Virus record (IMG/VR): IMGVR_UViG_3300017917_001112
Span: 101,257-165,256 of that record
DNA from: a virus
DNA length: 64,000 nt
Strand: one strand, 5' to 3'
The notes under the pieces were generated by a model, which was not told where the DNA came from, made no database searches, and saw only the letters and a list, made by a program, of their open reading frames with translations. This document shows, piece after piece, positions 1 to 64,000 of the stretch. The translations under genes were made by a program, and so were the position numbers. Position 1 is the first letter of the stretch. Every line of letters starts with the position of its first letter.

Positions 1-39
1 TTCCACGAAATGTTGCTGTGTTCAGCAGTAAATAATTGC

Positions 40-68
40 TTGACATTTAATTGGTAATTTGGTATAAT
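40..68 (+). promoter_or_regulatory. sigma70-like early promoter
   Basis: TTGACA (40-45), a 17-bp spacer and TATAAT (63-68) form a perfect consensus promoter. Transcription would start near 75 and run into the AAA+ ATPase gene whose start is at 92. Confidence 0.9.
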
Positions 69-91
69 TTAATTTTGTTATGGAGAATGTG

Positions 92-1240
92 ATGAATCAA
101 GAAGTGTTTGAATCTAAATTGTTCGAGATGTTCCCCGATGTTAAATCGTCAGGTACAGTTTCTCGTCAGCAAATTGTTTCCACCATGGAACAACTTGGCA
201 CCAACAAGTATCCCACATGGTTGATGGTAAATAAAGTTGGTCGTGGTCTTTATGCTATTGCTGGTGGCGCAAGTAATGCTGTTGCTAAACCTGCTGAAAC
301 TTTCGAGAATGATGTGCGAAAACTCAATTATGTAACTGAAGCAACTGTTGCTGCTCCCCTCGTCGATCCGAACTATGTTGCTTGGGGTAATCACAGCGAT
401 GTCGATGCTATTCTAAAATCTAAACTGTTCCATCCGATCTATATCACAGGTCCGACTGGTAATGGTAAGTCCACGATGGTCGAGCAGATTTGTGCTAAAC
501 ATAAAATCCCTCTCATTCGTGTTAACTTGAACGCAACCGATGACGAAGATAAACTGATTGCGTCTAAGACCCTTGTCGATGGCAATGTAGTTGTCGAAGA
601 TGGTCCAGTCGTTATCGCTATGCGTAAGGGTATTCCTATTCTGATTGACGAAATTGATGCTGGTGGCGCAAACCTGCTCATGTGTCTTCAGGGTGTTCTA
701 GAGGGCAAACCCCTATACATCAAAGCAAAGAACGAAATCGTGTATCCTCAACAGGGGTTCAATGTTATTGCAACTGCCAACACCAAAGGTAAAGGCAGTG
801 ATGATGGTCGATACATTGGTACCAATGTGTTGAATGAAGCATTCCTAGAGCGTTTTGCTATCGTTTTTGAGCAAGAGTATCCTGGTGCCAAAGTCGAAGC
901 GAAGATTGTTACTAATTTGATGAAGTCACTGAATTGTCTTGATGGCGAATTTACTTCAGTGTTAATCAAATGGGCAGATGCGATTCGTCGCACGTTCGAG
1001 GATGGTGGTGTTGACGAAACAATTACGACTCGTCGTTTGGTTCACATCGTGAAGAACTTTGCGATCTATAAGGACAAGCGTAAATCTGTTCAGTTGGCTA
1101 TCAATCGATTCGACAGCCACACCAAAGATGCATTCTTGGATTTGTTCGATAAAGTCGCAGCTGATCCGAATGTTGATTTGAACCCAGCACCGATCGAACA
1201 GCCTGTTGTGAAACAGCCTGATGAAGAAGTACCATTTTAA
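92..1240 (+). CDS. MoxR/CbbQ-like AAA+ ATPase
   Basis: This is a 382-residue AAA+ ATPase of the MoxR/CbbQ/dynein-related type, predicted to use ATP hydrolysis to remodel a protein or complex; the substrate is unknown. Walker A GPTGNGKST lies at residues 120-128, Walker B ILIDEIDA at 183-190, a sensor-1-like ATAN at 227-230 and an arginine-finger region ending LERF near 256. Residues about 14-58 form a separate N-terminal module (PTWL...NKVGRG) that recurs in the next gene. I chose ATG 92 rather than the upstream ATG 80 because GGAG at 82-85 is well spaced for 92. The gene is the first of an early operon behind a perfect promoter. Confidence 0.85.
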   Translation: MNQEVFESKLFEMFPDVKSSGTVSRQQIVSTMEQLGTNKYPTWLMVNKVGRGLYAIAGGASNAVAKPAETFENDVRKLNYVTEATVAAPLVDPNYVAWGNHSDVDAILKSKLFHPIYITGPTGNGKSTMVEQICAKHKIPLIRVNLNATDDEDKLIASKTLVDGNVVVEDGPVVIAMRKGIPILIDEIDAGGANLLMCLQGVLEGKPLYIKAKNEIVYPQQGFNVIATANTKGKGSDDGRYIGTNVLNEAFLERFAIVFEQEYPGAKVEAKIVTNLMKSLNCLDGEFTSVLIKWADAIRRTFEDGGVDETITTRRLVHIVKNFAIYKDKRKSVQLAINRFDSHTKDAFLDLFDKVAADPNVDLNPAPIEQPVVKQPDEEVPF

Positions 1241-1241
1241 T

Positions 1242-1270
1242 TTGACAAAAAATCAAATACGAAGTATAAT
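1242..1270 (+). promoter_or_regulatory. sigma70-like early promoter
   Basis: TTGACA (1242-1247), a 17-bp spacer and TATAAT (1265-1270). It lies directly after the stop codon of the ATPase gene and drives the gene at 1301. Confidence 0.9.
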
Positions 1271-1300
1271 TTAATTTGAAAATTGATAAGGAGTTTTACT

Positions 1301-1672
1301 ATGTTGAAATATGCAGATCTTACTAAGTCTCAAAAGCGTTTTATTGATGCACTCGTTCGCGAGTTTCCTGCTGTTGCGAAAACAGGTCAGGTATCTCGTA
1401 AAGAACTCGAGTCTATCTATTGGACGCTGAACGAAAAGCGTACAACTGGTGGTGAGAAAGTTGGTTTTCCCAACTGGTTGACTGCTAAGAATAAAGTTGG
1501 TCGTGGTGTTTTCGGACTACCTTTGCCTGAAGCAACTGCTGCGAAGGTTAAGAAATCCGCACTCGAGGAAAAGACTAAGTTCGAGAAAATTATCGAAGAG
1601 TCTGGTAGCGATGACTACTACGACCAAGAAGTAGAAGATATTAAGACTAGCATTGCTCAGTCCAATATCTAA
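1301..1672 (+). CDS. small protein sharing the ATPase N-terminal module
   Basis: A 123-residue protein of unknown function. Residues about 22-75 match the N-terminal module of the preceding AAA+ ATPase: both have FP-x-V, a G-x-VSR segment, then P-x-WL and NKVGRG. The module may be a winged-helix-like or protein-binding domain, but the fold is a guess. The C-terminus is charged and probably disordered. ATG 1301 is chosen because AAGGAG (1288-1293) sits 7 nt upstream; a TTG at 1283 in the same frame has no such site. It has its own promoter, so the shared module can be made without the ATPase. Confidence 0.8.
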   Translation: MLKYADLTKSQKRFIDALVREFPAVAKTGQVSRKELESIYWTLNEKRTTGGEKVGFPNWLTAKNKVGRGVFGLPLPEATAAKVKKSALEEKTKFEKIIEESGSDDYYDQEVEDIKTSIAQSNI

Positions 1673-1687
1673 TTGTTTTGAAGAGAG

Positions 1688-1713
1688 ATGCGCATGTGGT
1701 CACCAGTGCGCAT
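1688..1713 (+). terminator. hairpin after small module protein, weak terminator
   Basis: ATGCGCA (1688-1694) pairs perfectly with TGCGCAT (1707-1713) around a 12-nt loop, flanked by GAGA and TCTC that can extend the stem. Only a short T-rich tail follows, so it may be an RNA-processing or stability hairpin instead of an efficient terminator. Confidence 0.4.
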
Positions 1714-1752
1714 TTTCTCATTTGTGTGGTGACAAAATAGGAGATCATGTAA

Positions 1753-2016
1753 ATGACTACTACGAAGAAAGCAATGCTGTTGAAGCATTTGGAAGCTGGC
1801 AAGGAATTTACTGCAAAGCAAATTTCTGCATCTTTCGGTTATAAGAACCCTTACCGTGCAGTAGAGTATCTACGTTCTGAAGGTCATTGTGTTTATGCAA
1901 ACACAAAGACACTAAGCACAGGCGAGCGTGTTGTTAAATACCGTATTGGTAAGCCAAGCAAGCGTATGGTAGCATTGGCGAACCAGATTATGGGTGCTGC
2001 TGCTTTTACTCGCTAA
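1753..2016 (+). CDS. small winged-HTH-like protein
   Basis: An 87-residue basic protein. The N-terminal half reads as a helix-turn-helix (KHLEAGKEFTAKQI then a helix with NPYRAVEYLRSEGH) followed by a beta-wing-like segment (VYANTK...VVKYRIG). This pattern is common in short phage winged-helix DNA-binding proteins, so a role as a regulator or DNA-binding accessory is likely but unproven. AGGAG at 1739-1743 supports ATG 1753. An ATG-TAA minimal ORF just upstream (1747-1752) is probably incidental. Confidence 0.75.
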   Translation: MTTTKKAMLLKHLEAGKEFTAKQISASFGYKNPYRAVEYLRSEGHCVYANTKTLSTGERVVKYRIGKPSKRMVALANQIMGAAAFTR

Positions 2017-2032
2017 GTATTAAGTGAGTTGC

Positions 2033-2059
2033 GTCTGGATTCTTTTCGAGAATCCAGAC
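2033..2059 (+). terminator. perfect 11-bp hairpin, possible terminator
   Basis: GTCTGGATTCT (2033-2043) and AGAATCCAGAC (2049-2059) form a perfect stem with a TTTCG loop. A modest T-rich tail (TCATTTGCATTT) follows. It lies between the HTH gene and the gene at 2090 and could attenuate transcription or protect RNA ends. Confidence 0.5.
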
Positions 2060-2089
2060 TCATTTGCATTTGGTAGTGAGGATAAAATA

Positions 2090-2461
2090 ATGGCGACAAG
2101 AAAAAGCAAACAAGTTAAAGATCAAATCACAGACGCAGTAACAGCATCGCAGAATGCAACAACAGGTGGGCGTAAGTTTGATGGAGGAAAACCACAGTAT
2201 GGTTTGCTTCCACCATTAGCATTAAGAGCTACTGTTGATGTGTTGACTTTTGGTGCAGTAAAGTACGAACCAGACAACTGGAAATATGTTCCTGATTCTA
2301 AGCGTAGATATTTTGATGCACTTCAGAGACATCTCTGGGCATATAAAGAGGGAGAACAAATTGATCCAGAGTCAGGTATGCATCATTTGGCGCACGCAAT
2401 GTGTTGTCTAATGTTTTTATACGAACATGATGTGAAATACTCTTTAGAGGAATCTAAATAG
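2090..2461 (+). CDS. dATP/dGTP diphosphohydrolase-like (DUF5664 type)
   Basis: A 123-residue all-alpha protein matching the phage dATP/dGTP pyrophosphohydrolase family (DUF5664, MazZ-like). The visible signature is GRKFDGGKPQY, LPPLAL, FGAVKY, NW, then RHLWAYKEGEQIDPESG and HLAHAMCCLMFL, which hold the family's acidic and histidine residues. It would hydrolyse purine dNTPs to dNMP plus PPi and so shape the nucleotide pool. MazZ is linked in some phages to 2-aminoadenine DNA made by PurZ, but no PurZ is visible here. I start at ATG 2090, since the upstream extension to 2024 runs through the hairpin. Confidence 0.8.
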   Translation: MATRKSKQVKDQITDAVTASQNATTGGRKFDGGKPQYGLLPPLALRATVDVLTFGAVKYEPDNWKYVPDSKRRYFDALQRHLWAYKEGEQIDPESGMHHLAHAMCCLMFLYEHDVKYSLEESK

Positions 2462-2488
2462 TTATGTATAAACAAGATGGAGGTTTCT

Positions 2489-2728
2489 ATGTCAGACGAA
2501 ATTCAAAAAGAACAACACTCAAAACGCATCCATCAAAGAAAAGTAAAAGAGCGAAAACAAGTAAAGATTGCTAAGTCGCATGGTATTGAAGTAGATAGTC
2601 CTCATCGTTTTTCTAAACATCATGCAATGGATTGTGGTAACCCAGAGTGTATGTTGTGTGGTAATCCTAGAAAAACTTTTGGTGAGAAAACTATTCAAGA
2701 AAAGAGATTTAATCAGATAGATGAGTAA
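2489..2728 (+). CDS. small Cys/His protein, conserved phage type
   Basis: A 79-residue hydrophilic protein. The N-terminal half is a lysine/glutamine-rich helix. The C-terminal half carries CGNPECMLCGNPRK followed by an IQEKR motif, a small cysteine cluster that could bind zinc. I recognise this pattern from T4-like phage hypothetical proteins but no function is known to me. GGAGG at 2479-2483 places the start at ATG 2489 rather than the in-frame ATG 2477. The end overlaps the next gene by 8 nt, suggesting translational coupling. Confidence 0.75.
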   Translation: MSDEIQKEQHSKRIHQRKVKERKQVKIAKSHGIEVDSPHRFSKHHAMDCGNPECMLCGNPRKTFGEKTIQEKRFNQIDE

Positions 2729-3275
2729 TTTTAGATTTATAGAACATAATGTAGATGTAAGTAAAATCCTAAAACAATTGCAGGACAATCCTCAAGATTG
2801 GAAAGCAGTTTCTGGTTATGAAAGCACTGGTGGAGATAAAGATCCTTACGGATTTTTACCACTCACCATGGCAGTTGTAAGAAATCCTACGGATGATCCA
2901 AAAACAACAGAGATGCAAACAAACACACCAATGTTTACAAAATATTTTGAGATGATTCGTTGGTTGCGTTCTAGAGGAATTAAAGTAACTTCTCGTGCTG
3001 CTTTTTTTAAAATGGCAGTCGGTGACGAAGTTGGTCGCCATATTGATATTGGTACATACTATTTGACAAGAGATAGATTTCATTTATCCATTTCTGGTAG
3101 ATACTTGTATGAATGTGATGGCGAAGAACATATTATCGAACCAGGAACTTTCTTTTGGTTTGATAATAAAAAATATCACAGTGCTGTAAATATTGGTAAT
3201 TGTGATCGACTTACTTTTGTTTTCGATGTACCACATTCACATCACCATCCAAACAACAGTAAAAATTTTATTTGA
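2721..3275 (+). CDS. aspartyl/asparaginyl beta-hydroxylase-like 2OG oxygenase
   Basis: A 184-residue protein of the Asp/Asn beta-hydroxylase branch of the 2-oxoglutarate/Fe(II) oxygenases. The iron-binding pair is visible as the HID of GRHIDIGTYY and the distal histidine in the NKKYHSAVN segment, with an arginine near the C-terminus (NCDRLTFVFDV) for 2OG binding. The double-stranded beta-helix core spans roughly residues 85-178. In phages such enzymes are thought to hydroxylate protein side chains; the substrate is unknown. It overlaps the upstream gene by 8 nt. Confidence 0.8.
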   Translation: MSNFRFIEHNVDVSKILKQLQDNPQDWKAVSGYESTGGDKDPYGFLPLTMAVVRNPTDDPKTTEMQTNTPMFTKYFEMIRWLRSRGIKVTSRAAFFKMAVGDEVGRHIDIGTYYLTRDRFHLSISGRYLYECDGEEHIIEPGTFFWFDNKKYHSAVNIGNCDRLTFVFDVPHSHHHPNNSKNFI

Positions 3276-3300
3276 CAAAAACACACAAACACAGTATAAT
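3272..3300 (+). promoter_or_regulatory. sigma70-like promoter of the clamp operon
   Basis: TTGACA (3272-3277), a 17-bp spacer and TATAAT (3295-3300). The -35 box overlaps the stop codon of the preceding gene. It drives gp45, gp44, gp62 and regA. Confidence 0.9.
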
Positions 3301-3347
3301 GATTATACATATTAATGTACCCATTTGAATTGAAGGAGAACCAACAA

Positions 3348-4007
3348 ATGAAACTATCTAAAGACACACAAAATTTACTTAAGAACTTTGCATCTATCAA
3401 CTTGAATTTGCTTTTGCGTGAGGGAAACAAACTCTCAACTATGAGCGAAAACAAAACAATCATTTCTGAAGTTACTGTTGCTGAACAGTTTCCGCAGAAT
3501 TTTGGAATCTATGATGTAAATGAATTTTTGGCTGTGTTGACATTGTTTAATGATCCCGATTTGGCATTCAGTAATGATGTTGTAACTGTCAAAGAAGGCA
3601 AGAATCAAATCGTTTACAAAGCAGCAGAAGAAAGCACTTTGAAAACACCAAGTAAGTCTATTCAATTCCCAGAAGCAGAGATTAATTTCTCACTGTCTGC
3701 TGCGGATCTAGAACACATTATCAAATCAGCAGGTATTCTTAAAGTTTCTGACGTATCATTTATCGGCAGAGATGGTAAGTTAGTTGCTCTGGTCATCGAT
3801 AAGAAAAATCCTCTAACAAATAAATTTGAAATTGATGTTGGCACAACAGATAAAACATTCCAAGCAAACATGAAAATTGAGAATTTTAAGATGTTGCCTG
3901 GATCGTATAATGTATCCATCGCAAAAATGAAAATCTGTCGTTTCAAATCAACAACCAATGATTTAACATATTACGTAGCAGTAGAATCTGATTCAACAGC
4001 TGAGTAA
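3348..4007 (+). CDS. 45: sliding clamp (T4 gp45-like)
   Basis: A 219-residue homologue of the T4 gp45 processivity clamp (228 residues in T4). It forms a trimeric ring that tethers the polymerase and other factors to DNA. The identification rests on overall sequence character (NEFLAVLTLFNDPDLAF, SLSAADLEHIIKSAGIL, FQANMKIENFKMLPGSY) and on its place directly before gp44, gp62 and regA, the classic T4 order. GAAGGAGAA upstream supports ATG 3348 over the in-frame start at 3315. This clamp is the presumed partner of the LDEFFA/LEDFFA tails found elsewhere in the window. Confidence 0.9.
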   Translation: MKLSKDTQNLLKNFASINLNLLLREGNKLSTMSENKTIISEVTVAEQFPQNFGIYDVNEFLAVLTLFNDPDLAFSNDVVTVKEGKNQIVYKAAEESTLKTPSKSIQFPEAEINFSLSAADLEHIIKSAGILKVSDVSFIGRDGKLVALVIDKKNPLTNKFEIDVGTTDKTFQANMKIENFKMLPGSYNVSIAKMKICRFKSTTNDLTYYVAVESDSTAE

Positions 4008-4023
4008 TTGAAGGGATTATATT

Positions 4024-4965
4024 ATGAGTCGTGATGAATTTTTATGGTGCGAGAAGTATCGCCCAAAAACTATCGATGAATGTGTTCTTCCGCAACAACT
4101 GAAGGATACTTTTAAAGAATATATAAAGAACGGACAACTTCCAAATTTTATTTTTTCTGGAAGCGCAGGTGTTGGTAAAACAACAGTTGCACGTGCATTG
4201 TGTAATGAACTTGGAGCAGATTATCTTTTTATCAACGGATCGGAAGAGAGAGGTATCGATGTATTACGAACAAAAATTAAAAGTTTTGCCTCGTCTGTTA
4301 GTCTCACAGAGGCAGGAGCAAAAGTCGTCATCCTTGATGAAGCCGACTATCTCACGCCAGACACACAAGCAGCCCTGCGTGCTTTTATCGAAGAGTTTTC
4401 CAACAACTGTAGATTCATCCTTACCTGCAACTTCAAAAACAGAATCATCACTCCACTCCACAGTCGATGCTCAGTAGTTGAGTTTCGTATTGAGTCGGCT
4501 GAGAAACCTAAGATTGCTGCGAATTTCTTTCGCAGGATTGTAGATATTCTCAACGCAGAGAGTGTTGAATCTGATAATAAAGTTGTAGCGAAAGTTGTTG
4601 AGACATTCTTTCCAGACTTCCGTAGAGTTCTAAACGAACTTCAGCGTTATTCTGTTGGTGGTCGTATCGACACAGGTATCTTAGCAAATCTTTCTGATGA
4701 ATCCATGAAAGAATTACTCGGTTATCTAAAATCCAAAGATTTTATGAAAGCAAGACTGTGGGTTGCAAAGAACAATGATATTGAGACATCTGTATTGTTC
4801 CGTAGACTTTATGACACAGCAGCAGATTTTCTTGAACAATCGTCTATTCCAGTTTTAATTTTAACTCTGGCAGATTATCAGTACAAGGCAGCATTTGTGG
4901 CTGATGTCGAGGTTAATAATGTTGCTGCGTTGATGGAGATTATTGCTAATTGTAAATTCAAGTGA
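4024..4965 (+). CDS. 44: clamp loader large subunit (T4 gp44-like)
   Basis: A 313-residue AAA+ ATPase that with gp62 opens the gp45 ring and loads it at primer-template junctions. Visible motifs are the N-terminal WCEKYRPKTIDE, Walker A GSAGVGKT (residues 46-53), Walker B VVILDEADYL, sensor 1 in LTCNFKNRI and the arginine finger SRC of LHSRCSVVEF. Length and motif order fit T4 gp44 (319 residues). It lies 16 nt after the clamp gene in the same operon. Confidence 0.95.
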   Translation: MSRDEFLWCEKYRPKTIDECVLPQQLKDTFKEYIKNGQLPNFIFSGSAGVGKTTVARALCNELGADYLFINGSEERGIDVLRTKIKSFASSVSLTEAGAKVVILDEADYLTPDTQAALRAFIEEFSNNCRFILTCNFKNRIITPLHSRCSVVEFRIESAEKPKIAANFFRRIVDILNAESVESDNKVVAKVVETFFPDFRRVLNELQRYSVGGRIDTGILANLSDESMKELLGYLKSKDFMKARLWVAKNNDIETSVLFRRLYDTAADFLEQSSIPVLILTLADYQYKAAFVADVEVNNVAALMEIIANCKFK

Positions 4966-4972
4966 GGTTTAT

Positions 4973-5356
4973 ATGACACCATTTGATTTTATTAATTCCA
5001 TCAATCAAACAAAAGATGCTAACATAATTAAGGAACCACAGGCTGAGAAAGACTACAAAGCATTCATTATTAACAGGGGTCTAGCATACTTCCCAGACAC
5101 TGTTTTACAAGCCAACGAAATGAATCGTCGTCCATGGACTCCAAGGGACTGGCAATTTTCGTTTTTGCTAAATAGTATTACCAAGAAAAAACGATTCAGT
5201 AAATGGGCTGAAAAACTGCCCAAGAACGAAGACTTGGACTTGGTTATGCAATACTATGATTATAGTAAACAAAAAGCAATGGCTGTTCTGAACTTATTGA
5301 CACCAGAGCAGTTGGCTATGATAAAACAAAAATTCGAAAAAGGTGGAAGACTATGA
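4973..5356 (+). CDS. 62: clamp loader small subunit (T4 gp62-like)
   Basis: A 127-residue protein recognised as gp62, the small subunit of the clamp loader. Supporting features are PFDFINSIN at the N-terminus, the NRGLAYFPDTVLQANEMN segment, KKKRFSKWAEK and LLTPEQLAMIKQKF near the end, plus its place between gp44 and regA. It is shorter than T4 gp62 (187 residues), as I recall for marine T4-like phages. I use ATG 4973, just after the gp44 stop with a GTGAGG site, not the in-frame start at 4943 inside gp44. It overlaps regA by 4 nt. Confidence 0.85.
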   Translation: MTPFDFINSINQTKDANIIKEPQAEKDYKAFIINRGLAYFPDTVLQANEMNRRPWTPRDWQFSFLLNSITKKKRFSKWAEKLPKNEDLDLVMQYYDYSKQKAMAVLNLLTPEQLAMIKQKFEKGGRL

Positions 5357-5778
5357 CAGTTGAAACAGTCTACTATGATTGGACTCCAGAAAGTATGCTC
5401 GAGGTGATACTCCCAGAACCAGATAACTTTCTAAAAATTAAAGAAACATTAACACGTATTGGTATTGCTTCACGCAAAGAGCATAAACTTTACCAATCGT
5501 GTCACATTTTGCACAAACAAGGCAGATATTTTATTGTGCATTTTAAAGAATTGTTCGCATTAGATGGAAAAGAATCTAACTTAACGAACAATGACATTGA
5601 GAGACGTAACACAGTTGCTGTGTTGTTGCAGGATTGGGGTTTGTTAAAAATTGCTAGTGCTGCTGCAGCAGAACCTCAAGCATCTTTATCTCAAATTAAG
5701 GTATTGTCCTTCAAAGAGAAAGATGAGTGGGAGCTTGTTCCGAAATATAATATCGGAAAAAAAGGTAGAATCAAGTAA
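5353..5778 (+). CDS. regA: RegA translational repressor
   Basis: A 141-residue homologue of T4 RegA, an RNA-binding protein that represses translation of early mRNAs by covering their initiation sites. It shows the RegA pattern: LEVILPEPDNFLKIKETLTRIGIASR, LYQSCHILHKQGRYFIVHFKELFALDG, the short N-D-I-E-RRN segment and LLQDWGLL. Family length (122 in T4) and synteny after gp62 agree. The start overlaps the gp62 stop by ATGA, so the two are translationally coupled. Confidence 0.9.
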   Translation: MTVETVYYDWTPESMLEVILPEPDNFLKIKETLTRIGIASRKEHKLYQSCHILHKQGRYFIVHFKELFALDGKESNLTNNDIERRNTVAVLLQDWGLLKIASAAAAEPQASLSQIKVLSFKEKDEWELVPKYNIGKKGRIK

Positions 5779-5826
5779 ACTAAGTTGCTCGTTCGAGCGT
5801 TAATGATATATGGAAGGTAAAATAAT

Positions 5827-6009
5827 ATGAGTGATAAAAATATAAAATTGGAATTGACAGCTGATGAAACGGATGTTATCCTATCTGCGCTAGGAGATCA
5901 ACCTTACATTAAGGTGCATGAACTAATCAATAAAATTCGTGTACAGGCAGTTCCACAGTGGCAAGCCATCCAGGAAGCGCAAAACCCTAAACAAAACTCC
6001 GAGGAGTAA
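5827..6009 (+). CDS. 60-residue acidic phage protein, unknown
   Basis: A 60-residue protein, mostly helical by eye (LTADETDVILSALGDQP, VHELINKIRVQA), acidic at both ends and with no motif I can name. GGAAGGTAAAATAAT upstream is an acceptable ribosome site. It lies downstream of regA after a 48-nt gap that holds the small inverted repeat GCTCG-TT-CGAGC, and 2 nt before the secreted protein gene. Such short ORFs are common near regA in T4-like phages; the function is unknown. Confidence 0.65.
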   Translation: MSDKNIKLELTADETDVILSALGDQPYIKVHELINKIRVQAVPQWQAIQEAQNPKQNSEE

Positions 6010-6011
6010 TT

Positions 6012-6326
6012 ATGAAATCATTAATTGCATTAGCAGTAACAACATTAATCTCAACTGCAGCATTTGCTCAAGCAGCAAAACAACCAGAAAATATTGGAAC
6101 AAAGCCAGCTACACCAGCTGAGAAAAAAGCAGAACCTGCTAAGAAAGCAGAACCTGCTAAGAAACCAGCAGCGAAAAAAGAAGAAGGTCCAAAACACGCA
6201 AGTGACAAGGTACAAGACAAGGTGTCTGCTAATATCGAGAAAAAGGTAGAAGCAAAGAAAGAGAAAGACGCCACTAAAAGTCAACCTAAAAAGGACGATA
6301 AAAAAGCAGAACCTGCTAAGAAGTAA
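6012..6326 (+). CDS. secreted Lys/Ala/Pro-rich repeat protein
   Basis: A 104-residue protein with a clear signal peptide (MKSLIALAVTTLISTAAFAQA, cleavage likely after AFA). The mature part is low-complexity and strongly basic, built from AEPAKK-type repeats with EKKVEAKKEKD stretches, and resembles histone H1-like or peptidoglycan/LPS-interacting tails. It would act in the periplasm. The gene directly precedes an acidic ORF (6328-6513) that lacks a start codon but is open in the +1 frame. Confidence 0.7.
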   Translation: MKSLIALAVTTLISTAAFAQAAKQPENIGTKPATPAEKKAEPAKKAEPAKKPAAKKEEGPKHASDKVQDKVSANIEKKVEAKKEKDATKSQPKKDDKKAEPAKK

Positions 6327-6327
6327 T

Positions 6328-6513
6328 CCTTCTTTAGTATTCACTGATGACGAATACGAAGTCGACAGTGATGATAATTTACATAGAGGATATCGTCGTC
6401 CAGAGTTAGTCAAAAATGATAACGATGATGACGATCTTTCCGAATATGTAAAATTAAGACTTTTTTTAGCAAGATACATCGCTTTGGCAAAGTTTCATGC
6501 TATAAATAGTTAA
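6328..6513 (+). CDS. acidic ORF without a start codon; frameshift candidate
   Basis: After the TAA of the secreted protein gene (6324-6326), the +1 frame stays open for about 61 codons to TAA 6511-6513. The translation looks real: an acidic half (FTDDEYEVDSDDN), a YRRPELVKND segment, a run of aspartates and a helix (SEYVKLRLFLARYIALAKF). No ATG, GTG or TTG exists in this frame between the stop at 6247 and the end. It could be a +1 frameshift extension at AAG-TAA-T, a non-standard start (ATA 6298 or CTG 6313), a decayed gene or a sequence error. The pattern resembles small T4-like phage proteins. Confidence 0.45.
   Translation, partial: PSLVFTDDEYEVDSDDNLHRGYRRPELVKNDNDDDDLSEYVKLRLFLARYIALAKFHAINS
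6501..6508 (+). promoter_or_regulatory. T4-like late promoter box TATAAATA
   Basis: TATAAATA at 6501-6508 matches the T4 late -10 element used by gp55/gp33. It overlaps the end of the start-less ORF and precedes the structured segment 6514-6637. Transcription would begin around 6515, at the first stem. Confidence 0.6.
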
Positions 6514-6637
6514 TGTCCCATCGGGATGGGAACGTAAAGACTCTACTACCTTAGGAGCGTCTAACGCTGACACTACGATAAGGTGTCCCTGTACCACAGT
6601 AAGCAGGATTGACTATGCCAAATGGGTAGTCGTTTTT
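6514..6637 (+). ncRNA. candidate structured noncoding RNA
   Basis: No ORF covers this stretch, yet it is dense in complementary arms. TCCCATC/GATGGGA (6516-6522, 6525-6531) forms a 7-bp stem with a 2-nt turn. ACCTTA/TAAGGT (6548-6553, 6579-6584) encloses AGCGT/ACGCT (6556-6560, 6564-6568). CTGT/ACAG (6589-6592, 6596-6599) follows. It ends in a terminator-like hairpin with five T. A late-promoter box lies immediately upstream. It matches no RNA family I recognise. Alternatively it is a structured leader of the gene at 6664. Confidence 0.5.
6611..6637 (+). terminator. terminator-like hairpin with T-run
   Basis: GACTA (6611-6615) pairs with TAGTC (6627-6631), and CC/GG pairs inside, leaving an AAAT loop. 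GTTTTT follows. It would end the candidate RNA before the gene at 6664. Confidence 0.55.
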
Positions 6638-6663
6638 ATTAACTCGCTGAAAAGGAGAACAAT

Positions 6664-6888
6664 ATGTTATCAGCAATCAACACATCAATCGATACAGTAT
6701 CAGGTATCAAATCTAACTTCGTTAAGACATTCGTTCAAAACGAAGAAATCAAAAAACAACTCCAAACTTATATCGATGCTCAGCAATCATTTGCTAAGAA
6801 TGTCGCTAAGTCATCTGTAGATTTTTTTACTGCAGTTGGCATGTCGGCATCTTCATTTGATGCTAAAAAAGCATTCGCTACTAAGTAA
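6664..6888 (+). CDS. 74-residue phasin-like small protein
   Basis: A 74-residue, mostly helical protein. The middle (VKTFVQNEEIKKQLQTYIDAQ) and the FAKNVAKSSVDFFTAVG segment give an amphipathic helix pattern resembling phasin-like proteins, but no specific family can be assigned. AAAAGGAGAAC gives a strong ribosome site. It is the first gene of a compact group ending with a terminator at 7590: this protein, Hsp20 and two mini-genes. Confidence 0.7.
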   Translation: MLSAINTSIDTVSGIKSNFVKTFVQNEEIKKQLQTYIDAQQSFAKNVAKSSVDFFTAVGMSASSFDAKKAFATK

Positions 6889-6897
6889 GGAGGAAAT

Positions 6898-7374
6898 ATG
6901 GGTCACGATTTCATCCCCACATTCTGGGGCACTAAAGATTTAGACAAATTCTTTGTTGGTTTTGAAGAGCCATTCGCTCGTCTACAAAAACTACATGATG
7001 ATGTAACCAAAAACATCCCAAACTATCCACCATACAACATTCGCAAGAATGATGATAACCATTATACCATTGAGATCGCTGTCGCTGGTTTCGGTCAGCA
7101 AGATATCGATATCGAAATGGCTGATGGTAAACTTATTGTTCGTGGAGAATTAAAGACTGATGAACAAAATGACTTCTTGTTCAAAGGAATCGCCAATCGT
7201 GCTTTCACTCGCTCATTCGTATTGAATGATGAAGTTGAAGTTAAGGATGCGGAGATGATCAATGGTATGCTTAAAATTTTCTTGGAGCGTTTAATTCCAG
7301 AACATAAGCAACCAAAGAAAATCGCAGTGAGATCTCGCAGCGAGAAGCAATTACTTACTGAGGATAAATCATGA
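6898..7374 (+). CDS. Hsp20 family small heat shock protein
   Basis: A 158-residue alpha-crystallin-domain chaperone. The N-terminal arm (about residues 1-40) is variable. The crystallin domain follows, with YNIRKNDDNHYTIEIAVAGF, IDIEMADGKLIVRGE, FLFKGIANRAFTRSFVL and the GMLKIFLER segment before an IPE-type C-terminal tail. Hsp20 is common in aquatic T4-like phages and probably prevents aggregation of virion or host proteins. AGGAGG before ATG 6898 is a near-perfect ribosome site. Its stop overlaps the next mini-gene by ATGA. Confidence 0.9.
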   Translation: MGHDFIPTFWGTKDLDKFFVGFEEPFARLQKLHDDVTKNIPNYPPYNIRKNDDNHYTIEIAVAGFGQQDIDIEMADGKLIVRGELKTDEQNDFLFKGIANRAFTRSFVLNDEVEVKDAEMINGMLKIFLERLIPEHKQPKKIAVRSRSEKQLLTEDKS

Positions 7375-7505
7375 AAGCATTTTTCCGCAAAGTTTACATT
7401 GCTTTGAAGGGACTTGGTTATGCCAAAGCTGCTGCTGATCTTGCCAGAAATGGTAAGCATAAAGAAGCACAAGCATTAATGGCGAAATATGGAGAATGTA
7501 AATGA
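7371..7505 (+). CDS. 44-residue basic mini-protein
   Basis: A 44-residue ORF starting at the ATGA overlap with Hsp20. It reads as a single basic amphipathic helix pair: FFRKVYIALKGLGYAKAA, then ADLARNGKHKEAQALM. I recognise this type of mini-protein from other T4-like phages, where it often sits in operons of small genes; the function is unknown. It overlaps the following 26-codon ORF by ATGA, so four genes are probably translated in series. Confidence 0.6.
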   Translation: MKAFFRKVYIALKGLGYAKAAADLARNGKHKEAQALMAKYGECK

Positions 7506-7582
7506 ATAACTGGATCCCAATGACAGATGATGATTGGGATTGGGTAAATGGAAAAGTTCCAGCACCAAACCCAACTAAGTGA
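7502..7582 (+). CDS. 26-residue Trp/Asp-rich mini-ORF
   Basis: A 26-codon ORF whose ATG overlaps the stop of the previous mini-gene. It contains WIPMTDDDWDWVNG and ends PAPNPTK. GGAG at 7491-7494 lies 7 nt upstream, and a terminator follows 7 nt after the stop, both of which favour real translation. No function is known; it may simply couple translation to the operon end. Confidence 0.45.
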   Translation: MNNWIPMTDDDWDWVNGKVPAPNPTK

Positions 7583-7589
7583 TTAAACA

Positions 7590-7616
7590 GGGGAGGAAAC
7601 TCCCCTTCATTTTTTT
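7590..7616 (+). terminator. intrinsic terminator of the Hsp20 operon
   Basis: GGGGAG (7590-7595), a GAAA tetraloop and CTCCCC (7600-7605) are followed by TTCATTTTTTT. This is a textbook rho-independent terminator. Confidence 0.85.
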
Positions 7617-7635
7617 GGAAAGCATAAATATATGC

Positions 7636-7902
7636 ATGGAAGAAAAAAAAGTTACCATCAAAAATCGTGTTATATCTTACAGAACTGCTGTGAGAGGGAA
7701 TTGGGTAATCAAAGCATCCAATTACAACGATCAACAAGTCATTGTTATTGGTTATAACAAAGTATCTGCCCATTTTTTCACAAGAGTGTTTACCGACTTT
7801 AGAGAAGTTGTGGCTTTTATAGAGTTTGTCACGTTCAACCAGCTACCAACTCTTGATGGCGAAGAATTTCCCGAGTTTCAGGACCCCAAAAACGAACTGT
7901 AA
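7636..7902 (+). CDS. 88-residue protein, unknown
   Basis: An 88-residue protein with alternating beta-like segments (KVTIKNRVISYRTAV, NWVIKASNYNDQQVIVIGYN) and an acidic C-terminus. No family is recognised. I prefer ATG 7636 to the in-frame start at 7579, because the latter lies before the terminator at 7590. A CATAAATA box at 7623, close to the T4 late consensus, would give a very short leader. The ribosome site is poor, so the start is uncertain. Confidence 0.55.
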   Translation: MEEKKVTIKNRVISYRTAVRGNWVIKASNYNDQQVIVIGYNKVSAHFFTRVFTDFREVVAFIEFVTFNQLPTLDGEEFPEFQDPKNEL

Positions 7903-7924
7903 GCCCATTTTTTGGCTTTTCCAG

Positions 7925-7956
7925 CCCCAAACCCCTATACCAACCCCAAAAACCCC
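7925..7956 (-). other. four G4-runs on the minus strand, quadruplex candidate
   Basis: The + strand carries CCCC at 7925-7928, 7932-7935, 7944-7947 and 7953-7956, separated by 3, 8 and 5 nt. The minus strand therefore has four GGGG runs able to form a G-quadruplex. The last run is also part of the stem of the next terminator. The 7903-8037 gap holds no ORF. Confidence 0.5.
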
Positions 7957-7995
7957 TCCAAGGACCCAAAAATCGTCCTGTAGGGGTCTTTTTTT
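7952..7995 (+). terminator. intrinsic terminator before the 8.1 kb operon
   Basis: ACCCCT (7952-7957) pairs with AGGGGT (7982-7987) and AGGAC (7961-7965) with GTCCT (7975-7979), followed by CTTTTTTT. It closes transcription of the gene ending at 7902. Confidence 0.8.
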
Positions 7996-8037
7996 GACCA
8001 AAAACCCCTATTTTTAGTAGGTTTTTCTAAAAAACCC

Positions 8038-8066
8038 TTGACATTTATTCGTTTTGGCTGTATAAT
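8038..8066 (+). promoter_or_regulatory. sigma70-like early promoter
   Basis: TTGACA (8038-8043), a 17-bp spacer and TATAAT (8061-8066). It drives the gene group beginning at 8097. Confidence 0.9.
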
Positions 8067-8096
8067 TACTCTATAATGATTGAAAAAGGACTTGAT

Positions 8097-8462
8097 ATGT
8101 TAGTTTGGGAAGATATGACCGAAAAGCAGCAACTGGAATGTACCCTTTGGGATGCCTACAAAGATGCTCATGGTGTTCGTCCTCGTTTTATGAACATGGA
8201 AGTTATGTCTGTTGAAGAACTCAAACAAGAACTAGAGCGTTGTGTTGTTGTCATTGAAGAAAATGAAAAACAACGCAATGCTGATGAAGAGTGTGCTTCA
8301 CATGATTTTGAGATGCGTATGTTGGGTCTCATGCAGTGTGGTGCTAAGAATCGTGAACAAGCATTGCGCTGGGTTCACGAAGCAGAAGGCAGTGATGGCG
8401 ATGATGAGTATCTTTGCTTTCTGCTTGGTTTGCCGTATGGTTATTTTCGTAAAGTCGCATAA
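8097..8462 (+). CDS. conserved phage protein, unknown
   Basis: A 121-residue, acidic, helical protein. It begins with a WEDMTEKQQLE segment and a DAYKDAHGVRPRF stretch, a pattern I know from many phage early proteins of unknown function. A coiled-coil-like middle (VEELKQELERCVVVIEENEK) follows, and the C-terminus ends LGLPYGYF. AAGGA at 8086-8090 favours ATG 8097 over the in-frame ATG 8076. It is the first gene behind a consensus promoter. Confidence 0.75.
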   Translation: MLVWEDMTEKQQLECTLWDAYKDAHGVRPRFMNMEVMSVEELKQELERCVVVIEENEKQRNADEECASHDFEMRMLGLMQCGAKNREQALRWVHEAEGSDGDDEYLCFLLGLPYGYFRKVA

Positions 8463-8473
8463 GGAGATTCGAC

Positions 8474-8938
8474 ATGGGTTTGGATATGTATCTGTCAGCC
8501 AAGAAATACATGAGTAGGTATTTCGATCCTTCTGATTCTGGCAAAATCGCCAGCATTAATGAGTTGTTTGGCGTACAAGGTGATGAGGAAAACGATTATG
8601 GAGCACAGGAAGTTATCTTTCGTGTAGCTTACTGGCGCAAAGCAAATGCGATTCACCAGTGGTTTGTTGAGAACGTGCAGGATGGTGTTGATGAATGCCA
8701 AGAAGCATATGTCTCTCGCGAGAAACTTGAAGAGCTGATGCAACTCTGCGAAAAGATTATCGCTGAGCCAAAACAAGCAATTGAGTTGTTGCCGACTCGC
8801 AGTGGTTTCTTTTTTGGTTCGACTGAATACGATGATTGGTATATGGGCGATGTGCAGTTTACTGCCGATCGCATCAAGAAAATATTGTCAGACCCTGCTT
8901 TTCAAAAGGCAGATTTTTACTATCAATCGAGTTGGTAA
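8474..8938 (+). CDS. conserved phage protein (MGLDMYL type), unknown
   Basis: A 154-residue protein of a family widespread in phages. It starts MGLDMYLSAKKY and carries VAYWRKANAIHQWFVENVQDG, a central helix (REKLEELMQLCEKI) and SGFFFGSTEYDDWYM near residue 115. The conserved histidine, cysteines and acidic residues suggest an enzyme or metal-binding role, but none is established to my knowledge. It is preceded by AAGGAGATTCGAC and its stop shares one base with the next start. Confidence 0.8.
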   Translation: MGLDMYLSAKKYMSRYFDPSDSGKIASINELFGVQGDEENDYGAQEVIFRVAYWRKANAIHQWFVENVQDGVDECQEAYVSREKLEELMQLCEKIIAEPKQAIELLPTRSGFFFGSTEYDDWYMGDVQFTADRIKKILSDPAFQKADFYYQSSW

Positions 8939-9165
8939 TGGCAAATAATCATTTCCTTCGTAAGATGGCATCTGATGAACTTCGTGACACATTATTCTTC
9001 GCATCAGGAGAACTCGTCGCGAAAGAAAAAGGTAAAGACACTGTTACATTAAGTGTTCCGAATGTGACAGTTGTCATAAGACACAACAGAAACATAAAGA
9101 TTAATGGCGCAAGTCATAATTCTATTTCTGACGCAAAGAGAACACTACAGAGGATACTATGTTAA
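8938..9165 (+). CDS. 75-residue protein, unknown
   Basis: A 75-residue basic protein that begins at the TAATG overlap with the previous gene. It has a short N-terminal helix (ASDELRDTLFFASGELVAKE) and a beta-rich C-terminal part (VTLSVPNVTVVIRHNRNIKI). I recognise no family. It overlaps the next mini-gene, so it is probably part of the same early operon. Confidence 0.65.
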   Translation: MANNHFLRKMASDELRDTLFFASGELVAKEKGKDTVTLSVPNVTVVIRHNRNIKINGASHNSISDAKRTLQRILC

Positions 9166-9287
9166 ATTTTATTTTCGGAATCTTTGTTGGTATTACTGTG
9201 TCAACAGTAGGATTTTCGGGTCTTGCGAACTATCTCGACAAAGCAGTTGATCAAACGAAAATAGTAATAAAAGAGAATGTAAAATAA
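9159..9287 (+). CDS. 42-residue single-span membrane peptide
   Basis: A 42-codon ORF overlapping the previous stop by 7 nt. It begins MLNFIFGIFVGITVSTVGF, a hydrophobic segment long enough for one membrane span, then an amphipathic tail (LDKAVDQTKIVIKEN). AGAGGATACT upstream is a fair ribosome site. Such mini membrane proteins are common in phage early operons; the role is unknown. The next promoter starts 2 nt after its stop. Confidence 0.55.
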   Translation: MLNFIFGIFVGITVSTVGFSGLANYLDKAVDQTKIVIKENVK

Positions 9288-9288
9288 T

Positions 9289-9317
9289 TTGACAAAAATA
9301 AACCTACATAGTATAAT
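9289..9317 (+). promoter_or_regulatory. sigma70-like early promoter
   Basis: TTGACA (9289-9294), a 17-bp spacer and TATAAT (9312-9317). It drives the genes from 9341 towards DexA and perhaps the polymerase. Confidence 0.9.
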
Positions 9318-9340
9318 GATTGTATGTTTGTGGAGGATTT

Positions 9341-9517
9341 ATGTCAGGTGCTTATATTGTAACTGCTTATTATAAGGGTGTCCGAGTAAGAACAGAATAC
9401 TGTGATAACTGGTTAAGAGCAGAAACTGTTGTTTCAGAATTGAAAAACATGAGTTTTCAAATTGATGAAGTTCGAATGAAAAAGGTGGAGGATGATGATG
9501 CCGAATTGGTGCGATAA
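9341..9517 (+). CDS. 58-residue protein, unknown
   Basis: A 58-residue protein with a compact alpha/beta pattern: AYIVTAYYKGVRVRTEY, then an LRAETVVSELKNM helix and FQIDEVRMKKV. No family is recognised. GGAGG in front of ATG 9341 fixes the start over the in-frame codon at 9320. The 3' end overlaps the next gene by 20 nt. Confidence 0.65.
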   Translation: MSGAYIVTAYYKGVRVRTEYCDNWLRAETVVSELKNMSFQIDEVRMKKVEDDDAELVR

Positions 9518-10004
9518 CAGTGTGCGTCTTACGCATGAAGACAAAAGTAAAATAGATGCTCTTGAAATAGAACTTAAGAAATGGAATGACAACAACTTTC
9601 AAGATGGCGCACAAGTCTTTAACCATCTTCGTCCCCGTCCAGCAGATCAAGAAGAGAATTGGTATGACTGGAACATCAACAATTGGGGGTCTAAGTGGGA
9701 CGCCAGTATAATTGATTGGGATCGCGAAGATGACAACAACATTCATGTCTATTTTGATTCTGCTTGGTCACCACCTGTCACACTCTACGAATATCTAACA
9801 GAACAGGGTTGGCAAGTAAATGCAATTTATCATGAGGGTGGCATGGCATATATCGGTCAATACACAAGTGTAGATGGTGACGATTATTATGAATATGACA
9901 TTACTGATGAAGATTCTATTGAGAATTTACCAGAAGACCTGATCGAGTTTGCTGATTTGCGAACTGCTCATCAGGAGTGGAAAGAAAGCGAAGAACAAGA
10001 ATGA
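9498..10004 (+). CDS. YubB/Api92-like ferredoxin-fold phage protein
   Basis: A 168-residue protein starting MPNWCDNSVRLT, the signature of the Api92/YubB family found in phages and plasmids. It is rich in Trp, Asp and Tyr (YDWNINNWGSKWDA, FDSAWSPPVTLYEYL, YHEGGMAYIGQY) and would form a ferredoxin-like fold; the biochemical role is unknown. Three ATG codons lie in a row at 9492, 9495 and 9498; GGAGG at 9487-9491 fits 9498, matching the family start. It overlaps the exonuclease gene by 4 nt. Confidence 0.75.
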   Translation: MPNWCDNSVRLTHEDKSKIDALEIELKKWNDNNFQDGAQVFNHLRPRPADQEENWYDWNINNWGSKWDASIIDWDREDDNNIHVYFDSAWSPPVTLYEYLTEQGWQVNAIYHEGGMAYIGQYTSVDGDDYYEYDITDEDSIENLPEDLIEFADLRTAHQEWKESEEQE

Positions 10005-10573
10005 TGTATATGTTTGATGTGGAGACTCTTGGCGTAGAGTCTACCACTGTCATTTTGTCAGCAGCAGCAATTAAGTTTGACCCAAATGATTTATCAAAAA
10101 AATATGATGATTATTTGGCGGAAGCATTTTTTGTGAAGTTTGATGTTCAAGATCAAGTAAAAAATTACAAACGTACTATTGATAAGTCTACTATGGAATG
10201 GTGGGCGAATCAACATGATTACGTTCGGAAAATTAGTTTCATTCCAAGCAAAAATGATGATGTTTCTGCGATTGACGGACTAAATTTATTATATGAGTAC
10301 CTTGGTCCTCAAGATGGTAGTAATACTTTTTGGGCACGTGGTTCTCTCGACCAGATGTCGATCGACAGTCTTTGCAAAGCAGTAGGAAAAGAATTAATCG
10401 CACCATACAACTGTTGGCGTGATGTTCGTACCGCATTAGATTGCCTTTGTGAGACAACTAAAAATGGATATTGTCAAATGAAGATTCCTTTTGACAAAAA
10501 CTCAAATGTTATCAAGCATCACCCTGTTCATGACTGCGCTTACGACATTATGATGCTACTTCACGGAAAATGA
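10001..10573 (+). CDS. dexA: DEDD 3'-5' exonuclease (T4 DexA-like)
   Basis: A 190-residue nuclease of the DEDD superfamily, closest in type to T4 exonuclease A. Motif Exo I is visible as MFDVETLG, the second acidic site in WARGSLDQMSIDSL and the final HDCAYDIMMLL gives the DEDDh histidine/aspartate. It would degrade DNA or RNA 3' ends. The length fits the family (T4 DexA 227). ATG 10001 and 10004 are both possible; the gene overlaps the previous stop and ends 3 nt before the polymerase. Confidence 0.8.
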   Translation: MMYMFDVETLGVESTTVILSAAAIKFDPNDLSKKYDDYLAEAFFVKFDVQDQVKNYKRTIDKSTMEWWANQHDYVRKISFIPSKNDDVSAIDGLNLLYEYLGPQDGSNTFWARGSLDQMSIDSLCKAVGKELIAPYNCWRDVRTALDCLCETTKNGYCQMKIPFDKNSNVIKHHPVHDCAYDIMMLLHGK

Positions 10574-10576
10574 TGA

Positions 10577-13084
10577 ATGGAATTTTACACAAATGTTTTT
10601 CCCATGGGCAACAAGTTATGCGTCCGTGGGTACAGCAATGGTTTGCCGTACAAAGATAAGATAGATTTTCGCCCAACCCTTTACGTCTCGTCACCAAAGA
10701 AACATTATAGTGGCGAGATTTTTCGCACATTAGATGGTCAAGTTCTTTACGAAATCCAACCTGGATCTATCAAAGACACACGTGAATTTATTGATCGATA
10801 TAAGGGTGTTGAAAGTTTCCCTGTTTATGGTAACACAAATTACGCATACCAATATATCTCGGACACATATCGCTCAGAAATTAAATTTGATAAAGATTTA
10901 ATTAAGTGTTTCTCCATTGATATCGAAACAGCAACAGAAAGTGGTTTCCCTGATATTGAAACTGCTAATGAAGAGGTATTGTTAATTACATTAATGGACA
11001 ATAAGACAAAAGAGATTCATACTTTTGGTCGTAGTCCTTACACAGGAAACAAGGAAGTTATTTTCCATCATGTTGAAAATGAAAAACAACTTCTCGTTGA
11101 GTTTCTAACATTCTGGAAAGATAATTGTCCAGACATCGTTACTGGTTGGAATATTGGTTTCTTTGATATTCCATATCTAGTTAGACGCATCATGGTTTTG
11201 CTTGGCGAGTCACATGCAAAACAACTATCACCATGGGGTATTATCAACGAACGTCGTATTCATGTTAAAGGTAATGAAGAGATTACGTACGACATTGCTG
11301 GTGTTTCTGCACTTGATTATATTGATTTATACAAAAAGTTTACTTACTCAATGCAAGAATCTTATCGTCTTGATCACATTGCATTTGTTGAACTTGGCGA
11401 AAACAAACTAGACTATTCTGAGTATGATTCATTTAAAGATTTTTATACTCATGGTTGGAAGAAGTTTGTTGATTACAACATTCACGATACTGTTCTTGTT
11501 GACAAACTTGAAGACAAGATGAAATTGATTGAGTTGGCTATCGTTATGGCATATAACGCAAAGGTAAATTTCGATGATGTGTTTTCACAGGTAAGAATGT
11601 GGGATACGATTATCTACAATCACTTGCGTTCCAAAAACATTGTTATCCCAAACAAAACTAACAATGAGAAAGACAATGTTATTGAAGGTGCTTATGTTAA
11701 AGACCCACTTACTGGATTTCACAAGTGGGTTGTCTCATTTGACTTGAACAGTCTTTATCCGCATTTAATTATGCAGTATAACATTTCACCAGAGACTTTA
11801 ATCCAAGATTACAAACATATTGGTGGTGTTGGGTATTTCTTAGAACATGAGGAGCAAGGTGGATTTAAAGATCTAGATTATGCTTGTACAGCGAATGGTT
11901 ATTGCTATCGCAAAGACATCAAAGGATTTCTGCCTGAACTGATGGAAAAAATGTATGCTGACCGAAGTAAAGCAAAGAAACAAATGCTTGCGATTCAACA
12001 GCAGTATGAGAACACCAAGGACGCATCGCTAAAGAATGAGATTTCAAGATTGAACAATTTGCAGATGGCTTTGAAGATTGCTTTGAACTCTGCTTATGGT
12101 GCGTTGGCTAATCAATATTTCCGTTATTATGATAAACGCATGTCTGAGGGAATTACGACTTCTGGTCAGTTGTCTATTCGTTGGATCGCAAATAAATTTA
12201 ACGAATATTTTAACAAAGTAATGGGAACTGAGAAAGAAGATTATGTGATTGCTGTTGACACAGATTCTGTCTATCTTAGATTTGGACCATTGGTTGATTC
12301 TTTGTTTAGTCAGGAAGAACAGAAAGACAAAGATAAGATTGTTAAGTTTATTGACAAAATCTGTGAGGATAAAATACAGAAGTACATTGATAAGTGTTAT
12401 TCTGAATTGGCAAAGCGTCAAAATGCTTATGATCAGAAAATGATTATGAAGCGTGAAGTTATCGCAGACATGGGAATTTGGACTGCTAAAAAACGCTATG
12501 TTCTCAATGTGCATAACTCTGAAGGTGTGCAATATGCGCAACCCAAGATGAAGATTATGGGTCTTGAGATGGTTAAGTCTTCAACACCAATTGTTGTTCG
12601 CGACAAGTTGAAGGAAGCATTGAAGATTGTGATTGCTGGCGATCAACTAGAACTGCGTAAGTTTATCACTGATTATCGTAAACATTTCTATTCGTTGCCT
12701 GTTGAAGAAGTTGCTTTCCCAAGAAGTGTGAACAATCTTAAGGAATATTATGACTCTACTACCATTTATCGTAAATCGACACCGATTCATGTCCGTGGTG
12801 CTTTGATGTTTAATCATATTATCAAAGAAAGAAATCTTACGAACAAATATCAGCCAATTAAAGAGGGTGACAGAATTAAATTTATCTATCTTCGTGAGCC
12901 GAACACTATTCGTGAAGATGTAATTACATTCGCAAATGAATTACCAAAAGAGTTTGACCTACATAAATACATAGATTATGAGAAGCAGTTTGAGAAAGTT
13001 TTCCTTGACCCATTAACCGCAATTATGGATTCTATCGGATGGACAGTTGAAGAAAAGAACACTCTTGAAGATTTCTTCGCATAA
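10577..13084 (+). CDS. 43: family B DNA polymerase (T4 gp43-like)
   Basis: The replicative polymerase, 835 residues (T4 gp43 has 898). The proofreading domain shows Exo I DIET (115-118), Exo II NIGFFD (192-197) and Exo III YNIHDTVLVD (300-309). The polymerase domain shows motif A DLNSLYP (389-395), motif B K-x3-NSAYG (500-508) and motif C DTDS (561-564). The protein ends NTLEDFFA, in the position where T4/RB69 gp43 carry the peptide that binds the gp45 clamp. Two other proteins in the window share this tail. No intein or frameshift is visible. Confidence 0.97.
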   Translation: MEFYTNVFPMGNKLCVRGYSNGLPYKDKIDFRPTLYVSSPKKHYSGEIFRTLDGQVLYEIQPGSIKDTREFIDRYKGVESFPVYGNTNYAYQYISDTYRSEIKFDKDLIKCFSIDIETATESGFPDIETANEEVLLITLMDNKTKEIHTFGRSPYTGNKEVIFHHVENEKQLLVEFLTFWKDNCPDIVTGWNIGFFDIPYLVRRIMVLLGESHAKQLSPWGIINERRIHVKGNEEITYDIAGVSALDYIDLYKKFTYSMQESYRLDHIAFVELGENKLDYSEYDSFKDFYTHGWKKFVDYNIHDTVLVDKLEDKMKLIELAIVMAYNAKVNFDDVFSQVRMWDTIIYNHLRSKNIVIPNKTNNEKDNVIEGAYVKDPLTGFHKWVVSFDLNSLYPHLIMQYNISPETLIQDYKHIGGVGYFLEHEEQGGFKDLDYACTANGYCYRKDIKGFLPELMEKMYADRSKAKKQMLAIQQQYENTKDASLKNEISRLNNLQMALKIALNSAYGALANQYFRYYDKRMSEGITTSGQLSIRWIANKFNEYFNKVMGTEKEDYVIAVDTDSVYLRFGPLVDSLFSQEEQKDKDKIVKFIDKICEDKIQKYIDKCYSELAKRQNAYDQKMIMKREVIADMGIWTAKKRYVLNVHNSEGVQYAQPKMKIMGLEMVKSSTPIVVRDKLKEALKIVIAGDQLELRKFITDYRKHFYSLPVEEVAFPRSVNNLKEYYDSTTIYRKSTPIHVRGALMFNHIIKERNLTNKYQPIKEGDRIKFIYLREPNTIREDVITFANELPKEFDLHKYIDYEKQFEKVFLDPLTAIMDSIGWTVEEKNTLEDFFA

Positions 13085-13088
13085 AAAC

Positions 13089-13117
13089 TTGCCTTTAAAT
13101 ACGACATATACTAAAAT
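13089..13117 (+). promoter_or_regulatory. sigma70-like promoter, weaker
   Basis: TTGCCT (13089-13094), a 17-bp spacer and TAAAAT (13112-13117). It lies between the polymerase stop and the gene at 13143 and would serve uvsX and gp41. Confidence 0.6.
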
Positions 13118-13142
13118 TATATTAGAACACTAGGAGAAAGAC

Positions 13143-13388
13143 ATGACACAAGAAAATGAATTTCCGTCAATCGAAGACGTAGAAATTAAAACAACATCAT
13201 TGAACAACTTGCCCCCAAAAGTAATTTGTGAAAAACATGGAGAACTTAATGACGCATATGTGTTTAGAGTAAACATGCCAGAGTTTGGATATGAAAAAAA
13301 AACATATTGTTTAGTATGCGCAATCGAGTATCTTTCTATGATTGCTAATGAGGTTACATTCGAAGAACGTGAGGGAGAAACAAAATGA
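13143..13388 (+). CDS. small Cys-rich protein before uvsX
   Basis: An 81-residue acidic protein. Residues about 29-60 hold C-x2-HGE and YCLVCAIEYL, giving a possible C/H/C/C zinc site. No specific family is recognised. TAGGAGAAAGAC upstream is a good ribosome site and its end overlaps uvsX by ATGA, so the two are likely co-translated. A role tied to recombination is only guilt by position. Confidence 0.7.
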   Translation: MTQENEFPSIEDVEIKTTSLNNLPPKVICEKHGELNDAYVFRVNMPEFGYEKKTYCLVCAIEYLSMIANEVTFEEREGETK

Positions 13389-14443
13389 GTTTTCTAAAAG
13401 ATATTGTAAAGGAGCTTGATAATGAATATGCGGGACTGGCTGATGATGGTGTTGTTGGTGATACATCTAATTTTATCGACACTGGTTCTTATACCCTTAA
13501 TGCTTTGCTCTCTGGTAGCATCTTTGGTGGTCTACCTGGGAACAAAGTTACAGCTTTGGCTGGTGAGTCTTCCACAGGAAAGACATTCTATGCTCTTGGG
13601 ATTGCGAACAATTTTCTTCGAACTGACGACAAGGCTGGAGTCATTTACTTTGAAACAGAAGGAGCGTTGACTAAAGATATGCTCGCTGAGCGTGGCATTG
13701 ATACTAAACGATTTATGATTGTTCCTGTGTCAACTGTTCAAGAATTTAGAACTCAAGCATCTAAGATTCTAGATGCGTATGAAAAAACATCAAAGAAAGA
13801 TCGCCCACCATTGATGTTGTTTTTAGATTCTCTTGGTATGCTCTCTACTTCTAAAGAAATGGAAGATACACTTGAGGGTAAAGATACTCGTGATATGACT
13901 CGTGCTCAATTGATTCGTGGCGCATTCCGTGTTCTTTCATTGCGTCTTGCTAAACTCGATGTCGCTATGGTTGTTACGAATCACACATATGCAGTTGTTG
14001 GTGCTTATATGCCAACCAAAACTATGGGTGGTGGTGACGGATTAAAGTATGCTGCTTCAACGATTGTTTTTCTTTCTAAGTCTCAGGACAAAGATGGAAC
14101 TGAAGTTGTTGGTAATATCATTAAATGTAAACTTGAGAAATCTCGTTTTACACGTGAGAAGTCTATGGTTGAAACTAAACTTTCCTTTACTAAAGGATTA
14201 GATCGTTATCATGGTCTAGCAGATTTGGCTGTTGAAGCAGGAATCTGGAAATCGCAAGGTGGACGAATTGAAGTACATGATGGTAGAAAAGTTTTCGGTA
14301 AAAACATTGCAAACAATCCTTCTGACTTCTTCACCGAAGACATCCTAAAGCAACTTGACATTTACTGTAAATCAAAGTATAATTATGGTTCAGATGATGT
14401 TGTTCAACAAGAAGAAGTAGAGGAAGAATTTAATGAGAATTGA
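13385..14443 (+). CDS. uvsX: UvsX RecA-like recombinase
   Basis: A 352-residue RecA-family strand-exchange protein (T4 UvsX has 391). Walker A GESSTGKT is at 60-67, the Walker-B region is LMLFLDSLGML, and a glutamate-bearing YFETEGALT segment follows the first helix. VVTNHTYAVVGAY and MGGGDGLKYAASTIVFL match the DNA-binding-loop and core region of UvsX. It would coat ssDNA and drive recombination-dependent replication. It overlaps gp41 by 11 nt; its C-terminus is acidic. Confidence 0.92.
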   Translation: MSFLKDIVKELDNEYAGLADDGVVGDTSNFIDTGSYTLNALLSGSIFGGLPGNKVTALAGESSTGKTFYALGIANNFLRTDDKAGVIYFETEGALTKDMLAERGIDTKRFMIVPVSTVQEFRTQASKILDAYEKTSKKDRPPLMLFLDSLGMLSTSKEMEDTLEGKDTRDMTRAQLIRGAFRVLSLRLAKLDVAMVVTNHTYAVVGAYMPTKTMGGGDGLKYAASTIVFLSKSQDKDGTEVVGNIIKCKLEKSRFTREKSMVETKLSFTKGLDRYHGLADLAVEAGIWKSQGGRIEVHDGRKVFGKNIANNPSDFFTEDILKQLDIYCKSKYNYGSDDVVQQEEVEEEFNEN

Positions 14444-15815
14444 AAATCAAATTTTTACTAATTTGATAACTCAGGAAGCGTATGCAAGAAAGGTTATTCC
14501 TTTTTTACTTCCTGAGTATTTCATGGATCGTAGCGATCGTGTGATTTATGAGGAATATAACAAATTCTTTTCGCAGTACAACACAACTCCAACTGTTGAT
14601 GTGCTGAAGATTGAGATTAGCAACAGAAAAGATATTTCTGAAGAAGAAGTAAAAAAAGTTAACGAAACACTTGATACTCTTAGCGATGAACAAACTAATA
14701 TTGATTGGATAACAGACAGCACAGAGAAATTTTGTAAAGACAAGGCAGTTTACAATGCTATCATCAACTCTATCAAAATTATTGAGGGCAGGGATAAAAA
14801 TCACAACCAAGATGCGATACCTTCTCTACTTTCTAAAGCATTGGCTGTTACTTTTGATTCTCACGTGGGTCATGACTATTTGGAAGACAGTGATGCTCGC
14901 TATGATTTTTATCATAGGGTTGAAGAGAAAATTCCTTTCGATATTGACTTGCTCAACAAAATCACGAACGGAGGACTCTCAAAGAAAACTCTAAACATTA
15001 TTCTTGCAGGAACAGGTGTTGGTAAATCTTTGGCTATGTGTCATTTCGCAGCATCATCTTTGCTTCAGGGTAAAAATGTGTTATACATAACTATGGAGAT
15101 GGCTGAGGAGAGAATCGCAGAGCGTATTGATGCCAATTTGCTAGAGTTGACTATGGATTCTTTAAAGATGGTTGAGAAACGTGTTTTCGATGCTAGACTT
15201 GAAAAGATTCGCAATAAAACACATGGTAAGTTGATTGTTAAAGAATATCCTACTGCTTCTGCCCACGCAGGACACTTCCGTGCTTTAATTGAAGAACTGC
15301 GTATGAAGCGTGATTTTACACCTGATATTATTTTTATTGATTATCTTAATATCTGTTCTTCTCAGCGTCTTCGTATGGGAGCAAATGTAAACTCTTATAC
15401 ATATATTAAAGCGATTGCTGAAGAGTTGAGAGGATTGGCAGGTGAATATAAAGTGCCTTTGGTGAGCGCAACGCAAACTACTCGTTCTGGTTATGCTAAC
15501 ACAGATCCAGGACTTGAAGATACTTCAGAGTCATTTGGTCTGCCAGCAACAGCAGATTTGATGATTGCGTTGATTGCCACTGAAGAACTTGATCAAATGA
15601 ATCAGATTATGGTTAAACAATTGAAAAATCGTTATTCTGATCCAAACTTCTATAAGCGTTTTGTTGTTGGCGTTGATAGAAAACAAATGAGATTATACAA
15701 TGTTGAAATGAGTGCTCAACTACATATAGAGGGACAGGGAACTGTTTCTGATGATACGCCACTATTTGACGCAACGAAATTTGGCAAACGCATTAAGAGT
15801 GAAGCATTCGAATAA
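14433..15815 (+). CDS. 41: replicative DnaB-like helicase (T4 gp41-like)
   Basis: A 460-residue hexameric 5'-3' helicase (T4 gp41 475). The N-terminal ~150 residues are the small helical domain. Walker A LAGTGVGKS is at 191-199, Walker B in IIFIDYLNIC, and a DnaB-type SATQTTRSGY loop follows. The C-terminal ERRE-like region (LKNRYSDPNFYKRFVVGVD) is intact. It unwinds the lagging-strand template and recruits the primase encoded at 34.8 kb. Translation overlaps the uvsX end. Confidence 0.93.
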   Translation: MRIENQIFTNLITQEAYARKVIPFLLPEYFMDRSDRVIYEEYNKFFSQYNTTPTVDVLKIEISNRKDISEEEVKKVNETLDTLSDEQTNIDWITDSTEKFCKDKAVYNAIINSIKIIEGRDKNHNQDAIPSLLSKALAVTFDSHVGHDYLEDSDARYDFYHRVEEKIPFDIDLLNKITNGGLSKKTLNIILAGTGVGKSLAMCHFAASSLLQGKNVLYITMEMAEERIAERIDANLLELTMDSLKMVEKRVFDARLEKIRNKTHGKLIVKEYPTASAHAGHFRALIEELRMKRDFTPDIIFIDYLNICSSQRLRMGANVNSYTYIKAIAEELRGLAGEYKVPLVSATQTTRSGYANTDPGLEDTSESFGLPATADLMIALIATEELDQMNQIMVKQLKNRYSDPNFYKRFVVGVDRKQMRLYNVEMSAQLHIEGQGTVSDDTPLFDATKFGKRIKSEAFE

Positions 15816-15825
15816 GGAGAAAAAA

Positions 15826-17187
15826 ATGGTTCAGGTTATTGTAGCAGACAAACTTTATGATTCAGAACATCTACTTGGTATGTTCGTTGACGAATCGCAT
15901 TATGATATTCTTATTGAAGAAGATACGGATTGTTATCTCCCAGCTGATTGCGATATCGCAACACAAGCGAATTGTGATAAAGATTGTTCTGCTTGTGATA
16001 TTGGAGCCGATGAGCGTAGAATAGCATTTAAGTTTAGAAAGAACTTCTTCTCAAAAGAAGAACAAGAACAAGCATATGTTGGTTTGCGTGAAGCAGCAGT
16101 TCGTACAGAAAATCGTGGATTGGCTTCAGGAATTAAAGCAGGAACATCAGTAACAGGCGAAGGACGTGAGTGGGTTACTAATTATCAAGAAGAAATGATT
16201 AATGGAATTCTATCCTCAAGAACTGCTCAGTTGGTTGATGGGGATATTATTTTAGAAATTCGAGAAAAATATCCAACACCAGAATCACGTTTGAAAGCAT
16301 TGGGTTCTGGTAAGAACAATGTTTGGGTTATCTCACGTTTCCGTGGTAAATTTAATTTTGATGAATGGGTTGATTCAATCATTCCTTTAGATCGCGAAGC
16401 AAGAGCAAAAGCAACTGAAGAAGTTATGACAATGATTAGCGAAACTTCTTATGGCAATCCAGTTGACTCAGGTATCGCAGGTTGGTTTGACAGATATCCA
16501 CGTATTCCTTATGGTAGAGCAACAACATATACAAGAGATAATCCAGAAAAATTTGCTATGGCGTACCCATTTCTACAACATTTGGCAAAAGGATTTAAGG
16601 AGTTACTACCACAAAGATATGCTGCGCAAAAAGCAGCAACAGATAAAATTGATCCAAGATTCGTAATTCCTGAGACACCATTTACTACTGTAACTGTTAA
16701 CAAAACATTTAGAACTGCAGCGCATCGCGATGCTGGTGACTTTTCTGATGGTCTATCTAATTTGCTTACACTTTCTAATGATGGTAGATATACTGGTGGT
16801 TATTTGATTTTTCCAGAGATTCGTATAGCAGTTAATGTACGACCAGGAGATTTGCTTCTTGTGAATAACCATGAGGTAATTCATGGAAACACACCGATTG
16901 TTTGTGAAGAAGGTTCTGAGCGTGTTTCGCTGGTTGTTTATCTTCGTGAAAACATGTTAGAACTTGGTTCTTATGAATATGAAAATTCAAGATTCGAATT
17001 TGTTGAGTCACGCAGATTGAACAAAGAACATCCACTTTGGAAAAAATTGTGGAATGGTGTTTCTCCAGGAATGTGGGAAGAACAAGAATGGTACGACTTT
17101 TTAAAATCACGTCCGAATGGCGAACAAATGCTTGCGAAGTATCACCCGAAAGCACTTGAAGCATCTCTAGATGAATTCTTTGCTTGA
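15826..17187 (+). CDS. 2OG-Fe(II) oxygenase, Tet/JBP-like
   Basis: A 453-residue 2-oxoglutarate/Fe(II) dioxygenase. The metal triad is H300 and D302 (TAAHRDAGD) with H353 (NNHEVIHGNTP); R366 in ERVSLVVYLREN is a good 2OG ligand. The VTVNKTFRTAAHRD start, the YTGGYLIFP strand and the GDLLL...HGNTP end resemble the Tet/JBP class that oxidises methylated pyrimidines or thymine in DNA. An N-terminal cysteine cluster (C36, C42, C50, C54, C57) may bind a metal. The C-terminus is SLDEFFA, like the polymerase tail. AAGGAG fits ATG 15826. It lies after gp41 and two genes before a glycosyltransferase. Tet/JBP assignment is moderate; the 2OG core is secure. Confidence 0.8.
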   Translation: MVQVIVADKLYDSEHLLGMFVDESHYDILIEEDTDCYLPADCDIATQANCDKDCSACDIGADERRIAFKFRKNFFSKEEQEQAYVGLREAAVRTENRGLASGIKAGTSVTGEGREWVTNYQEEMINGILSSRTAQLVDGDIILEIREKYPTPESRLKALGSGKNNVWVISRFRGKFNFDEWVDSIIPLDREARAKATEEVMTMISETSYGNPVDSGIAGWFDRYPRIPYGRATTYTRDNPEKFAMAYPFLQHLAKGFKELLPQRYAAQKAATDKIDPRFVIPETPFTTVTVNKTFRTAAHRDAGDFSDGLSNLLTLSNDGRYTGGYLIFPEIRIAVNVRPGDLLLVNNHEVIHGNTPIVCEEGSERVSLVVYLRENMLELGSYEYENSRFEFVESRRLNKEHPLWKKLWNGVSPGMWEEQEWYDFLKSRPNGEQMLAKYHPKALEASLDEFFA

Positions 17188-17212
17188 CATTAATCTATAT
17201 ACATAGTAAAAT
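17184..17212 (+). promoter_or_regulatory. sigma70-like early promoter
   Basis: TTGACA (17184-17189), a 17-bp spacer and TAAAAT (17207-17212). The -35 overlaps the oxygenase stop codon. Confidence 0.8.
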
Positions 17213-17231
17213 ATAGTTTTGGAGATTTAAT

Positions 17232-18065
17232 ATGGCATGGCAATCAAGTTATTGGTCTTGTTCTAAATTTGCTGATTGGCTTCGTGGAACACCGAAGCCA
17301 GAAGCAGAAACAAGTAAAGGATGGCGTCTTTGGAGAGAAGCATCTGAGAAAGAACATCCATTTCGTTTTTGGTTGGCGGAAGAAGGACTTGATCACATTC
17401 AGGACTTCGTAACTTATCCAAGCAGAAAAGTAAACGATTTAATGTATTATTTGAATAATCGGTTTGTTACTAAAACGCATGCACTAACATCTCACCCTCG
17501 TGATATTCCTCGTGGCGAATGGCGAGATGTTGGTAATCGTTTTCTCCCCTGCCTGTTCAATGAACTTGTTGATTTTGTCGAGGTCGAACAAGCATGGCAT
17601 CACTGTATGTGGGATGACAAAGCACGAAAAGAATTTAAAGTGCCTTGGACACGCAGGGGTTTTTTACGTCTTAGAACTTGGCGTTGTCCAGAAGCAGGGT
17701 TGTCTTATCTGAATTGGGCAAAGGATTTGACTAATGCTGAGTTTCTTGATGAAGATAAGAAACATGAAGCAGAGTTGACACATCAAGCACTTGCTGCTCG
17801 CGAGATTCTAGAACTCTATCACTGGTGGAAAGAAGTTTATTCAAAACGTCTAGATCCATACGATTCTAGTGGTTGGTCTGCTATTTGCGAGAGAGAACGC
17901 AAAGAAGGACGTGACTTACTTGACATGGAAGACAGAAACGAAACAGAGCGTGAAGAGAGAAATAATTCTCTAGATCTTCTACGTAAAATAGAAGAAGAAT
18001 ACGAAAAGGAAGACGAAGAAATGATGATTCGTCTTATCAAAATCCGTCAATCACTGTGGACTTAA
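17232..18065 (+). CDS. Trp-rich protein between oxygenase and glycosyltransferase
   Basis: A 277-residue protein unusually rich in Trp and charged residues (SSYWSCSKFADWL, GWRLWREAS, FRFWLAEEGLDHIQDF, EVEQAWHHCMW). The last 60 residues are a highly charged coiled coil (RNETEREERNNSLD then KIEEEYEKEDEE). I recall similar hypothetical proteins in aquatic T4-like phages but know no function. Its place between the Tet/JBP-like oxygenase and the glycosyltransferase, with 4 nt to the latter, suggests the same pathway. GGAGATTTAAT precedes the ATG. Confidence 0.75.
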   Translation: MAWQSSYWSCSKFADWLRGTPKPEAETSKGWRLWREASEKEHPFRFWLAEEGLDHIQDFVTYPSRKVNDLMYYLNNRFVTKTHALTSHPRDIPRGEWRDVGNRFLPCLFNELVDFVEVEQAWHHCMWDDKARKEFKVPWTRRGFLRLRTWRCPEAGLSYLNWAKDLTNAEFLDEDKKHEAELTHQALAAREILELYHWWKEVYSKRLDPYDSSGWSAICERERKEGRDLLDMEDRNETEREERNNSLDLLRKIEEEYEKEDEEMMIRLIKIRQSLWT

Positions 18066-18069
18066 ACAT

Positions 18070-19413
18070 ATGAAAATCTTAATGGTAATGCATACCTTCA
18101 ATAACTTTGGAGGAATTATCAATCACTGCGAACATTTAATGGCAGGATTAAAAGAAATTGGTCACGAAGTAAATTTCGCATATCTTAAAGGCAACTCTAC
18201 TGTAAGACCAGTTGAAATTCCTTCTAAACTTGCCGAAGGTTATGAGATTGGTATTGGTTCAGGTTATCCAGTGCACCAAGGTGATGGATGGATTGCGCCA
18301 TACTATTCTTACAAAGTAAAAGAATCTGTTGACAAATTTGTTAAGACTGCCAATGAGCATGATATTGTGATTTGGCAGTCTATTTTTGGATTTAAAAACA
18401 AAGACACTGAGAAATACAAGGGTTGGTTGCCAATGGTTGAACAAGTCAAGGCAAAACAAGTTGTAATTATTCACGATGCTAATCTTAAAAAATTATATCC
18501 ATGGATTTCTCTTTATGAAAAACATTTCGCTGGTCTTGCTTGCGTTCATCCTGCAGCATACGATTCAGCAGACTTTATGTCCACACCTCGAGCGTTAATT
18601 TTGAACCCTCAGGATATTGATGGCGTACCACCTACTCCAGAGTTTGCTGGTCGCGAAAACAAAATCTTGTCAATACAGACATTCAAACGCTGGAAGCGTG
18701 TGGACGACCTTATTCGTGCTGTTCCTTACATGAAAAATGTCAAGACATTGGTAGGTGGTTATGGTATTGAGGCAGCATATATGATGTCGAAAGACAAGTG
18801 TAAAGACGAATACTTCGCAACAACACAATATGATCCAGACGTAACACCTGACCGAGAAGGAAAGCGTATTTGGGAAAACGCTGAAAACTCAGGAAATTTT
18901 GAATATCTCGGTTTTATTTCTGGAGCGAAACGTGATGAGATTCTACAAACATCTAAGTTTTTGGTTGACCCTTCTTGGAGCAATACTTTTGGTGAGCACT
19001 TCAATCGTGTTGTCGTGGATGCAATGCGGATTGGGACTGTGCCCATTGCTGTAAATTTTGGTGTTTCCAACAACGAAGAAGGTAATGGAGTTTTGTTGAA
19101 GGCTGGTGAACACTATTGTATGCTCCGCAAGGATTTTACTCCAAAACAATATGGAGAAGCAATCGCTAACTTCTGTAATATGAGCGAATCCGACTACAAA
19201 CGTATTCAGCTAAATAACTACGAACTAATCAAAAAGTTTGATCGAAAGGTAGTTGCTCAGCACTATATCGACTTGGCTATGGGTAAGGAAACAGGTTATC
19301 TAAACGAACTCAGAACCAAGACGAACCATGATCCATCTATTGTCCGAAATTCCATTAAAATGTTCGAAGAACACTTCGAACAGGCATCAGACTTGGACGA
19401 ATTCTTCGCATAA
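18070..19413 (+). CDS. GT4-like glycosyltransferase
   Basis: A 447-residue GT-B glycosyltransferase. The N-terminal Rossmann domain begins KILMVMHTFNNFGGIINH, typical of GT4 with the FGG acceptor loop. The C-terminal donor domain shows IQTFKRWKRVDDLIRAVPYM, EYLGFISGAKRDEIL, then FGEHFNRVVVDAMRIGTVPIA, the usual acidic donor-binding helix. It transfers an unknown sugar. Following a Tet/JBP-like oxygenase, hydroxymethylated DNA bases are a plausible acceptor; surface polysaccharide is the alternative. The C-terminus is DLDEFFA, matching the oxygenase tail and close to the polymerase tail. Confidence 0.85.
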   Translation: MKILMVMHTFNNFGGIINHCEHLMAGLKEIGHEVNFAYLKGNSTVRPVEIPSKLAEGYEIGIGSGYPVHQGDGWIAPYYSYKVKESVDKFVKTANEHDIVIWQSIFGFKNKDTEKYKGWLPMVEQVKAKQVVIIHDANLKKLYPWISLYEKHFAGLACVHPAAYDSADFMSTPRALILNPQDIDGVPPTPEFAGRENKILSIQTFKRWKRVDDLIRAVPYMKNVKTLVGGYGIEAAYMMSKDKCKDEYFATTQYDPDVTPDREGKRIWENAENSGNFEYLGFISGAKRDEILQTSKFLVDPSWSNTFGEHFNRVVVDAMRIGTVPIAVNFGVSNNEEGNGVLLKAGEHYCMLRKDFTPKQYGEAIANFCNMSESDYKRIQLNNYELIKKFDRKVVAQHYIDLAMGKETGYLNELRTKTNHDPSIVRNSIKMFEEHFEQASDLDEFFA

Positions 19414-19418
19414 ATGTC

Positions 19419-19447
19419 TTGACATCGAACACCTTTTAGGGTATAAT
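19419..19447 (+). promoter_or_regulatory. sigma70-like early promoter
   Basis: TTGACA (19419-19424), a 17-bp spacer and TATAAT (19442-19447), just after the glycosyltransferase gene. It drives the gene at 19468, which has its own AAGAGGTGA ribosome site. Confidence 0.9.
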
Positions 19448-19467
19448 TATGCTTTAAGAGGTGAACG

Positions 19468-20139
19468 ATGAATAAAGGTAAATTTTTAGCAAATTACCAT
19501 GGGGATTTTGTAGATATTCTCAAGGTAGATTTACCAAGACTTGTTCCCAGTGTGTTGTGGGACAAACTAGACACATATCGAAATGACCCAGTGGGCATGA
19601 AGCGTTATTTGGCTAGACACCACAAGACTGTCCTCTATACAGAAAGATCCAAAAACAAAGAGTTTTATGTCTCTGGCGAGTTCGCCATGGACGAAGAGAA
19701 GATGCAACTGTTCACAGTTCGACCAAGATACTTTTCTGATAAGGCATGGGATGATTTCAAGTTTGAGGTAATTATTACATTGATGCATGAATATGTGCAT
19801 TTCATGCAGTGGTTGTGTCATGAAGACAAATATGAGTGGATTTTAATTCACAAAGAACACTCTGATAAAAAACTACAAGAAGAGCGTGATTATTATGCAG
19901 CATGGGGAGAGATACAAGCGTATGCTCATTGCATTTTAATCGAAATGAAAACCAGAAACATCAATAAACCAGCAGCCAAGATGTTGATGGCAAAAAGAGT
20001 TGGCTATTATTCACCAACACTGAAAACCATCAGAAAACAGTTCGATGGATTTGATATACCAATTCGTTATCTCTACAGAGAAGTTTTGCGTTGGGAGAAG
20101 CGTTACGAACGCCATGCCGAGCACCTAAATATATCATAA
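19468..20139 (+). CDS. zincin-like putative metallopeptidase
   Basis: A 223-residue protein with an HExxH zinc site (LMHEYVHFMQW, H107, E108, H111) and a likely third ligand in GEIQAYAH (E148). That layout fits the gluzincin-type metallopeptidases. There is no signal peptide, so it would act in the cytoplasm or be packaged. It sits behind its own promoter between the glycosyltransferase and the virion-associated genes. Other members of this phage family are unknown to me, and proteolytic activity is inferred only from the motif. Confidence 0.7.
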   Translation: MNKGKFLANYHGDFVDILKVDLPRLVPSVLWDKLDTYRNDPVGMKRYLARHHKTVLYTERSKNKEFYVSGEFAMDEEKMQLFTVRPRYFSDKAWDDFKFEVIITLMHEYVHFMQWLCHEDKYEWILIHKEHSDKKLQEERDYYAAWGEIQAYAHCILIEMKTRNINKPAAKMLMAKRVGYYSPTLKTIRKQFDGFDIPIRYLYREVLRWEKRYERHAEHLNIS

Positions 20140-20155
20140 ATTTGGGTTCATAATA

Positions 20156-21550
20156 ATGGCAAAAAAATATTTCCAAGGCGAAAGTGGATTCAAAATACTT
20201 GCTGGCACAAATACCAAACTAAAATCACTTTTCGCCAAATTAAAAGATTACAAGTTGCTTCTGTTTTTAGAAACAGAGGACGGGAAGACCTCAGGTATCC
20301 CAAGAATGAAACTTGTTTCTGAAGACATTAAAGTTTTCCAAGCCATCTTCAAAATCCTTTCATCAGACAAGGCTCTACAGTCTACACTAGAAAAAGCAAA
20401 CAATCAAGCATTGTTTGTCTCTGGTAATCAAAAGTTTAGATTGTATAAGTCAGGTGGTCGCTTGACTAATGTTATCGACAACGATGGCAACATGATCGGG
20501 AACAAAGTTCCTTCTACAGCACAACAAGAAGATGCGGTAAGATATATTTTAGAAGTTGGCTCAAAAGGAATGCCTTCTAAAGAATCAATCAATAAAGCAG
20601 CAGGATTTGAATTTGGTAAAGATTGGCACGATTCGTTTGTGAAAACATACGCAGCTGTTATTACTGTAATAACAAAAGCATCGTTGGCTCAGTATAATTT
20701 TTATCGTGACTCAAATCCAAAGAAAATTGCCTTTCTTAATCAAATGACTGACGAGAAGTATTTACCAGATAGTAAAGATAACTGGAATCCAGCAGACGTG
20801 TGGGCAGTTAAAAAGTCTGCCGAAGGCAAACTTGGAATGGATGTTGGTAAGATATACAATAAATTAAAAGAAGGTAAGGCAGGAATTGAAGATCTAAATG
20901 GCTTTGTTCAAAAGTCATTTGATAACAAAGATTTGATTGGTATTTCTCTTAAGAAAGTTGCTGGTCCAAAAGCAAAGATTATTAAAGTTCAAGTTGATAG
21001 CAACATGGAGAAAAGCATTAAGTTCTCTGGTGTGTCATCAAAATTTGTATATAATGTTGAAAATTCTTACTTTGATGCTTTGTTAAAATTTAAAGCATAC
21101 AAAGATGATGTTTTATATCGTTTCCGTTTCCGTCCTCGTGCTGCATCTGGTCAATTAAAAACTTATGGAGAAGGACAACCACAGGATGCTAAAGTTTGGG
21201 ATGGTGCTATCTCTTCAGATTTAATCAATAAACTATTTCCAAAAATCCAAGGTTGGACTAAATTCTGTGAATCTGAATTAAAACCAATGGACACAGTATA
21301 TAATACATTGATCGGACAAACAAAAGATAAAGATTTTGCGAACTATATTAAGAAAGGTTCGTATTCTTTAGTGACAGTTAATGGTATAAAAGATAAACAA
21401 GCAGATCCACAAAAAATACGCAGAGCATGTGTTCTGTTATATTACATTTGGCATTTAGAAACAACAAATCAAGTTACTTCGTTTCCTCAAATGTATATGG
21501 CTGCTAAAAAGATGAATGCGTTTTCATCTGTGCACTATAAGGTAAGTTAA
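20156..21550 (+). CDS. 464-residue conserved phage protein, unknown
   Basis: A 464-residue, lysine-rich protein with no motif I can name. It has a globular N-terminal part (KLLLFLETEDGKTSGIPRMK), a central segment (YLPDSKDNWNPADVWAVKKS) and a C-terminal helical end. Its stop abuts the start of the ligase-like gene, and the pair probably works together. A weak T4-late-like stretch (CTAAATATATCATAAAT) lies before it. It could be a virion or packaging protein or a partner of the next protein. Confidence 0.65.
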   Translation: MAKKYFQGESGFKILAGTNTKLKSLFAKLKDYKLLLFLETEDGKTSGIPRMKLVSEDIKVFQAIFKILSSDKALQSTLEKANNQALFVSGNQKFRLYKSGGRLTNVIDNDGNMIGNKVPSTAQQEDAVRYILEVGSKGMPSKESINKAAGFEFGKDWHDSFVKTYAAVITVITKASLAQYNFYRDSNPKKIAFLNQMTDEKYLPDSKDNWNPADVWAVKKSAEGKLGMDVGKIYNKLKEGKAGIEDLNGFVQKSFDNKDLIGISLKKVAGPKAKIIKVQVDSNMEKSIKFSGVSSKFVYNVENSYFDALLKFKAYKDDVLYRFRFRPRAASGQLKTYGEGQPQDAKVWDGAISSDLINKLFPKIQGWTKFCESELKPMDTVYNTLIGQTKDKDFANYIKKGSYSLVTVNGIKDKQADPQKIRRACVLLYYIWHLETTNQVTSFPQMYMAAKKMNAFSSVHYKVS

Positions 21551-22759
21551 ATGTTTAATTTAAAAGGTTACATTGCGGAAGCAGCTAATGATACAACAAG
21601 ATTAAAACACTTGTCGCATTTAGAAGATCTCATTTTTGAAGAAGGTAAACAAGGTTTACAATTTGCTATTGATAGTATTCAAATATATGTAAACGCATTA
21701 TACAACAAATCTTCTGGCGCAACAATCACAACCAAATGGGATGGTTCTCCATCAATCATCGTTCATCAATCGGGAAATGATTATTGGGTCGCATCAAAAT
21801 CAGCATTTAACGCAACCCCAAAACTAAACAGAACTGATTCTGATATTGAAGCAAATCACGGACACTCTGCTGGTTTGGTTGAGAAATTAAAATATGCACT
21901 GAAATATTGTAAAGATCTTGGTATTAATGGAACTTTGCAGGGAGATTTCTTATATACTGATGGTGATTTAAAACCACAAACAATTGATGGAGTAAAACAT
22001 GTTACTTTCAAACCCAATACTATTACTTATGCTGTCGCTGTGGATAGCGACTTGGGGCGAAGAATCCTCGCTTCTAAGATGGGTATTATTTTTCACACTT
22101 ATTATACTGGCAATGACTTTACCACTATGAAAGCAAATTTTGGTTACTCAGTTGAGAAACTAAAAAAGTCAAGAAATGTTTTTGTTGATGATGCTATTCT
22201 AAAAGATAAAACAAAAGATCTAACTCTAACACAAGCAGAACAAGAAACGATATTGAATGCGCATGCTGAATTGAAGAAATTGAACATGGCTATACCAACA
22301 TCGTTTTTGTCTTGGTTGTCTACACATAAAATCGTATCTGCATTGATTGCAAAATATAACAATGCTAATGTGCGTGCTGGTAGTTACGTTGGTTCATCAA
22401 AGGCGCATGGTGTTTCGCAATTTATTCACGATGAGTTACAAAAAGAAATTGATAAAGTAAAGACAACAACAACTAAAACAAAAAAAGAAAACGAAAGACA
22501 ACAGATTTTAGATTTCGTTGATTCACATAAAATGGTTCTAGAGAAAGTATATGAAGCATTCTCTCTAGTTGTTGCTTGTAAAATGATTATTGTTTCGAAA
22601 TTAAATAGACTCGAGACTGGCGTATCTGGATTTGTGGAGAAAGGTAACGCATTGGTGCCAACAGCACCAGAAGGTTTCGTTGCGGTTCAAGGAGATCGTG
22701 TTGTTAAGTTGGTTGATCGACTTGAGTTTTCAAGAAATAACTTTTTGAGGCAGAGATGA
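21551..22759 (+). CDS. DUF6267-like protein with ligase/nucleotidyltransferase motifs
   Basis: A 402-residue protein of a phage family I know as DUF6267. It carries the motif order of the covalent nucleotidyltransferases (DNA/RNA ligases, capping enzymes): K62-W-D-G in TTKWDGSPSII (motif I), LQGDFLYT at 129-136 (motif III-like), EGFV at 374-377 (motif IV) and VVKLVD at 384-389 (motif V). About 130 helical residues are inserted before motif IV. This suggests adenylation of lysine 62 and a nick-sealing or nucleotide-transfer role, but the assignment is by motif only. It follows the previous gene with no gap and overlaps the next by 4 nt. Confidence 0.6.
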   Translation: MFNLKGYIAEAANDTTRLKHLSHLEDLIFEEGKQGLQFAIDSIQIYVNALYNKSSGATITTKWDGSPSIIVHQSGNDYWVASKSAFNATPKLNRTDSDIEANHGHSAGLVEKLKYALKYCKDLGINGTLQGDFLYTDGDLKPQTIDGVKHVTFKPNTITYAVAVDSDLGRRILASKMGIIFHTYYTGNDFTTMKANFGYSVEKLKKSRNVFVDDAILKDKTKDLTLTQAEQETILNAHAELKKLNMAIPTSFLSWLSTHKIVSALIAKYNNANVRAGSYVGSSKAHGVSQFIHDELQKEIDKVKTTTTKTKKENERQQILDFVDSHKMVLEKVYEAFSLVVACKMIIVSKLNRLETGVSGFVEKGNALVPTAPEGFVAVQGDRVVKLVDRLEFSRNNFLRQR

Positions 22760-23106
22760 AAACAATATTAACAGTTGTTATATTTACATTACTTACTGGC
22801 TGTTCTTTTATTATGCCAAAACCACATGACTCAGAAATGTTTGGTCGTTTGGTAGATGTTAAAATTGCAGTCGATAAGTTAGAGTGTGGTAATCCACTTA
22901 TGTTTCAGAACGCAGATGAACATATTGAGCGTCTAAGAATTTATGCTGAATTGAGAAAAGACCCACAAGCAGATTCAATACATAAGTTGCAGGATGCAAT
23001 TAAAAAAGCAGGAGAATCTAAAAATAAAGTTTTCTGCGAATCAGTTGTAAAAACAAGTAAGACTAGAATTGATGTTGTGGTTGACGCATGGAAAGGAAGA
23101 TTCTGA
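22756..23106 (+). CDS. small lipoprotein
   Basis: A 116-residue predicted lipoprotein. The signal sequence MKTILTVVIFTLLTGCSFI has a lipobox LTGC, so the mature protein would start at Cys16 and be lipid-anchored in the envelope. Two further cysteines (LECGNP, VFCESV) may form a disulfide in the periplasm. No family is recognised. Candidate roles are superinfection exclusion or envelope protection. It overlaps both neighbours by 1-4 nt. Confidence 0.7.
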   Translation: MKTILTVVIFTLLTGCSFIMPKPHDSEMFGRLVDVKIAVDKLECGNPLMFQNADEHIERLRIYAELRKDPQADSIHKLQDAIKKAGESKNKVFCESVVKTSKTRIDVVVDAWKGRF

Positions 23107-23336
23107 TGTTAGAACAATTAAGAGAAGTAGCTGGTCAAGGTGGACCAGCAGCATCACTAGCAAATGAGTTGTTAGTTATTCGTGACAATTTTGAAAAAGG
23201 AGAACTTTCTCAAGAAGAGTATCAGTTTCTTCTTAACGAAATTGCTGATATTAGAGCACAACAAGAATTAGCAAATGATGAAATCGCATGTCGCTGGATT
23301 GCTGAAGTCGCAAAGGGATTAGCAGCCGTAGTATGA
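23106..23336 (+). CDS. 76-residue acidic helical protein
   Basis: A 76-residue protein beginning LEQLREVAGQGGPAASLANE, then a long helical part with KGELSQEEYQFLLNEIADI, and ending in a hydrophobic AKGLAAVV. The pattern is known from T4-like virion gene clusters, but no function is established to me. ATG 23106 overlaps the lipoprotein stop (TGATG), and GGAAG lies upstream; the in-frame start at 23088 is inside the lipoprotein gene. It overlaps the next gene by ATGA. Confidence 0.7.
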   Translation: MLEQLREVAGQGGPAASLANELLVIRDNFEKGELSQEEYQFLLNEIADIRAQQELANDEIACRWIAEVAKGLAAVV

Positions 23337-23980
23337 GTGATTTAAAAGAACTTTTCAGCGAATTTGCTAAAGCCAAAGCAGAAGCAAAAAAACTTCAAGA
23401 AGAAACACCAAAGGGTCAAGCACTTAAAGGTGTGAAGGAGAGACTCAAAGAAAATAATGAAATCGGAGAGTTGCTTGAGGTTTTTGTTGAAAAGAAAGCA
23501 CAACCAAAACAGGTTGTTAAAAAAATTATTAAAGAAATAATTGTTGAGAAAGAAGTAACAAATAAAGATTCATTTCAGCAACCAGCACCGCAACCAGTAG
23601 ATGCAAATATAGCTGGTATTATTAAAAAGATGCAGTTTCTTGAGCAAGCGATTGGTAGAATTGCTGCTCATGGTCCAGGTGGTGGTGCAGGAGATGTTGT
23701 TAATCTTGATCACCAAACAACACTGGTAACAACACCAACATATACTGTTGGTAGAAAAGACTACTACGTTGGCATCGATTATGCTGGCACAGTAACAATA
23801 ACACTACCAACCAATGTTAAAAATGGCAGATATGTCATAATTAAAGACGAATCTGGACGTTGTTCAAAATTTCCAATTATTGTTCTAGGAAATGTTGATA
23901 ATGACCCAAATGGTTTTATTTTAAAAATAGACAATGGTGGTATACAAATGATTTATAGAGATGGGTGGAGAATAGTATGA
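23333..23980 (+). CDS. putative virion protein with coiled-coil stem
   Basis: A 215-residue protein. Residues 1-70 are a charged coiled coil (KAKAEAKKLQEE, then a KQVVKKIIKEIIVEKEV stretch). A Gly/Pro linker follows (HGPGGGAGDVVNL near residue 118), and the C-terminal 90 residues form beta-strands (VTITLPTNVKNGRYVIIKDESG). This stalk-plus-beta layout is typical of trimeric fibre or whisker-like virion proteins in T4-like phages. It is coupled to its neighbours by 4-nt overlaps. Confidence 0.65.
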   Translation: MSDLKELFSEFAKAKAEAKKLQEETPKGQALKGVKERLKENNEIGELLEVFVEKKAQPKQVVKKIIKEIIVEKEVTNKDSFQQPAPQPVDANIAGIIKKMQFLEQAIGRIAAHGPGGGAGDVVNLDHQTTLVTTPTYTVGRKDYYVGIDYAGTVTITLPTNVKNGRYVIIKDESGRCSKFPIIVLGNVDNDPNGFILKIDNGGIQMIYRDGWRIV

Positions 23981-25203
23981 CATATTTGTTTCAAGAAAAT
24001 CAAAACATTGATGCGTTCGGTCGTGGTCGCACTAGTGAACCATTTACGCTTGGAGATTACAAACATCTATATGGATTAGATCCTAATTTTATAGATTATA
24101 CTGTTAATGGTGGAACTGTATCATTTCAGGAAAATAAAGCATGCGCAAGATTAACTACTACAAGTAATCCTTTATCTAGAGTTGTTCACCAAACCAAATT
24201 TTATCATCATTACATGCCTGGAAAAAGTCAGATTATTTTTTCTAGTTTTAACTTTTATACAGCAGTTGCTAATGTTACAAAAAGAACAGGCTACTACGAT
24301 GATAATGATGGTATCTATTTGGAACAAACAGGAAATGGCACATTAAATTTTGTCATCAGAAGTTATGTTACTGGTGCGCCAACCGAAAGAAGAATTCCGC
24401 AGTCTCAATGGAGCGAAGATAAGTGCGATGGAACTGGAGCCAGTGCTTTTAATTTAGACATTACAAAAACGCAACTATTTTGGATTGATTTCCAATGGCT
24501 TGGTGTTGGGAGAGTTCGTTGTGGTTTTGTTCACGATGGACAATATGTAATTGCTCATGTGTTTAATAACAGTAATAATCTAGCAACTGTCTATATGAGT
24601 AATCCAAACCTACCAGTTCGTTGCGAACTTCTTAATACAGGAGAAACAGCTGGTGGATTTTTTGATCAAATCTGTTCTACTGTTATGTCCGAAGGTGGAT
24701 ATATTGAGGCAGGAATTGATTGGGGTGTTACAAATACACCAAGATTATTAACTGCTGGAACAACTTCTCCTATTATGGCAATTCGTCTTAAGAACACCTA
24801 TAAAACATACAAAAACAGAATGATTGTTCGTATGGAAAATCTTAAGATGTTTAGTGATGGCGAAAATATTAAATGGCGTCTTTTAAAATTACCAAATTCT
24901 AGTTATTTGACTTTTACAACATGGAACGATGTAGATGATGACAGTGGAGTTCAATACAACACAGATTGTACTGCCTGGACCGATGGCGATGAGTTAGATA
25001 ATGGTTGGGTTGGAGCAAGCACTCAAGGTAGTCAAAAGGCTGGTGGATCTCCTGCAGCAAATTTACCTTCTGCAGCAAAGAAAAACTATATTGTTCAAAA
25101 TTTTGATTCCACAGATTCAGAGATTTATCTAGTTGTGGCGACAAATCTTGGATCACAGAATACCAACGTAGGTGTTGGATTCCAATGGAGAGAAGTTTAT
25201 TGA
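23977..25203 (+). CDS. large beta-rich virion structural protein
   Basis: A 408-residue beta-rich protein, low in Lys and rich in Asn, Thr and aromatic residues. It starts YLFQENQNIDAFGRGRTSEP and contains many strand-like segments (KSQIIFSSFNFYTAVANV, FWIDFQWLGVGRVRCGFV) as in tail-fibre or surface virion proteins. I know similar proteins from structural clusters of aquatic T4-like phages. GGTGGAGAATAGT favours ATG 23977, which overlaps the previous stop. Confidence 0.65.
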   Translation: MTYLFQENQNIDAFGRGRTSEPFTLGDYKHLYGLDPNFIDYTVNGGTVSFQENKACARLTTTSNPLSRVVHQTKFYHHYMPGKSQIIFSSFNFYTAVANVTKRTGYYDDNDGIYLEQTGNGTLNFVIRSYVTGAPTERRIPQSQWSEDKCDGTGASAFNLDITKTQLFWIDFQWLGVGRVRCGFVHDGQYVIAHVFNNSNNLATVYMSNPNLPVRCELLNTGETAGGFFDQICSTVMSEGGYIEAGIDWGVTNTPRLLTAGTTSPIMAIRLKNTYKTYKNRMIVRMENLKMFSDGENIKWRLLKLPNSSYLTFTTWNDVDDDSGVQYNTDCTAWTDGDELDNGWVGASTQGSQKAGGSPAANLPSAAKKNYIVQNFDSTDSEIYLVVATNLGSQNTNVGVGFQWREVY

Positions 25204-25211
25204 TATAAATA
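25204..25211 (+). promoter_or_regulatory. T4-like late promoter box TATAAATA
   Basis: TATAAATA at 25204-25211 follows directly after the structural gene's stop and lies 30 nt before the ATG at 25242, the right geometry for a T4 late promoter driving the head-associated genes. Confidence 0.65.
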
Positions 25212-25241
25212 ATTGATTATTACCTCATATAGATGGATTAA

Positions 25242-28163
25242 ATGAAAGCATATACCCAATTTCTGAAGGAATTGCCTTCTAAAAAAGTAGTTTTTGCGTT
25301 TGGTCGCTTCCAGCCACCAACGACAGGACACGAGTTGCTTGTAAAGGCAGTAGAAAAACTAGCCAAAGAACAAAACGCAGCCCATGTTATATATGCTTCT
25401 CACACACAAGATAAATCCAAAAACCCTCTTTCTGTAGACCGCAAGGTTTACTATCTCAAGCGCATGTTCCCAGAAGCCAATTTTAAGGCTGCAGGTGGAA
25501 CAACTCGAACATTCATCGAGGTTGCTAAAGAACTCAATAAAAAATATAAGAACATAATCATGGTTGCTGGTAGCGATCGTGTTCCAGAGTACAAGAAACT
25601 TCTAGAAAAATATAACGGAACAGAATTTAATTTCGACACAATCAGTGTTGTCTCTGCTGGCGAACGTGATCCAGATGCAGACAATGCATCAGGAATGTCT
25701 GGAACTAAAATGCGTGAAGCTGCTAAGAAGGGCGACTTCAACACATTTAAGAAAGGTTTACCACATACTTTAACCACTGTTGACGGAAAGCGTTTAATGA
25801 ATGAAATTCGTGAAGGCATGGGAATGGAAGTGGTGAAAGAGGAAGTTAAGTTTGCTAGAGATTGGCTTAGGGAATCTTATTTTCGTGGCGAAATCTATAA
25901 AATTGGACAATTCGTTGAATCAAACGGACAAAGATATGAAATCCTTGATCGTGGTAGTAACTATCTTACCGTTGTTGATGGTAATGGTAGCACATATCGT
26001 AAATGGATTACTGATGTAACATTAGTAGAAGATTATAATGTTCCACACCAAGACAGACCACCAGAAGATTTTGAAGCAACACAAATATCTTACAAGGGAT
26101 ATAAAACAAAACATTTCGATCACGACCCAGATGTATTTGTTGCATTCCATAGAACAACTCAATTACCAGATGTTGATCCAGTTGCAGTTTTAAATGCAAT
26201 TAAAACAACTGATCAATATTTGGAGATCTTAAAACAAGTTATGAATACTGATGAAGTTACAGAAGAACAACATCATGCATTTGATACTTACGTACAGAAA
26301 GCACAAGAATACTTGTTAAAGACTGGAGATTTACAACATCATGTTGATTACATAAACTCAGTGGTTCATATGTTTAATCAAGTAGAAGCACAATATCACA
26401 TGGAAAAAGACGAACAGATGGAAGAGTCTATGAAAACATTCAAAGAACTAATGGAGATGAAGTTTACTTCGTCAGACAAAATTAAAGTAGCCAGAATTAT
26501 TGCTGATGCCCTTGGCGTTCAGGATGTTGAAAAATCATCTAATGCTGAACAACTATTAAACAATGCATTGCGTAAAGTTAGAAACAAACCACTTCGTGCT
26601 GAGAATATTGCTATCATTAAGAATATGTTACAAACAGCAAAAGAAGCTGGTATTGGGTATGATGAGAAATTGGTTCCGCAAAAAGTTGATGAAGGATATG
26701 ATGAGATTCAAACTTCTGATACGAAATTAGACAAACATGGTAGAAAAGTTCATGCTCGTAAGTTGCGTTTTAGAAATGCAGACAAAGAGGATATGGATGA
26801 AGAAGCATCACCAATGATTAAACCACCATCAAATAGATTTGATAGTAAAAAAGAAGCATTTACTCATGCTAAGAAAACTGGTGGTAAAGTTTATCGTCAC
26901 GAATACATTAATCCAAGAACAGGCATAAAAGATACACATTTTGTTGTAAAAGAAGAAACAAAACTTGATGAATCGCACGTAGAGTTTAGAATTGATCATC
27001 GTCAGAAAATTGCTCCTGGTCATGAAAAAACATTTAAGGATCATGACGCTAAAGTTTCAGAAATAAGCGACAAAGCAACATATGTAAAAGTTCCTGCTGA
27101 TAAAGCAAATGCGTTTAAAGCAGCAATGAAGTCCAAACATAATACGCATTTAGAGCTTGCAGAAGAATCTTCTTCTGTTTACGATAGTCATATTAAAGGA
27201 AATTCTGATTATGGATCAATCGTTAAGAAACATGGTGTAGTAAAAACAAAACAAATAATTCGTCATTTGAAAACAGAAAGAGATTCTCTTAGAAAACATA
27301 CAGCTGACTGGGCAGGTCCTTCTCATTTAAAGAAACATGATTATGCTATTCGTGGGTTAAAGCGTGCATTGGGAGAAGAAAAAACTGAGCATGAAGAGCA
27401 CGAACAGTCTACATATGATGATAGTAAATTTGTTGTTGGAGATACAGGGAAACTTACTTATGACACTATGAAGAAATTTCTTGGTTTACAAGATATTCAT
27501 ACTTTAGAAACTGGTGAACTAAAAAATCCAAATGAAATTACTCCAGAACCAAAAACAACTGGAATTCCAGCATCACCATATCCTCTACGTGTAAAGCATC
27601 AGAGAATGCATGAAGAAAAAGAAGAGGAAGAAAAAGATGAATTTGAAGAACTTGATGATTCAGAATTTGATGACGAGTTGACAAATATGTCTGAACCAGA
27701 ACACGTTCTTGATGCATATGATGATGAAGAATTAGCAATTGTTGATGACGAAACTGGCGAAGAACTAGAGACAGATGATGACGAAGAAGATGAGAAAGAA
27801 GAAGAAGCAAAACTAAAAGAAGGAAAAATTGTAATTCTAGAAATTTCTCGTATGGAGCGTATTCGTCGAAAACAGCGTTTCGCAAGATCAAAATCTAAAC
27901 GTGAAGTAAGAGCAAAAATTGCTTTAAGAAGATCTTCTAATACAGCGACAATAACAAAGCGTTCACGTCGTTTAGCTACTTCAATGATCAAAAAGCGTCT
28001 ATTACGCAAAGACCCAAGTAAAGCAACATTGGCTGAAAAAGAAAGAGTTGAAGCATTTCTACAAAAGAGAAAGGCATTAGTAGATCGTCTTGCTCGTAGA
28101 GTTGCTCCAAGACTTAGACAAGTTGAAAAAGCAAGATTACAACACAAGAGGTTTACGAAATGA
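25242..28163 (+). CDS. NMN adenylyltransferase-like domain fused to a large charged virion-type tail
   Basis: A 973-residue fusion. Residues 1-200 are a HxGH nucleotidyltransferase of the NMN adenylyltransferase type: FAFGRFQPPTTGHE (about 19-31) and SGMSGTKMREAAKKGDF (about 148-164). The other 770 residues are low-complexity, with an acidic stretch of Asp/Glu around 790-860 and a very basic C-terminus (RIRRKQRFARSKSKREV). This layout is seen in aquatic T4-like phages next to head genes, and it may be a packaged or scaffold-like protein. NAD synthesis by the N-terminal domain is plausible but untested. The next gene overlaps by 4 nt. Confidence 0.75.
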   Translation: MKAYTQFLKELPSKKVVFAFGRFQPPTTGHELLVKAVEKLAKEQNAAHVIYASHTQDKSKNPLSVDRKVYYLKRMFPEANFKAAGGTTRTFIEVAKELNKKYKNIIMVAGSDRVPEYKKLLEKYNGTEFNFDTISVVSAGERDPDADNASGMSGTKMREAAKKGDFNTFKKGLPHTLTTVDGKRLMNEIREGMGMEVVKEEVKFARDWLRESYFRGEIYKIGQFVESNGQRYEILDRGSNYLTVVDGNGSTYRKWITDVTLVEDYNVPHQDRPPEDFEATQISYKGYKTKHFDHDPDVFVAFHRTTQLPDVDPVAVLNAIKTTDQYLEILKQVMNTDEVTEEQHHAFDTYVQKAQEYLLKTGDLQHHVDYINSVVHMFNQVEAQYHMEKDEQMEESMKTFKELMEMKFTSSDKIKVARIIADALGVQDVEKSSNAEQLLNNALRKVRNKPLRAENIAIIKNMLQTAKEAGIGYDEKLVPQKVDEGYDEIQTSDTKLDKHGRKVHARKLRFRNADKEDMDEEASPMIKPPSNRFDSKKEAFTHAKKTGGKVYRHEYINPRTGIKDTHFVVKEETKLDESHVEFRIDHRQKIAPGHEKTFKDHDAKVSEISDKATYVKVPADKANAFKAAMKSKHNTHLELAEESSSVYDSHIKGNSDYGSIVKKHGVVKTKQIIRHLKTERDSLRKHTADWAGPSHLKKHDYAIRGLKRALGEEKTEHEEHEQSTYDDSKFVVGDTGKLTYDTMKKFLGLQDIHTLETGELKNPNEITPEPKTTGIPASPYPLRVKHQRMHEEKEEEEKDEFEELDDSEFDDELTNMSEPEHVLDAYDDEELAIVDDETGEELETDDDEEDEKEEEAKLKEGKIVILEISRMERIRRKQRFARSKSKREVRAKIALRRSSNTATITKRSRRLATSMIKKRLLRKDPSKATLAEKERVEAFLQKRKALVDRLARRVAPRLRQVEKARLQHKRFTK

Positions 28164-28441
28164 TTTCATTTAAAGAATACATTCTAAATGAAGCAACATA
28201 TCAAGGAAAAACAGTACCACTTAACAAACCAATGAAGGGTGATGTTAAGAAGTCAAAAGTATATGTTGATCCAGATGGAGATGGTAAGGCACAAAAGGTA
28301 AACTTTGGTGATAAAAACCTATCAATTAAAAAACACATTCCTGCTCGTAAAAAGTCTTATTGCGCAAGATCATCTGGACAGGGAAATACAACTGATAAAA
28401 CAAGCGCAAATTATTGGTCTAGAAAGGCATGGGATTGTTAA
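28160..28441 (+). CDS. conserved virion-cluster protein, unknown
   Basis: A 93-residue basic protein. It begins ISFKEYILNEA, an element also seen in neighbouring virion-cluster proteins, then YQGKTVPLNKPMKGD, a VYVDPDGDGKAQKVNFGD loop and a C-terminal AR-x-SYCARSS...NYWSRKAW pattern. The family is common in T4-like phages and usually lies among head genes, but its function is unknown. It overlaps both neighbours by 1-4 nt. Confidence 0.75.
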   Translation: MISFKEYILNEATYQGKTVPLNKPMKGDVKKSKVYVDPDGDGKAQKVNFGDKNLSIKKHIPARKKSYCARSSGQGNTTDKTSANYWSRKAWDC

Positions 28442-28875
28442 TGGAAGAACTATCGATAACACTAAAAATTGCTTTGGCTAATACATTTTGTATGTATTTT
28501 AAATCACACAGCCATCACTGGAATGTGGTTGGCATGAATTTTTCACAACTTCACGATTTCTTCGGAGATTTATACGAAGAATTGCATGGTGCTGTTGATG
28601 GATTAGCAGAAGAACTTAGAGCAATTGACCAACCTGCTCCAAGAACATTAAGTGAAATGTATCAATACAAGACAATTAATGAGGGAAATATCGCAATAAC
28701 TGCTCAAGAAATGCTTGAAGATCTCTTGATTGCGAACAACGGAGTAATAGATTCCCTAAATAAAGCAATGGAGAGCGCAACTGCTAGTAATGAGCAAGGT
28801 TTAATGGATTTTCTAGCAAATCGTCTCGATACTCATAAAAAACACGGCTGGATGATTAGGAGTCACCTTAAATGA
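28441..28875 (+). CDS. Dps/ferritin-like DNA-protection protein
   Basis: A 144-residue protein of the Dps family: a four-helix bundle that assembles as a 12-mer, oxidises Fe(II) with H2O2 and shields DNA. The ferroxidase signature is visible as SHSHHWNVVGMNF (H23-H26), QLHDFFGDLYEEL and VDGLAEELRAI (D53, E57). There is no signal peptide. The length is slightly below bacterial Dps (about 160). It lies inside the head-associated gene cluster downstream of a late promoter box, so it may be packaged or made late. ATG 28441 overlaps the previous stop. Confidence 0.88.
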   Translation: MEELSITLKIALANTFCMYFKSHSHHWNVVGMNFSQLHDFFGDLYEELHGAVDGLAEELRAIDQPAPRTLSEMYQYKTINEGNIAITAQEMLEDLLIANNGVIDSLNKAMESATASNEQGLMDFLANRLDTHKKHGWMIRSHLK

Positions 28876-30668
28876 ACCCATTTAGAAAAGTATACTTAGA
28901 ACAATTGAAAGGCGATCAGCACAAACTTGATGCTGATAAAGATGGTAAAATCGAAGGAGAAGATTTAGCCAAACTTCGTACATCTAAGAAAGTTAAAAAA
29001 GAAGCTACAGAAATTCCATTTTCTGGTCCATATACAAAAACACCAGCTGTTGTAACAGATAAATCTGGAGCAAAACACTCGCCAATGTCACGTGTTCGTC
29101 ATTTGGCTAGAGCAGCTGCTGCAACTGCTGCTAAAAAGACAGAGAAAACAGTAAAAGAAGATATCGATGAGGGGACTGTTCCTGATCACATGAAGGGTAA
29201 ACAAAAACCTTATGTTTCTTCTGATGGTAAAGGTAATTACGAAGTATTAGGTAATACTGGACAAACAAAGGCTACATTCTCTCGTAAAGAACATGGTATG
29301 GATGCTCAGAAAAAGGCACAACAGCATCTAAAGAAAAATTATGATTCTTATATGAAAGAAGAAGTTGAACAAATCGACGAAGTTGAAAAAGCAACTGGTG
29401 ATCTAAAAGATGCTTGCTGGAAAGGTTATACCGCAGTTGGTATGAAAATGAAGAATGGCAAAAAAGTTCCTAATTGTGTTCCAACAAATGAAGAAGTTGA
29501 AGAAATAGATGAGTTGACAAAATCTACTCTTGCTTCTTATGCTAAGAAAGCAACAAAAGACGCAAGAATGCAACAATCAATTGGCAAAGATTTTGAAGCG
29601 CAAGCCAACAAATCTAGAAAACCAGGTATGAAAGATGCTGCTCAATCTCTTGCAGACAAGTATAAATCTAAATCAAGAAGTCGTGAAGCTGGTATTGGTA
29701 AAGCCATTGATCGTTTAGCAAAAGAAGAGTTAACAGTTGAATCTGATAAAGCATATGCAGATGCAATGGAAAAACAAAGAGAAAAAATGTTGACACAAAA
29801 AGATCAAGATGCTCTTTCTAAAGTTCGTGCATTAATGGCTAAAGAAAAAGCAGCCAAGATGAAGAAGGAAGAAGTTGAACTAGAAGAAGGATGGTATGAG
29901 AAACCAGCATCTGCTTATCGTCGTAAAGGTGATGAGGTAAAGGATAAAAAACCTGTTGATCAAAAATCTGATAAAAAAATGAAAGAAGAAGTTGAACAAA
30001 TTGAAGAGCGCAACAAACAAAATGCATTAATGCGCAAGACAATGGACGCATCTCGTGGTGCTCGTTACAAAGCTGCTGGTAATCCAGTTCCAGATCGTGA
30101 TCCACAACATAAAACATCACAAGCACATAACAAAGCAATTGGTCGTGCTCTACGAAACGAGGAAGAAGAAATGGATTTTACACAAGAAGAACTACAACTA
30201 ATCGAGCAATTTATTGAGATTGCCGAAAAGATGAATCTTTCTAAAGCCACAATGGGTGATGTGATTAAAGATTTCAAGAAGTCAGATGCGCCACAATTCA
30301 AAGGTAAATCTGAAGAAAAAAAACGTCAAATGGCTATCGCTGCTAAATTACAAGCAGATCGAGAGACAAAAAAAGAAGAAGTAGAAACAACACTTTCTTT
30401 TAAATCTTATCTTGATGAAGTTAAGATGGCAGACTTGCCTGCTCGAAAAGTAACTGGTCGTGGATACGGCACAGAGTACTACAAGAAAGAAAAAGAGAAA
30501 GATGAAAAGGGATATGATGCAGATGATGATAAAGAACCAAGTGAGAAAAAGGGACGTGGTCGTCCAGCTGGTTCAAAATCTGGCGCAAGACAAAAAGGAT
30601 CAACAACTGGGAAGAAAAAGAGTGGAGTAGAAATGACTGGTTACCCACTGCACCTTCCAAATAGATAA
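28872..30668 (+). CDS. EF-hand/AT-hook low-complexity head-associated protein
   Basis: A 598-residue, highly charged, largely disordered protein. Near the N-terminus is an EF-hand-like loop (LDADKDGKIEGEDL). The body repeats an acidic motif about four times: KEEVEQIDE, NEEVEEIDE, KEEVELEEG and KEEVEQIEE, spaced by Lys-rich segments. The C-terminus carries an AT-hook-like GRGRPAGSKSG. T4 prohead protease cuts after Glu in short hydrophobic-x-Glu sites, so the repeats could be cleavage points in an internal head or scaffold protein. It starts at an ATGA overlap with dps. Confidence 0.65.
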   Translation: MNPFRKVYLEQLKGDQHKLDADKDGKIEGEDLAKLRTSKKVKKEATEIPFSGPYTKTPAVVTDKSGAKHSPMSRVRHLARAAAATAAKKTEKTVKEDIDEGTVPDHMKGKQKPYVSSDGKGNYEVLGNTGQTKATFSRKEHGMDAQKKAQQHLKKNYDSYMKEEVEQIDEVEKATGDLKDACWKGYTAVGMKMKNGKKVPNCVPTNEEVEEIDELTKSTLASYAKKATKDARMQQSIGKDFEAQANKSRKPGMKDAAQSLADKYKSKSRSREAGIGKAIDRLAKEELTVESDKAYADAMEKQREKMLTQKDQDALSKVRALMAKEKAAKMKKEEVELEEGWYEKPASAYRRKGDEVKDKKPVDQKSDKKMKEEVEQIEERNKQNALMRKTMDASRGARYKAAGNPVPDRDPQHKTSQAHNKAIGRALRNEEEEMDFTQEELQLIEQFIEIAEKMNLSKATMGDVIKDFKKSDAPQFKGKSEEKKRQMAIAAKLQADRETKKEEVETTLSFKSYLDEVKMADLPARKVTGRGYGTEYYKKEKEKDEKGYDADDDKEPSEKKGRGRPAGSKSGARQKGSTTGKKKSGVEMTGYPLHLPNR

Positions 30669-30683
30669 GCAAGGAGAAAAACT

Positions 30684-31934
30684 ATGGCACTATGGGGCAA
30701 ACAAGACGCAGCTACTCCAACAGGAACATCAATTGATGTAACAAACGGTAGCGCAGCTGTTACTGGCACAGGAACAGCATTTTTAACTGATATCGATAAT
30801 GGTGACACACTTATTATTGGTACAACAAAATATAAGGTATTGTCTGTTACTAGCAATACTGCTTTAACATTAACAAGCAATTTTGAGGGATCGACTGCAA
30901 CACTTACGATTTCTTCAGAACCTGTTCGTGTTCAACAATCACCAAAGAACTTATCTTTAACAGATAAGCGTAATACATACGGTGTTGACGCAACTGAAGC
31001 ACAAGCTGGTGGCGACAATGTTGTTGATGTTAACATTTCTTTTGCTGGTACAAGATATCTCGGAACTGCACCAGCAGTAACATTCTCTGGTGGTGGTGGT
31101 TCATCAGCTGCAGCAACAGCAACTATTTCTGGTGGCGCAGTAACAGCAATCGCTGTGACAAACGTAGGTTCTTCTTACACATCAGTACCAACAGTTGCTA
31201 TTGCTAAACCTGCTCGTATTATTCCAACATCTGGAATAACAACTGCTGCTGATACTGTTACATATGCAACTCATGGTTTAGTTGCTGGAGAAGAAGTTAA
31301 ATATTTCCATGGTGGTGGTACTGCTGCAACTGGACTAACAAACAATACATCATATTATGTTGCTACTGCTAATTTCGCAACTGGTGTGTTTAGCGTAAAA
31401 GCTGCAAATACAACTGGTACTATTGCAGCAACTGTCGCTACTTCAGGAACTGGTGGTCAGTTTACTTGCGGCAATTCTTCATTAGCTGTTGGCGATCGTG
31501 TTACTATTACTGGGACATTAGGTGGAACAGGAACCATTACTGGATATACAAGTGGAACAACATATAAAGTATCTGCAGTAACTGGCACATCACCAAACGT
31601 AACTGGTTTTACTTTACAAACTAACGCTGGTTCTGCGATTGTTACAACTGCTGGTACATTGACTGGTCTTACATATACAACAGAAACTATTATTGACATT
31701 TCTGGTACAGGTAACAATGCTCAGTACTTTGAAATCCAAGCAGCTGCTGATCAAGCTACTGCGGTTGCAGAACTTGGTTCTGGCGAGCCAGCAGCAACTG
31801 TTTCTCCAGGATGGGTGCTAAGAACTGAAGGTACAGGTGGTCGTGCTGGTCGTGTTCAATACGAAACATTGGTTGCTGGACGTTCTCTAATCACTGGCGA
31901 TGCTGCTGATGATACTGAGTTCCCAGACTCTTAA
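30684..31934 (+). CDS. Ala/Thr/Gly-rich virion structural protein
   Basis: A 416-residue protein starting MALWGKQDAATPTG. Its composition is dominated by Thr, Ala, Gly, Val and Ser, with short beta-strands and Ig-like repeats (VTAIAVTNVGSSYTSVPTV). I recall the same N-terminus and strand pattern in capsid-decoration-type or other structural proteins of aquatic T4-like phages. GCAAGGAGAAAAACT gives a strong ribosome site, as expected for an abundant late protein. No transmembrane or signal segment is seen. Confidence 0.75.
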   Translation: MALWGKQDAATPTGTSIDVTNGSAAVTGTGTAFLTDIDNGDTLIIGTTKYKVLSVTSNTALTLTSNFEGSTATLTISSEPVRVQQSPKNLSLTDKRNTYGVDATEAQAGGDNVVDVNISFAGTRYLGTAPAVTFSGGGGSSAAATATISGGAVTAIAVTNVGSSYTSVPTVAIAKPARIIPTSGITTAADTVTYATHGLVAGEEVKYFHGGGTAATGLTNNTSYYVATANFATGVFSVKAANTTGTIAATVATSGTGGQFTCGNSSLAVGDRVTITGTLGGTGTITGYTSGTTYKVSAVTGTSPNVTGFTLQTNAGSAIVTTAGTLTGLTYTTETIIDISGTGNNAQYFEIQAAADQATAVAELGSGEPAATVSPGWVLRTEGTGGRAGRVQYETLVAGRSLITGDAADDTEFPDS

Positions 31935-31941
31935 TAAATAA
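31931..31941 (+). promoter_or_regulatory. possible late promoter (TTAATAAATAA)
   Basis: TTAATAAATAA overlaps the stop of the preceding structural gene and precedes the ATG at 31967 by about 25 nt. It deviates from TATAAATA, so it is a weaker call. Confidence 0.35.
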
Positions 31942-31966
31942 TTGAACACTTAGAGAGGACTAAAAC

Positions 31967-32911
31967 ATGGCATCTAAAAAGATCTCAGAATTAAACTCAG
32001 CGTCAACGCTGACAGGTGCTGAGCGATTCCTTATCGTTCAGTCAGGCGACAATCGCCAATTAACATTAGACAGTTTGTTAGCTGGATTAACAACTTCAAC
32101 TGCTGTTAATCCAACATTAACACTTACTACCAATGCATTTATTGTAAAGGGCACTGGTGGTAATTCAACAAACGGTATTTTCCGTATTCAGGGTAATGCT
32201 TCCAACCTACCAACTATTTTATTAGCAAATGGAAGTGGAACCAAATTTACATTTGCTGTTGGTGATTTAGCAACAGTAGGTGGAAACAGCTTAACATTAA
32301 CAGAAACATGGAATGCTGGTGCGCAAACATTTAATACGATTGATTTGCAAATTACCAACACAGCGAGTGCTGTTGCTTCTCGTGCATTAAGTATTAAAAT
32401 TGGTGGAACTCAAGTTGCTGCTATTGATTTCGCAGGAAATATGTGGATGCAATCATTGTATCCAAAATTTGCTTCTATTGGTTTCGTTGGTACTCATAAT
32501 GGTATTACAACAGCAAGTAATGTTATTGCTGTCGCTTCTAACACTAACTTAACGTATGCTCAGTTAAACAATACTTCGTTAATTTACTTGAACCAATCTG
32601 GAGCTTTAAGTTATGATATTACTTTACCTGCAGCACCAAGTATGACCGATGCTGACTCTGGTAAAATTTGGACATTCGTAATCAATCAATCTACAGGAAA
32701 CTCACAATCTCTGTTCCCATCAAGCGCATCAGAGCGTGGAACAAAATACTTTAAATATCGTACTGCTGGTGTCACTGGCGCATACGTTATGCAGTTTGCT
32801 TGGTTGAAAATTGATGGAACAGGTCGTTGGTATGCAATATCTGGTGCTCCATACGCTGCTACTGGATCAACGACTGCGCCAGCGCAAGGTATTCAGCTAC
32901 ACGACGCATAA
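31967..32911 (+). CDS. fibre-like virion protein
   Basis: A 314-residue protein. The N-terminus has the KKISELNSASTLTGAERFLI pattern common to adaptor segments of phage fibres and spikes. A beta-helix-like Thr/Asn/Ala-rich body follows, with strand repeats (LTLTETWNAGAQTFNTIDLQ) and a compact C-terminal end (GRWYAISGAPYAATG). It probably forms part of a fibre or head decoration. The GAGAGGACTAAAAC ribosome site is strong. Confidence 0.7.
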   Translation: MASKKISELNSASTLTGAERFLIVQSGDNRQLTLDSLLAGLTTSTAVNPTLTLTTNAFIVKGTGGNSTNGIFRIQGNASNLPTILLANGSGTKFTFAVGDLATVGGNSLTLTETWNAGAQTFNTIDLQITNTASAVASRALSIKIGGTQVAAIDFAGNMWMQSLYPKFASIGFVGTHNGITTASNVIAVASNTNLTYAQLNNTSLIYLNQSGALSYDITLPAAPSMTDADSGKIWTFVINQSTGNSQSLFPSSASERGTKYFKYRTAGVTGAYVMQFAWLKIDGTGRWYAISGAPYAATGSTTAPAQGIQLHDA

Positions 32912-32917
32912 TATTTT

Positions 32918-33289
32918 ATGTTTAAAAGTGAGGCTGAGTTTTTACAATATGCGATGCACAATTATGACAATCCTCAATGTTCTACCGTAAAGGAGTTCGA
33001 AGAGGATTTAAAAAAGTTTTTGTATCTTAAGAAACTTTTTACACGTTATAAAAAGAACGATGAGTTGAAAGAGAGATTAATTCTTAATCATCTAATCGTT
33101 CTTTTTAACTTGTTTGGTGATGCATCTGTAAAAATGTTATTTTATAAAACTGATGTTGATGATTGGAATGTTCTTGCAACATTTCTAACATATATTGGTA
33201 GAATGCCAGATAAAGTTCCTGGAACTTCGCATCTAGCAACTGATATTGGACTAGACGAAAAAGTAATAACAGAGTTAAGGAAAATTTAA
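32918..33289 (+). CDS. conserved T4-like helical protein, unknown
   Basis: A 123-residue helical protein. KKLFTRYKKNDELKERLILN followed by HLIVLFNLFGDASVKMLFYK is a pattern I recognise from T4-like phages (DUF7207-like, moderate memory). The role is unknown; it is always near structural genes. Its stop overlaps the next ATG (TAATG), coupling the two. No membrane segment is evident. Confidence 0.75.
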   Translation: MFKSEAEFLQYAMHNYDNPQCSTVKEFEEDLKKFLYLKKLFTRYKKNDELKERLILNHLIVLFNLFGDASVKMLFYKTDVDDWNVLATFLTYIGRMPDKVPGTSHLATDIGLDEKVITELRKI

Positions 33290-33789
33290 TGGCTCAATTG
33301 GTTGATAACTTAATTGCCATTCGTATATTATACATGTTAGTAACACCTTTCGAAGAAACTGAATCTTATAAGAGAGGTATTATTGACAAAGATGGTAATC
33401 CATTAAAGAAATTGAAAGACATGACGTGGACTGAAAAAGACCACTACTCAATGTTGCACAGAATGATCTTTAGAATTAAAAAAATTATGAATAAAGTTCC
33501 TGTTGTAAATACCAAATTAGGAACACTTGCAACAGCATATTTTCTTGTAAAAGAATGTTACTCTGCGAATAAACTTCCAACAAATTTAGAAGAACAATTT
33601 GTTGATTTATTAAACAAGGTTCAAAAAGAAGATGTTATTCTTGTTGAAGAATATCTTCTTGTTGAACAATTTTTGAAAGAAGAATTACCAGCAAATGTAA
33701 CAGGCGAAAAGGTATCAACTGATACACCTGTTGTAAGAAAAAGAAAAAGAGACATTAAGTTTCTTAATCGTGCTGCGAAAGGGATTTAA
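33289..33789 (+). CDS. conserved T4-like protein, unknown
   Basis: A 166-residue protein, partner of the gene before it. It begins AQLVDNLIAIRILYMLVTPFEET and has a basic C-terminus (VVRKRKRDIKFLNRAAKGI). The conserved features I see are the WTEKDHYSMLHRMIFRIKKI helix and the acidic ILVEEYLLVEQF helix. A virion or assembly role is likely from location. No enzymatic motif is visible. The next gene starts directly after its stop. Confidence 0.7.
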   Translation: MAQLVDNLIAIRILYMLVTPFEETESYKRGIIDKDGNPLKKLKDMTWTEKDHYSMLHRMIFRIKKIMNKVPVVNTKLGTLATAYFLVKECYSANKLPTNLEEQFVDLLNKVQKEDVILVEEYLLVEQFLKEELPANVTGEKVSTDTPVVRKRKRDIKFLNRAAKGI

Positions 33790-34392
33790 ATGTGGATGTT
33801 AAGTTTCATTCCTGATTCATTTCTGATATGGGCTGTTAATGCAATATTGGTTGCAGGTTTAATTGGCACATTTTCTAGTTATTTCATTCGTTTTATTCCA
33901 CCACTAATACCGTATTCGAATTTACTAAAAATTGCTGGCATTGCTTTATTAGTTGTTGGTGTTTATTTTAGAGGTGGCTATGGTGTTGAGATGGAATGGC
34001 GTGCTAAAGTTGAAGAGATGAAATTAGAAATTGCTAAGAAAGAAAAAGAATCAGCCGAAGTTTCGGAAAAAGTCGTAACAAAATATGTTGAAAGAGTAAC
34101 AGTTGTAAAGGAGAAAGGTGATGAAATCATCAAAGAAATACCTAAACTCATCTCTCAAAATGATGATGCTAAGTGTGCTGTGCCTAATGGGTTTGTCAGC
34201 GTGCACGACGCTGCCGCAAAAAATGAAGTTCCCGACACCACCAGAAGCATTAATGAAGGATCCTCAGGAGTTAAAATCTCTGAAGTCGCAGAAACAGTAA
34301 CAGAAAACTACACGACATGCCATCAGAATTCGCAACAACTAAAGTCGCTGCAAGAATGGATTCGTGAACAACAAAAGGTATTTAATAAATAA
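33790..34392 (+). CDS. inner-membrane spanin (Rz-like)
   Basis: A 200-residue protein of i-spanin layout. Two N-terminal hydrophobic segments (about 9-34 and 45-60) anchor it in the inner membrane. A long coiled coil follows (EEMKLEIAKKEKESAEVSEKV onwards) that would reach across the periplasm. A separate ORF coding for a lipoprotein is nested in it in another frame (34121-34300), the classic Rz/Rz1 embedded arrangement. Spanins fuse inner and outer membranes at the last lysis step, which implies a Gram-negative host. Confidence 0.75.
   Translation: MWMLSFIPDSFLIWAVNAILVAGLIGTFSSYFIRFIPPLIPYSNLLKIAGIALLVVGVYFRGGYGVEMEWRAKVEEMKLEIAKKEKESAEVSEKVVTKYVERVTVVKEKGDEIIKEIPKLISQNDDAKCAVPNGFVSVHDAAAKNEVPDTTRSINEGSSGVKISEVAETVTENYTTCHQNSQQLKSLQEWIREQQKVFNK
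34121..34300 (+). CDS. outer-membrane spanin lipoprotein (Rz1-like), embedded
   Basis: A 59-residue ORF wholly inside the Rz-like gene in another frame. It has a signal sequence ending LSVLCLMGLSAC, a lipobox, so it would be a lipoprotein, with a proline-bearing short mature part (LPQKMKFPTPPEA) as in Rz1 proteins. AAGGAG (34108-34113) lies 7 nt before ATG 34121; a GTG at 34118 is the alternative start. Position, lipobox and ribosome site together support real translation. Confidence 0.75.
   Translation: MKSSKKYLNSSLKMMMLSVLCLMGLSACTTLPQKMKFPTPPEALMKDPQELKSLKSQKQ
34383..34390 (+). promoter_or_regulatory. possible late promoter box (AATAAATA)
   Basis: AATAAATA at about 34383-34390 sits just before ATG 34394 and resembles the T4 late box, but it is so close that the transcript would have almost no leader. 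A weak call. Confidence 0.25.
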
Positions 34393-34393
34393 C

Positions 34394-34717
34394 ATGGACA
34401 CTTCAGAGAGACTAGCAAAAGTGGAAGCGCAAGTAGAATCGCTAAAGGAAGATATGACCGAAGTTAAGTCGGACATAAAAGATATCCATTCAAGAATCAC
34501 GACAGGTAATCGAGAGATTATGCAAAAGATCGATGATAAAATCGATGCACTTGCGAAATCGGACAAAGATCAACACGAATCTCTAAAATCAACAATGGAT
34601 CAAGTAAAACTAAGAGTCGATGTTCTTGAAAGATGGAGATGGATGATTGTTGGTGGAGCAATTGTTCTTGGTTATTTAATTGGTCATTTGGATTTCTTCG
34701 CCAAATTTTTAACATAA
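34394..34717 (+). CDS. XhlA-like coiled-coil membrane lysis protein
   Basis: A 107-residue protein. Residues 1-75 are a coiled coil (LAKVEAQVESLKEDMTEV, IKDIHSRITTGNREIMQKI) and residues 83-102 form one membrane span (MIVGGAIVLGYLIGHLDFF) after the LERWRWM motif. This is the layout of XhlA/haemolysin-type proteins that act with holins. It directly follows the spanins, so a lysis role fits. ATG 34394 is preferred over the in-frame start inside the spanin gene. Confidence 0.65.
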   Translation: MDTSERLAKVEAQVESLKEDMTEVKSDIKDIHSRITTGNREIMQKIDDKIDALAKSDKDQHESLKSTMDQVKLRVDVLERWRWMIVGGAIVLGYLIGHLDFFAKFLT

Positions 34718-34782
34718 TACTACATCAAACCAGACACTGATATTTTACAACATTCGATATTTTTTGTCAAAATATATTTCGA

Positions 34783-34809
34783 AAGGCAATAAAAACTTGC
34801 CTTTTTTTC
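34783..34809 (+). terminator. intrinsic terminator of the lysis/virion operon
   Basis: AAGGCAA (34783-34789) and TTGCCTT (34797-34803) form a perfect 7-bp stem with a TAAAAAC loop, followed by a T-run. Its 3' arm also contains the -35 box of the primase promoter. Confidence 0.8.
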
Positions 34810-34825
34810 ATTTTAGTAGTATAAT
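34797..34825 (+). promoter_or_regulatory. primase promoter, -35 inside the terminator stem
   Basis: TTGCCT (34797-34802), a 17-bp spacer and TATAAT (34820-34825). The primase ATG (34832) begins 6 nt after the -10 box, at the expected transcription start. Confidence 0.75.
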
Positions 34826-34831
34826 CTTATT

Positions 34832-35848
34832 ATGTTATATGTTGATCTTAAATTCGTTTCCCAATTAAGTACAAAACTTCGCAACTTCAAGCAGACGAAC
34901 ACGCATACATTTAATTTTTCTTGTCCTTTCTGTGGTGATAGTAAGAAGAATAAATTAAAAGCACGTGGCTATGTCTATGCGAAGAAGAACGATTTGTTTT
35001 ACAAATGTCATAATTGTGGTGTTGGAACCAATGCTGGAAATTTAATAAAGCAAGTAGACCCTTACTTGTATGAACAGTATGTTCTGGAGCGTTATCAGTC
35101 TACTGCAAATAAGAGCGTTTCTCATAAAAAAATAGATTATCCAGAAACAAAACCAGTGTTTGCAGAGCTGAAAGATGAGACTTTAGAGGGATTGCGTAGA
35201 ATCGATACCTTACCCCCTACACATCCTGCTAAACTATACGTGCAATCTCGTTTAATACCAGAAGAAAAATTTAATCTACTTTTTTATTGTCCAAAGTGGA
35301 AAAAATATGTAAACAGTGTTAAATATACATACACCTCGGAAGAAGAAAACGAACACCCTCGCCTTGTGATCCCATTTTATAATGACCATGGTAAAGTTTT
35401 CGCATTTCAAGGTAGAGCATTTGGTAATGAAGACCCACGTTATATGACGATTAAACTCGACGATAACATGGAAAGAATCTATGGTTTAGAGAGAGTTGAC
35501 TTTAGTAAAAAAGTTTATGCTGTTGAAGGACCAATAGATTCTTTATTCATTCCAAATTCAATCGCTGTAGCAGGTGCTAGTTTTGATTCACAATATCTTC
35601 GCAGTCTGTCGAGTAACTTGATTGTTGTTTTTGACAATGAACCAAGAAACAAAGAATTATGCAAACAGATTGAGAAATGTATTGATAATAGTTATACTGT
35701 TTCTCTTATGCCAGAAACAGGTTATAAAGACATTAACGATTTAGTCAAAGCAGGTTGGAGTGTTGACAAGATTATAAATTTAATTGACGAACATACAACT
35801 TGTGGATTAGAAGCGAAAGTAAGGTTCAACCAATGGAAAAAGATTTAG
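34832..35848 (+). CDS. 61: DNA primase (T4 gp61-like)
   Basis: A 338-residue primase (T4 gp61 342). The N-terminal zinc site is CPFCGDS (C31, C34) and KCHNCGVG (C59, C62). The TOPRIM core has VYAVEGPIDSLF with the catalytic Glu, and the acidic LIVVFDNEP segment. It makes RNA primers with helicase gp41 on the lagging strand. There is no Shine-Dalgarno site before ATG 34832 and no alternative start before the zinc site, so a leaderless transcript is predicted. It overlaps the following mini-gene by 16 nt. Confidence 0.92.
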   Translation: MLYVDLKFVSQLSTKLRNFKQTNTHTFNFSCPFCGDSKKNKLKARGYVYAKKNDLFYKCHNCGVGTNAGNLIKQVDPYLYEQYVLERYQSTANKSVSHKKIDYPETKPVFAELKDETLEGLRRIDTLPPTHPAKLYVQSRLIPEEKFNLLFYCPKWKKYVNSVKYTYTSEEENEHPRLVIPFYNDHGKVFAFQGRAFGNEDPRYMTIKLDDNMERIYGLERVDFSKKVYAVEGPIDSLFIPNSIAVAGASFDSQYLRSLSSNLIVVFDNEPRNKELCKQIEKCIDNSYTVSLMPETGYKDINDLVKAGWSVDKIINLIDEHTTCGLEAKVRFNQWKKI

Positions 35849-35979
35849 ATAACACTGGTACAGATAAAGATGAGTATTATGACATATTATCAACTGAAGA
35901 ATGTTTAAAAGATAGTATGCACTTAGAAAAACCCACTGAAGAAATTATAGAAAAAATGGGAGAAGATGATGAAAGTTGA
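35833..35979 (+). CDS. 48-residue acidic mini-ORF
   Basis: A 48-codon ORF bridging primase and thyX in a different frame from the primase end, overlapping both genes. It is strongly acidic (DLDNTGTDKDEYYDILSTEE, EEIIEKMGEDDES). Overlap on both sides is typical of T4-like small genes and lets ribosomes pass from primase to thyX, but it could also be only a translational bridge. No family is recognised. Confidence 0.5.
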   Translation: MEKDLDNTGTDKDEYYDILSTEECLKDSMHLEKPTEEIIEKMGEDDES

Positions 35980-36646
35980 ATTGATTAGTTATTCACAACC
36001 AGCAGAATATTTTGCTGAGAATATGACAGAACTTGTTGCTTTCTGCGCACGTGTTAGTAATCCAGGAAATCAAACAAACAAAGAGACAAGTGAAAAGTTA
36101 ATCAAGTATTTGATTAAGAATCAACATTGGTCGCCACTTGAAATGGTAAATGTTTGTTTAGAAATTGAAACTACACGTGATATTGCTAGACAGATGTTGC
36201 GTCATCGTTCGTTTTCTTTTCAAGAGTTTTCGCAGCGTTACGCTGACCCAACACAAGATTTAGATTTTGTCATTCGTGAGGCAAGACTTCAAGATACAAA
36301 AAATCGTCAAAACAGTATTGAGATATCTATTGAAGATGATGACAATAGACGTCTGGCATATCAGTGGGAACAGATGCAAAAGAATGTTATTGAAAAAGCA
36401 AAAGAAGCATATACATGGGCAGTTGAGCATGGTATCGCAAAAGAACAAGCCAGAGCAGTTTTGCCAGAAGGCAACACAGTAAGTCGTTTGTATATGAATG
36501 GAACATTAAGATCTTGGATTCACTATATACAATTACGATCAGGCAATGGCACACAAAAAGAACACATTGAGATTGCAAAGGCATGCGCCAAGGTAATCGC
36601 TACAGTTTTTCCTCTATCAAAAGAATTTATCGCACAGGAGCAATAA
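35969..36646 (+). CDS. thyX: flavin-dependent thymidylate synthase ThyX
   Basis: A 225-residue ThyX that methylates dUMP to dTMP with FAD, NADPH and methylene-tetrahydrofolate. The family motif RHRSFSFQEFSQRY (RHR-x7-S) is intact near residue 75, and the LRSWIHYIQLRSGNGTQKE segment near residue 180 completes the active site. It supplies thymidine together with dCMP deaminase at 54.9 kb. GGGAG (35958-35962) supports ATG 35969 rather than the adjacent ATG 35966. The stop overlaps the next ATG. Confidence 0.93.
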   Translation: MKVELISYSQPAEYFAENMTELVAFCARVSNPGNQTNKETSEKLIKYLIKNQHWSPLEMVNVCLEIETTRDIARQMLRHRSFSFQEFSQRYADPTQDLDFVIREARLQDTKNRQNSIEISIEDDDNRRLAYQWEQMQKNVIEKAKEAYTWAVEHGIAKEQARAVLPEGNTVSRLYMNGTLRSWIHYIQLRSGNGTQKEHIEIAKACAKVIATVFPLSKEFIAQEQ

Positions 36647-37080
36647 TGAAAACAATATCCTTCCTAGTTTTATCCTTACTCACATCAGTAGCATTGGCGA
36701 AAGAAATTAAGCCTGTTGGCTACGATTGGAAAGTTTTGCGTGTTCTTGATGGTGATACAGTAGAAGTTGAAGCAAAATTTTTACCAGCACCATTAAAACC
36801 AGTATTAAAAATTCGTGTTCTTGGTGTTGATACACCAGAAAAAGCACCACGTGCTAAGTGTGAAGCAGAAAATGCTAAAGCACAAATGGCAACTAAATTG
36901 ACAAAAGAAGCAGTTGCTAACGCAAAAACAATTAAAGTTTATATCGTTGATTGGGATAAATACGGTGGTCGTGTTCTTGGTGATGTGTTAATTGATGGCA
37001 AACAGTTAAGCACAAGACTCATTGAAGCAGGTTTGGCTCGTGAGTATTACGGAGAAGCAAAACAATCTTGGTGCAACTAA
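36646..37080 (+). CDS. secreted staphylococcal-nuclease-like nuclease
   Basis: A 144-residue SNase-fold nuclease with a signal peptide (MKTISFLVLSLLTSVALA). Catalytic features are present: RVLDGDTVEVE, RVLGVDTPEKAP with the first arginine and glutamate, and DKYGGRVLGDV with the second arginine. It would act in the periplasm, degrading host or competing phage DNA, or entering DNA outside the cell. Placement between thyX and nrdA suggests nucleotide salvage. It is coupled to thyX by TAATG. Confidence 0.85.
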   Translation: MKTISFLVLSLLTSVALAKEIKPVGYDWKVLRVLDGDTVEVEAKFLPAPLKPVLKIRVLGVDTPEKAPRAKCEAENAKAQMATKLTKEAVANAKTIKVYIVDWDKYGGRVLGDVLIDGKQLSTRLIEAGLAREYYGEAKQSWCN

Positions 37081-37099
37081 ACTGTTTGGAGAAATATAA

Positions 37100-38899
37100 A
37101 TGGATGTGGTACATGGTATTAGGGTCGACTTCACCCGAGACAATCTATTTGATGCATTGGGCACCAAAAGATTACAAGAAAGTTACATGAGAGATGATGA
37201 ACATTCTCCGCAAGAAAGATTCGCATTCGTATCGTCGCAGTTCGGTACAAATCCTGAGCATGCGCAAAGACTATATGAGTATTCCTCACGTCATTGGCTC
37301 TCTTATAGCACTCCCATTTTATCTTTTGGGCGCAGTAAGCGTGGGATGCCTATTAGTTGTTTCCTTAACTATATTGAAGATACTGCAGAGGGTCTAGTTG
37401 ATAATCTTTCTGAAACTAATTGGTTATCTATGCTTGGTGGTGGGGTTGGTATTGGCTTTGGTATCCGTTCAGCAGATGACAAATCTACTGGTGTCATGCC
37501 TCACCTCAAGATCTATGACGCCAGTTCTTTGGCATACCGTCAGGGTCGTACTCGTCGTGGCTCTTATGCTGCTTACCTTGACATTAGCCACCCTGACATT
37601 ATAAATTTTTTGGAGATGCGTAAGCCAACAGGCGACCAAAATATGCGTTGTCTGAATCTTCATCACGCTATCAATATTCCTGATGCGTTTATGCAGATTA
37701 TCGAGAAGTGTATGCTTGATCCAGAAGCAGATGATTCGTGGGAACTTAAAGATCCGCATAGTGGTGAAATAAGAGAAGTTGTTTCTGCTCGTGCATTGTG
37801 GCAACAAATTTTAGAATTGCGTATGATGACTGGCGAACCATATCTTCATTTTATCGACACATCAAACAAACACCTACCGCAATGGCTAAAAGATAAAGGA
37901 CTAAAAATCCATCAATCAAATCTTTGTTCTGAAATTATTTTACCAACCAATGAAGAACGCACTGCTGTTTGCTGTCTCTCTTCATTAAACTTGGAGTACT
38001 ACGATGAATGGAAATCAGATCCTTTATTTCTTCGTGATGTTGCAGAAATGCTTGACAATGTTCTTGAGTATTTTATTTCTAATGCACCTTCCGCCATACA
38101 ACGTGCAGTTTACTCAGCCACTCGTGAACGCAGTATTGGCATTGGTGCGTTAGGATGGCATGCTTATTTACAGCAGCAAAACTTACCATGGGAATCAGCA
38201 TTAGCAGTAGGGAGAAACATACAAATATTTAAACACATTAGAGAGGGATTGGATCGTGCGAATAAAGAACTGGGATTGGAGCGTGGTGAAGCTCCTGATG
38301 CTAACGGCACTGGTAATCGTTTTAGTCATCTTATGGCTATTGCTCCCAATGCTTCTTCTTCCATTCTCATGGGCAATACTAGTCCTTCTATTGAACCTTT
38401 CCGTGCTAATGCTTATCGTCAAGATACTCTTAGTGGTTCTTCGTTAAATAAAAACAAATATCTTGACAAAATTATTCAGGAGAAATGCGATAATGATATC
38501 ACTGCAACCTTGGACTATAACGAAATCTGGTCAAGCATTATTGCAAATGATGGTTCCGTACAACACTTGGACATTTTGGATGAATGGACAAAAGACGTAT
38601 TCAAAACAAGTATGGAAATCGATCAGCGTTGGCTCGTTCAACATGCAGCCGATCGACAAGAATATATTGACCAAGCCCAATCTCTCAATTTATTCTTCAG
38701 ACCTGATGCGAATGTTAAATACATCCACGCAGTACACTTTCAAGCATGGAAAGAAGGATTAAAAACTTTATATTATTGCCGTAGCGAGAAGATTGGTAAA
38801 GCAGATAAAGTTGCTAAGAAGATCGAACGACAAGTCATTGAAGAAATCGATCTTAAAGCATTGGCTGAAGGAAACGAATGTCTAGCATGCGAAGGATAA
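37100..38899 (+). CDS. nrdA: ribonucleotide reductase large subunit NrdA (class Ia)
   Basis: A 599-residue catalytic alpha subunit that reduces NDPs to dNDPs with NrdB. Active-site features are SNLCSEIILPTNE, the ICFLNY-like SCFLNYIEDT segment, a GIGALGWHAYLQ loop and a C-terminal CLACEG redox pair. It is clearly shorter than bacterial NrdA (about 750), since the N-terminal ATP-cone allosteric domain is missing, as in other marine phage NrdA. No intron or intein is seen. It lies 3 nt before nrdB. Confidence 0.93.
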   Translation: MDVVHGIRVDFTRDNLFDALGTKRLQESYMRDDEHSPQERFAFVSSQFGTNPEHAQRLYEYSSRHWLSYSTPILSFGRSKRGMPISCFLNYIEDTAEGLVDNLSETNWLSMLGGGVGIGFGIRSADDKSTGVMPHLKIYDASSLAYRQGRTRRGSYAAYLDISHPDIINFLEMRKPTGDQNMRCLNLHHAINIPDAFMQIIEKCMLDPEADDSWELKDPHSGEIREVVSARALWQQILELRMMTGEPYLHFIDTSNKHLPQWLKDKGLKIHQSNLCSEIILPTNEERTAVCCLSSLNLEYYDEWKSDPLFLRDVAEMLDNVLEYFISNAPSAIQRAVYSATRERSIGIGALGWHAYLQQQNLPWESALAVGRNIQIFKHIREGLDRANKELGLERGEAPDANGTGNRFSHLMAIAPNASSSILMGNTSPSIEPFRANAYRQDTLSGSSLNKNKYLDKIIQEKCDNDITATLDYNEIWSSIIANDGSVQHLDILDEWTKDVFKTSMEIDQRWLVQHAADRQEYIDQAQSLNLFFRPDANVKYIHAVHFQAWKEGLKTLYYCRSEKIGKADKVAKKIERQVIEEIDLKALAEGNECLACEG

Positions 38900-38902
38900 G
38901 AA

Positions 38903-39895
38903 ATGATTAAAAAAACAAAATTAAAACTAACTGATGAGCGTAGTTCATTTAAACCATTCCAATACCCATGGGCATATGATGCTTGGTTAAAACATGAACA
39001 AACGCATTGGTTGCATACAGAAGTGCCAATGTTGGAGGACGTGAAAGATTGGAAAAAGAAATTAACAAAAGAAGAAAAACATTTTCTTACAAACATCCTG
39101 CGCTTCTTTGTTCAAGGAGATGTGGATGTTGCGGGAGGTTACGTAACAAATTATCTTCCTTATTTCAAACAACCAGAAGTGAGAATGATGTTGCTGGGAT
39201 TCGCAGCAAGAGAAGCACTGCACGTTGCTGGTTACTCACATCTAATCGAAACTCTGGGAATGCCAGAGGGAATCTATAACGAATTCCTTGAATATTCAGA
39301 GATGAGAGACAAGCATGATTATTTCATCGATCTTTCAAATAAAAATGGCACAGTAGAATCTGTTGCAGCAAATATTGCTGCGTTCTCTGCTTTTACTGAG
39401 GGTATGCAGTTATTTTCATCATTTATCATGTTATTGAATTTTCCAAGACATGGTAAAATGAAAGGTATGGGGCAAATTATTACTTGGTCGATTGTTGATG
39501 AAACAATGCATGCTGAATCAATGATTAGACTGTTCCGTACATATGTTGAAGAAAACAAAGAAATTTGGAATGATGAACTAAAATCATCAATCTACACTAT
39601 TGCAGAAAAAATGGTTCAATTAGAAGATAAGTTTATTGACTTAGCATTTTCGAAAGGAACTATGGAGAATCTAACATCAGAAGATGTTAAGAAATACATT
39701 CGTTATATTGCTGATAGACGTTTAATTTCTCTTGGTCTAAAAGGAATATATAAAGTAAAGAAAAATCCTTTACTTTGGGTAGAGGAAATGATCAATGCAC
39801 CAACTCACACGAACTTCTTTGAAAATCGTGCTACTGATTACGCAAAGGGTGCTTTGACTGGTGATTGGCAAGATGTTTGGGGCAAAGCAGCATAA
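38903..39895 (+). CDS. nrdB: ribonucleotide reductase small subunit NrdB
   Basis: A 330-residue radical-generating beta subunit. Iron ligands are visible in the four-helix core: the DVDVAGGYVTN helix, the REALHVAGYSHLIETLG helix (E and H ligands), the AFTEGMQLFSSF helix and the VDETMHAESM helix (E and H ligands). I read the radical site near the HVAGYSHLIE tyrosine. The C-terminus ends VWGKAA and lacks the usual acidic tail. It follows nrdA in an operon. Confidence 0.92.
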   Translation: MIKKTKLKLTDERSSFKPFQYPWAYDAWLKHEQTHWLHTEVPMLEDVKDWKKKLTKEEKHFLTNILRFFVQGDVDVAGGYVTNYLPYFKQPEVRMMLLGFAAREALHVAGYSHLIETLGMPEGIYNEFLEYSEMRDKHDYFIDLSNKNGTVESVAANIAAFSAFTEGMQLFSSFIMLLNFPRHGKMKGMGQIITWSIVDETMHAESMIRLFRTYVEENKEIWNDELKSSIYTIAEKMVQLEDKFIDLAFSKGTMENLTSEDVKKYIRYIADRRLISLGLKGIYKVKKNPLLWVEEMINAPTHTNFFENRATDYAKGALTGDWQDVWGKAA

Positions 39896-39910
39896 TTGAG
39901 AGGAAAAACT

Positions 39911-40582
39911 ATGAATTTAAATGTTTCAGCAGTAGAAAGTTTAAACACAGCAGTAGCAGGTGTTCTTGGTAGAATGTCTGTTGGCATATTTGCTACAATG
40001 ATTTTTGCTTCTATTGTAGTTGGACTTGGAATAGTTCCACTGTTATTTTCTGGTATACTTGGATATGTTATTATATTTGCACCATTAGTTATGAGTTTGT
40101 TTTTGGCATGGAAAGGTTCTGAGATGTCAGAATCCACTATTAAACTTTGGTTCTTTGCTTTCGCAGCAGCAATGGGTCTTAGTTTAAGTTTATTATTCTA
40201 TGCATATACTAGTGCAAGTATCGTTACTGCTTTACTTGGAACAACTGTTTCTTTCGGTGCATTGGCTGGATGGGGTTATTTCACTAAACGTGACATTTCG
40301 GGGTGGGGTCCATTTTTGTTTGCTGGTGTAATCGGTTTAATCGTTGTTGGTATCATAAACATTTTTGTAGCATCAACAGCATTACAGATGACATTAAATG
40401 TATTAGCAATTCTCATTTTCTTAGGTCTTACTGCATATGACATGAATCGTATTCGTGATATGTTTTGGGGTGCTTCACAAGATGAAGTCGCACGCATGCA
40501 GTGGTTTGGTGCGTTAAGTCTCTACATTAATTTTATTAACATTTTTATTAGCATACTGCAGCTGTTTGGAAATAAGGAATAA
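39911..40582 (+). CDS. Bax inhibitor-1-like (YccA/YbhL-type) membrane protein
   Basis: A 223-residue integral membrane protein of the BI-1/TMBIM family with about seven hydrophobic segments. Family features include the LGLTAYDMNRIRDMF segment near the C-terminus, whose acidic residue is the calcium/pH-sensing site, and the ALSLYINFINIFISILQLFG end. Bacterial members inhibit FtsH or leak calcium. In a phage it may protect against host proteolysis or membrane stress. ATG 39911 with AGAGGAAAAAC upstream fits better than the in-frame start at 39896. Confidence 0.85.
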   Translation: MNLNVSAVESLNTAVAGVLGRMSVGIFATMIFASIVVGLGIVPLLFSGILGYVIIFAPLVMSLFLAWKGSEMSESTIKLWFFAFAAAMGLSLSLLFYAYTSASIVTALLGTTVSFGALAGWGYFTKRDISGWGPFLFAGVIGLIVVGIINIFVASTALQMTLNVLAILIFLGLTAYDMNRIRDMFWGASQDEVARMQWFGALSLYINFINIFISILQLFGNKE

Positions 40583-41220
40583 TGGCGCATATAGTAGCAA
40601 ATTTACCACCAGTAAAATGTTATGTGCGAAGGGAATTCCTTTATGATTTTGAAAAGGGATATGGAGAACTAGAACCATGCTGGTGGATAAGTATAAAGTC
40701 ACTGAGAGGACAAGCATTTCGTATTGAATCATATCTTAATCATTATGGCGCACTATATGATAAGTTGCCACTGCATGCTTATTGTTGGAAACCAATTGAT
40801 GGAGAACCACTCCCATTAGATTATTTGCAGTTATGGGACTGTCTTTCTTATGATATAACAGTTATCAAGAAAGCGCAGTTGCAGTCAATGAAGTGTAAAT
40901 TTAAACTTAAAGATGGGAAATGGATGTATGGAACTTATCTATTCACTGTTGATTCTGCTTCTCCTGACTTTAATATTCTTGATACTGGATTTGCTGAAGA
41001 TACCGAAGATCACAAATCTTACAATTTTATTATGTGTGATAATGGGCAGTTCGCTGCTCAGCCAAACAATCGTCTTATTATCCTCGAGCCTTCGTCTAAT
41101 CCTCGCGAATTAAAACTACCAGATTTCAAAGCAGCAACTAAACGCTGGTCTGTCGAAACAGATCCTAAATGGGCATTGGGAGATACCAATACCGTTATGT
41201 ACGAGAAGAAAGATGATTGA
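40582..41220 (+). CDS. conserved T4-like protein, unknown
   Basis: A 212-residue protein. Strand-rich pattern with conserved-looking WWISIKSLRGQAFRIESYLNH, LPLHAYCWKP and YLQLWDCLSYD segments and a MYGTYLFTVDSA segment. I recognise it as a common T4-like phage protein without known function. It sits between the BI-1-like protein and the desaturase, overlapping both by 1-8 nt, so a membrane- or lipid-linked role is possible but only by position. Confidence 0.75.
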   Translation: MAHIVANLPPVKCYVRREFLYDFEKGYGELEPCWWISIKSLRGQAFRIESYLNHYGALYDKLPLHAYCWKPIDGEPLPLDYLQLWDCLSYDITVIKKAQLQSMKCKFKLKDGKWMYGTYLFTVDSASPDFNILDTGFAEDTEDHKSYNFIMCDNGQFAAQPNNRLIILEPSSNPRELKLPDFKAATKRWSVETDPKWALGDTNTVMYEKKDD

Positions 41221-41917
41221 GTTAATATATTTACTTGTAGCAACACATATAACTATTGTTTGTGTAACATTGTATTTACACAGAGGTCAAACTCATAGAG
41301 GTATTGAATTTCATCCAGCAGTAGCGCACTTTATGCGTTTCTGGCTTTGGTTAACCACAGGTATGGTAACAAAGCAGTGGGTAGCAATACATCGTAAACA
41401 TCATCAATCTTCAGATAAAGAAGGCGATCCACATTCTCCACATGTGTTTGGGATTTGGAAAGTGTTGTTTGGTGGAGCATTGTTGTATCATGCAGCAAGT
41501 AAAGATAAAGATATGATTAATTCATATGGAGTTGGAACTCCTGACGACTGGATAGAGAAAAATGTTTATAGTAAACATTCTCGTGTTGGAATTACTTTGT
41601 TATTAGTGGTAAATTTACTTTGTTTTTCATGGTGGGGTCTTTTGCTTTGGGGCATTCAAATGATTTGGATTCCATTCTGGGCAGCAGGTGTTATAAATGG
41701 TATAGGGCACTACTGGGGTTATAGAAATGGCGAAACAAAAGATAGATCTAGAAACATCTTTCCTATTGGGATTATCGTTGGTGGTGAGTGCCTTCACAAC
41801 AATCATCATCTTGATCCTGCTAATCCCAAGTTAAGTAAGAAATGGTTCGAGTTTGATATTGGATGGATGTGGTTTAAGGTGTTAGAAAAACTAAAATTAG
41901 CAAGGATAAAACAATAA
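41213..41917 (+). CDS. fatty acid desaturase (delta-9 type)
   Basis: A 234-residue membrane di-iron desaturase. All three histidine boxes are present: HRGQTH (H23-H28), HRKHH (H60-H64) and HNNHH near residue 185. Two hydrophobic double spans (1-20, 35-55; 125-165) place the boxes in the cytoplasm. It would introduce a cis double bond into host acyl chains. It is shorter than bacterial desaturases (about 270-300). It is an auxiliary metabolic gene that may adjust membrane fluidity during infection. Confidence 0.9.
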   Translation: MIELIYLLVATHITIVCVTLYLHRGQTHRGIEFHPAVAHFMRFWLWLTTGMVTKQWVAIHRKHHQSSDKEGDPHSPHVFGIWKVLFGGALLYHAASKDKDMINSYGVGTPDDWIEKNVYSKHSRVGITLLLVVNLLCFSWWGLLLWGIQMIWIPFWAAGVINGIGHYWGYRNGETKDRSRNIFPIGIIVGGECLHNNHHLDPANPKLSKKWFEFDIGWMWFKVLEKLKLARIKQ

Positions 41918-41918
41918 T

Positions 41919-42068
41919 ATGGCAACAAAGCATTTTGATTGCGAAAATTGTGGTGCGCATGGAAAGATAACATTTAAAGAAGGCGACTATCAAATAAGCG
42001 ATGTCGTCTATTGTCCATTTTGCGGAGCAGATATTTACGAAGAAGAAGATATAGAGGAAGATGAGTAA
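41919..42068 (+). CDS. 49-residue zinc-ribbon mini-protein
   Basis: A 49-codon ORF with two cysteine knuckles, CENCGAHG and CPFCGADI, about 22 residues apart, forming a zinc ribbon with an acidic tail (EEEDIEEDE). It fits between desaturase and the first partner gene with a TAATG overlap. Its ribosome site is weak. Possible adaptor or nucleic-acid-binding role; unknown. Confidence 0.6.
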   Translation: MATKHFDCENCGAHGKITFKEGDYQISDVVYCPFCGADIYEEEDIEEDE

Positions 42069-42715
42069 TGTTAAAACATTTAAATCTTGTTGTTGACTAT
42101 CACACAAATGCGATATTAACATTTCCAGTTTCTACCGCAACAGCTGTTCATGTTAGTTCTGGCATTCTAGACACATATACTACTAATATACCAACTGATT
42201 TGAAAGCTGTAAAGAATATCGTCAATCAATTTGATTTAGTAAATGATTTGCTACAATTATCCTATGACAAAGTTGATGGACAAATTCAATACCTTCGCCC
42301 ATTACCTGAACATTTACAAACAGATGAGTTGAAACAGAAAAGGGCACTCGCTAAGTTGCGTGCCAAATATATCTACTACCAAGAATCTTACTATCGCATC
42401 TACATAAATAGATCAGTTTTTGCTCCCAATTATACAATCATACCATATCTACTACAAGAATTGAATGATTGCGATTCAATAAACGATTCATACTCTGATG
42501 GTATTAAAGAATATTCTGAAATACTTGGTATTACAGAGAAAGAAGCGTATGATGAGTTAATGATATTGACAGAAAGCGCATCAATAATTAAGATGCGTTA
42601 TTTTGCTTGGTATATGAAAAATATTTCTGAAATAAACAAGTTATTTACCGAAGAAGATATGCAGAATTATTCTAAAACTGTTTGGGAAAACATTATTAAC
42701 GAACAGGTGTTGTGA
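42068..42715 (+). CDS. partner protein of PP-loop ATPase, copy 1
   Basis: A 215-residue helical protein of unknown family. It is a paralogue of the protein at 43833: both have an N-terminal AILTF...S-x-A-V-x-VS-x-G segment, a QFDLVNDLL/QFDLINDHL motif near residue 60, an LAKLRAKYIY/LANLRATYIF helix and an I-K-x-R-x-FAW motif near residue 185. Each copy lies directly upstream of an asparagine-synthase-like ATPase, so it probably delivers or binds the substrate. The first gene of a duplicated pair, overlapping its ATPase by 1-3 nt. Confidence 0.75.
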   Translation: MLKHLNLVVDYHTNAILTFPVSTATAVHVSSGILDTYTTNIPTDLKAVKNIVNQFDLVNDLLQLSYDKVDGQIQYLRPLPEHLQTDELKQKRALAKLRAKYIYYQESYYRIYINRSVFAPNYTIIPYLLQELNDCDSINDSYSDGIKEYSEILGITEKEAYDELMILTESASIIKMRYFAWYMKNISEINKLFTEEDMQNYSKTVWENIINEQVL

Positions 42716-43836
42716 TGCAGATTTATGCTGGAAACGTAAGCGATCTAACAACCCATAAAGCTGAGGGTGTAAGCGAATGGGGAAGCATATATAAACTCTT
42801 AGCAAATAATGTTGTTCTTGTTGATCGTTCTCAACAAATAACAATGCCGTTTGATATTAAAGTGTACGATAAATTTAAAATGCCAGAAATGGATATTACC
42901 TTTGACTCAACATATGAGCAATGTTGCGATCGCAGAGCAAATGAATTATATGAGTTATCAAAACAATTAGACAAACCAATATATCTTTTCTATTCTGGTG
43001 GTATCGATTCAACACTAGCATTTATTTCTTTTCTAAAAGCCATTCCTGAGAATGATAGAGATAGACTTGTTCTGTTGATGAACGCAGATAGTATTAAAGA
43101 GTATCCTCAAATGTATTATACGCATATCCGAGGAAAAATTAAAACTGTTTCTAGTAATAATTTCTCAAAGTATTTTGATAAATCTTGTATTCTTGTTGGT
43201 GGTGAATTTAATGATCAACTATTTGGTTCAGATATAGTTAAACTTGTGTATCAAAAGTTCGATTTCGCTACAGTGAAGATGCGTTATAGCAGAGAAATTA
43301 TTACAAAATTATTTTTAGATGTTGGTATGGATGTCGACTCTGCCAATATCTGGTATGACTTAATAGATGGTAGTTGTAAAGATTCTCCAATTGCGCTCAC
43401 AACTGTATTTGATTTTCTTTGGTGGTTAAATTTTAACTTCAAATGGCAAGCTGTTTTCTTTAGACTTGTTATTCGCTGCGACAAACAATATCAAAGTAGT
43501 ATCGATGAAGAATTCTTAAACACATATTACCACCATTTCTATGGCGAAGAATATTTCCAGCAATGGAGTATGACTAACCATGATTCTAAAATTCAAGATG
43601 AGTGGAATACTTACAAGTTTTTACCAAAACAAATAATTTACGAATATACCAATGATGCGCAATATCGTGACAATAAAACAAAGTTACCAAGTCTTTATAA
43701 ATTATTTGTGCAAAAGAAAACACCGCATGCACTCACAACTGAATTTGAGTTTTTAGATAAATTCACATTATCGGATACTGAGTCATTGTATTTACCACAA
43801 AATGATTTTATACCATTACCTTTAAATAAACAATGA
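42715..43836 (+). CDS. asparagine-synthase-like PP-loop ATPase, copy 1
   Basis: A 373-residue PP-loop ATPase. The pyrophosphatase loop YSGGIDST is at residues 93-100, and GGEFNDQLFG (162-171) corresponds to the GEG-x-DELFGGY motif of asparagine synthetase. The N-terminal glutaminase domain (Cys2) is absent, so ammonia must come from elsewhere or the nucleophile differs. A conserved Cys pair (TYEQCCDRRA, about 67-76) and WWLNFNFKWQAVFFR near residue 237 are shared with two other copies. It probably adenylates a carboxylate. ATG 42715 is used; GTG 42712 is possible. Confidence 0.75.
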   Translation: MQIYAGNVSDLTTHKAEGVSEWGSIYKLLANNVVLVDRSQQITMPFDIKVYDKFKMPEMDITFDSTYEQCCDRRANELYELSKQLDKPIYLFYSGGIDSTLAFISFLKAIPENDRDRLVLLMNADSIKEYPQMYYTHIRGKIKTVSSNNFSKYFDKSCILVGGEFNDQLFGSDIVKLVYQKFDFATVKMRYSREIITKLFLDVGMDVDSANIWYDLIDGSCKDSPIALTTVFDFLWWLNFNFKWQAVFFRLVIRCDKQYQSSIDEEFLNTYYHHFYGEEYFQQWSMTNHDSKIQDEWNTYKFLPKQIIYEYTNDAQYRDNKTKLPSLYKLFVQKKTPHALTTEFEFLDKFTLSDTESLYLPQNDFIPLPLNKQ

Positions 43837-44459
43837 AAAATTTGAATGCTGTTAAAGATATATCAACCCAAGCAATATTAACATTTACCAAATCATATAG
43901 TTCTGCTGTAGCTGTATCGCAGGGATTAATTAACACTGAACCACTAATTATTCCTACTGCTTTACCAAAAGTAACAACTATGGCAAAACAGTTTGATTTG
44001 ATAAACGATCATTTGGCATCTACGCCAGATGCTTGGTTGACTTCTCTACCAAAAAAACTAATCACACCAGAATATCTAACACGAAGAAAGTTAGCAAACC
44101 TTCGTGCTACTTATATCTTTTCACTAGAAACTCATTTAGAATCTGTTACTCAAAGAGGTAATATAAACTTTGATGATTCTGTAATGATGCATCTTATTCG
44201 AGCACATTCTATTTGCAGACCAGAAGAAAACTTTTACTCATATGGTGTTGTTGAATACGCCAACATTCAAAATATTGACCCAAAAACAGCATATCAAGAA
44301 ATTGGTTTAATGATTGAATCGTGTGGTTTAATTAAAATACGTTCTTTTGCGTGGATGCAAACTTGCATTAATAAAATAAATGCTGTTACTAATGTAAACG
44401 ATTTTGGTCCAGTATGGAAAGAATGCTGGGAAGTAGTAAAGCGTTCCGCTTACACTTGA
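43833..44459 (+). CDS. partner protein of PP-loop ATPase, copy 2
   Basis: A 208-residue paralogue of the 42068 protein (see the shared QFDLINDHL and LANLRATYIF segments; IKIRSFAW near residue 175). Divergence is substantial, so the duplication is not recent. It overlaps the previous ATPase by ATGA and lies 7 nt before its own ATPase, with TGAGGTTATT as ribosome site for the latter. Function unknown. Confidence 0.75.
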   Translation: MKNLNAVKDISTQAILTFTKSYSSAVAVSQGLINTEPLIIPTALPKVTTMAKQFDLINDHLASTPDAWLTSLPKKLITPEYLTRRKLANLRATYIFSLETHLESVTQRGNINFDDSVMMHLIRAHSICRPEENFYSYGVVEYANIQNIDPKTAYQEIGLMIESCGLIKIRSFAWMQTCINKINAVTNVNDFGPVWKECWEVVKRSAYT

Positions 44460-44466
44460 GGTTATT

Positions 44467-45564
44467 ATGACAGAACTATATCTCGCAAATGCTCAGAAAT
44501 TAAAAAACGAATCAAACGCTGGCGCAGCAGAATGGCTAGACATACACAACTTTATTAATGTGAATGTTTGTCTTGTTGATCGTTCTCAAAACTTGAAATT
44601 ACCATACAAATTTAAATTGTATGACAAGTTTAAAATGCCAACAGATTTATCTTCGCCACTAACCTATGAACAATGTTGTGAGCGTAGAGCATTAGAATTA
44701 TATGAAAAATCTAAATTATTCAATCTACCATTATATGTTTTTTATTCTGGTGGCATTGATTCGACACTTGTTTTAATTTCTCTGCTGAAAGTTATACCTG
44801 AACACGATTGGATGAGAATCGTTGTTGTTATGTCTTTGGATAGTATTCGAGAATTTCCAGAGTTTTATTACAAACATATTCGTGGTAAACTAGAAATAGT
44901 TTCTAGCGAAAATATGTCTGCGTTTTTCAATAAACAATGTTTAATTGTTGGTGGTGAGCATAATGATCAGTTATTTGGCACAGATGTAATCTCAAATCTG
45001 CAAAGCAAAATACCATTCGAAACTGTGTTCAAGAAATATGACAAAGATACTATCATGAAGTATTTTATTGAACACAAAATGACAGAAAAGAGTTCAGAAA
45101 TTTGGTATGACATTGTTCATGATAATGCATCAAAAGCACCATGCGAAATACAAACAGTTCATGATTTCTTTTGGTGGTTGAATTTTAATTTTAAATGGCA
45201 AGCTGTTTTCTTTAGGATGTTATTGCGTGTTGACAAACAGTATCGCCATTTAATCAATCAAGAGTTTGTTGATACATATTTTCATCATTTCTACAGCGAA
45301 GATTATTTTCAAGTTTGGGCAATGACAAATAAACACTTAAAGATAAGAGATAGTTGGGATTCGTACAAGTTTCACGCAAAAGATATTATATATGAGTACA
45401 CTAGTCATAAAGAATATCGTGATCATAAACAAAAGGCAAACAGTTTACACAAATTGTTTATCGCCAAAGACACCCCTGTTGCATTAACATCTAATTATGA
45501 ATACCTATATAAAGTGGACACGAACGAGTTATATGTTCCTGACAATGACTTTATAAAGGATTAG
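44467..45564 (+). CDS. asparagine-synthase-like PP-loop ATPase, copy 2
   Basis: A 365-residue paralogue of the 42715 protein, with YSGGIDST at the same positions (93-100), the CC pair in TYEQCCERRALEL, GGEHNDQLFGTDV, and WWLNFNFKWQAVFFRM. The C-terminal part retains W-D-SYKFHAKDIIYEYT and KEYRDHK. No glutaminase domain. Retention of every motif in both copies implies both are functional and perhaps act on different substrates or as a heteromer. Confidence 0.75.
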   Translation: MTELYLANAQKLKNESNAGAAEWLDIHNFINVNVCLVDRSQNLKLPYKFKLYDKFKMPTDLSSPLTYEQCCERRALELYEKSKLFNLPLYVFYSGGIDSTLVLISLLKVIPEHDWMRIVVVMSLDSIREFPEFYYKHIRGKLEIVSSENMSAFFNKQCLIVGGEHNDQLFGTDVISNLQSKIPFETVFKKYDKDTIMKYFIEHKMTEKSSEIWYDIVHDNASKAPCEIQTVHDFFWWLNFNFKWQAVFFRMLLRVDKQYRHLINQEFVDTYFHHFYSEDYFQVWAMTNKHLKIRDSWDSYKFHAKDIIYEYTSHKEYRDHKQKANSLHKLFIAKDTPVALTSNYEYLYKVDTNELYVPDNDFIKD

Positions 45565-45565
45565 A

Positions 45566-45964
45566 ATGGCAGAAATATGGGTCCACAACAATAAAGAATT
45601 TACGGATCCTGAAGATTGGTACGGTTTTATCTATGAAATTACGAATAATATAACAGGAAAGAAATATATTGGTCGTAAATACTTTACTCAGTCAAAAACA
45701 AGACAAGTAAAGGGAAAGAAAAAACGATCAAGAGTCGAAAGCGACTGGCGTGACTACTGGGGTTCCAATAAATCTCTACTTGCCGATATTGATAAATATG
45801 GTAAGGAAAACTTCACACGCAAAATTTTATTGTTGTGTGAGTCTAGAGGAAACACGAATTATTGGGAAGCCAAATTCCAATTTGACAATAATGTTCTTTT
45901 AGACGATAATTATTATAATGATTGGATTATGATTAAAACTCACAGGAAACACATAAAAAAATGA
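45566..45964 (+). CDS. GIY-YIG-like putative endonuclease
   Basis: A 132-residue protein with a GIY-YIG-type N-terminus: YGFIYEITNNITGKKYIGRKYF supplies the two tyrosine strands and the catalytic arginine. SDWRDYWGS and the YWEAKFQF glutamate fit the family of small Seg-like endonucleases of T4-like phages. It may be a free-standing homing enzyme; it sits right after the duplicated PP-loop genes, where it could have promoted gene movement. It overlaps the next gene by ATGA. Confidence 0.7.
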   Translation: MAEIWVHNNKEFTDPEDWYGFIYEITNNITGKKYIGRKYFTQSKTRQVKGKKKRSRVESDWRDYWGSNKSLLADIDKYGKENFTRKILLLCESRGNTNYWEAKFQFDNNVLLDDNYYNDWIMIKTHRKHIKK

Positions 45965-47154
45965 CATACCTACTATTTTCTTGCGGACTTGTATTGTCTG
46001 CAGTAGCAGCGTATTATTCTGTGATGGGTCTTATCGCTATTTTCTCTACTGCAGTAATCCCCATCGCCATTATGGGTTCTGTTCTCGAAGCCAGTAAACT
46101 TGTAGCAGCATCTTGGTTATATCGAAACTGGAAAACAGCCCCAAGTCTGCTAAAGTATTATTTCACAACAGCAGTAATCGTACTTATGTTTTTAACAAGC
46201 ATGGGTATTTTTGGTTACTTGTCAAAAGCACACCTAGACCAAGCAGTTCCAACAGGAGATGTTGCTGCCAAGGTCTCCATCATTGATGAAAAAATAAAAA
46301 CACAAAAGGAGAACATCGATGCAGCTCGTAAAGCAATTACTCAACTGGATGCGCAAGTTGATCAAACCCTCGCAAGAAGTAGTGACGAAAGAGGAGCAGC
46401 CAACGCAGTCGCCATCCGTCAGCGTCAAGCCAAGGAAAGAGCAAGTCTCATCGACCAAATCAGTAGGTCGCAAACCGAGATCGCAAAACTCAACGAAGAA
46501 CGTGCGCCAATCGCAAGCGAACTCCGCAAAGTCGAAGCCGAAGTCGGTCCGATAAAATATATCGCAGCATTAATTTATGGAGATGTGCTTGACGATACAT
46601 TGCTAGAAAAGGCAGTTCGTATTGTCATCTTGATGATTGTTTTTGTATTTGATCCACTAGCAGTTCTCCTTTTAATTGCAGCGAATAGAGAATTGATGAA
46701 GAAAGATGAAGATGATTCTGGTGTAAAACAATTTTTCGAAAGAGCAAGAGAAACTGCGATAAAACTTGATGAAGAACGTGACGAACAAGAAAAACTAAAA
46801 TGGAAAAGTATAGTTTCTTCTTTAACAAAAAATGATAAGACAGAGACAGAATCTTCTAATTTAAATTATGATTCATACACTGGCATGACTGTTGAGATGA
46901 TGAAAGAAAAACCTGAAGAAAGTAAATGGGAAATTCCTGAACCACCAGCTGAACCACCAGAAGAATTTAAAAAAGTAGTCAAAGATTATTTTCATCCAGA
47001 AAACAAAACTAATGAGACAATGCTTTATGTTAACGAAGAGCCAGAACCAAAATTTATTTTGAATCCTGACTTTGATGAAAAGGATGCGTTCTTGGAGAAG
47101 AAAAAATTGATTCCAGTCCGTCCAAACTCACGCAGAACCCCTACAACCGAGTAA
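45961..47154 (+). CDS. multi-span membrane protein with a coiled coil
   Basis: A 397-residue protein. Three N-terminal membrane spans (about 1-35, 37-52 and 65-87), a ~110-residue coiled coil (IDEKIKTQKENIDAARKAI onwards) and another span near residues 220-245 (VRIVILMIVFVFDPLAVLLL) precede an acidic, disordered cytoplasmic tail. I recall this arrangement as a common T4-like phage protein of unknown role. Membrane reorganisation or DNA-injection control is possible, but nothing in the sequence proves it. A terminator follows. Confidence 0.75.
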   Translation: MTYLLFSCGLVLSAVAAYYSVMGLIAIFSTAVIPIAIMGSVLEASKLVAASWLYRNWKTAPSLLKYYFTTAVIVLMFLTSMGIFGYLSKAHLDQAVPTGDVAAKVSIIDEKIKTQKENIDAARKAITQLDAQVDQTLARSSDERGAANAVAIRQRQAKERASLIDQISRSQTEIAKLNEERAPIASELRKVEAEVGPIKYIAALIYGDVLDDTLLEKAVRIVILMIVFVFDPLAVLLLIAANRELMKKDEDDSGVKQFFERARETAIKLDEERDEQEKLKWKSIVSSLTKNDKTETESSNLNYDSYTGMTVEMMKEKPEESKWEIPEPPAEPPEEFKKVVKDYFHPENKTNETMLYVNEEPEPKFILNPDFDEKDAFLEKKKLIPVRPNSRRTPTTE

Positions 47155-47181
47155 ACTTTCGTTTTAAATCAATGACTTAGG

Positions 47182-47209
47182 ATACCCCTACCCAGTGTAG
47201 GGGTATTTT
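47182..47209 (+). terminator. intrinsic terminator
   Basis: ATACCCCTA (47182-47190) and TAGGGGTAT (47198-47206) form a perfect 9-bp stem with a 7-nt loop, followed by TTTTC. It ends the operon before the promoter at 47220. Confidence 0.8.
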
Positions 47210-47219
47210 CATTGGGGTA

Positions 47220-47248
47220 TTGACAATAATTCGGTTTTCCAGTATAAT
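47220..47248 (+). promoter_or_regulatory. sigma70-like early promoter
   Basis: TTGACA (47220-47225), a 17-bp spacer and TATAAT (47243-47248). An ATG at 47255, 6 nt after the -10, opens an 8-codon ORF whose TGA overlaps the ATG of the gene at 47278. Confidence 0.9.
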
Positions 47249-47277
47249 TATCTTATGATAATTGAAAAGGAAATCGA

Positions 47278-47514
47278 ATGAAAGTCTTATATACCAGCCC
47301 TGTCTTTAAAGATGCCGATGGCTCTGCTCGTCAAGTGTTGATTCCTCTGCATGCTGTCGAAACCTATGCCAAACGTGATGCTGCTCTGTTGGCTATGATT
47401 GCTCTTGGTGGCATCAATGCTGATCCCACTCCCGAGTTTATGGCTTTCCGCAAAACGATGATGTCTGCGAAACGCAAGATCGAGCGCAATGGTTGGTACT
47501 CTCGCGAAGTTTGA
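47278..47514 (+). CDS. 78-residue early protein, unknown
   Basis: A 78-residue protein starting KVLYTSPVFKDADGSARQVL, then helices (LHAVETYAKRDAALLAMIAL, EFMAFRKTMMSAKRKIERN). No family recognised. AAAGGAAATCGA is its ribosome site. The upstream 8-codon ORF (47255-47281) may couple translation. First gene of an early operon with the GP88-like gene 10 nt downstream. Confidence 0.7.
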   Translation: MKVLYTSPVFKDADGSARQVLIPLHAVETYAKRDAALLAMIALGGINADPTPEFMAFRKTMMSAKRKIERNGWYSREV

Positions 47515-47523
47515 GGTGATAAT

Positions 47524-48201
47524 ATGAAACTACTTTCAACTGGTAATCCAAAACTTCTCAAAGGCGAAAAGAAAGGCTACATGTCTTTCGTCCTTCACCT
47601 GTCGCCTGCGAATGTGTCTGGCTATGAAACCTGCCCCAAACGCACTGCTGGTTGCACTGCTGCTTGTCTGAACACAGCTGGTCGTGGTGGTATGTTCAAG
47701 AAAGGCGAAACTACTAACATGATTCAGGAAGCACGCAAGCGTAAGACACGCATGTTCTTTGAATCACGCGAACAGTTTCTAGTCGATCTTGAAGCAGATA
47801 TCCGTCTCGGAATCAAGCAAGCAGAGAAGAAAGGGTTGATTCCTTGTTTCCGTCTCAATGGAACCAGCGATATTGCTTGGGAAAAGTATGGTATTATCGA
47901 GAAGTTTCCGAATGTGCAGTTCTATGATTATACGAAGATGCGCAATCGTAAAGTTTCTCACCTGAAGAACTACCACCTGACTTTCTCTAAGGCAGATGGT
48001 AACGACATGGACGTGCGTCTTGCTGCTCAAGCAGGCATGAATGTGGCAGCTGTATTCAAGTCTATGCCTGAGACTTATATCGGTCGTCCTGTTATTGATG
48101 GCGACGAAACCGATTTGCGTTTCCTTGACCCAAAGGGTGTTATCGTTGGACTCAAAGCCAAAGGTAAAGCGAAGAAAGATACAACAGGATTTGTTGTATA
48201 A
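47524..48201 (+). CDS. GP88-like cysteine-rich phage protein
   Basis: A 225-residue protein of the phage gene-88 family. It begins LLSTGNPKLLKGEKKGY and has the cysteine signature CPKRTAGCTAACLNTAGRGG (about residues 38-57), then ARKRKTRMFF, and FRLNGTSDIAWEKYGI near residue 114. The cysteine trio may bind a metal or Fe-S cluster, and the RLNGTSD segment resembles a nucleotide- or substrate-binding loop. Function unknown. It ends just before the next promoter. Confidence 0.8.
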   Translation: MKLLSTGNPKLLKGEKKGYMSFVLHLSPANVSGYETCPKRTAGCTAACLNTAGRGGMFKKGETTNMIQEARKRKTRMFFESREQFLVDLEADIRLGIKQAEKKGLIPCFRLNGTSDIAWEKYGIIEKFPNVQFYDYTKMRNRKVSHLKNYHLTFSKADGNDMDVRLAAQAGMNVAAVFKSMPETYIGRPVIDGDETDLRFLDPKGVIVGLKAKGKAKKDTTGFVV

Positions 48202-48207
48202 AATAAC

Positions 48208-48236
48208 TTGACATTTATTAAAGAGTGAGGTATACT
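48208..48236 (+). promoter_or_regulatory. sigma70-like early promoter
   Basis: TTGACA (48208-48213), a 17-bp spacer and TATACT (48231-48236). The gene's ATG at 48243 lies 6 nt after the -10 box, with no Shine-Dalgarno site inside the predicted transcript. Confidence 0.85.
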
Positions 48237-48242
48237 TATCTT

Positions 48243-48623
48243 ATGGGATTAATGCCAGCATTTTATACAACTACGAATACGAAAAAGCGTAAGCAGAAAT
48301 TCAAGTCTGCTGAGCAGAAGCGTAAACACGAAAAACTTGCCCAAGATTGGGAAAACTTGAAAAGGAAATATAATGTCGAATCTTCAAAACGCAGTAACGA
48401 CTTTCAAACTTACAGCCCAAAACGCAATGCTCCACCTCGGGGAGAATCTGTCCACTATCCTAGTCGTGACAGCCATGTTGCTGGTGGCACTGTTCCAATA
48501 GATGGTAAGAAAGTCTATACTGGTACCAAAATGATTGGTATTGGCACTTTACATAAATCAAATGCAGTTCCAATTTTCTCAGACGATGATGCCAAGGAGA
48601 TTGCTCGAATGCGTAGAGGGTAG
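48243..48623 (+). CDS. basic early protein, predicted leaderless
   Basis: A 126-residue basic protein beginning MGLMPAFYTTTNTKKRKQKF, a start I know from several phage early proteins. A charged helix (AEQKRKHEKLAQDWENLKRK) and a Ser/Pro/Arg-rich middle follow, then a compact end (KMIGIGTLHKSNAVPIFSDDDA). Function unknown. Alternative starts lie far downstream, so translation probably begins at the transcript's 5' end. It lies 2 nt before the phosphoesterase gene. Confidence 0.7.
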   Translation: MGLMPAFYTTTNTKKRKQKFKSAEQKRKHEKLAQDWENLKRKYNVESSKRSNDFQTYSPKRNAPPRGESVHYPSRDSHVAGGTVPIDGKKVYTGTKMIGIGTLHKSNAVPIFSDDDAKEIARMRRG

Positions 48624-48624
48624 T

Positions 48625-49479
48625 ATGAAAATAGCAGTATGTTCAGATTTACATCTTGAGTTTGCGCCACTAACATTGCAAAATGAAAGTGGTGCAGATG
48701 TTTTAATTCTATCTGGAGACATTCTTGTCGAGAACGATCTAGATGAATGGAACGAACAACAAGCCGAGAGTGGTTTCTCTCGTCGCCGTTCGGTGATGTA
48801 TCACACATTCTTTCAAGAGTGCGCTCAAGCATTTCCGCATGTTATCTACATCGCTGGGAATCACGAACACTATCATGGCGACTTTAGATATACGCTTTCT
48901 TCGCTAAAACACAAGTTCAAATACTTGCCAAATGTTTATGTTCTTGACAAAGAGATTGTTAAGATTGATGGTGTGACATTTGCTGGTGGAACTTTGTGGA
49001 CTAATATGAATAAAGAAGATCCAATGACATTGTATCATATTAAAAGTATGATGAATGATTTTAATTGTGTAAAAAACAGTAATCGTGAGGTTCACTATAA
49101 AGATCCAGAGGGCAAACGACACACACGTGTTTCTAAATTTAGTCCAGAAGATGCTGTTGAAGAAAACAAAAAATGTTTTGAATTTATAAAACACATTGTA
49201 TCTGAGAATGATAAAGTTGTTGTAGTTGGTCATCACACACCATCAAGACAGTCTATGCATCCTCGTTATTCGCATGATGAATATATGAATGGTGGTTATC
49301 ATAACAGCTATGAAGAATATATCATGGATCATCCACAAATTAAATTGTGGACACATGGTCATACTCACGAAAGGTATGATTATATGATTGGTGATACACG
49401 TGTTGTTTGTAATCCACGTGGGTATAAGGGATACGAAAGTATTTCTGATGATTTTGAACTAAAGATCGTGGAGATTTGA
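48625..49479 (+). CDS. calcineurin-like metallophosphoesterase
   Basis: A 284-residue metallophosphoesterase. The metal-binding motifs are in order: CSDLHLE (D-x-H), LSGDIL (GD), AGNHEHY (GNHE), VVVGHHTP and WTHGHTH (GH-x-H). It would hydrolyse phosphomonoesters or diesters, possibly cyclic nucleotides, RNA ends or nucleotides; the substrate is unknown. AGAGGGTAGT lies before ATG 48625. The in-frame ORF continues upstream to 48535 inside the previous gene but that part is not needed for the fold. Confidence 0.88.
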   Translation: MKIAVCSDLHLEFAPLTLQNESGADVLILSGDILVENDLDEWNEQQAESGFSRRRSVMYHTFFQECAQAFPHVIYIAGNHEHYHGDFRYTLSSLKHKFKYLPNVYVLDKEIVKIDGVTFAGGTLWTNMNKEDPMTLYHIKSMMNDFNCVKNSNREVHYKDPEGKRHTRVSKFSPEDAVEENKKCFEFIKHIVSENDKVVVVGHHTPSRQSMHPRYSHDEYMNGGYHNSYEEYIMDHPQIKLWTHGHTHERYDYMIGDTRVVCNPRGYKGYESISDDFELKIVEI

Positions 49480-49480
49480 A

Positions 49481-49816
49481 ATGAGAGAGTATACACCAGA
49501 TAGTTGGGTAATGTTGCAGATTAAATCTAATGGACAGACTGTTTATAAAGTTTTGGCTGGCTGGGGTGGTAGCTACCTTTATGGCGCAAGCTGGAAACTG
49601 AACAGTGGTGTCACGAAGATTGAGGAAGATGGACAGTGCTATTTGTTCCATGGTTCTAGTGGCAGCGTGTATCGTTGTCGTAAGAACTGCTATGGATTGA
49701 GTGGCTACACTGCAGGAATTCTTGCAAATTTCCGAAATGAAGTTGAGGGATCTGATGGAGTTTCGCTAGATATGTTACCTGAAGAAACTAATTTTATGGA
49801 AATAGAATATGCTTGA
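49481..49816 (+). CDS. 111-residue phage protein, unknown
   Basis: A 111-residue protein, beta-rich in the first 80 residues (SWVMLQIKSNGQTVYKVLAG, SSGSVYRCRKNCYGLSGYTA) with a helical C-terminus. It resembles conserved small proteins of T4-like phages, but no function is known to me. GGAGATTTGAA gives a good ribosome site and it overlaps the next gene by 8 nt. Confidence 0.7.
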   Translation: MREYTPDSWVMLQIKSNGQTVYKVLAGWGGSYLYGASWKLNSGVTKIEEDGQCYLFHGSSGSVYRCRKNCYGLSGYTAGILANFRNEVEGSDGVSLDMLPEETNFMEIEYA

Positions 49817-50093
49817 TTTGTTTAGACCTACATTTGAATGGATAAAAGATGACTGGAACAGCAATCCTTTTCGCTTTGTTGCCGAGCTTATTGCTTGGGC
49901 TATTAGTATTGGCTGTAGTATTACAATGGCACTTACCGTACCAACACCTCCCCTCTTGGTTCTTTACCCTGTGTGGATTCTTGGCTGTGCTATCTATGCT
50001 TGGGCTGCTTATACTCGGAAATCATTTGGCATGTTGGCTAACTACATCTTGTTAACCACTATTGATACTGTTGGTTTGATTCGTATGCTTTAA
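49809..50093 (+). CDS. small membrane protein (PnuC-like segment)
   Basis: A 94-residue protein with three hydrophobic segments (about 22-42, 45-65, 76-92). The RFVAELIAWAISIGCSITMAL and VWILGCAIYAWAAYTRKSFGM pattern resembles part of a PnuC-type nicotinamide riboside transporter, but it is too short to be one. I know it as a conserved phage membrane protein. It may sit in the host inner membrane; role unknown. Confidence 0.7.
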   Translation: MLDLFRPTFEWIKDDWNSNPFRFVAELIAWAISIGCSITMALTVPTPPLLVLYPVWILGCAIYAWAAYTRKSFGMLANYILLTTIDTVGLIRML

Positions 50094-50103
50094 GGAGAAA
50101 AAT

Positions 50104-50334
50104 ATGGCAAAACAAAAACAAAAAAAAGAAGTTATCGACTACATTCCGTATGAGTTGAAACCTGATAAAACTTTCAGGATGAATTCACAAACGAAACGTA
50201 TACTAGCACTAGGAAATTTTAGAACTGAAGAAGATCGTAATGCATGGAAACGTGCAATGATTAAAGCACAGTTGCATGAAGAGTACGCAAAACGAAGTTC
50301 ATTGAAGAGAGATAAAGAAGATGTATCCTCATGA
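50104..50334 (+). CDS. 76-residue basic protein, unknown
   Basis: A 76-residue lysine/arginine-rich protein (AKQKQKKEVIDYIPYELKPD, then a helix EEDRNAWKRAMIKAQLHEEY). TAAGGAGAAAAAT precedes ATG 50104. It overlaps the next gene by 14 nt. No family recognised. It belongs to a run of small early genes. Confidence 0.65.
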   Translation: MAKQKQKKEVIDYIPYELKPDKTFRMNSQTKRILALGNFRTEEDRNAWKRAMIKAQLHEEYAKRSSLKRDKEDVSS

Positions 50335-50506
50335 GATTGAACATGCATCTTCGAAAATCCTAGAAATATTAGAGATTGACATTAATTCACTTTCCGAGGT
50401 AAAATATAAAGAGTTGGGAGAATTTGTTTCAGCACTCACAACTGTTCATTACTCGAAAGGACATGATGATGGTTACACGCTATGCTCTGGTTATTCAAGA
50501 AAGTAA
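50321..50506 (+). CDS. 61-residue protein, unknown
   Basis: A 61-residue acidic helical protein (PHEIEHASSKILEILEIDIN, KELGEFVSALTTVHYSKGHD). It overlaps the genes on both sides in other frames. The ribosome site is weak (AAAGAAG), so translation may depend on coupling with the upstream gene. Function unknown. Confidence 0.55.
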   Translation: MYPHEIEHASSKILEILEIDINSLSEVKYKELGEFVSALTTVHYSKGHDDGYTLCSGYSRK

Positions 50507-50621
50507 GCCAAGAAATTGGGTTGCTAAGGATCTTCGCACACCGAAATATCGTCAACGTGTAGAATTGAGCAAAAAGAAATATACTCGTAAGGAGAAACAT
50601 CGTGGGATTGAATCGCTTTGA
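50469..50621 (+). CDS. 50-residue basic phage protein
   Basis: A 50-residue basic protein beginning MVTRYALVIQESKPRN, with the pattern VAKDLRTPKYRQRVELSKKKYTRK. I recognise the (L)RTPK-x-RQRV...KYTRK signature from a very common small phage protein family of unknown function. AAAGGA at 50456-50461 fits ATG 50469; ATGs at 50463 and 50466 are in the same frame. It overlaps its neighbours on both sides. Confidence 0.65.
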   Translation: MVTRYALVIQESKPRNWVAKDLRTPKYRQRVELSKKKYTRKEKHRGIESL

Positions 50622-51285
50622 TAAATCTATGGACGAAGAGATCCATAAACATTTAGAGATCGACAAAGGAGATACTGTATTGACAATCAGTGTCTTCGAT
50701 ACTCCATCGACAGGAGATATTGAAATCGATATATGCAGAACCGATAAAGAAGAGAAATTAAAATTTAATTCTTACAAGATGTTTTTGACAAAAGAGCAGT
50801 TAAAAGAATTCGCATATTTCTTTTCTGATATTGAACGAAAAGTTTCTATTCGCAATTCGCATGAATTTCTTGAAGACATTCGTCTTGATATGATTGCCGA
50901 AAAAGAAAAGCAAATAGATTTACATGAAGTTGACGACGATCATGTCAACTTGAATTGTCCAAATCTTTTTAGAGATGTCATTGATAGTCAAACTATCAAA
51001 AGTAAAATGCGAGCAAGTAAAGATTATTGCAAGCGTTTCTATGCTGCAATGTGTAATACTGACTTGTATAAAGTTGGCTCTGCTGGCGAGTATGGTTTCA
51101 GCTGGAGATCTGCTGGTGGATTGGTTGCCGACATCCTCGGAGAAGGCGATTATCTAGACTGGTATTGTTCTGGTAATGAGGGTTTCGTTGATGATGAAAT
51201 TGCTGATGACTTGAACGCTATCGGCTGGGTTGCTGTGCCGATGGAGGTTGATGTGACAGAGGAGAACCAAAGGAATTTGTTATAA
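50602..51285 (+). CDS. 227-residue acidic early protein, unknown
   Basis: A 227-residue acidic protein. The first 90 residues are beta-rich (DTVLTISVFDTPSTGDIEIDI) with a helix (KEQLKEFAYFFSDIERKV). The C-terminal part has conserved-looking GSAGEYGFSWRSAGGLVADI and GDYLDWYCSGNEGFVDDEI. No family recognised. The start is GTG 50602, supported by AAGGAG at 50589-50594; ATG 50629 is an alternative. Confidence 0.65.
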   Translation: MGLNRFDKSMDEEIHKHLEIDKGDTVLTISVFDTPSTGDIEIDICRTDKEEKLKFNSYKMFLTKEQLKEFAYFFSDIERKVSIRNSHEFLEDIRLDMIAEKEKQIDLHEVDDDHVNLNCPNLFRDVIDSQTIKSKMRASKDYCKRFYAAMCNTDLYKVGSAGEYGFSWRSAGGLVADILGEGDYLDWYCSGNEGFVDDEIADDLNAIGWVAVPMEVDVTEENQRNLL

Positions 51286-51614
51286 TGTTTGATTTAGTTT
51301 TGCTTATTTTGGGTTGCTATTTAATTTTTAATGTTTGGCATGCTTTGACTCTTATAAGAAAGAGAGAAGAATACAAAGAAGAAGTTGGTGATTTGATTGC
51401 GAAAGCACAAGAAGAATTGAAGAAAATTCTTGTTGTCCGTGTCGAGAAACATGGAGAAATGATGTATTTGTATAATCAAACAAATAATGAGTTTATTTGC
51501 CAAGGTAAAGATTTAGAAGAAGTAAGAAAAGCATATTTACTTCGTTACCCGAATAAACGTGCTTTAGTTGATGATGGTAAAGAATTGTTGTTTAAGGAGA
51601 AAGTCAATGTCTAA
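51285..51614 (+). CDS. 109-residue single-span membrane protein
   Basis: A 109-residue protein with one N-terminal membrane span (FDLVLLILGCYLIFNVWHAL), then a charged helix and a beta-rich cytoplasmic domain (ILVVRVEKHGEMMYLYNQ...EFICQGKDLEEVRKAY). This layout is seen in several phage early proteins; function unknown. TAATG coupling with the previous gene; it overlaps the next by 8 nt. Confidence 0.7.
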   Translation: MFDLVLLILGCYLIFNVWHALTLIRKREEYKEEVGDLIAKAQEELKKILVVRVEKHGEMMYLYNQTNNEFICQGKDLEEVRKAYLLRYPNKRALVDDGKELLFKEKVNV

Positions 51615-52026
51615 TGATATTATTGATGTAGAAGTTAATGAAGTTCCAGATGAGGAACAAGTTAAAAAGGAGTTGAACCATCCAAACTTTAAAAACTGGT
51701 TTGCTGGTTTGTTGAAAGAGACTGAAGTAAATCTTAAATTTGTAAAAGCCAATGGCGAAATGAGGGAGATGAGGTGTTCATTAAATGAAGATTTTATTCC
51801 AGAAGATAAAAGACCAAAAGATTCTGGCAGAAAACAGCCAGAAGATTCTATTGCTGTTTTCGACATTGAGAAACAAGATTGGCGTTCTTTTAGATATGAT
51901 TCTATCAAAGAATTCGATTGGGAGTTACCTAGCGATTCTGAGTATCCATCTGCGCCAATGCCTGTTTTCTTTGACGAAAACGGAAACGAAATCAATGAAG
52001 AGGAGGAAACCAATGGACAACAGTAA
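51607..52026 (+). CDS. WYL_2/DUF2693-like Sm-fold protein
   Basis: A 139-residue protein resembling the DUF2693 (WYL_2) family of phage SH3-barrel proteins. The conserved strands are visible: VNLKFVKANGEMREMRCSLN, DFIPEDKRPKDSGRK and IAVFDIEKQDWRSFRYDSIK. A nucleic-acid or ligand-binding role is suggested for the fold but is unproven. AAGGAGAAAGTCA supports ATG 51607 over the in-frame start at 51568. The C-terminus is acidic. Confidence 0.75.
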   Translation: MSNDIIDVEVNEVPDEEQVKKELNHPNFKNWFAGLLKETEVNLKFVKANGEMREMRCSLNEDFIPEDKRPKDSGRKQPEDSIAVFDIEKQDWRSFRYDSIKEFDWELPSDSEYPSAPMPVFFDENGNEINEEEETNGQQ

Positions 52027-52243
52027 TGTATTTGTGTCAGCAGCAGCAATTGTTATTATTGCTGTTTCTGGTTGTATTACATATTCACATATTGTTGATA
52101 GCAACAACAATAAAGAGATTGTATCACGTGCGATTGAGAGAGGTATGGATCCAATTCAAGCATCATGTGCTGCAAATATCTCAACCAATAGTAGAGATAT
52201 TCGTTCTACTTGTGAAAAAATGGCAATCATAAAAGGTAAGTAA
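52013..52243 (+). CDS. 76-residue periplasmic/membrane-anchored small protein
   Basis: A 76-residue protein with one N-terminal hydrophobic span (NVFVSAAAIVIIAVSGCITY) and an exported-type tail (EIVSRAIERGMDPIQASCAA) ending with two more cysteines. VSGC might also be read as a lipobox. GAGGAGG lies upstream of ATG 52013. I know the R-A-I-E-x-GMDPI-x-x-x-C pattern from other phages; function unknown. Confidence 0.65.
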   Translation: MDNSNVFVSAAAIVIIAVSGCITYSHIVDSNNNKEIVSRAIERGMDPIQASCAANISTNSRDIRSTCEKMAIIKGK

Positions 52244-52244
52244 T

Positions 52245-52427
52245 ATGAAAGTTTTTCTGTTGATTCTGTTGGTTGTCGCTATATTCATTGGTGCGCCGAT
52301 TGCGACACTTTGGTCTATCAATACCCTATTTCCTGTTGTGGCGATCCCATACACGCTGGAAACTTGGTTGGCAGCGTTTATCCTCTTTGCAGGGGTCACT
52401 GGACTTGGGGTTTCGAACAGAAAATAA
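52245..52427 (+). CDS. 60-residue two-span membrane protein
   Basis: A 60-residue hydrophobic protein with two spans (about 2-25 and 38-56) and the loop LFPVVAIPYTLETW between. No cytoplasmic domain of note. Function unknown; it could be a small membrane regulator. It is the last gene of the operon before the next promoter. Confidence 0.6.
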   Translation: MKVFLLILLVVAIFIGAPIATLWSINTLFPVVAIPYTLETWLAAFILFAGVTGLGVSNRK

Positions 52428-52430
52428 TGC

Positions 52431-52459
52431 TTGACATTTATTCCCTTTCGAGGTATAAT
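52431..52459 (+). promoter_or_regulatory. sigma70-like early promoter
   Basis: TTGACA (52431-52436), a 17-bp spacer and TATAAT (52454-52459). It drives the 369-residue protein and the RNase H gene. Confidence 0.9.
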
Positions 52460-52482
52460 ATATACTTGAAAGGAGTCAAAAA

Positions 52483-53592
52483 GTGACTAAAATAAACGAA
52501 GCGAAAGCAAGAAAGCGTCAAGAACTTATTGATCGTGTTTCTGGTAAAACAGATGAACCATTAATTGTTCTTGACGCAGACAAATCTTATAACACTCAAC
52601 TTCATTCTGCGTTGAATTGGTTTGCAAACCATGCCGATTCAAAACAACGCAAAGCATGGGTATTGTCTTACTACAAGAAACTCAAGAACACTGACTACGT
52701 AGAACACTTTTCTGAGTTACCTGATTTTGATTTTCACTCACTTGGAGTTTTACTGCGAATGAAGAGTCGTGGTTCATTCCTTGCTGAGAAAGAAGAACAG
52801 TTTATTGCTGAGAAAGTTTCAGAACTGTTACAGAAACAGGTTGCCAAGAAAATGGTAGTCACATCTAAACCAACCACAGCTGTTGTTATCAATATTCAAG
52901 ATCGAATCTTAGAGAAAGCCAAAGAGGTTGCTGGCGAACTAGATGGTCAACTTGATGATTTTATGCTTGCTGGTAAACCTGCTGGTTTCAAACTAAACTT
53001 CACAAATCTAAATTCTGCCATCGCGAAGCAAGTTGCTCCGATGTATAAGACACAACTCGCAGAAATTGAAGAAGCAATTGAAGGCGAAGATGAACAGCTG
53101 GTTGAGGGTTACTCAAACTTTACAAAGCCACAGCTGAAACGATATCGTGATTTGCTACAGTCAATCATTGACCAGTGCGAACAAGCGAAGAAGATCGTGC
53201 GTAAGCCACGTGTTCGTAAAGCAAAACCTGCTGGTGAAGTTGTCAAGCGTCTTAAGTTTAAGAAAGAAGATACTGAACTTGGTCTTAAGTCTGTTTCTGC
53301 TCCGACCATTGTTGGTGCTACAGAGTTGTGGGTGTATAATACAAAGTATCGTAAACTTCAAGTATATCGTGCCATTGAGAACAGTTCTTTGACTGTTAAG
53401 GGGACATCTATCTTGAATTATGACACTAGCACTTCTGGTTCTAAGACTTTGCGTAAACCAAAAGAACAACTGACAGCTATGTTGTCGATGACAAAACGAC
53501 CACTGGGTGCTGCGTATAAAGCCATCAAAGGCAAAGAAGCAACACCAAATGGTCGTATTAATGAAGAATGTATCCTGTTGAAAGTATTTTAA
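52483..53592 (+). CDS. 369-residue early protein, unknown
   Basis: A 369-residue basic protein starting at GTG 52483 with AAAGGAGTC upstream. The N-terminal third is helical (TQLHSALNWFANHADSKQRK, LRMKSRGSFLAEKEEQFIAE). A low-complexity basic linker (RKPRVRKAKPAGEVVKRLKF) near residue 240 precedes a beta-rich C-terminal domain (LWVYNTKYRKLQVYRAIENS). No motif for catalysis is visible. A DNA-binding or scaffold role alongside RNase H is possible by position. Confidence 0.65.
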   Translation: MTKINEAKARKRQELIDRVSGKTDEPLIVLDADKSYNTQLHSALNWFANHADSKQRKAWVLSYYKKLKNTDYVEHFSELPDFDFHSLGVLLRMKSRGSFLAEKEEQFIAEKVSELLQKQVAKKMVVTSKPTTAVVINIQDRILEKAKEVAGELDGQLDDFMLAGKPAGFKLNFTNLNSAIAKQVAPMYKTQLAEIEEAIEGEDEQLVEGYSNFTKPQLKRYRDLLQSIIDQCEQAKKIVRKPRVRKAKPAGEVVKRLKFKKEDTELGLKSVSAPTIVGATELWVYNTKYRKLQVYRAIENSSLTVKGTSILNYDTSTSGSKTLRKPKEQLTAMLSMTKRPLGAAYKAIKGKEATPNGRINEECILLKVF

Positions 53593-53593
53593 A

Positions 53594-54487
53594 ATGATTC
53601 TAATTGATTACTCGCAAGTAGCACTTGCATCTATCCTAACTTTCCAGGCAGACTTGAAGAGTGGCGACCCAGAAAAGGTTATCAATCTGATTCGTCATGT
53701 GACATTGTCATCGATCAAGTCATTTAAGAAGAAATATGGAAAAGAATATGGCGAGATTGTTCTTTGTTGTGATGGTCGTAAGTACTGGCGTCGTGATGTG
53801 TTCCCACACTACAAAGCCAATAGAAAGAAAGCAAGAGATGCCAGCGATCTACCTTGGACACTGATTTTTGATACACTCAATCAGATGCGTCAAGATGTTG
53901 CTGAACATTTCCCCTACCGTGTTCTTCACATTGATGAAGCGGAAGCAGACGACATCATCGCTGTTCTTTCGAAATATTGTCAGGAGAATGAGCTGTTGGA
54001 TATTGGTTTGGTTTCTGAGCCACAAAAGATTTTGATTCTCTCATCAGACCATGACTTTATACAACTTCAGAAGTATCCGAATGTGACACAGTGGTCTCCA
54101 AATACCAAGAAGTTTGTAAAAGCAACTCATAAAGAAATTCATGAGAAGCGTATTACGCATATCGTAAAGGCAGGCGACGATGGTATTCCAAACATCTTTA
54201 GTAAAGATGATGTGTTCGTCAACAATGAAAGACAAAAACCTGTCAGCGCAAAACGTCTTCAGGAATTTATTGAGAATGGTTTCATCGCATGTAAGAATGA
54301 CGAAGAACGTCGCAACTGGCAACGCAATATTCAGTTGGTAGATTTCGATTTTATTCCTGATCAAATTTCTAATAAAATCATTGATGCGTATCTAAATAAT
54401 AAACCAAAAGGCGATAAGATGACTGCCATGAAATACTTGATGGACCATCGTTGTCGATTACTACTTGAAGAAATTGAGGAGTTTTAA
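53594..54487 (+). CDS. rnh: RNase H / 5'-3' exonuclease (T4 Rnh-like)
   Basis: A 297-residue FEN-family nuclease (T4 RNase H 305) that removes RNA primers from the lagging strand. Metal-binding and clamp-loop features are visible: IDYSQVALAS, CCDGRKYWRRDVFPHYKANR, DEAEADDIIAVL, SSDHDFIQLQ and the HhH-like KAGDDGIPNIF. It begins 1 nt after the previous stop and shares the operon promoter at 52431. Confidence 0.93.
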   Translation: MILIDYSQVALASILTFQADLKSGDPEKVINLIRHVTLSSIKSFKKKYGKEYGEIVLCCDGRKYWRRDVFPHYKANRKKARDASDLPWTLIFDTLNQMRQDVAEHFPYRVLHIDEAEADDIIAVLSKYCQENELLDIGLVSEPQKILILSSDHDFIQLQKYPNVTQWSPNTKKFVKATHKEIHEKRITHIVKAGDDGIPNIFSKDDVFVNNERQKPVSAKRLQEFIENGFIACKNDEERRNWQRNIQLVDFDFIPDQISNKIIDAYLNNKPKGDKMTAMKYLMDHRCRLLLEEIEEF

Positions 54488-54967
54488 ATGAGTAAACAAA
54501 CTAAGTATATCCCAGAAGTTTTTGAAGAAATTACTAAAGATCCAAAGAAGGCAGTTGAATATAAAGATGATTTCGCATTTAAAACAATTTTGAAATGCGC
54601 ATTTGATGCAGATTATAAATTCAATCTTCCTAATGGTGATCCTCCATTCAAACCTGCTGCACAACCAATAGGAATGACAAGTTCGAATTTCCGTCAGGAA
54701 ATGCGTAGAATGTATATCTTCACTAAGTTTAGTGATGTTACATCAAAGATGCGTCGTGAGCAATTATATGTTCAGTTGCTAGAAACAATCCATCCTTCTG
54801 AAGCAAAAATTTTAAATGCGATGAAAGATCAGAAATTAGATGCTCTCTATCCAAAAATTACGGCAGAGTTTGTTAAGAAAAACTTTCCTGATGTTCTGCC
54901 AGAAGGAGTGGTGGTAGCAGAACCAGCAAAAAAATTGAAAGTGAAAAGTGCAGAAAAAGTGGATTGA
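54488..54967 (+). CDS. DUF6433-like T4-type protein
   Basis: A 159-residue protein that begins immediately after rnh. It has a helical N-terminus (VFEEITKDPKKAVEYKDD), a PNGDPPFKP segment and a RREQLYVQLLETIHPSEAKIL helix, a pattern I know as a conserved T4-like family (DUF6433-like). It probably works with replication genes by its constant position near rnh. The C-terminus is a Lys-rich tail. It overlaps the deaminase start by 20 nt. Confidence 0.7.
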   Translation: MSKQTKYIPEVFEEITKDPKKAVEYKDDFAFKTILKCAFDADYKFNLPNGDPPFKPAAQPIGMTSSNFRQEMRRMYIFTKFSDVTSKMRREQLYVQLLETIHPSEAKILNAMKDQKLDALYPKITAEFVKKNFPDVLPEGVVVAEPAKKLKVKSAEKVD

Positions 54968-55379
54968 TGCGTATCTTGACATGGCTGAAAGGTTCGCCGA
55001 ACTCAGCCACGCAAAACGTCTCAGAGTTGGAGCAATTGTGGTCAAAGACAATAGAGTCATATCCATCGGTTATAATGGAACGCCAGCAGGATGGGATAAT
55101 GTCTGCGAAGAAGTTGTCGAAACGCATGAAGATGGTGGTGTGGTTACGAAAACTAAGGATGAAGTAATCCATGCAGAAGCAAACGCAATTAGTAAACTCG
55201 CTAGAGATGGTGAAGCAGGTTTGGGTTCATCTATGTTTTTAACCCACGCACCTTGTGTTCAATGTGCGAAAATGATTTATGGAGCAGGTATTAACACTGT
55301 TTATTACAGAAACAGTTATCGAGATGAAGCTGGTATAAATTTTTTGAAGAAGTGTAACTTGGAGGTTATTAAATCATGA
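54948..55379 (+). CDS. dCMP deaminase
   Basis: A 143-residue zinc enzyme that converts dCMP to dUMP, feeding ThyX. The zinc ligands are in HAEAN (H75, catalytic E77) and PCVQC (C103, C106). RVGAIVVKDNRVISIGYNGTPAG is typical of the family. It is shorter than T4 Cd (193), lacking the extended allosteric region. The start is GTG 54948, which gives the expected N-terminus KKWIDAYLDMAERFA. It overlaps the next gene by ATGA. Confidence 0.9.
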   Translation: MQKKWIDAYLDMAERFAELSHAKRLRVGAIVVKDNRVISIGYNGTPAGWDNVCEEVVETHEDGGVVTKTKDEVIHAEANAISKLARDGEAGLGSSMFLTHAPCVQCAKMIYGAGINTVYYRNSYRDEAGINFLKKCNLEVIKS

Positions 55380-55618
55380 TTCTTGAAACATTGATTCGAC
55401 AGAAAAGATATTTCAATGAGAAATCTAAAAAAGATATAGATGTTGCTCGAATGTTTTTCCAAGATCATACTTGGGGTAATAATGGTTGTCCATTTATTTT
55501 GGAATATCCATATTTGTCTATACCAGATATGATTAAGGATAAGATGATTCACAAATCATTAGGCATAAAATTTGACAGAAGGCATCATTTTGTTGGTGAT
55601 ACGGTGAACTATGGATGA
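55376..55618 (+). CDS. 80-residue protein, unknown
   Basis: An 80-residue protein with a helical start (ETLIRQKRYFNEKSKKDIDV), an aromatic middle (WGNNGCPFILEYPYLSIPDM) and a basic end. Coupled to dCMP deaminase by ATGA and overlapping the next gene by 8 nt. No family recognised. Confidence 0.65.
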   Translation: MILETLIRQKRYFNEKSKKDIDVARMFFQDHTWGNNGCPFILEYPYLSIPDMIKDKMIHKSLGIKFDRRHHFVGDTVNYG

Positions 55619-55823
55619 ACAAAAATTTAATGAATTATATACAAGAATTCGTAAAGATTATGATGAGATGGTATACAAAGATGGAACATCGCCAATGAGT
55701 GTGTTCGGTGTATATCTTGGTATAATTGCTCAAGAATTTAAAGACAACTCAAGCAAAGAAGAATTTGAGAGATTTTTAAAAGAAATGATGAGAGTTGATT
55801 GGCCAGAAAAAACGATAAACTGA
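55611..55823 (+). CDS. 70-residue helical protein, unknown
   Basis: A 70-residue acidic helical protein (DEQKFNELYTRIRKDYDEMV, MSVFGVYLGIIAQEFKDN). I recognise a pattern common to small phage proteins but no function. No ribosome site of note; translation is probably coupled with the preceding gene, which overlaps by 8 nt. Confidence 0.65.
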   Translation: MDEQKFNELYTRIRKDYDEMVYKDGTSPMSVFGVYLGIIAQEFKDNSSKEEFERFLKEMMRVDWPEKTIN

Positions 55824-55825
55824 AT

Positions 55826-56266
55826 ATGAACACTTGGACTGTTACCGTAGAAGAAGATGAGAATGGCGAATTGGTTTTACCATTCAGTCAAGATATTATG
55901 GATGCTGTTGGTTGGAAAATTGGCGACACAGTTAACTGGCAACAAAATGAAAAAGGAGAATGGACTTTGACTAAAGTTGAAAAGAAAGAATGGGTGCTTG
56001 TTGAGACTGTTCAACAATTTCGTCATCGCTACATGGTAGAAGTTCCTGTTGGTAAAAAAGATTGGGCACTTGATACTGTAACACTTGATGAAGCAAAAGA
56101 GTTCTCTCAACTACATCTTGGAGAAACAATCGTTTCGCATCGTGTTGTTACAGAAGAGGAAGCACTGAGAATTTGTGATGAGGACAATGACTATTGTAAA
56201 ACTTGGAATGATGATCACAAAATAAATGTTTTCTTTACAAAAGAGGGTGAGAAACGTGAGGACTAG
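55826..56266 (+). CDS. AbrB-like beta-strand protein, unknown
   Basis: A 146-residue acidic protein. Residues 1-50 look like an AbrB/SpoVT swapped-hairpin (TWTVTVEEDENGELVLPFSQ, MDAVGWKIGDTVNW). The rest is an unrecognised alpha/beta domain. It might bind DNA or only share the fold. ATG 55826 is chosen over the in-frame start at 55799 inside the previous gene. It overlaps the next gene by 11 nt. Confidence 0.65.
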   Translation: MNTWTVTVEEDENGELVLPFSQDIMDAVGWKIGDTVNWQQNEKGEWTLTKVEKKEWVLVETVQQFRHRYMVEVPVGKKDWALDTVTLDEAKEFSQLHLGETIVSHRVVTEEEALRICDEDNDYCKTWNDDHKINVFFTKEGEKRED

Positions 56267-56465
56267 AGAAACAGAAAAAACTTCTGTTTGGATGTATGTT
56301 TCTGCTATGTTGTTGTCAATATGTTGTTTGCTTGTAATCTTAATGTTCGCAGATAAAATTGACGGAATACATAAAGTAGTTTATAATTGTGAACTAGCAG
56401 AGATTAGTCCAGATTATCCAATAGAAGTTAAAAATCAATGCAGAAAACTTAGGAGTAATAAATGA
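56256..56465 (+). CDS. 69-residue membrane protein, unknown
   Basis: A 69-residue protein with one span (WMYVSAMLLSICCLLVILMF) and a short exported or cytoplasmic tail containing NCELAEISPDYPIEVKNQC. The CELAEISPD-x-P pattern is familiar from T4-like phage membrane proteins. The start is GTG 56256, behind GAGGGTGAGAAAC. Its stop overlaps the next ATG. Confidence 0.65.
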   Translation: MRTRETEKTSVWMYVSAMLLSICCLLVILMFADKIDGIHKVVYNCELAEISPDYPIEVKNQCRKLRSNK

Positions 56466-56830
56466 AATTTATTTTTAAATCAAAGTTTCAAGGATTTGGT
56501 AGTCCAGAAACAACAATGGAATTTGAAGCAGATGATCTAAATGATGTCTTGATGTATTTTACAGACTTCCTTCGTGGCGCAGGTTATACGTTTGATGGTG
56601 TTGTTGACATTGTTCCATTAGAAACCAATTCAGAATTCGATGAAGAAGAACAACAAACGCAGAATGGTGTTTGGCCATTCAATAAAGATGAATATGAGTA
56701 TGAAAAAGAAGAACTACCGTTTCCAAATTATGGTGGGGAAAGATGTTCAGTTTGTGGTATAACACGGCAAGAGATGGGTCAAAATATTTGTTATGATACA
56801 CGTTGCGCTTTGGGGTTGAATCGTGTCTAA
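56462..56830 (+). CDS. 122-residue protein with C-terminal zinc finger
   Basis: A 122-residue acidic protein. The first 60 residues have a compact alpha/beta pattern (FIFKSKFQGFGSPETTMEFE, LNDVLMYFTDFLRGAGYTF). The end carries a zinc-finger-like C-x2-C...C...C set (RCSVCGITRQEM, NICYDTRC). Function unknown. It overlaps the next gene by 8 nt. Confidence 0.65.
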   Translation: MKFIFKSKFQGFGSPETTMEFEADDLNDVLMYFTDFLRGAGYTFDGVVDIVPLETNSEFDEEEQQTQNGVWPFNKDEYEYEKEELPFPNYGGERCSVCGITRQEMGQNICYDTRCALGLNRV

Positions 56831-57197
56831 AGTATTTACAGACGTAGAAGTTTTTTTGCGTGCAGTTGGACACACACCTCCACCATTCAACGCTAATGAA
56901 TCAGAACAATCAGAGTTGTATAGAAAACTAATTACTGAAGAATACTCTGAATTTATTGAGGCTGTCAATAATGATAATGACGCTGAAAAATGTGATGCAT
57001 GTTTTGACATGATTTGGGTCATTGTTGGATATATGCGGTCACGTGGTTGGGATTGTGAACGAATTTGGGATGAGGGATCAAAATCGAATCTTTCTAAAAT
57101 TGATCCAGTAACTGGATTGGTTCGTCGTCGTGAAGATGGGAAAATTTTAAAACCAGAAGGATGGCAACCACCAAATTTCCAAAAATTTGTCAAATAA
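56823..57197 (+). CDS. MazG-like NTP pyrophosphohydrolase
   Basis: A 124-residue all-alpha NTP pyrophosphatase of the MazG/HisE type. The metal-binding acidic residues are in ITEEYSEFIEAV (E-x2-x-E) and CDACFDMIWVIVGYM (D-x3-D). It would hydrolyse a (d)NTP or a signalling nucleotide. Together with the DUF5664 enzyme at 2 kb it may tune the nucleotide pool. The start is GTG 56823, overlapping the previous gene. Confidence 0.75.
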   Translation: MSKVFTDVEVFLRAVGHTPPPFNANESEQSELYRKLITEEYSEFIEAVNNDNDAEKCDACFDMIWVIVGYMRSRGWDCERIWDEGSKSNLSKIDPVTGLVRRREDGKILKPEGWQPPNFQKFVK

Positions 57198-57198
57198 T

Positions 57199-57227
57199 TT
57201 GACAAATATAACACATTGAAGTATAAT
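57199..57227 (+). promoter_or_regulatory. sigma70-like early promoter
   Basis: TTGACA (57199-57204), a 17-bp spacer and TATAAT (57222-57227). The HAD gene's ATG (57234) starts 6 nt after the -10, with no Shine-Dalgarno site in the predicted transcript. Confidence 0.9.
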
Positions 57228-57233
57228 ATTGAT

Positions 57234-57734
57234 ATGATTACACTATATCTTGACATGGATGGAGTTGTTGCGAACTTTGATAAAGCGTATCGTGAATACG
57301 ATCCGTTAAAAGAAGATCGTAAAAAATTTAGAAGCGCAGTTATGGATGGTAAAATCTTTGAAGATTTAGAGCCAATGCCAAATGCTAACATTCTACTTTC
57401 ACATGTATCAAATCTTCGTGATGTTCATATTGAAATGCTGACATCAATGGGAACATTTGATATCTCACAAGGTGCTGAAGCGAAAAGACAGAAACTTGTA
57501 TGGTTGCGTAAACACAACATCAAGTATAAAGCCAATTTCGTTAGAAGTAAACAAGAGAAAGCGAATTACGCAACGCCAAAATCTATTTTGATTGACGACT
57601 CCGTTGGATGTGTTGATCCATTTACACGTGCTGGTGGTCATGGTATTTTACATAATGATTCAGTAATTCGTCATACTCTTATGACACTTGACACTATTAT
57701 TTTACAACTTCGTGCTATTGATGCTTTGCGATAA
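57234..57734 (+). CDS. HAD-family 5'(3')-nucleotidase-like phosphatase
   Basis: A 166-residue HAD phosphatase. Motif I is YLDMDGVVANF (nucleophile D), motif II the LTSMGTF threonine/serine region, motif III a lysine in the KANFVRSKQEKA segment, and motif IV ILIDDS. Length and motif spacing fit 5'(3')-deoxyribonucleotidases, so a role in dNMP turnover is likely. ATG 57234 fits the family start, and the promoter places it at the transcript's 5' end. Confidence 0.85.
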   Translation: MITLYLDMDGVVANFDKAYREYDPLKEDRKKFRSAVMDGKIFEDLEPMPNANILLSHVSNLRDVHIEMLTSMGTFDISQGAEAKRQKLVWLRKHNIKYKANFVRSKQEKANYATPKSILIDDSVGCVDPFTRAGGHGILHNDSVIRHTLMTLDTIILQLRAIDALR

Positions 57735-57736
57735 TT

Positions 57737-58294
57737 ATGAACATTTTCTTTCTAGACATATGCACCAAAAGTTGCGCTGAACAGCATGTAGATAAACATG
57801 TTGTTAAAATGATCTTGGAGTATGCACAACTTCTATCAACAGCACATAGACTTCTAGATGGATCAGAATATCTAGATAAAACTGCTAATGGTAGAAATAT
57901 TAAACGCTGGAAATTGGAAGATTACAAACTAGATTCAATTCTATTTAAAGCATCTCATATAAATCATCCTTCTGCTAAATGGGTTCGCGAAAGCAGATCT
58001 AATTATCGTTGGCTTGCTTCATTGTTGGAAAATCTTTGCGCAGAATACACACATCGATATGGTAAGGTTCACTCTGTTCAGCGTAGTGGTCTTGCTTCTT
58101 TATTGAGAAACAATTTTCCTAGAAATTTTCCAGATAGTGATATTATTACAAGAACTGACCCACCACCTGCTATGCCAGATGAATGTAAAGTTCCAGGCAA
58201 TTCTATTCAGTCGTATCACAATTACTATATAATGAAGAAGAACCACTTTGCAAAGTGGACTAAACGTGATGTTCCTGAATGGTATACTGTATGA
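57737..58294 (+). CDS. conserved phage protein, unknown
   Basis: A 185-residue protein with conserved-looking DKHVVKMILEYAQLLSTAHR, SHINHPSAKWVRESRSNYRW and YTHRYGKVHSVQ. I know this as a widely distributed phage family without confirmed function; the His/Asp/Glu-rich helices could bind a metal. It ends in an overlap with the next gene. No signal or membrane segments. Confidence 0.75.
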   Translation: MNIFFLDICTKSCAEQHVDKHVVKMILEYAQLLSTAHRLLDGSEYLDKTANGRNIKRWKLEDYKLDSILFKASHINHPSAKWVRESRSNYRWLASLLENLCAEYTHRYGKVHSVQRSGLASLLRNNFPRNFPDSDIITRTDPPPAMPDECKVPGNSIQSYHNYYIMKKNHFAKWTKRDVPEWYTV

Positions 58295-58977
58295 GCGATG
58301 AAGTAAATCTACTTGATAATTATCGTGTAATATTCAATTTAATTTCTTTAAAAGCAAAAAATCTTCATGCTGTTTTGTGTAAAGAAACAGGTAGGATTGT
58401 TTGTTTTACTAATTGGATGCAGACAGCGAAAGCGATAGAATCTGATCCATCATTAAGGGTTTGGTACTTTATCAATCATGCCAAACTTATTCCAAGTAAT
58501 GTGAATTTAAACACACCATATGAGGTTGTGTTTGATGCCATCACTGGCGCATTCTTTGTCAAAGAAATAACTCAGGAAGAAGTAAACAGATTTATCGTTA
58601 TAAGCGAAAAAGCTGCAGTTCTAGACATCGTTCACAGAACAATAAATCAAGAACGTGATCACATTCGAGCAAATCTTGCATTACAAGAATATGTCTATGA
58701 AAAGAAATATGAAGAAGCGTTAGAGGTGATTGATGGTGGGTTTGATAGAGAGAAACACATCTATATTTGTTCTGAATCGAACGAAAAGAATATCAATCCA
58801 GTAAAATTGGCAAGAGCAATTATCGATAAGAGAAACTTCGCAGAATCTAGATTGTTTCATACAGAACAACTTCGTGTAAAATACACAAATATGTTGAAAC
58901 AATGTAACAGTTTACTTAAAGTAAATGAGATTTTAGACGAGTTCAATAGAGAGTCAAGTATATATGGCAGATTCTAA
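58291..58977 (+). CDS. candidate partner protein of PP-loop ATPase, copy 3
   Basis: A 228-residue protein directly upstream of the third PP-loop ATPase, in the position held by the 42068/43833 partners. Size and helical C-terminus are similar, but sequence similarity is not convincing by eye (a weak match is the A-I-I-x-K-x-NFAESRLFH helix). It may be a diverged or analogous partner. Start ATG 58291 overlaps the previous stop; it overlaps the ATPase by 14 nt. Confidence 0.65.
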   Translation: MSDEVNLLDNYRVIFNLISLKAKNLHAVLCKETGRIVCFTNWMQTAKAIESDPSLRVWYFINHAKLIPSNVNLNTPYEVVFDAITGAFFVKEITQEEVNRFIVISEKAAVLDIVHRTINQERDHIRANLALQEYVYEKKYEEALEVIDGGFDREKHIYICSESNEKNINPVKLARAIIDKRNFAESRLFHTEQLRVKYTNMLKQCNSLLKVNEILDEFNRESSIYGRF

Positions 58978-60124
58978 ATTCATCTATGTCAACACAAGTA
59001 AATTGTATGTTGAAAAAACATATAAAGAGATTCCATCATTTAAGCCAGTGAGAAGAACTAGATTGTTTAGTGATGAGAAATATAATGAAATTCCAGGAAT
59101 TGATTTATACAAGAAGTTCTCATATTATTTTGGGAACAATATTGTTTCCATTGATAGAACAAACACAATCATAACTCCATTTAAAACAACATTGGCACCT
59201 TTCCTTTCTATGCCAGAATATGAGAAACAAGATCTTTCTTATTCTGAATGTTGCGATAACAGAGCAAAGGAACTGTTGTCATTTGATAAGACATTATATG
59301 TCATGTATAGTGGTGGGATTGACAGTACGACAATGCTTTCGGCATTACTAAACAATTCAACAAAGAATCAACAAAAGAAAATAAATGTTTTATTGTCTAA
59401 CGAAAGTATAATCAATAATCAGAAATTTTATGATGACATTATATGTGGTAATTTGAAAACAATTCCTTCTTATGAATTTGTCGAATATATTGGTCTCGAC
59501 CAAGAAAGCATTTTCCTAACAGCAGAAAACAACGATGAATTATTTGGAACAAATCTAGTCTCTTCTTTTATACATAGACATGACTTTGACATTCTATTTG
59601 AAGAACCAACAGTTTCCAATTTGTTTAAAGTTTTAGAAAAGAGAACAATCATTTCTTCAGAAGAAGAAAAAAAAGATATGAGAAAATGTATTGATCTTAT
59701 GTTGTCAGTCGCTGAAAAATCTCCAGTAAAACTAGATACAATTTATAAATTATTTTGGTGGTTGAATTTCAGTTTAATGTGGAATGTTTCCTATACAAGA
59801 TTGCTCGGATTTGTTAAATACAAAACATATCCAGAGTGTAACTTTCATTCTTTCTTCTCAACAAAAGAATTTCAATTATGGTCAATGAATAATGTTGATA
59901 ATCTAATTGGTTCTGATTGGAAAACAGCAAAACAACATGCAAAAGACTATATAAATGAGTATCACAAAAATGAACATTACAGAGTTTCTGCTGTGCCAGG
60001 AAGTAATCTTAGTAATATTTGTTACAACAAACCTGCACCATTTGCCATTGGAACTGATATGATCAAGTGGAACATTGGAGATAGCATTGACCATTTTATT
60101 GAGCCAAATAATTCATTCCTATGA
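58964..60124 (+). CDS. asparagine-synthase-like PP-loop ATPase, copy 3
   Basis: A 386-residue PP-loop ATPase homologous to the proteins at 42715 and 44467. It has YSGGIDST (115-122), the CC pair in SYSECCDNRAKEL, TAENNDELFGTNL in place of the asparagine-synthase GEG-x-DELFGGY motif, and FWWLNFSLMWNVSYTRLL matching the common W-rich helix. It lacks the glutaminase domain. It diverges more than the other two copies and is followed by a cupin, overlapping it by 4 nt. Confidence 0.75.
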   Translation: MADSKFIYVNTSKLYVEKTYKEIPSFKPVRRTRLFSDEKYNEIPGIDLYKKFSYYFGNNIVSIDRTNTIITPFKTTLAPFLSMPEYEKQDLSYSECCDNRAKELLSFDKTLYVMYSGGIDSTTMLSALLNNSTKNQQKKINVLLSNESIINNQKFYDDIICGNLKTIPSYEFVEYIGLDQESIFLTAENNDELFGTNLVSSFIHRHDFDILFEEPTVSNLFKVLEKRTIISSEEEKKDMRKCIDLMLSVAEKSPVKLDTIYKLFWWLNFSLMWNVSYTRLLGFVKYKTYPECNFHSFFSTKEFQLWSMNNVDNLIGSDWKTAKQHAKDYINEYHKNEHYRVSAVPGSNLSNICYNKPAPFAIGTDMIKWNIGDSIDHFIEPNNSFL

Positions 60125-60783
60125 TTAAAAGTAAATTCTTAATAGACAAGATGGAAACAATGTATCCATCACTCGCACACTACGCAGATGTAAATGAGTT
60201 GGGAGATCTTGGGTATTTGTATACGCAAGCACTTTCTACAACCTATGGTTATGTGTTGGAGGGCGAGGCAAATTTCGAAGGCGAAGAATCAATCACAGCT
60301 GGTAAGTATTTCTGCAGATGGACAAAGGAACAAACAAGAATAAACTATACAGGAAAACTTGTTTTGTTTATTAGAGTTGGATTTAAAGGACAAAATTTAA
60401 TTGGTGGACCAATTGAGGAAGGTGGGCGTCTATCATATATTGATGGTTGTTCAGATACTATTCTTGTGTATCCTCCAAGACTTGGCGACCCATCTCTAAA
60501 TGTTTTATATTTTCCAAAGGGAGTTGACCAAACATTCCACACACATCCCTCGATCCGCATGGGTGTGGTTGTATCTGGTGCTGGGTATGCCTCATTGGAC
60601 GAAACCGAAGAACACGATGTAATTCTTACAACAGGCGATATGTTTTGTTTAGAACAAAACGAAAGACACAGATTTAGAACAACTGGAAACGCAATGGTCA
60701 TAATTGTTTATCATCCAGATGGAGACTGGGGTCCAACTGACCATGACCACATTATGAAAAACAGAACTTACTTAACTAAATAG
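60121..60783 (+). CDS. cupin-domain protein
   Basis: A 220-residue protein whose C-terminal half is a cupin: HTHPSIRMGVVVSGAGYASL supplies the first metal-binding histidine set and the second part (TTGDMFCLEQNERHRF) the GD-x-F...H motif. Cupins bind small molecules and often a metal. Coupled to the third PP-loop ATPase by ATGA, it may bind or modify the product or substrate of that enzyme. Confidence 0.8.
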   Translation: MIKSKFLIDKMETMYPSLAHYADVNELGDLGYLYTQALSTTYGYVLEGEANFEGEESITAGKYFCRWTKEQTRINYTGKLVLFIRVGFKGQNLIGGPIEEGGRLSYIDGCSDTILVYPPRLGDPSLNVLYFPKGVDQTFHTHPSIRMGVVVSGAGYASLDETEEHDVILTTGDMFCLEQNERHRFRTTGNAMVIIVYHPDGDWGPTDHDHIMKNRTYLTK

Positions 60784-60787
60784 AGAT

Positions 60788-61030
60788 ATGCCTACATACA
60801 CTTTTAAAAATAAAGAAACAGGGGAAGTCTTTGAGAAATTTATGGGTATCTCTGCTCGTGAAGAATATCTCAAAGAAAATCCAAACTTAGAAACAGTTAT
60901 CAATGGTGCTCCGACTCTTGGCGACCCAGTTCGTCTTGGAATTCGTAAAGTGCCAGATGGATTCAGGGAGGTATTAAACAAAGTACACGAGAGGATGCCA
61001 GGAAGTACGTTAAAAGATAACATCAGATAA
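60788..61030 (+). CDS. FmdB-like small protein without cysteines
   Basis: An 80-residue protein beginning MPTYTFKNKETGEVFEKFMG, the start of FmdB-type zinc-ribbon proteins, followed by REEYLKENPNLE. The zinc cysteines of the family are missing, as I recall for T4-like homologues. A CTAAATAG late-like box lies just upstream. Function unknown. Confidence 0.7.
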   Translation: MPTYTFKNKETGEVFEKFMGISAREEYLKENPNLETVINGAPTLGDPVRLGIRKVPDGFREVLNKVHERMPGSTLKDNIR

Positions 61031-61045
61031 AAGGAAAGATCCCCA

Positions 61046-61813
61046 ATGGCAAAAAGAGCAGCTGTAGTAAAGATTGATAATGCTGTGAGTGAACCTAAAA
61101 CGCCAAATTCGAGACAAACAAATTCGTTAAAGATTAGGATTGATGAACTAAAAACATTTCAACCATTAACACAAAATCAAAAATTATTTTACGATGCGTA
61201 TAAGAGAGGGGATTATTTTGTTGCACTACATGGTGTAGCAGGTACAGGAAAATCATTTATCGCTGTATATAAAGCACTAGAAGAAGTACTAGATAAAGGA
61301 AACCCATTCGATAAGATTGTTATTGTTAGATCAGCAGTTCAGTCTAGAGAAATTGGGCATCTTCCAGGAGATATTGATGAGAAGATGGAAATTTATCAGC
61401 AACCATACAGACAAATATGTGAAACTCTGTTTGGTCGTAAAGATGCTTACCAAAGATTGTGTGAGCAAGGACATATAGAATTTGTTTCTACTTCGTTTAT
61501 TCGAGGTATGAGTTTTGATGATTGTATTATTATCGTTGATGAAATGCAGAACATGTCATTTGAGGAACTTGATACAGTTATGACACGTGTTGGTCATCGT
61601 TCGAAAATTATTTTCTGCGGTGATTATCGTCAGACTGATCTTAAGAAAGGTAATGACAAGTCTGGTTTGTTCAAATTCTTTGACATCGCTCATCATATGG
61701 GCGCATTTACAAGAATTGAATTTACTCCAGATGATATTGTTCGTAGTTCATTAGTTAAAGATTATATCCTCGCAAAAATAAAATACGAGGATAACATAGA
61801 AAAAGGAAATTAA
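61046..61813 (+). CDS. phoH: PhoH-like ATPase
   Basis: A 255-residue P-loop ATPase of the PhoH family, found in many marine phages. Walker A GVAGTGKS is at 63-70 and Walker B IIIVDEMQNM near 162-171; IIFCGDYRQTDLKK gives the helicase-like sensor. The family may act on RNA or in phosphate stress, but the phage role is unsettled. GGAAAGATCCCC precedes ATG 61046; it abuts the endolysin gene. Confidence 0.92.
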   Translation: MAKRAAVVKIDNAVSEPKTPNSRQTNSLKIRIDELKTFQPLTQNQKLFYDAYKRGDYFVALHGVAGTGKSFIAVYKALEEVLDKGNPFDKIVIVRSAVQSREIGHLPGDIDEKMEIYQQPYRQICETLFGRKDAYQRLCEQGHIEFVSTSFIRGMSFDDCIIIVDEMQNMSFEELDTVMTRVGHRSKIIFCGDYRQTDLKKGNDKSGLFKFFDIAHHMGAFTRIEFTPDDIVRSSLVKDYILAKIKYEDNIEKGN

Positions 61814-62443
61814 ATGGCACATGTAACATTAGAACTATTGCAAAGAATTGCTCCACAAACCAAAGTTGAAAAACTTGAGGGATTCGTAGAGGGGTTGCAA
61901 ACTGCTTGCGAGAAATTTGAAATTAACACAGTATCTCGTATGGCTTGTTTCTTGGCTCAAGTTGGTCACGAATCTGGTGGTTTCAATGCTGTTAAAGAAA
62001 ATCTAAACTATGGCGCAAAGGGTTTACGTGGGACATTCCCAAAGTATTTCCCAACAGATGAACTTGCGCTTGAGTATGAAAGACAACCAGAAAAAATTGC
62101 CAACAGAGTCTATGCCAATCGTATGGGCAACGGAGACGAGGCTTCAGGCGATGGTTTCAAATATCGTGGTCGTGGTTTGATTCAGTTGACAGGATGTAAT
62201 AACTACACATCATTCGCAAACGACATTGGTCTTTCAATGGATGAAACAATTGAATACTTAGAAACATATGAAGGTGCTGCTATGTCAGCTGGTTGGTTCT
62301 GGTGGAAAAATAATCTAAACCAATGGGCAGACCAAGAAGATATGCTCAACTTGACTAAGAGAATCAATGGTGGTACTATTGGTTTACAAGATCGTATTCA
62401 TCACTTTGAGATGGCAAAAGGAGCGTTAGAGACGCAAATTTAA
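61814..62443 (+). CDS. GH19 chitinase-like endolysin
   Basis: A 209-residue glycoside hydrolase family 19 protein of the phage endolysin type, cleaving peptidoglycan glycan strands. The first catalytic Glu is in QVGHESGGF (E53), and YRGRGLIQLTG (117-127) is the family signature. No signal peptide is seen, so it needs a holin to reach the periplasm. It lies far from the spanin genes (34 kb), between phoH and an exonuclease. Confidence 0.9.
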   Translation: MAHVTLELLQRIAPQTKVEKLEGFVEGLQTACEKFEINTVSRMACFLAQVGHESGGFNAVKENLNYGAKGLRGTFPKYFPTDELALEYERQPEKIANRVYANRMGNGDEASGDGFKYRGRGLIQLTGCNNYTSFANDIGLSMDETIEYLETYEGAAMSAGWFWWKNNLNQWADQEDMLNLTKRINGGTIGLQDRIHHFEMAKGALETQI

Positions 62444-62446
62444 TTT

Positions 62447-63100
62447 ATGATTACACATATACATCATGATTTACAGCGATTACAACGTGTTACAACAGAG
62501 GAGGGTAGGTTCTATCAAACGCCAAGTGGTAGAGCCTATCCTTCAGTCACAACCATTACAGGATTGCTTAACAAACAAACAATCATCGAATGGAGAAAGA
62601 GAGTTGGAGAAGAAGAAGCCAACCGAATCTCAACAAGAGCAGCCAATCGAGGAACCAAAATTCATTCCCTCTGTGAATCATATCTCAATAATGTCGATGT
62701 TGAACCAGATATCTTTCACAAAGAGATGTGGGATTCATTATTACCAGAACTTAGAAAAATAAACAATGTTCATTGTTTAGAATCACCATTGTATTCTGAT
62801 CATTTAGAAGTTGCAGGAACTGTTGATTGCATTGCTGAGTATGATGGTAAACTTTCTGTTGTTGATTTTAAAACATCAAAGCGAATAAAAGACAAAGAGG
62901 ACATATCAAATTACTTTATGCAGTGTTCGGCATATGCTGTAGCGTTCGAAGAACGAACAGGAATTCCTGTTAGTCGTTTAGTGATTATTATGGGAGTGGA
63001 TGACGAACAATATCCACTCGTCTTCAAGGAAAAGCGTGATGATTGGATTGGCAAGTTTATTGATTTGAGGAGAGAATATCGTTATTTAAAAAATCACTAA
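62447..63100 (+). CDS. RecB/Cas4-like PD-(D/E)XK exonuclease
   Basis: A 217-residue nuclease. The SVTTITGLLNKQTI start, RGTKIHSLCESYL histidine region, VAGTVDCIAEYDGKLSVVDFKTSK (GTVD, then D-F-K) and the MQCSAYAVAFEE glutamine are the PD-(D/E)XK core of the RecB/MGME1 type. It would process DNA ends in replication or recombination. It follows the endolysin gene by 3 nt. Confidence 0.85.
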   Translation: MITHIHHDLQRLQRVTTEEGRFYQTPSGRAYPSVTTITGLLNKQTIIEWRKRVGEEEANRISTRAANRGTKIHSLCESYLNNVDVEPDIFHKEMWDSLLPELRKINNVHCLESPLYSDHLEVAGTVDCIAEYDGKLSVVDFKTSKRIKDKEDISNYFMQCSAYAVAFEERTGIPVSRLVIIMGVDDEQYPLVFKEKRDDWIGKFIDLRREYRYLKNH

Positions 63101-63130
63101 TTGTCATTAAAAAATTAAATTAAAAAAAAC

Positions 63131-63159
63131 TTGCTAATTAAAGATTTTTATTATAAAAT
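63131..63159 (+). promoter_or_regulatory. possible promoter before ahpC
   Basis: TTGCTA (63131-63136), a 17-bp spacer and TAAAAT (63154-63159). Weaker than the other promoters. A short AAAGAG/CTCTTT inverted repeat with a T-run (63175-63195) lies between it and ahpC. Confidence 0.5.
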
Positions 63160-63215
63160 ATATACGTGGGGTTGAAAGAGACCTCTTTATTTTTTACAAT
63201 TTATTGGAGATATAA

Positions 63216-63791
63216 ATGAAAACTGTTGGAGAAAAACTTGAGCCATTCGTGGTAACTGGTGTCAAGCCAGGAGCATTGACACCTGATAATGCTTTTGAAT
63301 CAATTAATGAGGGTTCTTTTGGTGGTAAATGGAAAGTAATTGTATTTTATCCTAAAGATTTCACTTTCGTGTGCCCAACTGAAATTGTTGCGTATGATAA
63401 GTTGAATCAGGATTTCGCTGATCGTGATGCTGTTCTTTTGATTGGTAGTACAGATAACGAATTCTGTAAATTAGCATGGCGTGCTGCACATGAAGATCTA
63501 AAGAAAACAAACAGCTGGATGTTTGCTGATACCATTCGTGATGGTCTGTGGGATGAACATAATGACAAGTATCGTAGTGGTCTTGCTGAACAACTTGGTG
63601 TTTTCTACGAACCAGCAGGTGCTGCTTTGCGTGCAACATTTATTGTTGACCCAGCTAATGAGATTCAACATGTGACTGTGAACAACTTGAATGTTGGTCG
63701 CAATCCAGAAGAAACTCTACGTATTCTTGATGCTCTTCAGACTGGAGAACTCTGCGCATGTAATCGTAAAGTTGGTGGAGAAACACTATAA
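63216..63791 (+). CDS. ahpC: AhpC-type 2-Cys peroxiredoxin
   Basis: A 191-residue peroxiredoxin reducing H2O2 and organic peroxides. The peroxidatic Cys53 is in FYPKDFTFVCPTE, and the resolving cysteine region is GELCACNRKVGGETL at the C-terminus. The KLAWRAAHEDLK segment and length fit the AhpC/Prx1 branch. TTGGAGATATAA gives a good ribosome site. Its stop overlaps the ahpD start by one base, so the two are expressed together. Confidence 0.9.
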   Translation: MKTVGEKLEPFVVTGVKPGALTPDNAFESINEGSFGGKWKVIVFYPKDFTFVCPTEIVAYDKLNQDFADRDAVLLIGSTDNEFCKLAWRAAHEDLKKTNSWMFADTIRDGLWDEHNDKYRSGLAEQLGVFYEPAGAALRATFIVDPANEIQHVTVNNLNVGRNPEETLRILDALQTGELCACNRKVGGETL

Positions 63792-64000
63792 TGGCATTCA
63801 TTGACACAGTCAAAGAAGCATTGCCAGACTATGCAAAAGACACCAAGTTAAATCTTGATGCTGTCCTTTTGCGTAGTACATTACCTGTTGATGAAGCGAT
63901 TGGTTGTGCTGTCGCTGCATTAGCTGCAACTGGCAATGGTAAATTACTAGCTGTATTACTTGCTGACGCACCTGCTGATGCATCTGCTGCAATGACTGCT
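63791..64000 (+). CDS. ahpD: AhpD-like alkylhydroperoxidase, 3' end outside window
   Basis: A partial ORF (70 residues) open to the end of the window. It starts AFIDTVKEALPDYAKDTKLN, the typical N-terminus of AhpD, and continues with the helical AIGCAVAALAAT segment. The catalytic CxxC lies beyond the window. AhpD normally reduces AhpC, and TAATG coupling with ahpC supports that role here. Confidence 0.75.
   Translation, partial: MAFIDTVKEALPDYAKDTKLNLDAVLLRSTLPVDEAIGCAVAALAATGNGKLLAVLLADAPADASAAMTA

Follow-up and report, generated by a model that had tools for sequence, protein, structure and literature searches.

How phages modify new DNA ahead of host restriction enzymes is an open question, and the locus analyzed here, within a 64-kb window of a T4-type phage genome of 165 kb, raises it in a particular form: why do the DNA polymerase and two putative DNA-modifying enzymes encoded next to it, an oxygenase and a glycosyltransferase, end in nearly the same peptide? 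In the window translation, the polymerase gene (10577-13084) ends in NTLEDFFA (...VEEKNTLEDFFA), the oxygenase, at 17187, in SLDEFFA (...KALEASLDEFFA), and the glycosyltransferase gene (18070-19413) in DLDEFFA (...FEQASDLDEFFA). All three tails are found where an earlier note on this DNA had placed them, and its claim that the proteins are unrelated in fold is borne out by their distinct Pfam matches (DNA_pol_B, Tet_JBP and Glycos_transf_1, respectively). A scan of both strands of the 165,256-bp record for open reading frames (ORFs) 40 aa or longer finds L[DE][DE]FFA endings in these three alone; when the 196 ORFs with a length of 100 aa or more are shuffled, 0.0005 L[DE][DE]FF[AG] tails are expected per genome. 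The features of the locus are listed in Table 1.

Table 1. Clamp, replication and DNA-modification genes of the window, with the C-terminal tails.
Feature	Coordinates	Strand	Basis
gp45-type sliding clamp, proposed docking partner	3348..4007	+	phrog_223 E=1.5e-67; Pfam gp45-slide_C
Clamp loader large subunit, gp44-like	4024..4965	+	sequence; BLAST match to the clamp loader region annotated in phage DLP6
Family B DNA polymerase, gp43-like	10577..13084	+	phrog_262 E=0; DNA_pol_B
Polymerase tail NTLEDFFA, putative clamp-binding motif	13058..13081	+	kept in 10/10 genomes; aligns with T4 gp43 EEKASLDFLFG
UvsX-like recombinase, no tail	13385..14443	+	phrog_97; tail in 0/65 homologues
DnaB-like replicative helicase, no tail	14433..15815	+	phrog_19; tail in 0/60 homologues
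Tet/JBP-type 2OG-Fe(II) DNA oxygenase	15826..17187	+	PF12851; AlphaFold model matches TET2/NgTet1; HxD + distal H invariant
Oxygenase tail SLDEFFA	17164..17184	+	present in 123/136 distinct homologues
277-aa protein between oxygenase and glycosyltransferase, no tail	17232..18065	+	no Pfam or PHROG match
GT-B fold glycosyltransferase, GT4-like	18070..19413	+	PF00534; AlphaFold model pTM 0.85; Foldseek
Glycosyltransferase tail DLDEFFA	19390..19410	+	present in 34/37 distinct homologues

The oxygenase matches PF12851 above the cut-off (E=1.4e-23), and its iron site (H300, D302, H353) is invariant in homologues, which also back the start at 15826 chosen in the earlier note over the mechanical ORF start at 15751. 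The glycosyltransferase model is matched in Foldseek by PimA, BshA and T4 AGT; in Pfam, the protein matches PF00534 and PF13692 only and not the AGT family (PF11440), although the predicted fold resembles AGT. Both genes adjoin those for the polymerase, UvsX and the helicase, all in the same direction. Tet/JBP oxygenases act on 5-methylcytosine or thymine in DNA; a search of the whole genome for genes that would point to the substrate base, namely a C5-cytosine methyltransferase (PF00145) and a thymidylate synthase/hydroxymethylase (PF00303), found neither. In the AlphaFold models of the oxygenase and the glycosyltransferase, the tails form a short terminal helix of low confidence (pLDDT ~53-71).

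The tail aligns with the C-terminus of T4 gp43 (EEKASLDFLFG) and with the clamp-binding motif of T4 gp55 (SLDFLY), which are demonstrated, interchangeable gp45-binding epitopes located behind a divergent flexible linker (PMC2988020; PMC7892883); the corresponding RB69 gp43 peptide has been crystallised on gp45 (PMC3012046). The tail would fit the sliding-clamp-binding motif (SCBM), a PIP-like peptide with the pattern [ST]-L-[DE]-x-[FL]-F that lies at the C-terminus or close to it. The hxxaa core of the PIP box (L, I or M, then two aromatic residues) is present in all three proteins, as LEDFF, LDEFF and LDEFF, whereas the glutamine of the canonical box (Qxxhxxaa) is replaced at position -3 by K in the polymerase, E in the oxygenase and A in the glycosyltransferase; T4 gp43 likewise lacks this glutamine. 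Like T4-type SCBMs, the shared peptide is hydrophobic-acidic, resembles the end of the phage's own polymerase, and follows a divergent linker of variable length, as indicated by the high entropy of the residues preceding it, its varying spacing and low pLDDT.

The phage encodes the gp45-type clamp that an SCBM would require, at the position given in the earlier note, where an ATG start is found and both the PHROG and the Pfam match identify the product. In a phmmer comparison, this clamp matches the RB69/T4 gp45 structures 1b77, 1b8h and 1czd over the full length (E~1e-29). Pocket positions 39, 107, 109 and 217 remain hydrophobic, position 204 is ambiguous, and Arg32 and Trp199 of RB69 gp45 are not kept. 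The phage's own gp55 contains the motif NLESFLG a few residues before its end; the tail was also looked for in UvsX, DnaB, gp44, gp47 and the clamp itself, and none of these replication proteins has it.

The survey of homologues, by which the earlier note's proposal could have been refuted, went in its favor: the tail is kept, behind a variable linker, in ~90% of the distinct homologues of both the oxygenase and the glycosyltransferase. It persists down to 42% identity (C48C1), and at 48% in DLP6; in the oxygenase of Caulobacter phage Cr30, most of it is lost, and the TAGT of this phage ends in DLSKLF. When all ORFs from ten genomes were clustered, a conserved tail of this kind was found among the larger proteins only in the polymerase (10/10), the oxygenase (8/10), the glycosyltransferase (5/5) and a baseplate protein. 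Many seemingly tail-less polymerases are truncated or interrupted ORFs. The baseplate hub protein (24723-25433 of the phage genome) ends in a looser version, GIDSFF; it was rejected as a clamp client and is considered a decoy because this ending lies inside Pfam domain PF12322.

Furthermore, the tail is present in six additional DNA-modification families (part of the family queries were picked for having a tail), namely TAGT, the T4-type alpha-glucosyltransferase, ADDT, and D12 N6-, N6/N4- and C5-methyltransferases; a distant relative from the AGT family, for example, ends in SLEDFFG (contig L653). Overall, 227 of 257 oxygenases, glycosyltransferases and D12 methyltransferases have a tail, compared to 50 of 6,979 other ORFs, in counts that include near relatives and in which the tailed enzymes belong mostly to environmental T4-type phages related to one another. 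A motif-only scan of viral contigs for LE[DE]FFG* gave 82 sites, 72 in polymerases and the remainder mostly in DNA modifiers; uncharacterised proteins with the tail are therefore good candidates for DNA-modification enzymes, and the tail can be used as a search key for new ones.

The presence of the tail is linked to that of the clamp. gp45 was detected in 20 of the 26 contigs encoding tailed enzymes and in none of the 23 with tail-less enzymes, nor in any of five isolate genomes; none of the 64 Tet/JBP homologues from phages without a detectable gp45 clamp has a tail, and it is also absent from the TAGT homologues of phages without a detectable clamp of their own. TAGT glycosyltransferases that are ~70% identical stop exactly where the tail would start. 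In the TAGT tree, well-supported branches force at least five changes of tail state, and tailed rows from the clamp phages DLP6, L293 and L048 adjoin tail-less rows from contigs without a detectable T4-type polymerase. That every phage with a clamp also has the tail, a stronger claim, was rejected because there are clamp-bearing phages with tail-less modification enzymes: the TAGT-like proteins of Aeromonas phages 65, avDM6, avDM12 and Aeh1 and Pectobacterium phage POP12 (Straboviridae), and Dam of cyanophages P-RSM1, S-RIM14 and P-RSM6.

We consider it very probable that the tail is an SCBM by which the oxygenase and the glycosyltransferase dock on the gp45-type clamp and are tethered to freshly replicated DNA. 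Flexible linkers would let both tails enter the hydrophobic pocket of the clamp encoded at 3348, which the polymerase and gp55 tails would use too; held by the clamp on new phage DNA, the oxygenase would hydroxylate the methyl group of a base, and the glycosyltransferase would then add a sugar. The earlier proposal stands in part. Its recruitment step agrees with the homology to T4 gp43 and gp55 and with what is observed of the tails, which are conserved, occur in several unrelated families of DNA-modifying enzymes and are linked to gp45; the binding itself, the timing at or behind the fork, the substrate base and the sugar are inferred. Its second step, by which modification would be coupled to replication or late transcription, is more hypothetical. 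A broader version, possible and on balance doubtful, is that the portable tail is a general recruitment code in T4-superfamily phages, such that a single gp45 trimer, with its three pockets, could hold polymerase, oxygenase and glycosyltransferase in a hydroxylation-glycosylation assembly line directly behind the fork.

A sub-version of this explanation, compatible with its binding step, is that modification is clamp-tethered yet post-replicative, the tails acting on clamps left after replication or in late-transcription complexes. We regard it as a serious candidate with somewhat less than an even chance, given that gp45, through the copies of the same motif in gp55 and gp33, acts as a mobile factor that activates late transcription (PMC2988020), and that T4 glucosylation is post-replicative, with an alpha/beta ratio governed mainly by expression and not by gp45 binding (PMC13216743). 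The placement of both genes beside those for polymerase, UvsX and helicase suits action during replication instead, albeit without proving it. Bacterial beta-clamp motifs are likewise short hydrophobic peptides containing leucine and an aromatic residue, so that the partner of the tails might be the host beta clamp, or a different host protein, rather than phage gp45. This appears very unlikely because the Tet/JBP and TAGT homologues of phages without a detectable clamp of their own, which would be expected to need the host clamp, are tail-less, and because the tail resembles that of the phage's own polymerase.

Just as improbable is a structural C-terminal element or degradation signal unrelated to clamps, of which the conserved baseplate hub protein, ending in G[ILM]xxFF within its domain, and the short terminal helix in the AlphaFold models might be taken as signs. 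Against it speak the many unrelated folds that carry the tail, linkers that vary in sequence and length, the low pLDDT, the clean absence of the tail in the close TAGT homologues, and endings that vary (FF, FFG, FFA, FFS, FFV), unlike a fixed degron. Chance, or shared ancestry in one phage lineage with no current function, is the least credible explanation: the relatedness of the phages and the counting of near relatives could be cited in its favor, but the low chance expectation, retention at 42% identity and repeated changes of state in the TAGT tree, where tailed clamp-phage rows neighbor tail-less ones, all speak against it.

The preferred explanation, docking on gp45 through an SCBM, would extend a known motif to DNA modifiers, a general use that is new. 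As in T4 gp43, gp55 and gp33, the motif is short and acidic-hydrophobic (L-[DE]-x-[FL]-[FY]), sits at the C-terminus or close to it, follows a variable linker, and is shared within one phage by the polymerase and by other proteins; the difference is that it occurs here on DNA-modifying enzymes and not on polymerase or transcription factors alone, with clamp binding predicted where it is demonstrated in T4. The precedent is T4 alpha-GT, a phage DNA glycosyltransferase of the same GT-B fold class that contacts the clamp (Sommer et al. 2004, with confirmation in PMC13216743), as the window enzyme is predicted to do, although the T4 contact is reportedly not the main determinant of glucosylation levels (PMC13216743). 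T4 alpha-GT has no LxxFF C-terminal tail, ending in FKEQFDIITK, and its substrate is hydroxymethylcytosine that was made prior to replication, whereas the window glycosyltransferase has no AGT Pfam match and is paired with an oxygenase.

With the phage Tet/JBP and glycosyltransferase hypermodification clusters, including those with TAGT (PF20691), the locus shares a PF12851 oxygenase and a nearby glycosyltransferase gene, and it differs from them in that a search of the phage genome found no PF00145 gene; the literature searched contained no description of a clamp-binding tail on such clusters. Beyond phages, the closest parallel is the PIP box of DNMT1, a clamp-binding peptide that recruits a base-modifying enzyme to new DNA on PCNA (PMC9690074), as the phage tail is predicted to do. 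That system serves eukaryotic maintenance methylation, with an unrelated enzyme and a different clamp family; if the phage modification machinery is indeed borne by the clamp, it would be to phages what DNMT1 on PCNA is to eukaryotes.

All genes of the T4-type replication block in the window (bases 101,257-165,256 of the 165,256-base virus record) lie on one strand. The LxxFF-type tails described in the earlier note were all read at the C-termini of the polymerase, the oxygenase and the glycosyltransferase; ORFs of 40 residues or more, scanned throughout the record in both orientations, yielded no further L[DE][DE]FFA ending, and shuffled proteins give an expectation of 0.0005 tight tails per genome. 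The 277-aa gene has no Pfam or PHROG match and could be a member of the modification pathway. A PF05118 aspartyl/asparaginyl hydroxylase-like 2OG enzyme is encoded directly upstream of the clamp (window 2721-3275).

Replication-block genes of the window and tailed proteins recovered by the motif-only scan of viral contigs
Feature	Location	Strand	Remark
Sliding clamp	window 3348-4007		
Clamp loader	window replication block		listed after clamp
Family B polymerase	window 10577-13084		ends NTLEDFFA
UvsX and DnaB-like helicase	window replication block		listed between polymerase and oxygenase
Tet/JBP oxygenase	window 15826-17187		ends SLDEFFA
277-aa orphan gene	window 17232-18065		between oxygenase and glycosyltransferase
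Glycosyltransferase	window 18070-19413		ends DLDEFFA
C5-cytosine methyltransferase	L586:4555-5394	(-)	tailed
N6/N4 methyltransferase	L651:6300-7307	(-)	tailed
AGT-family glucosyltransferase	L653:2499-3851	(-)	tailed
GIY-YIG/NUMOD homing endonuclease	L631:4643-5455	(-)	ends PTLEDFFG; adjoins polymerase ending STLEDFFG

The window polymerase terminates in VEEKNTLEDFFA, to be set against EEKASLDFLFG of gp43 (taken from the T4 genome); the end of T4 gp55 bears SLDFLYEAND, and the gp55 homologue of the window phage (G000:83814-84374 of the whole record, outside the window; assigned by phrog_234) bears NLESFLGDENGS. The T4 gp43 and gp55 motifs are demonstrated gp45-binding epitopes, and the gp43, gp55 and gp33 versions are freely interchangeable, with divergent, flexible linkers (PMC2988020, PMC7892883). 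In the crystal of the RB69 gp43 peptide, the gp45 pocket consists of Tyr39, Ile107, Phe109, Trp199, Val217, Arg32 and Lys204 (PMC3012046). The window clamp aligns with RB69 and T4 gp45 along its whole length. Pocket positions 39, 107, 109 and 217 are hydrophobic in the clamps of these phages (I39, I105, F107 and Y209 in the window), the T4 residue is not retained at 32 and 199, and the alignment near 204 is ambiguous. The tails lack the canonical PIP glutamine, as does the SLDFLFG-type end of T4 gp43.

The earlier note held that homologues without the tail would speak against its reading; instead, the strict tail is present in 123 of the 136 distinct oxygenase ORFs and in 34 of the 37 glycosyltransferase ORFs, two of the three exceptions being cut or frameshifted fragments. 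In the homologue alignments, oxygenase L448 and F452 and glycosyltransferase L442 are at least 90% conserved and glycosyltransferase F446 is invariant. The residues directly ahead of the motif are variable and the spacing to it differs; this comparison was registered on the motif positions themselves, so that motif entropy in it is partly by construction. AlphaFold yields good cores for both enzymes, that of the oxygenase resembling TET2 and NgTet1 and the glycosyltransferase resembling GT4-type GT-B enzymes and T4 alpha-GT, and confidence drops to about 53-71 at the tails.

Ten related phages, among them the isolates DLP6, Cr30 and C48C1, were compared by clustering their complete sets of ORFs of 60 residues or longer regardless of function. 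Of the resulting clusters, 408 were present in at least two genomes, and only four of those of larger proteins had a consistently conserved tail: the polymerase (10/10), the oxygenase (8/10, the exceptions being a near-miss, LGDEWFA, and a truncation in Cr30), the glycosyltransferase (5/5) and, as the fourth, a baseplate hub protein resembling gp26. The latter (G000:24723-25433), which has a homologue in each of the ten genomes, ends G[ILM]xxFF without exception, inside a structural Pfam domain, and was set aside as a decoy. In the Caulobacter laboratory phage Cr30, part of the oxygenase tail has been lost naturally, leaving GATLF (L008:16001-17329); the TET-associated glycosyltransferase (TAGT) of this phage retains DLSKLF.

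Further tailed proteins in relatives are DNA modifiers. Among the fetched contigs, the tail is found in 33/37 TAGTs (PF20691; both queries pooled), 37/47 D12 N6-adenine methyltransferases (PF02086) and, in strict form, 17/62 ADDT proteins (PF18724), where GLExFM/GIERFM variants are numerous, compared with 40 of 6,640 other ORFs. Because these queries had been chosen for their tails, 80 viral contigs were scanned for DNA encoding LE[DE]FFG-stop and nothing else. The classified sites comprised 72 polymerases, four Tet/JBP oxygenases (one of Melnitz type), one glycosyltransferase, one baseplate protein, one non-gene and four further ORFs (see the table), of which the homing endonuclease is possibly clamp-recruited. 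The 166-residue product of L426:5206-5706, which ends GLGEFFG and weakly matches a PD-(D/E)XK nuclease, is another candidate clamp client. ADDT-related ORFs of ~340 aa (contigs L045, L046, L052, L054 and L071) end in GLEALW-type variants.

Small phages without T4-type replication, which also encode Tet/JBP oxygenases and TAGTs, provide a natural control. None of 64 oxygenases in the sampled groups (21 HTVC112P-like, 42 L284-like and S-CBWM1) is tailed, nor are those of Donny and Altadena. A gp45 search detected the clamp in 20/26 contigs with tailed enzymes and 0/23 with tail-less ones, contigs being possibly incomplete, and in 0/5 isolate genomes (S-CBWM1, HTVC112P, P12024L, Donny, Altadena). 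Oxygenase and TAGT are concordant per locus (both tailed 64, neither 42, mixed 3, near-duplicate contigs counted). TAGTs ~70% identical diverge exactly at the tail, with ...TGNAELRLKDMR-stop in small phages versus ...TGNAELRLKDMRKEVGNTLESFFG in T4-type phages. A 60-member TAGT tree calculated after removal of the final 12 residues contains well-supported branches that require tail state to have switched at least five times; the tailed TAGTs of DLP6 (L203), L293 and L048 sit within or beside tail-less groups, and these phages have a T4-type polymerase, which was not found in the contigs of their tail-less neighbours. Melnitz has a clamp, a very divergent oxygenase ending GNLNDFLGE and a polymerase ending TTLEDFFG.

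The clamp is loaded at primer ends and trails the polymerase, and each trimer offers three pockets. We propose that the oxygenase and glycosyltransferase attach through their tails, on the same clamp or on clamps left behind, which would raise the local enzyme concentration on newly made phage DNA. There, a methyl group would be turned into hydroxymethyl by the oxygenase and then capped with a sugar by the glycosyltransferase. Tethering could be fork-coupled or post-replicative, alternatives that the sequence does not separate. Since neither a PF00145 methyltransferase nor a PF00303 synthase was found in the genome, thymine (as for JBP) and host-made 5-methylcytosine are both possible substrates.

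Enzymes of phages with a clamp are not always tailed: the TAGT-like proteins of the clamp-bearing Straboviridae Aeromonas 65, avDM6, avDM12, Aeh1 and POP12 are tail-less, as is Dam of the cyanophages checked, despite their clamp. The T4 group forms hydroxymethylcytosine before replication, and its need for the tail may therefore differ. T4 alpha-GT binds gp45, as Sommer reportedly described in 2004 and a later pull-down confirmed; the pull-down study finds that this contact does not mainly set the alpha/beta ratio in T4 (PMC13216743). The T4 alpha-GT sequence has no such tail, unlike the window glycosyltransferase. Phage polymerase and transcription factors are already known to carry clamp-binding motifs, and one DNA glucosyltransferase is known to bind the clamp; in the open-licence literature searched, we found no description of a shared clamp tail, repeatedly gained or lost, across eight DNA-modifying enzyme families.
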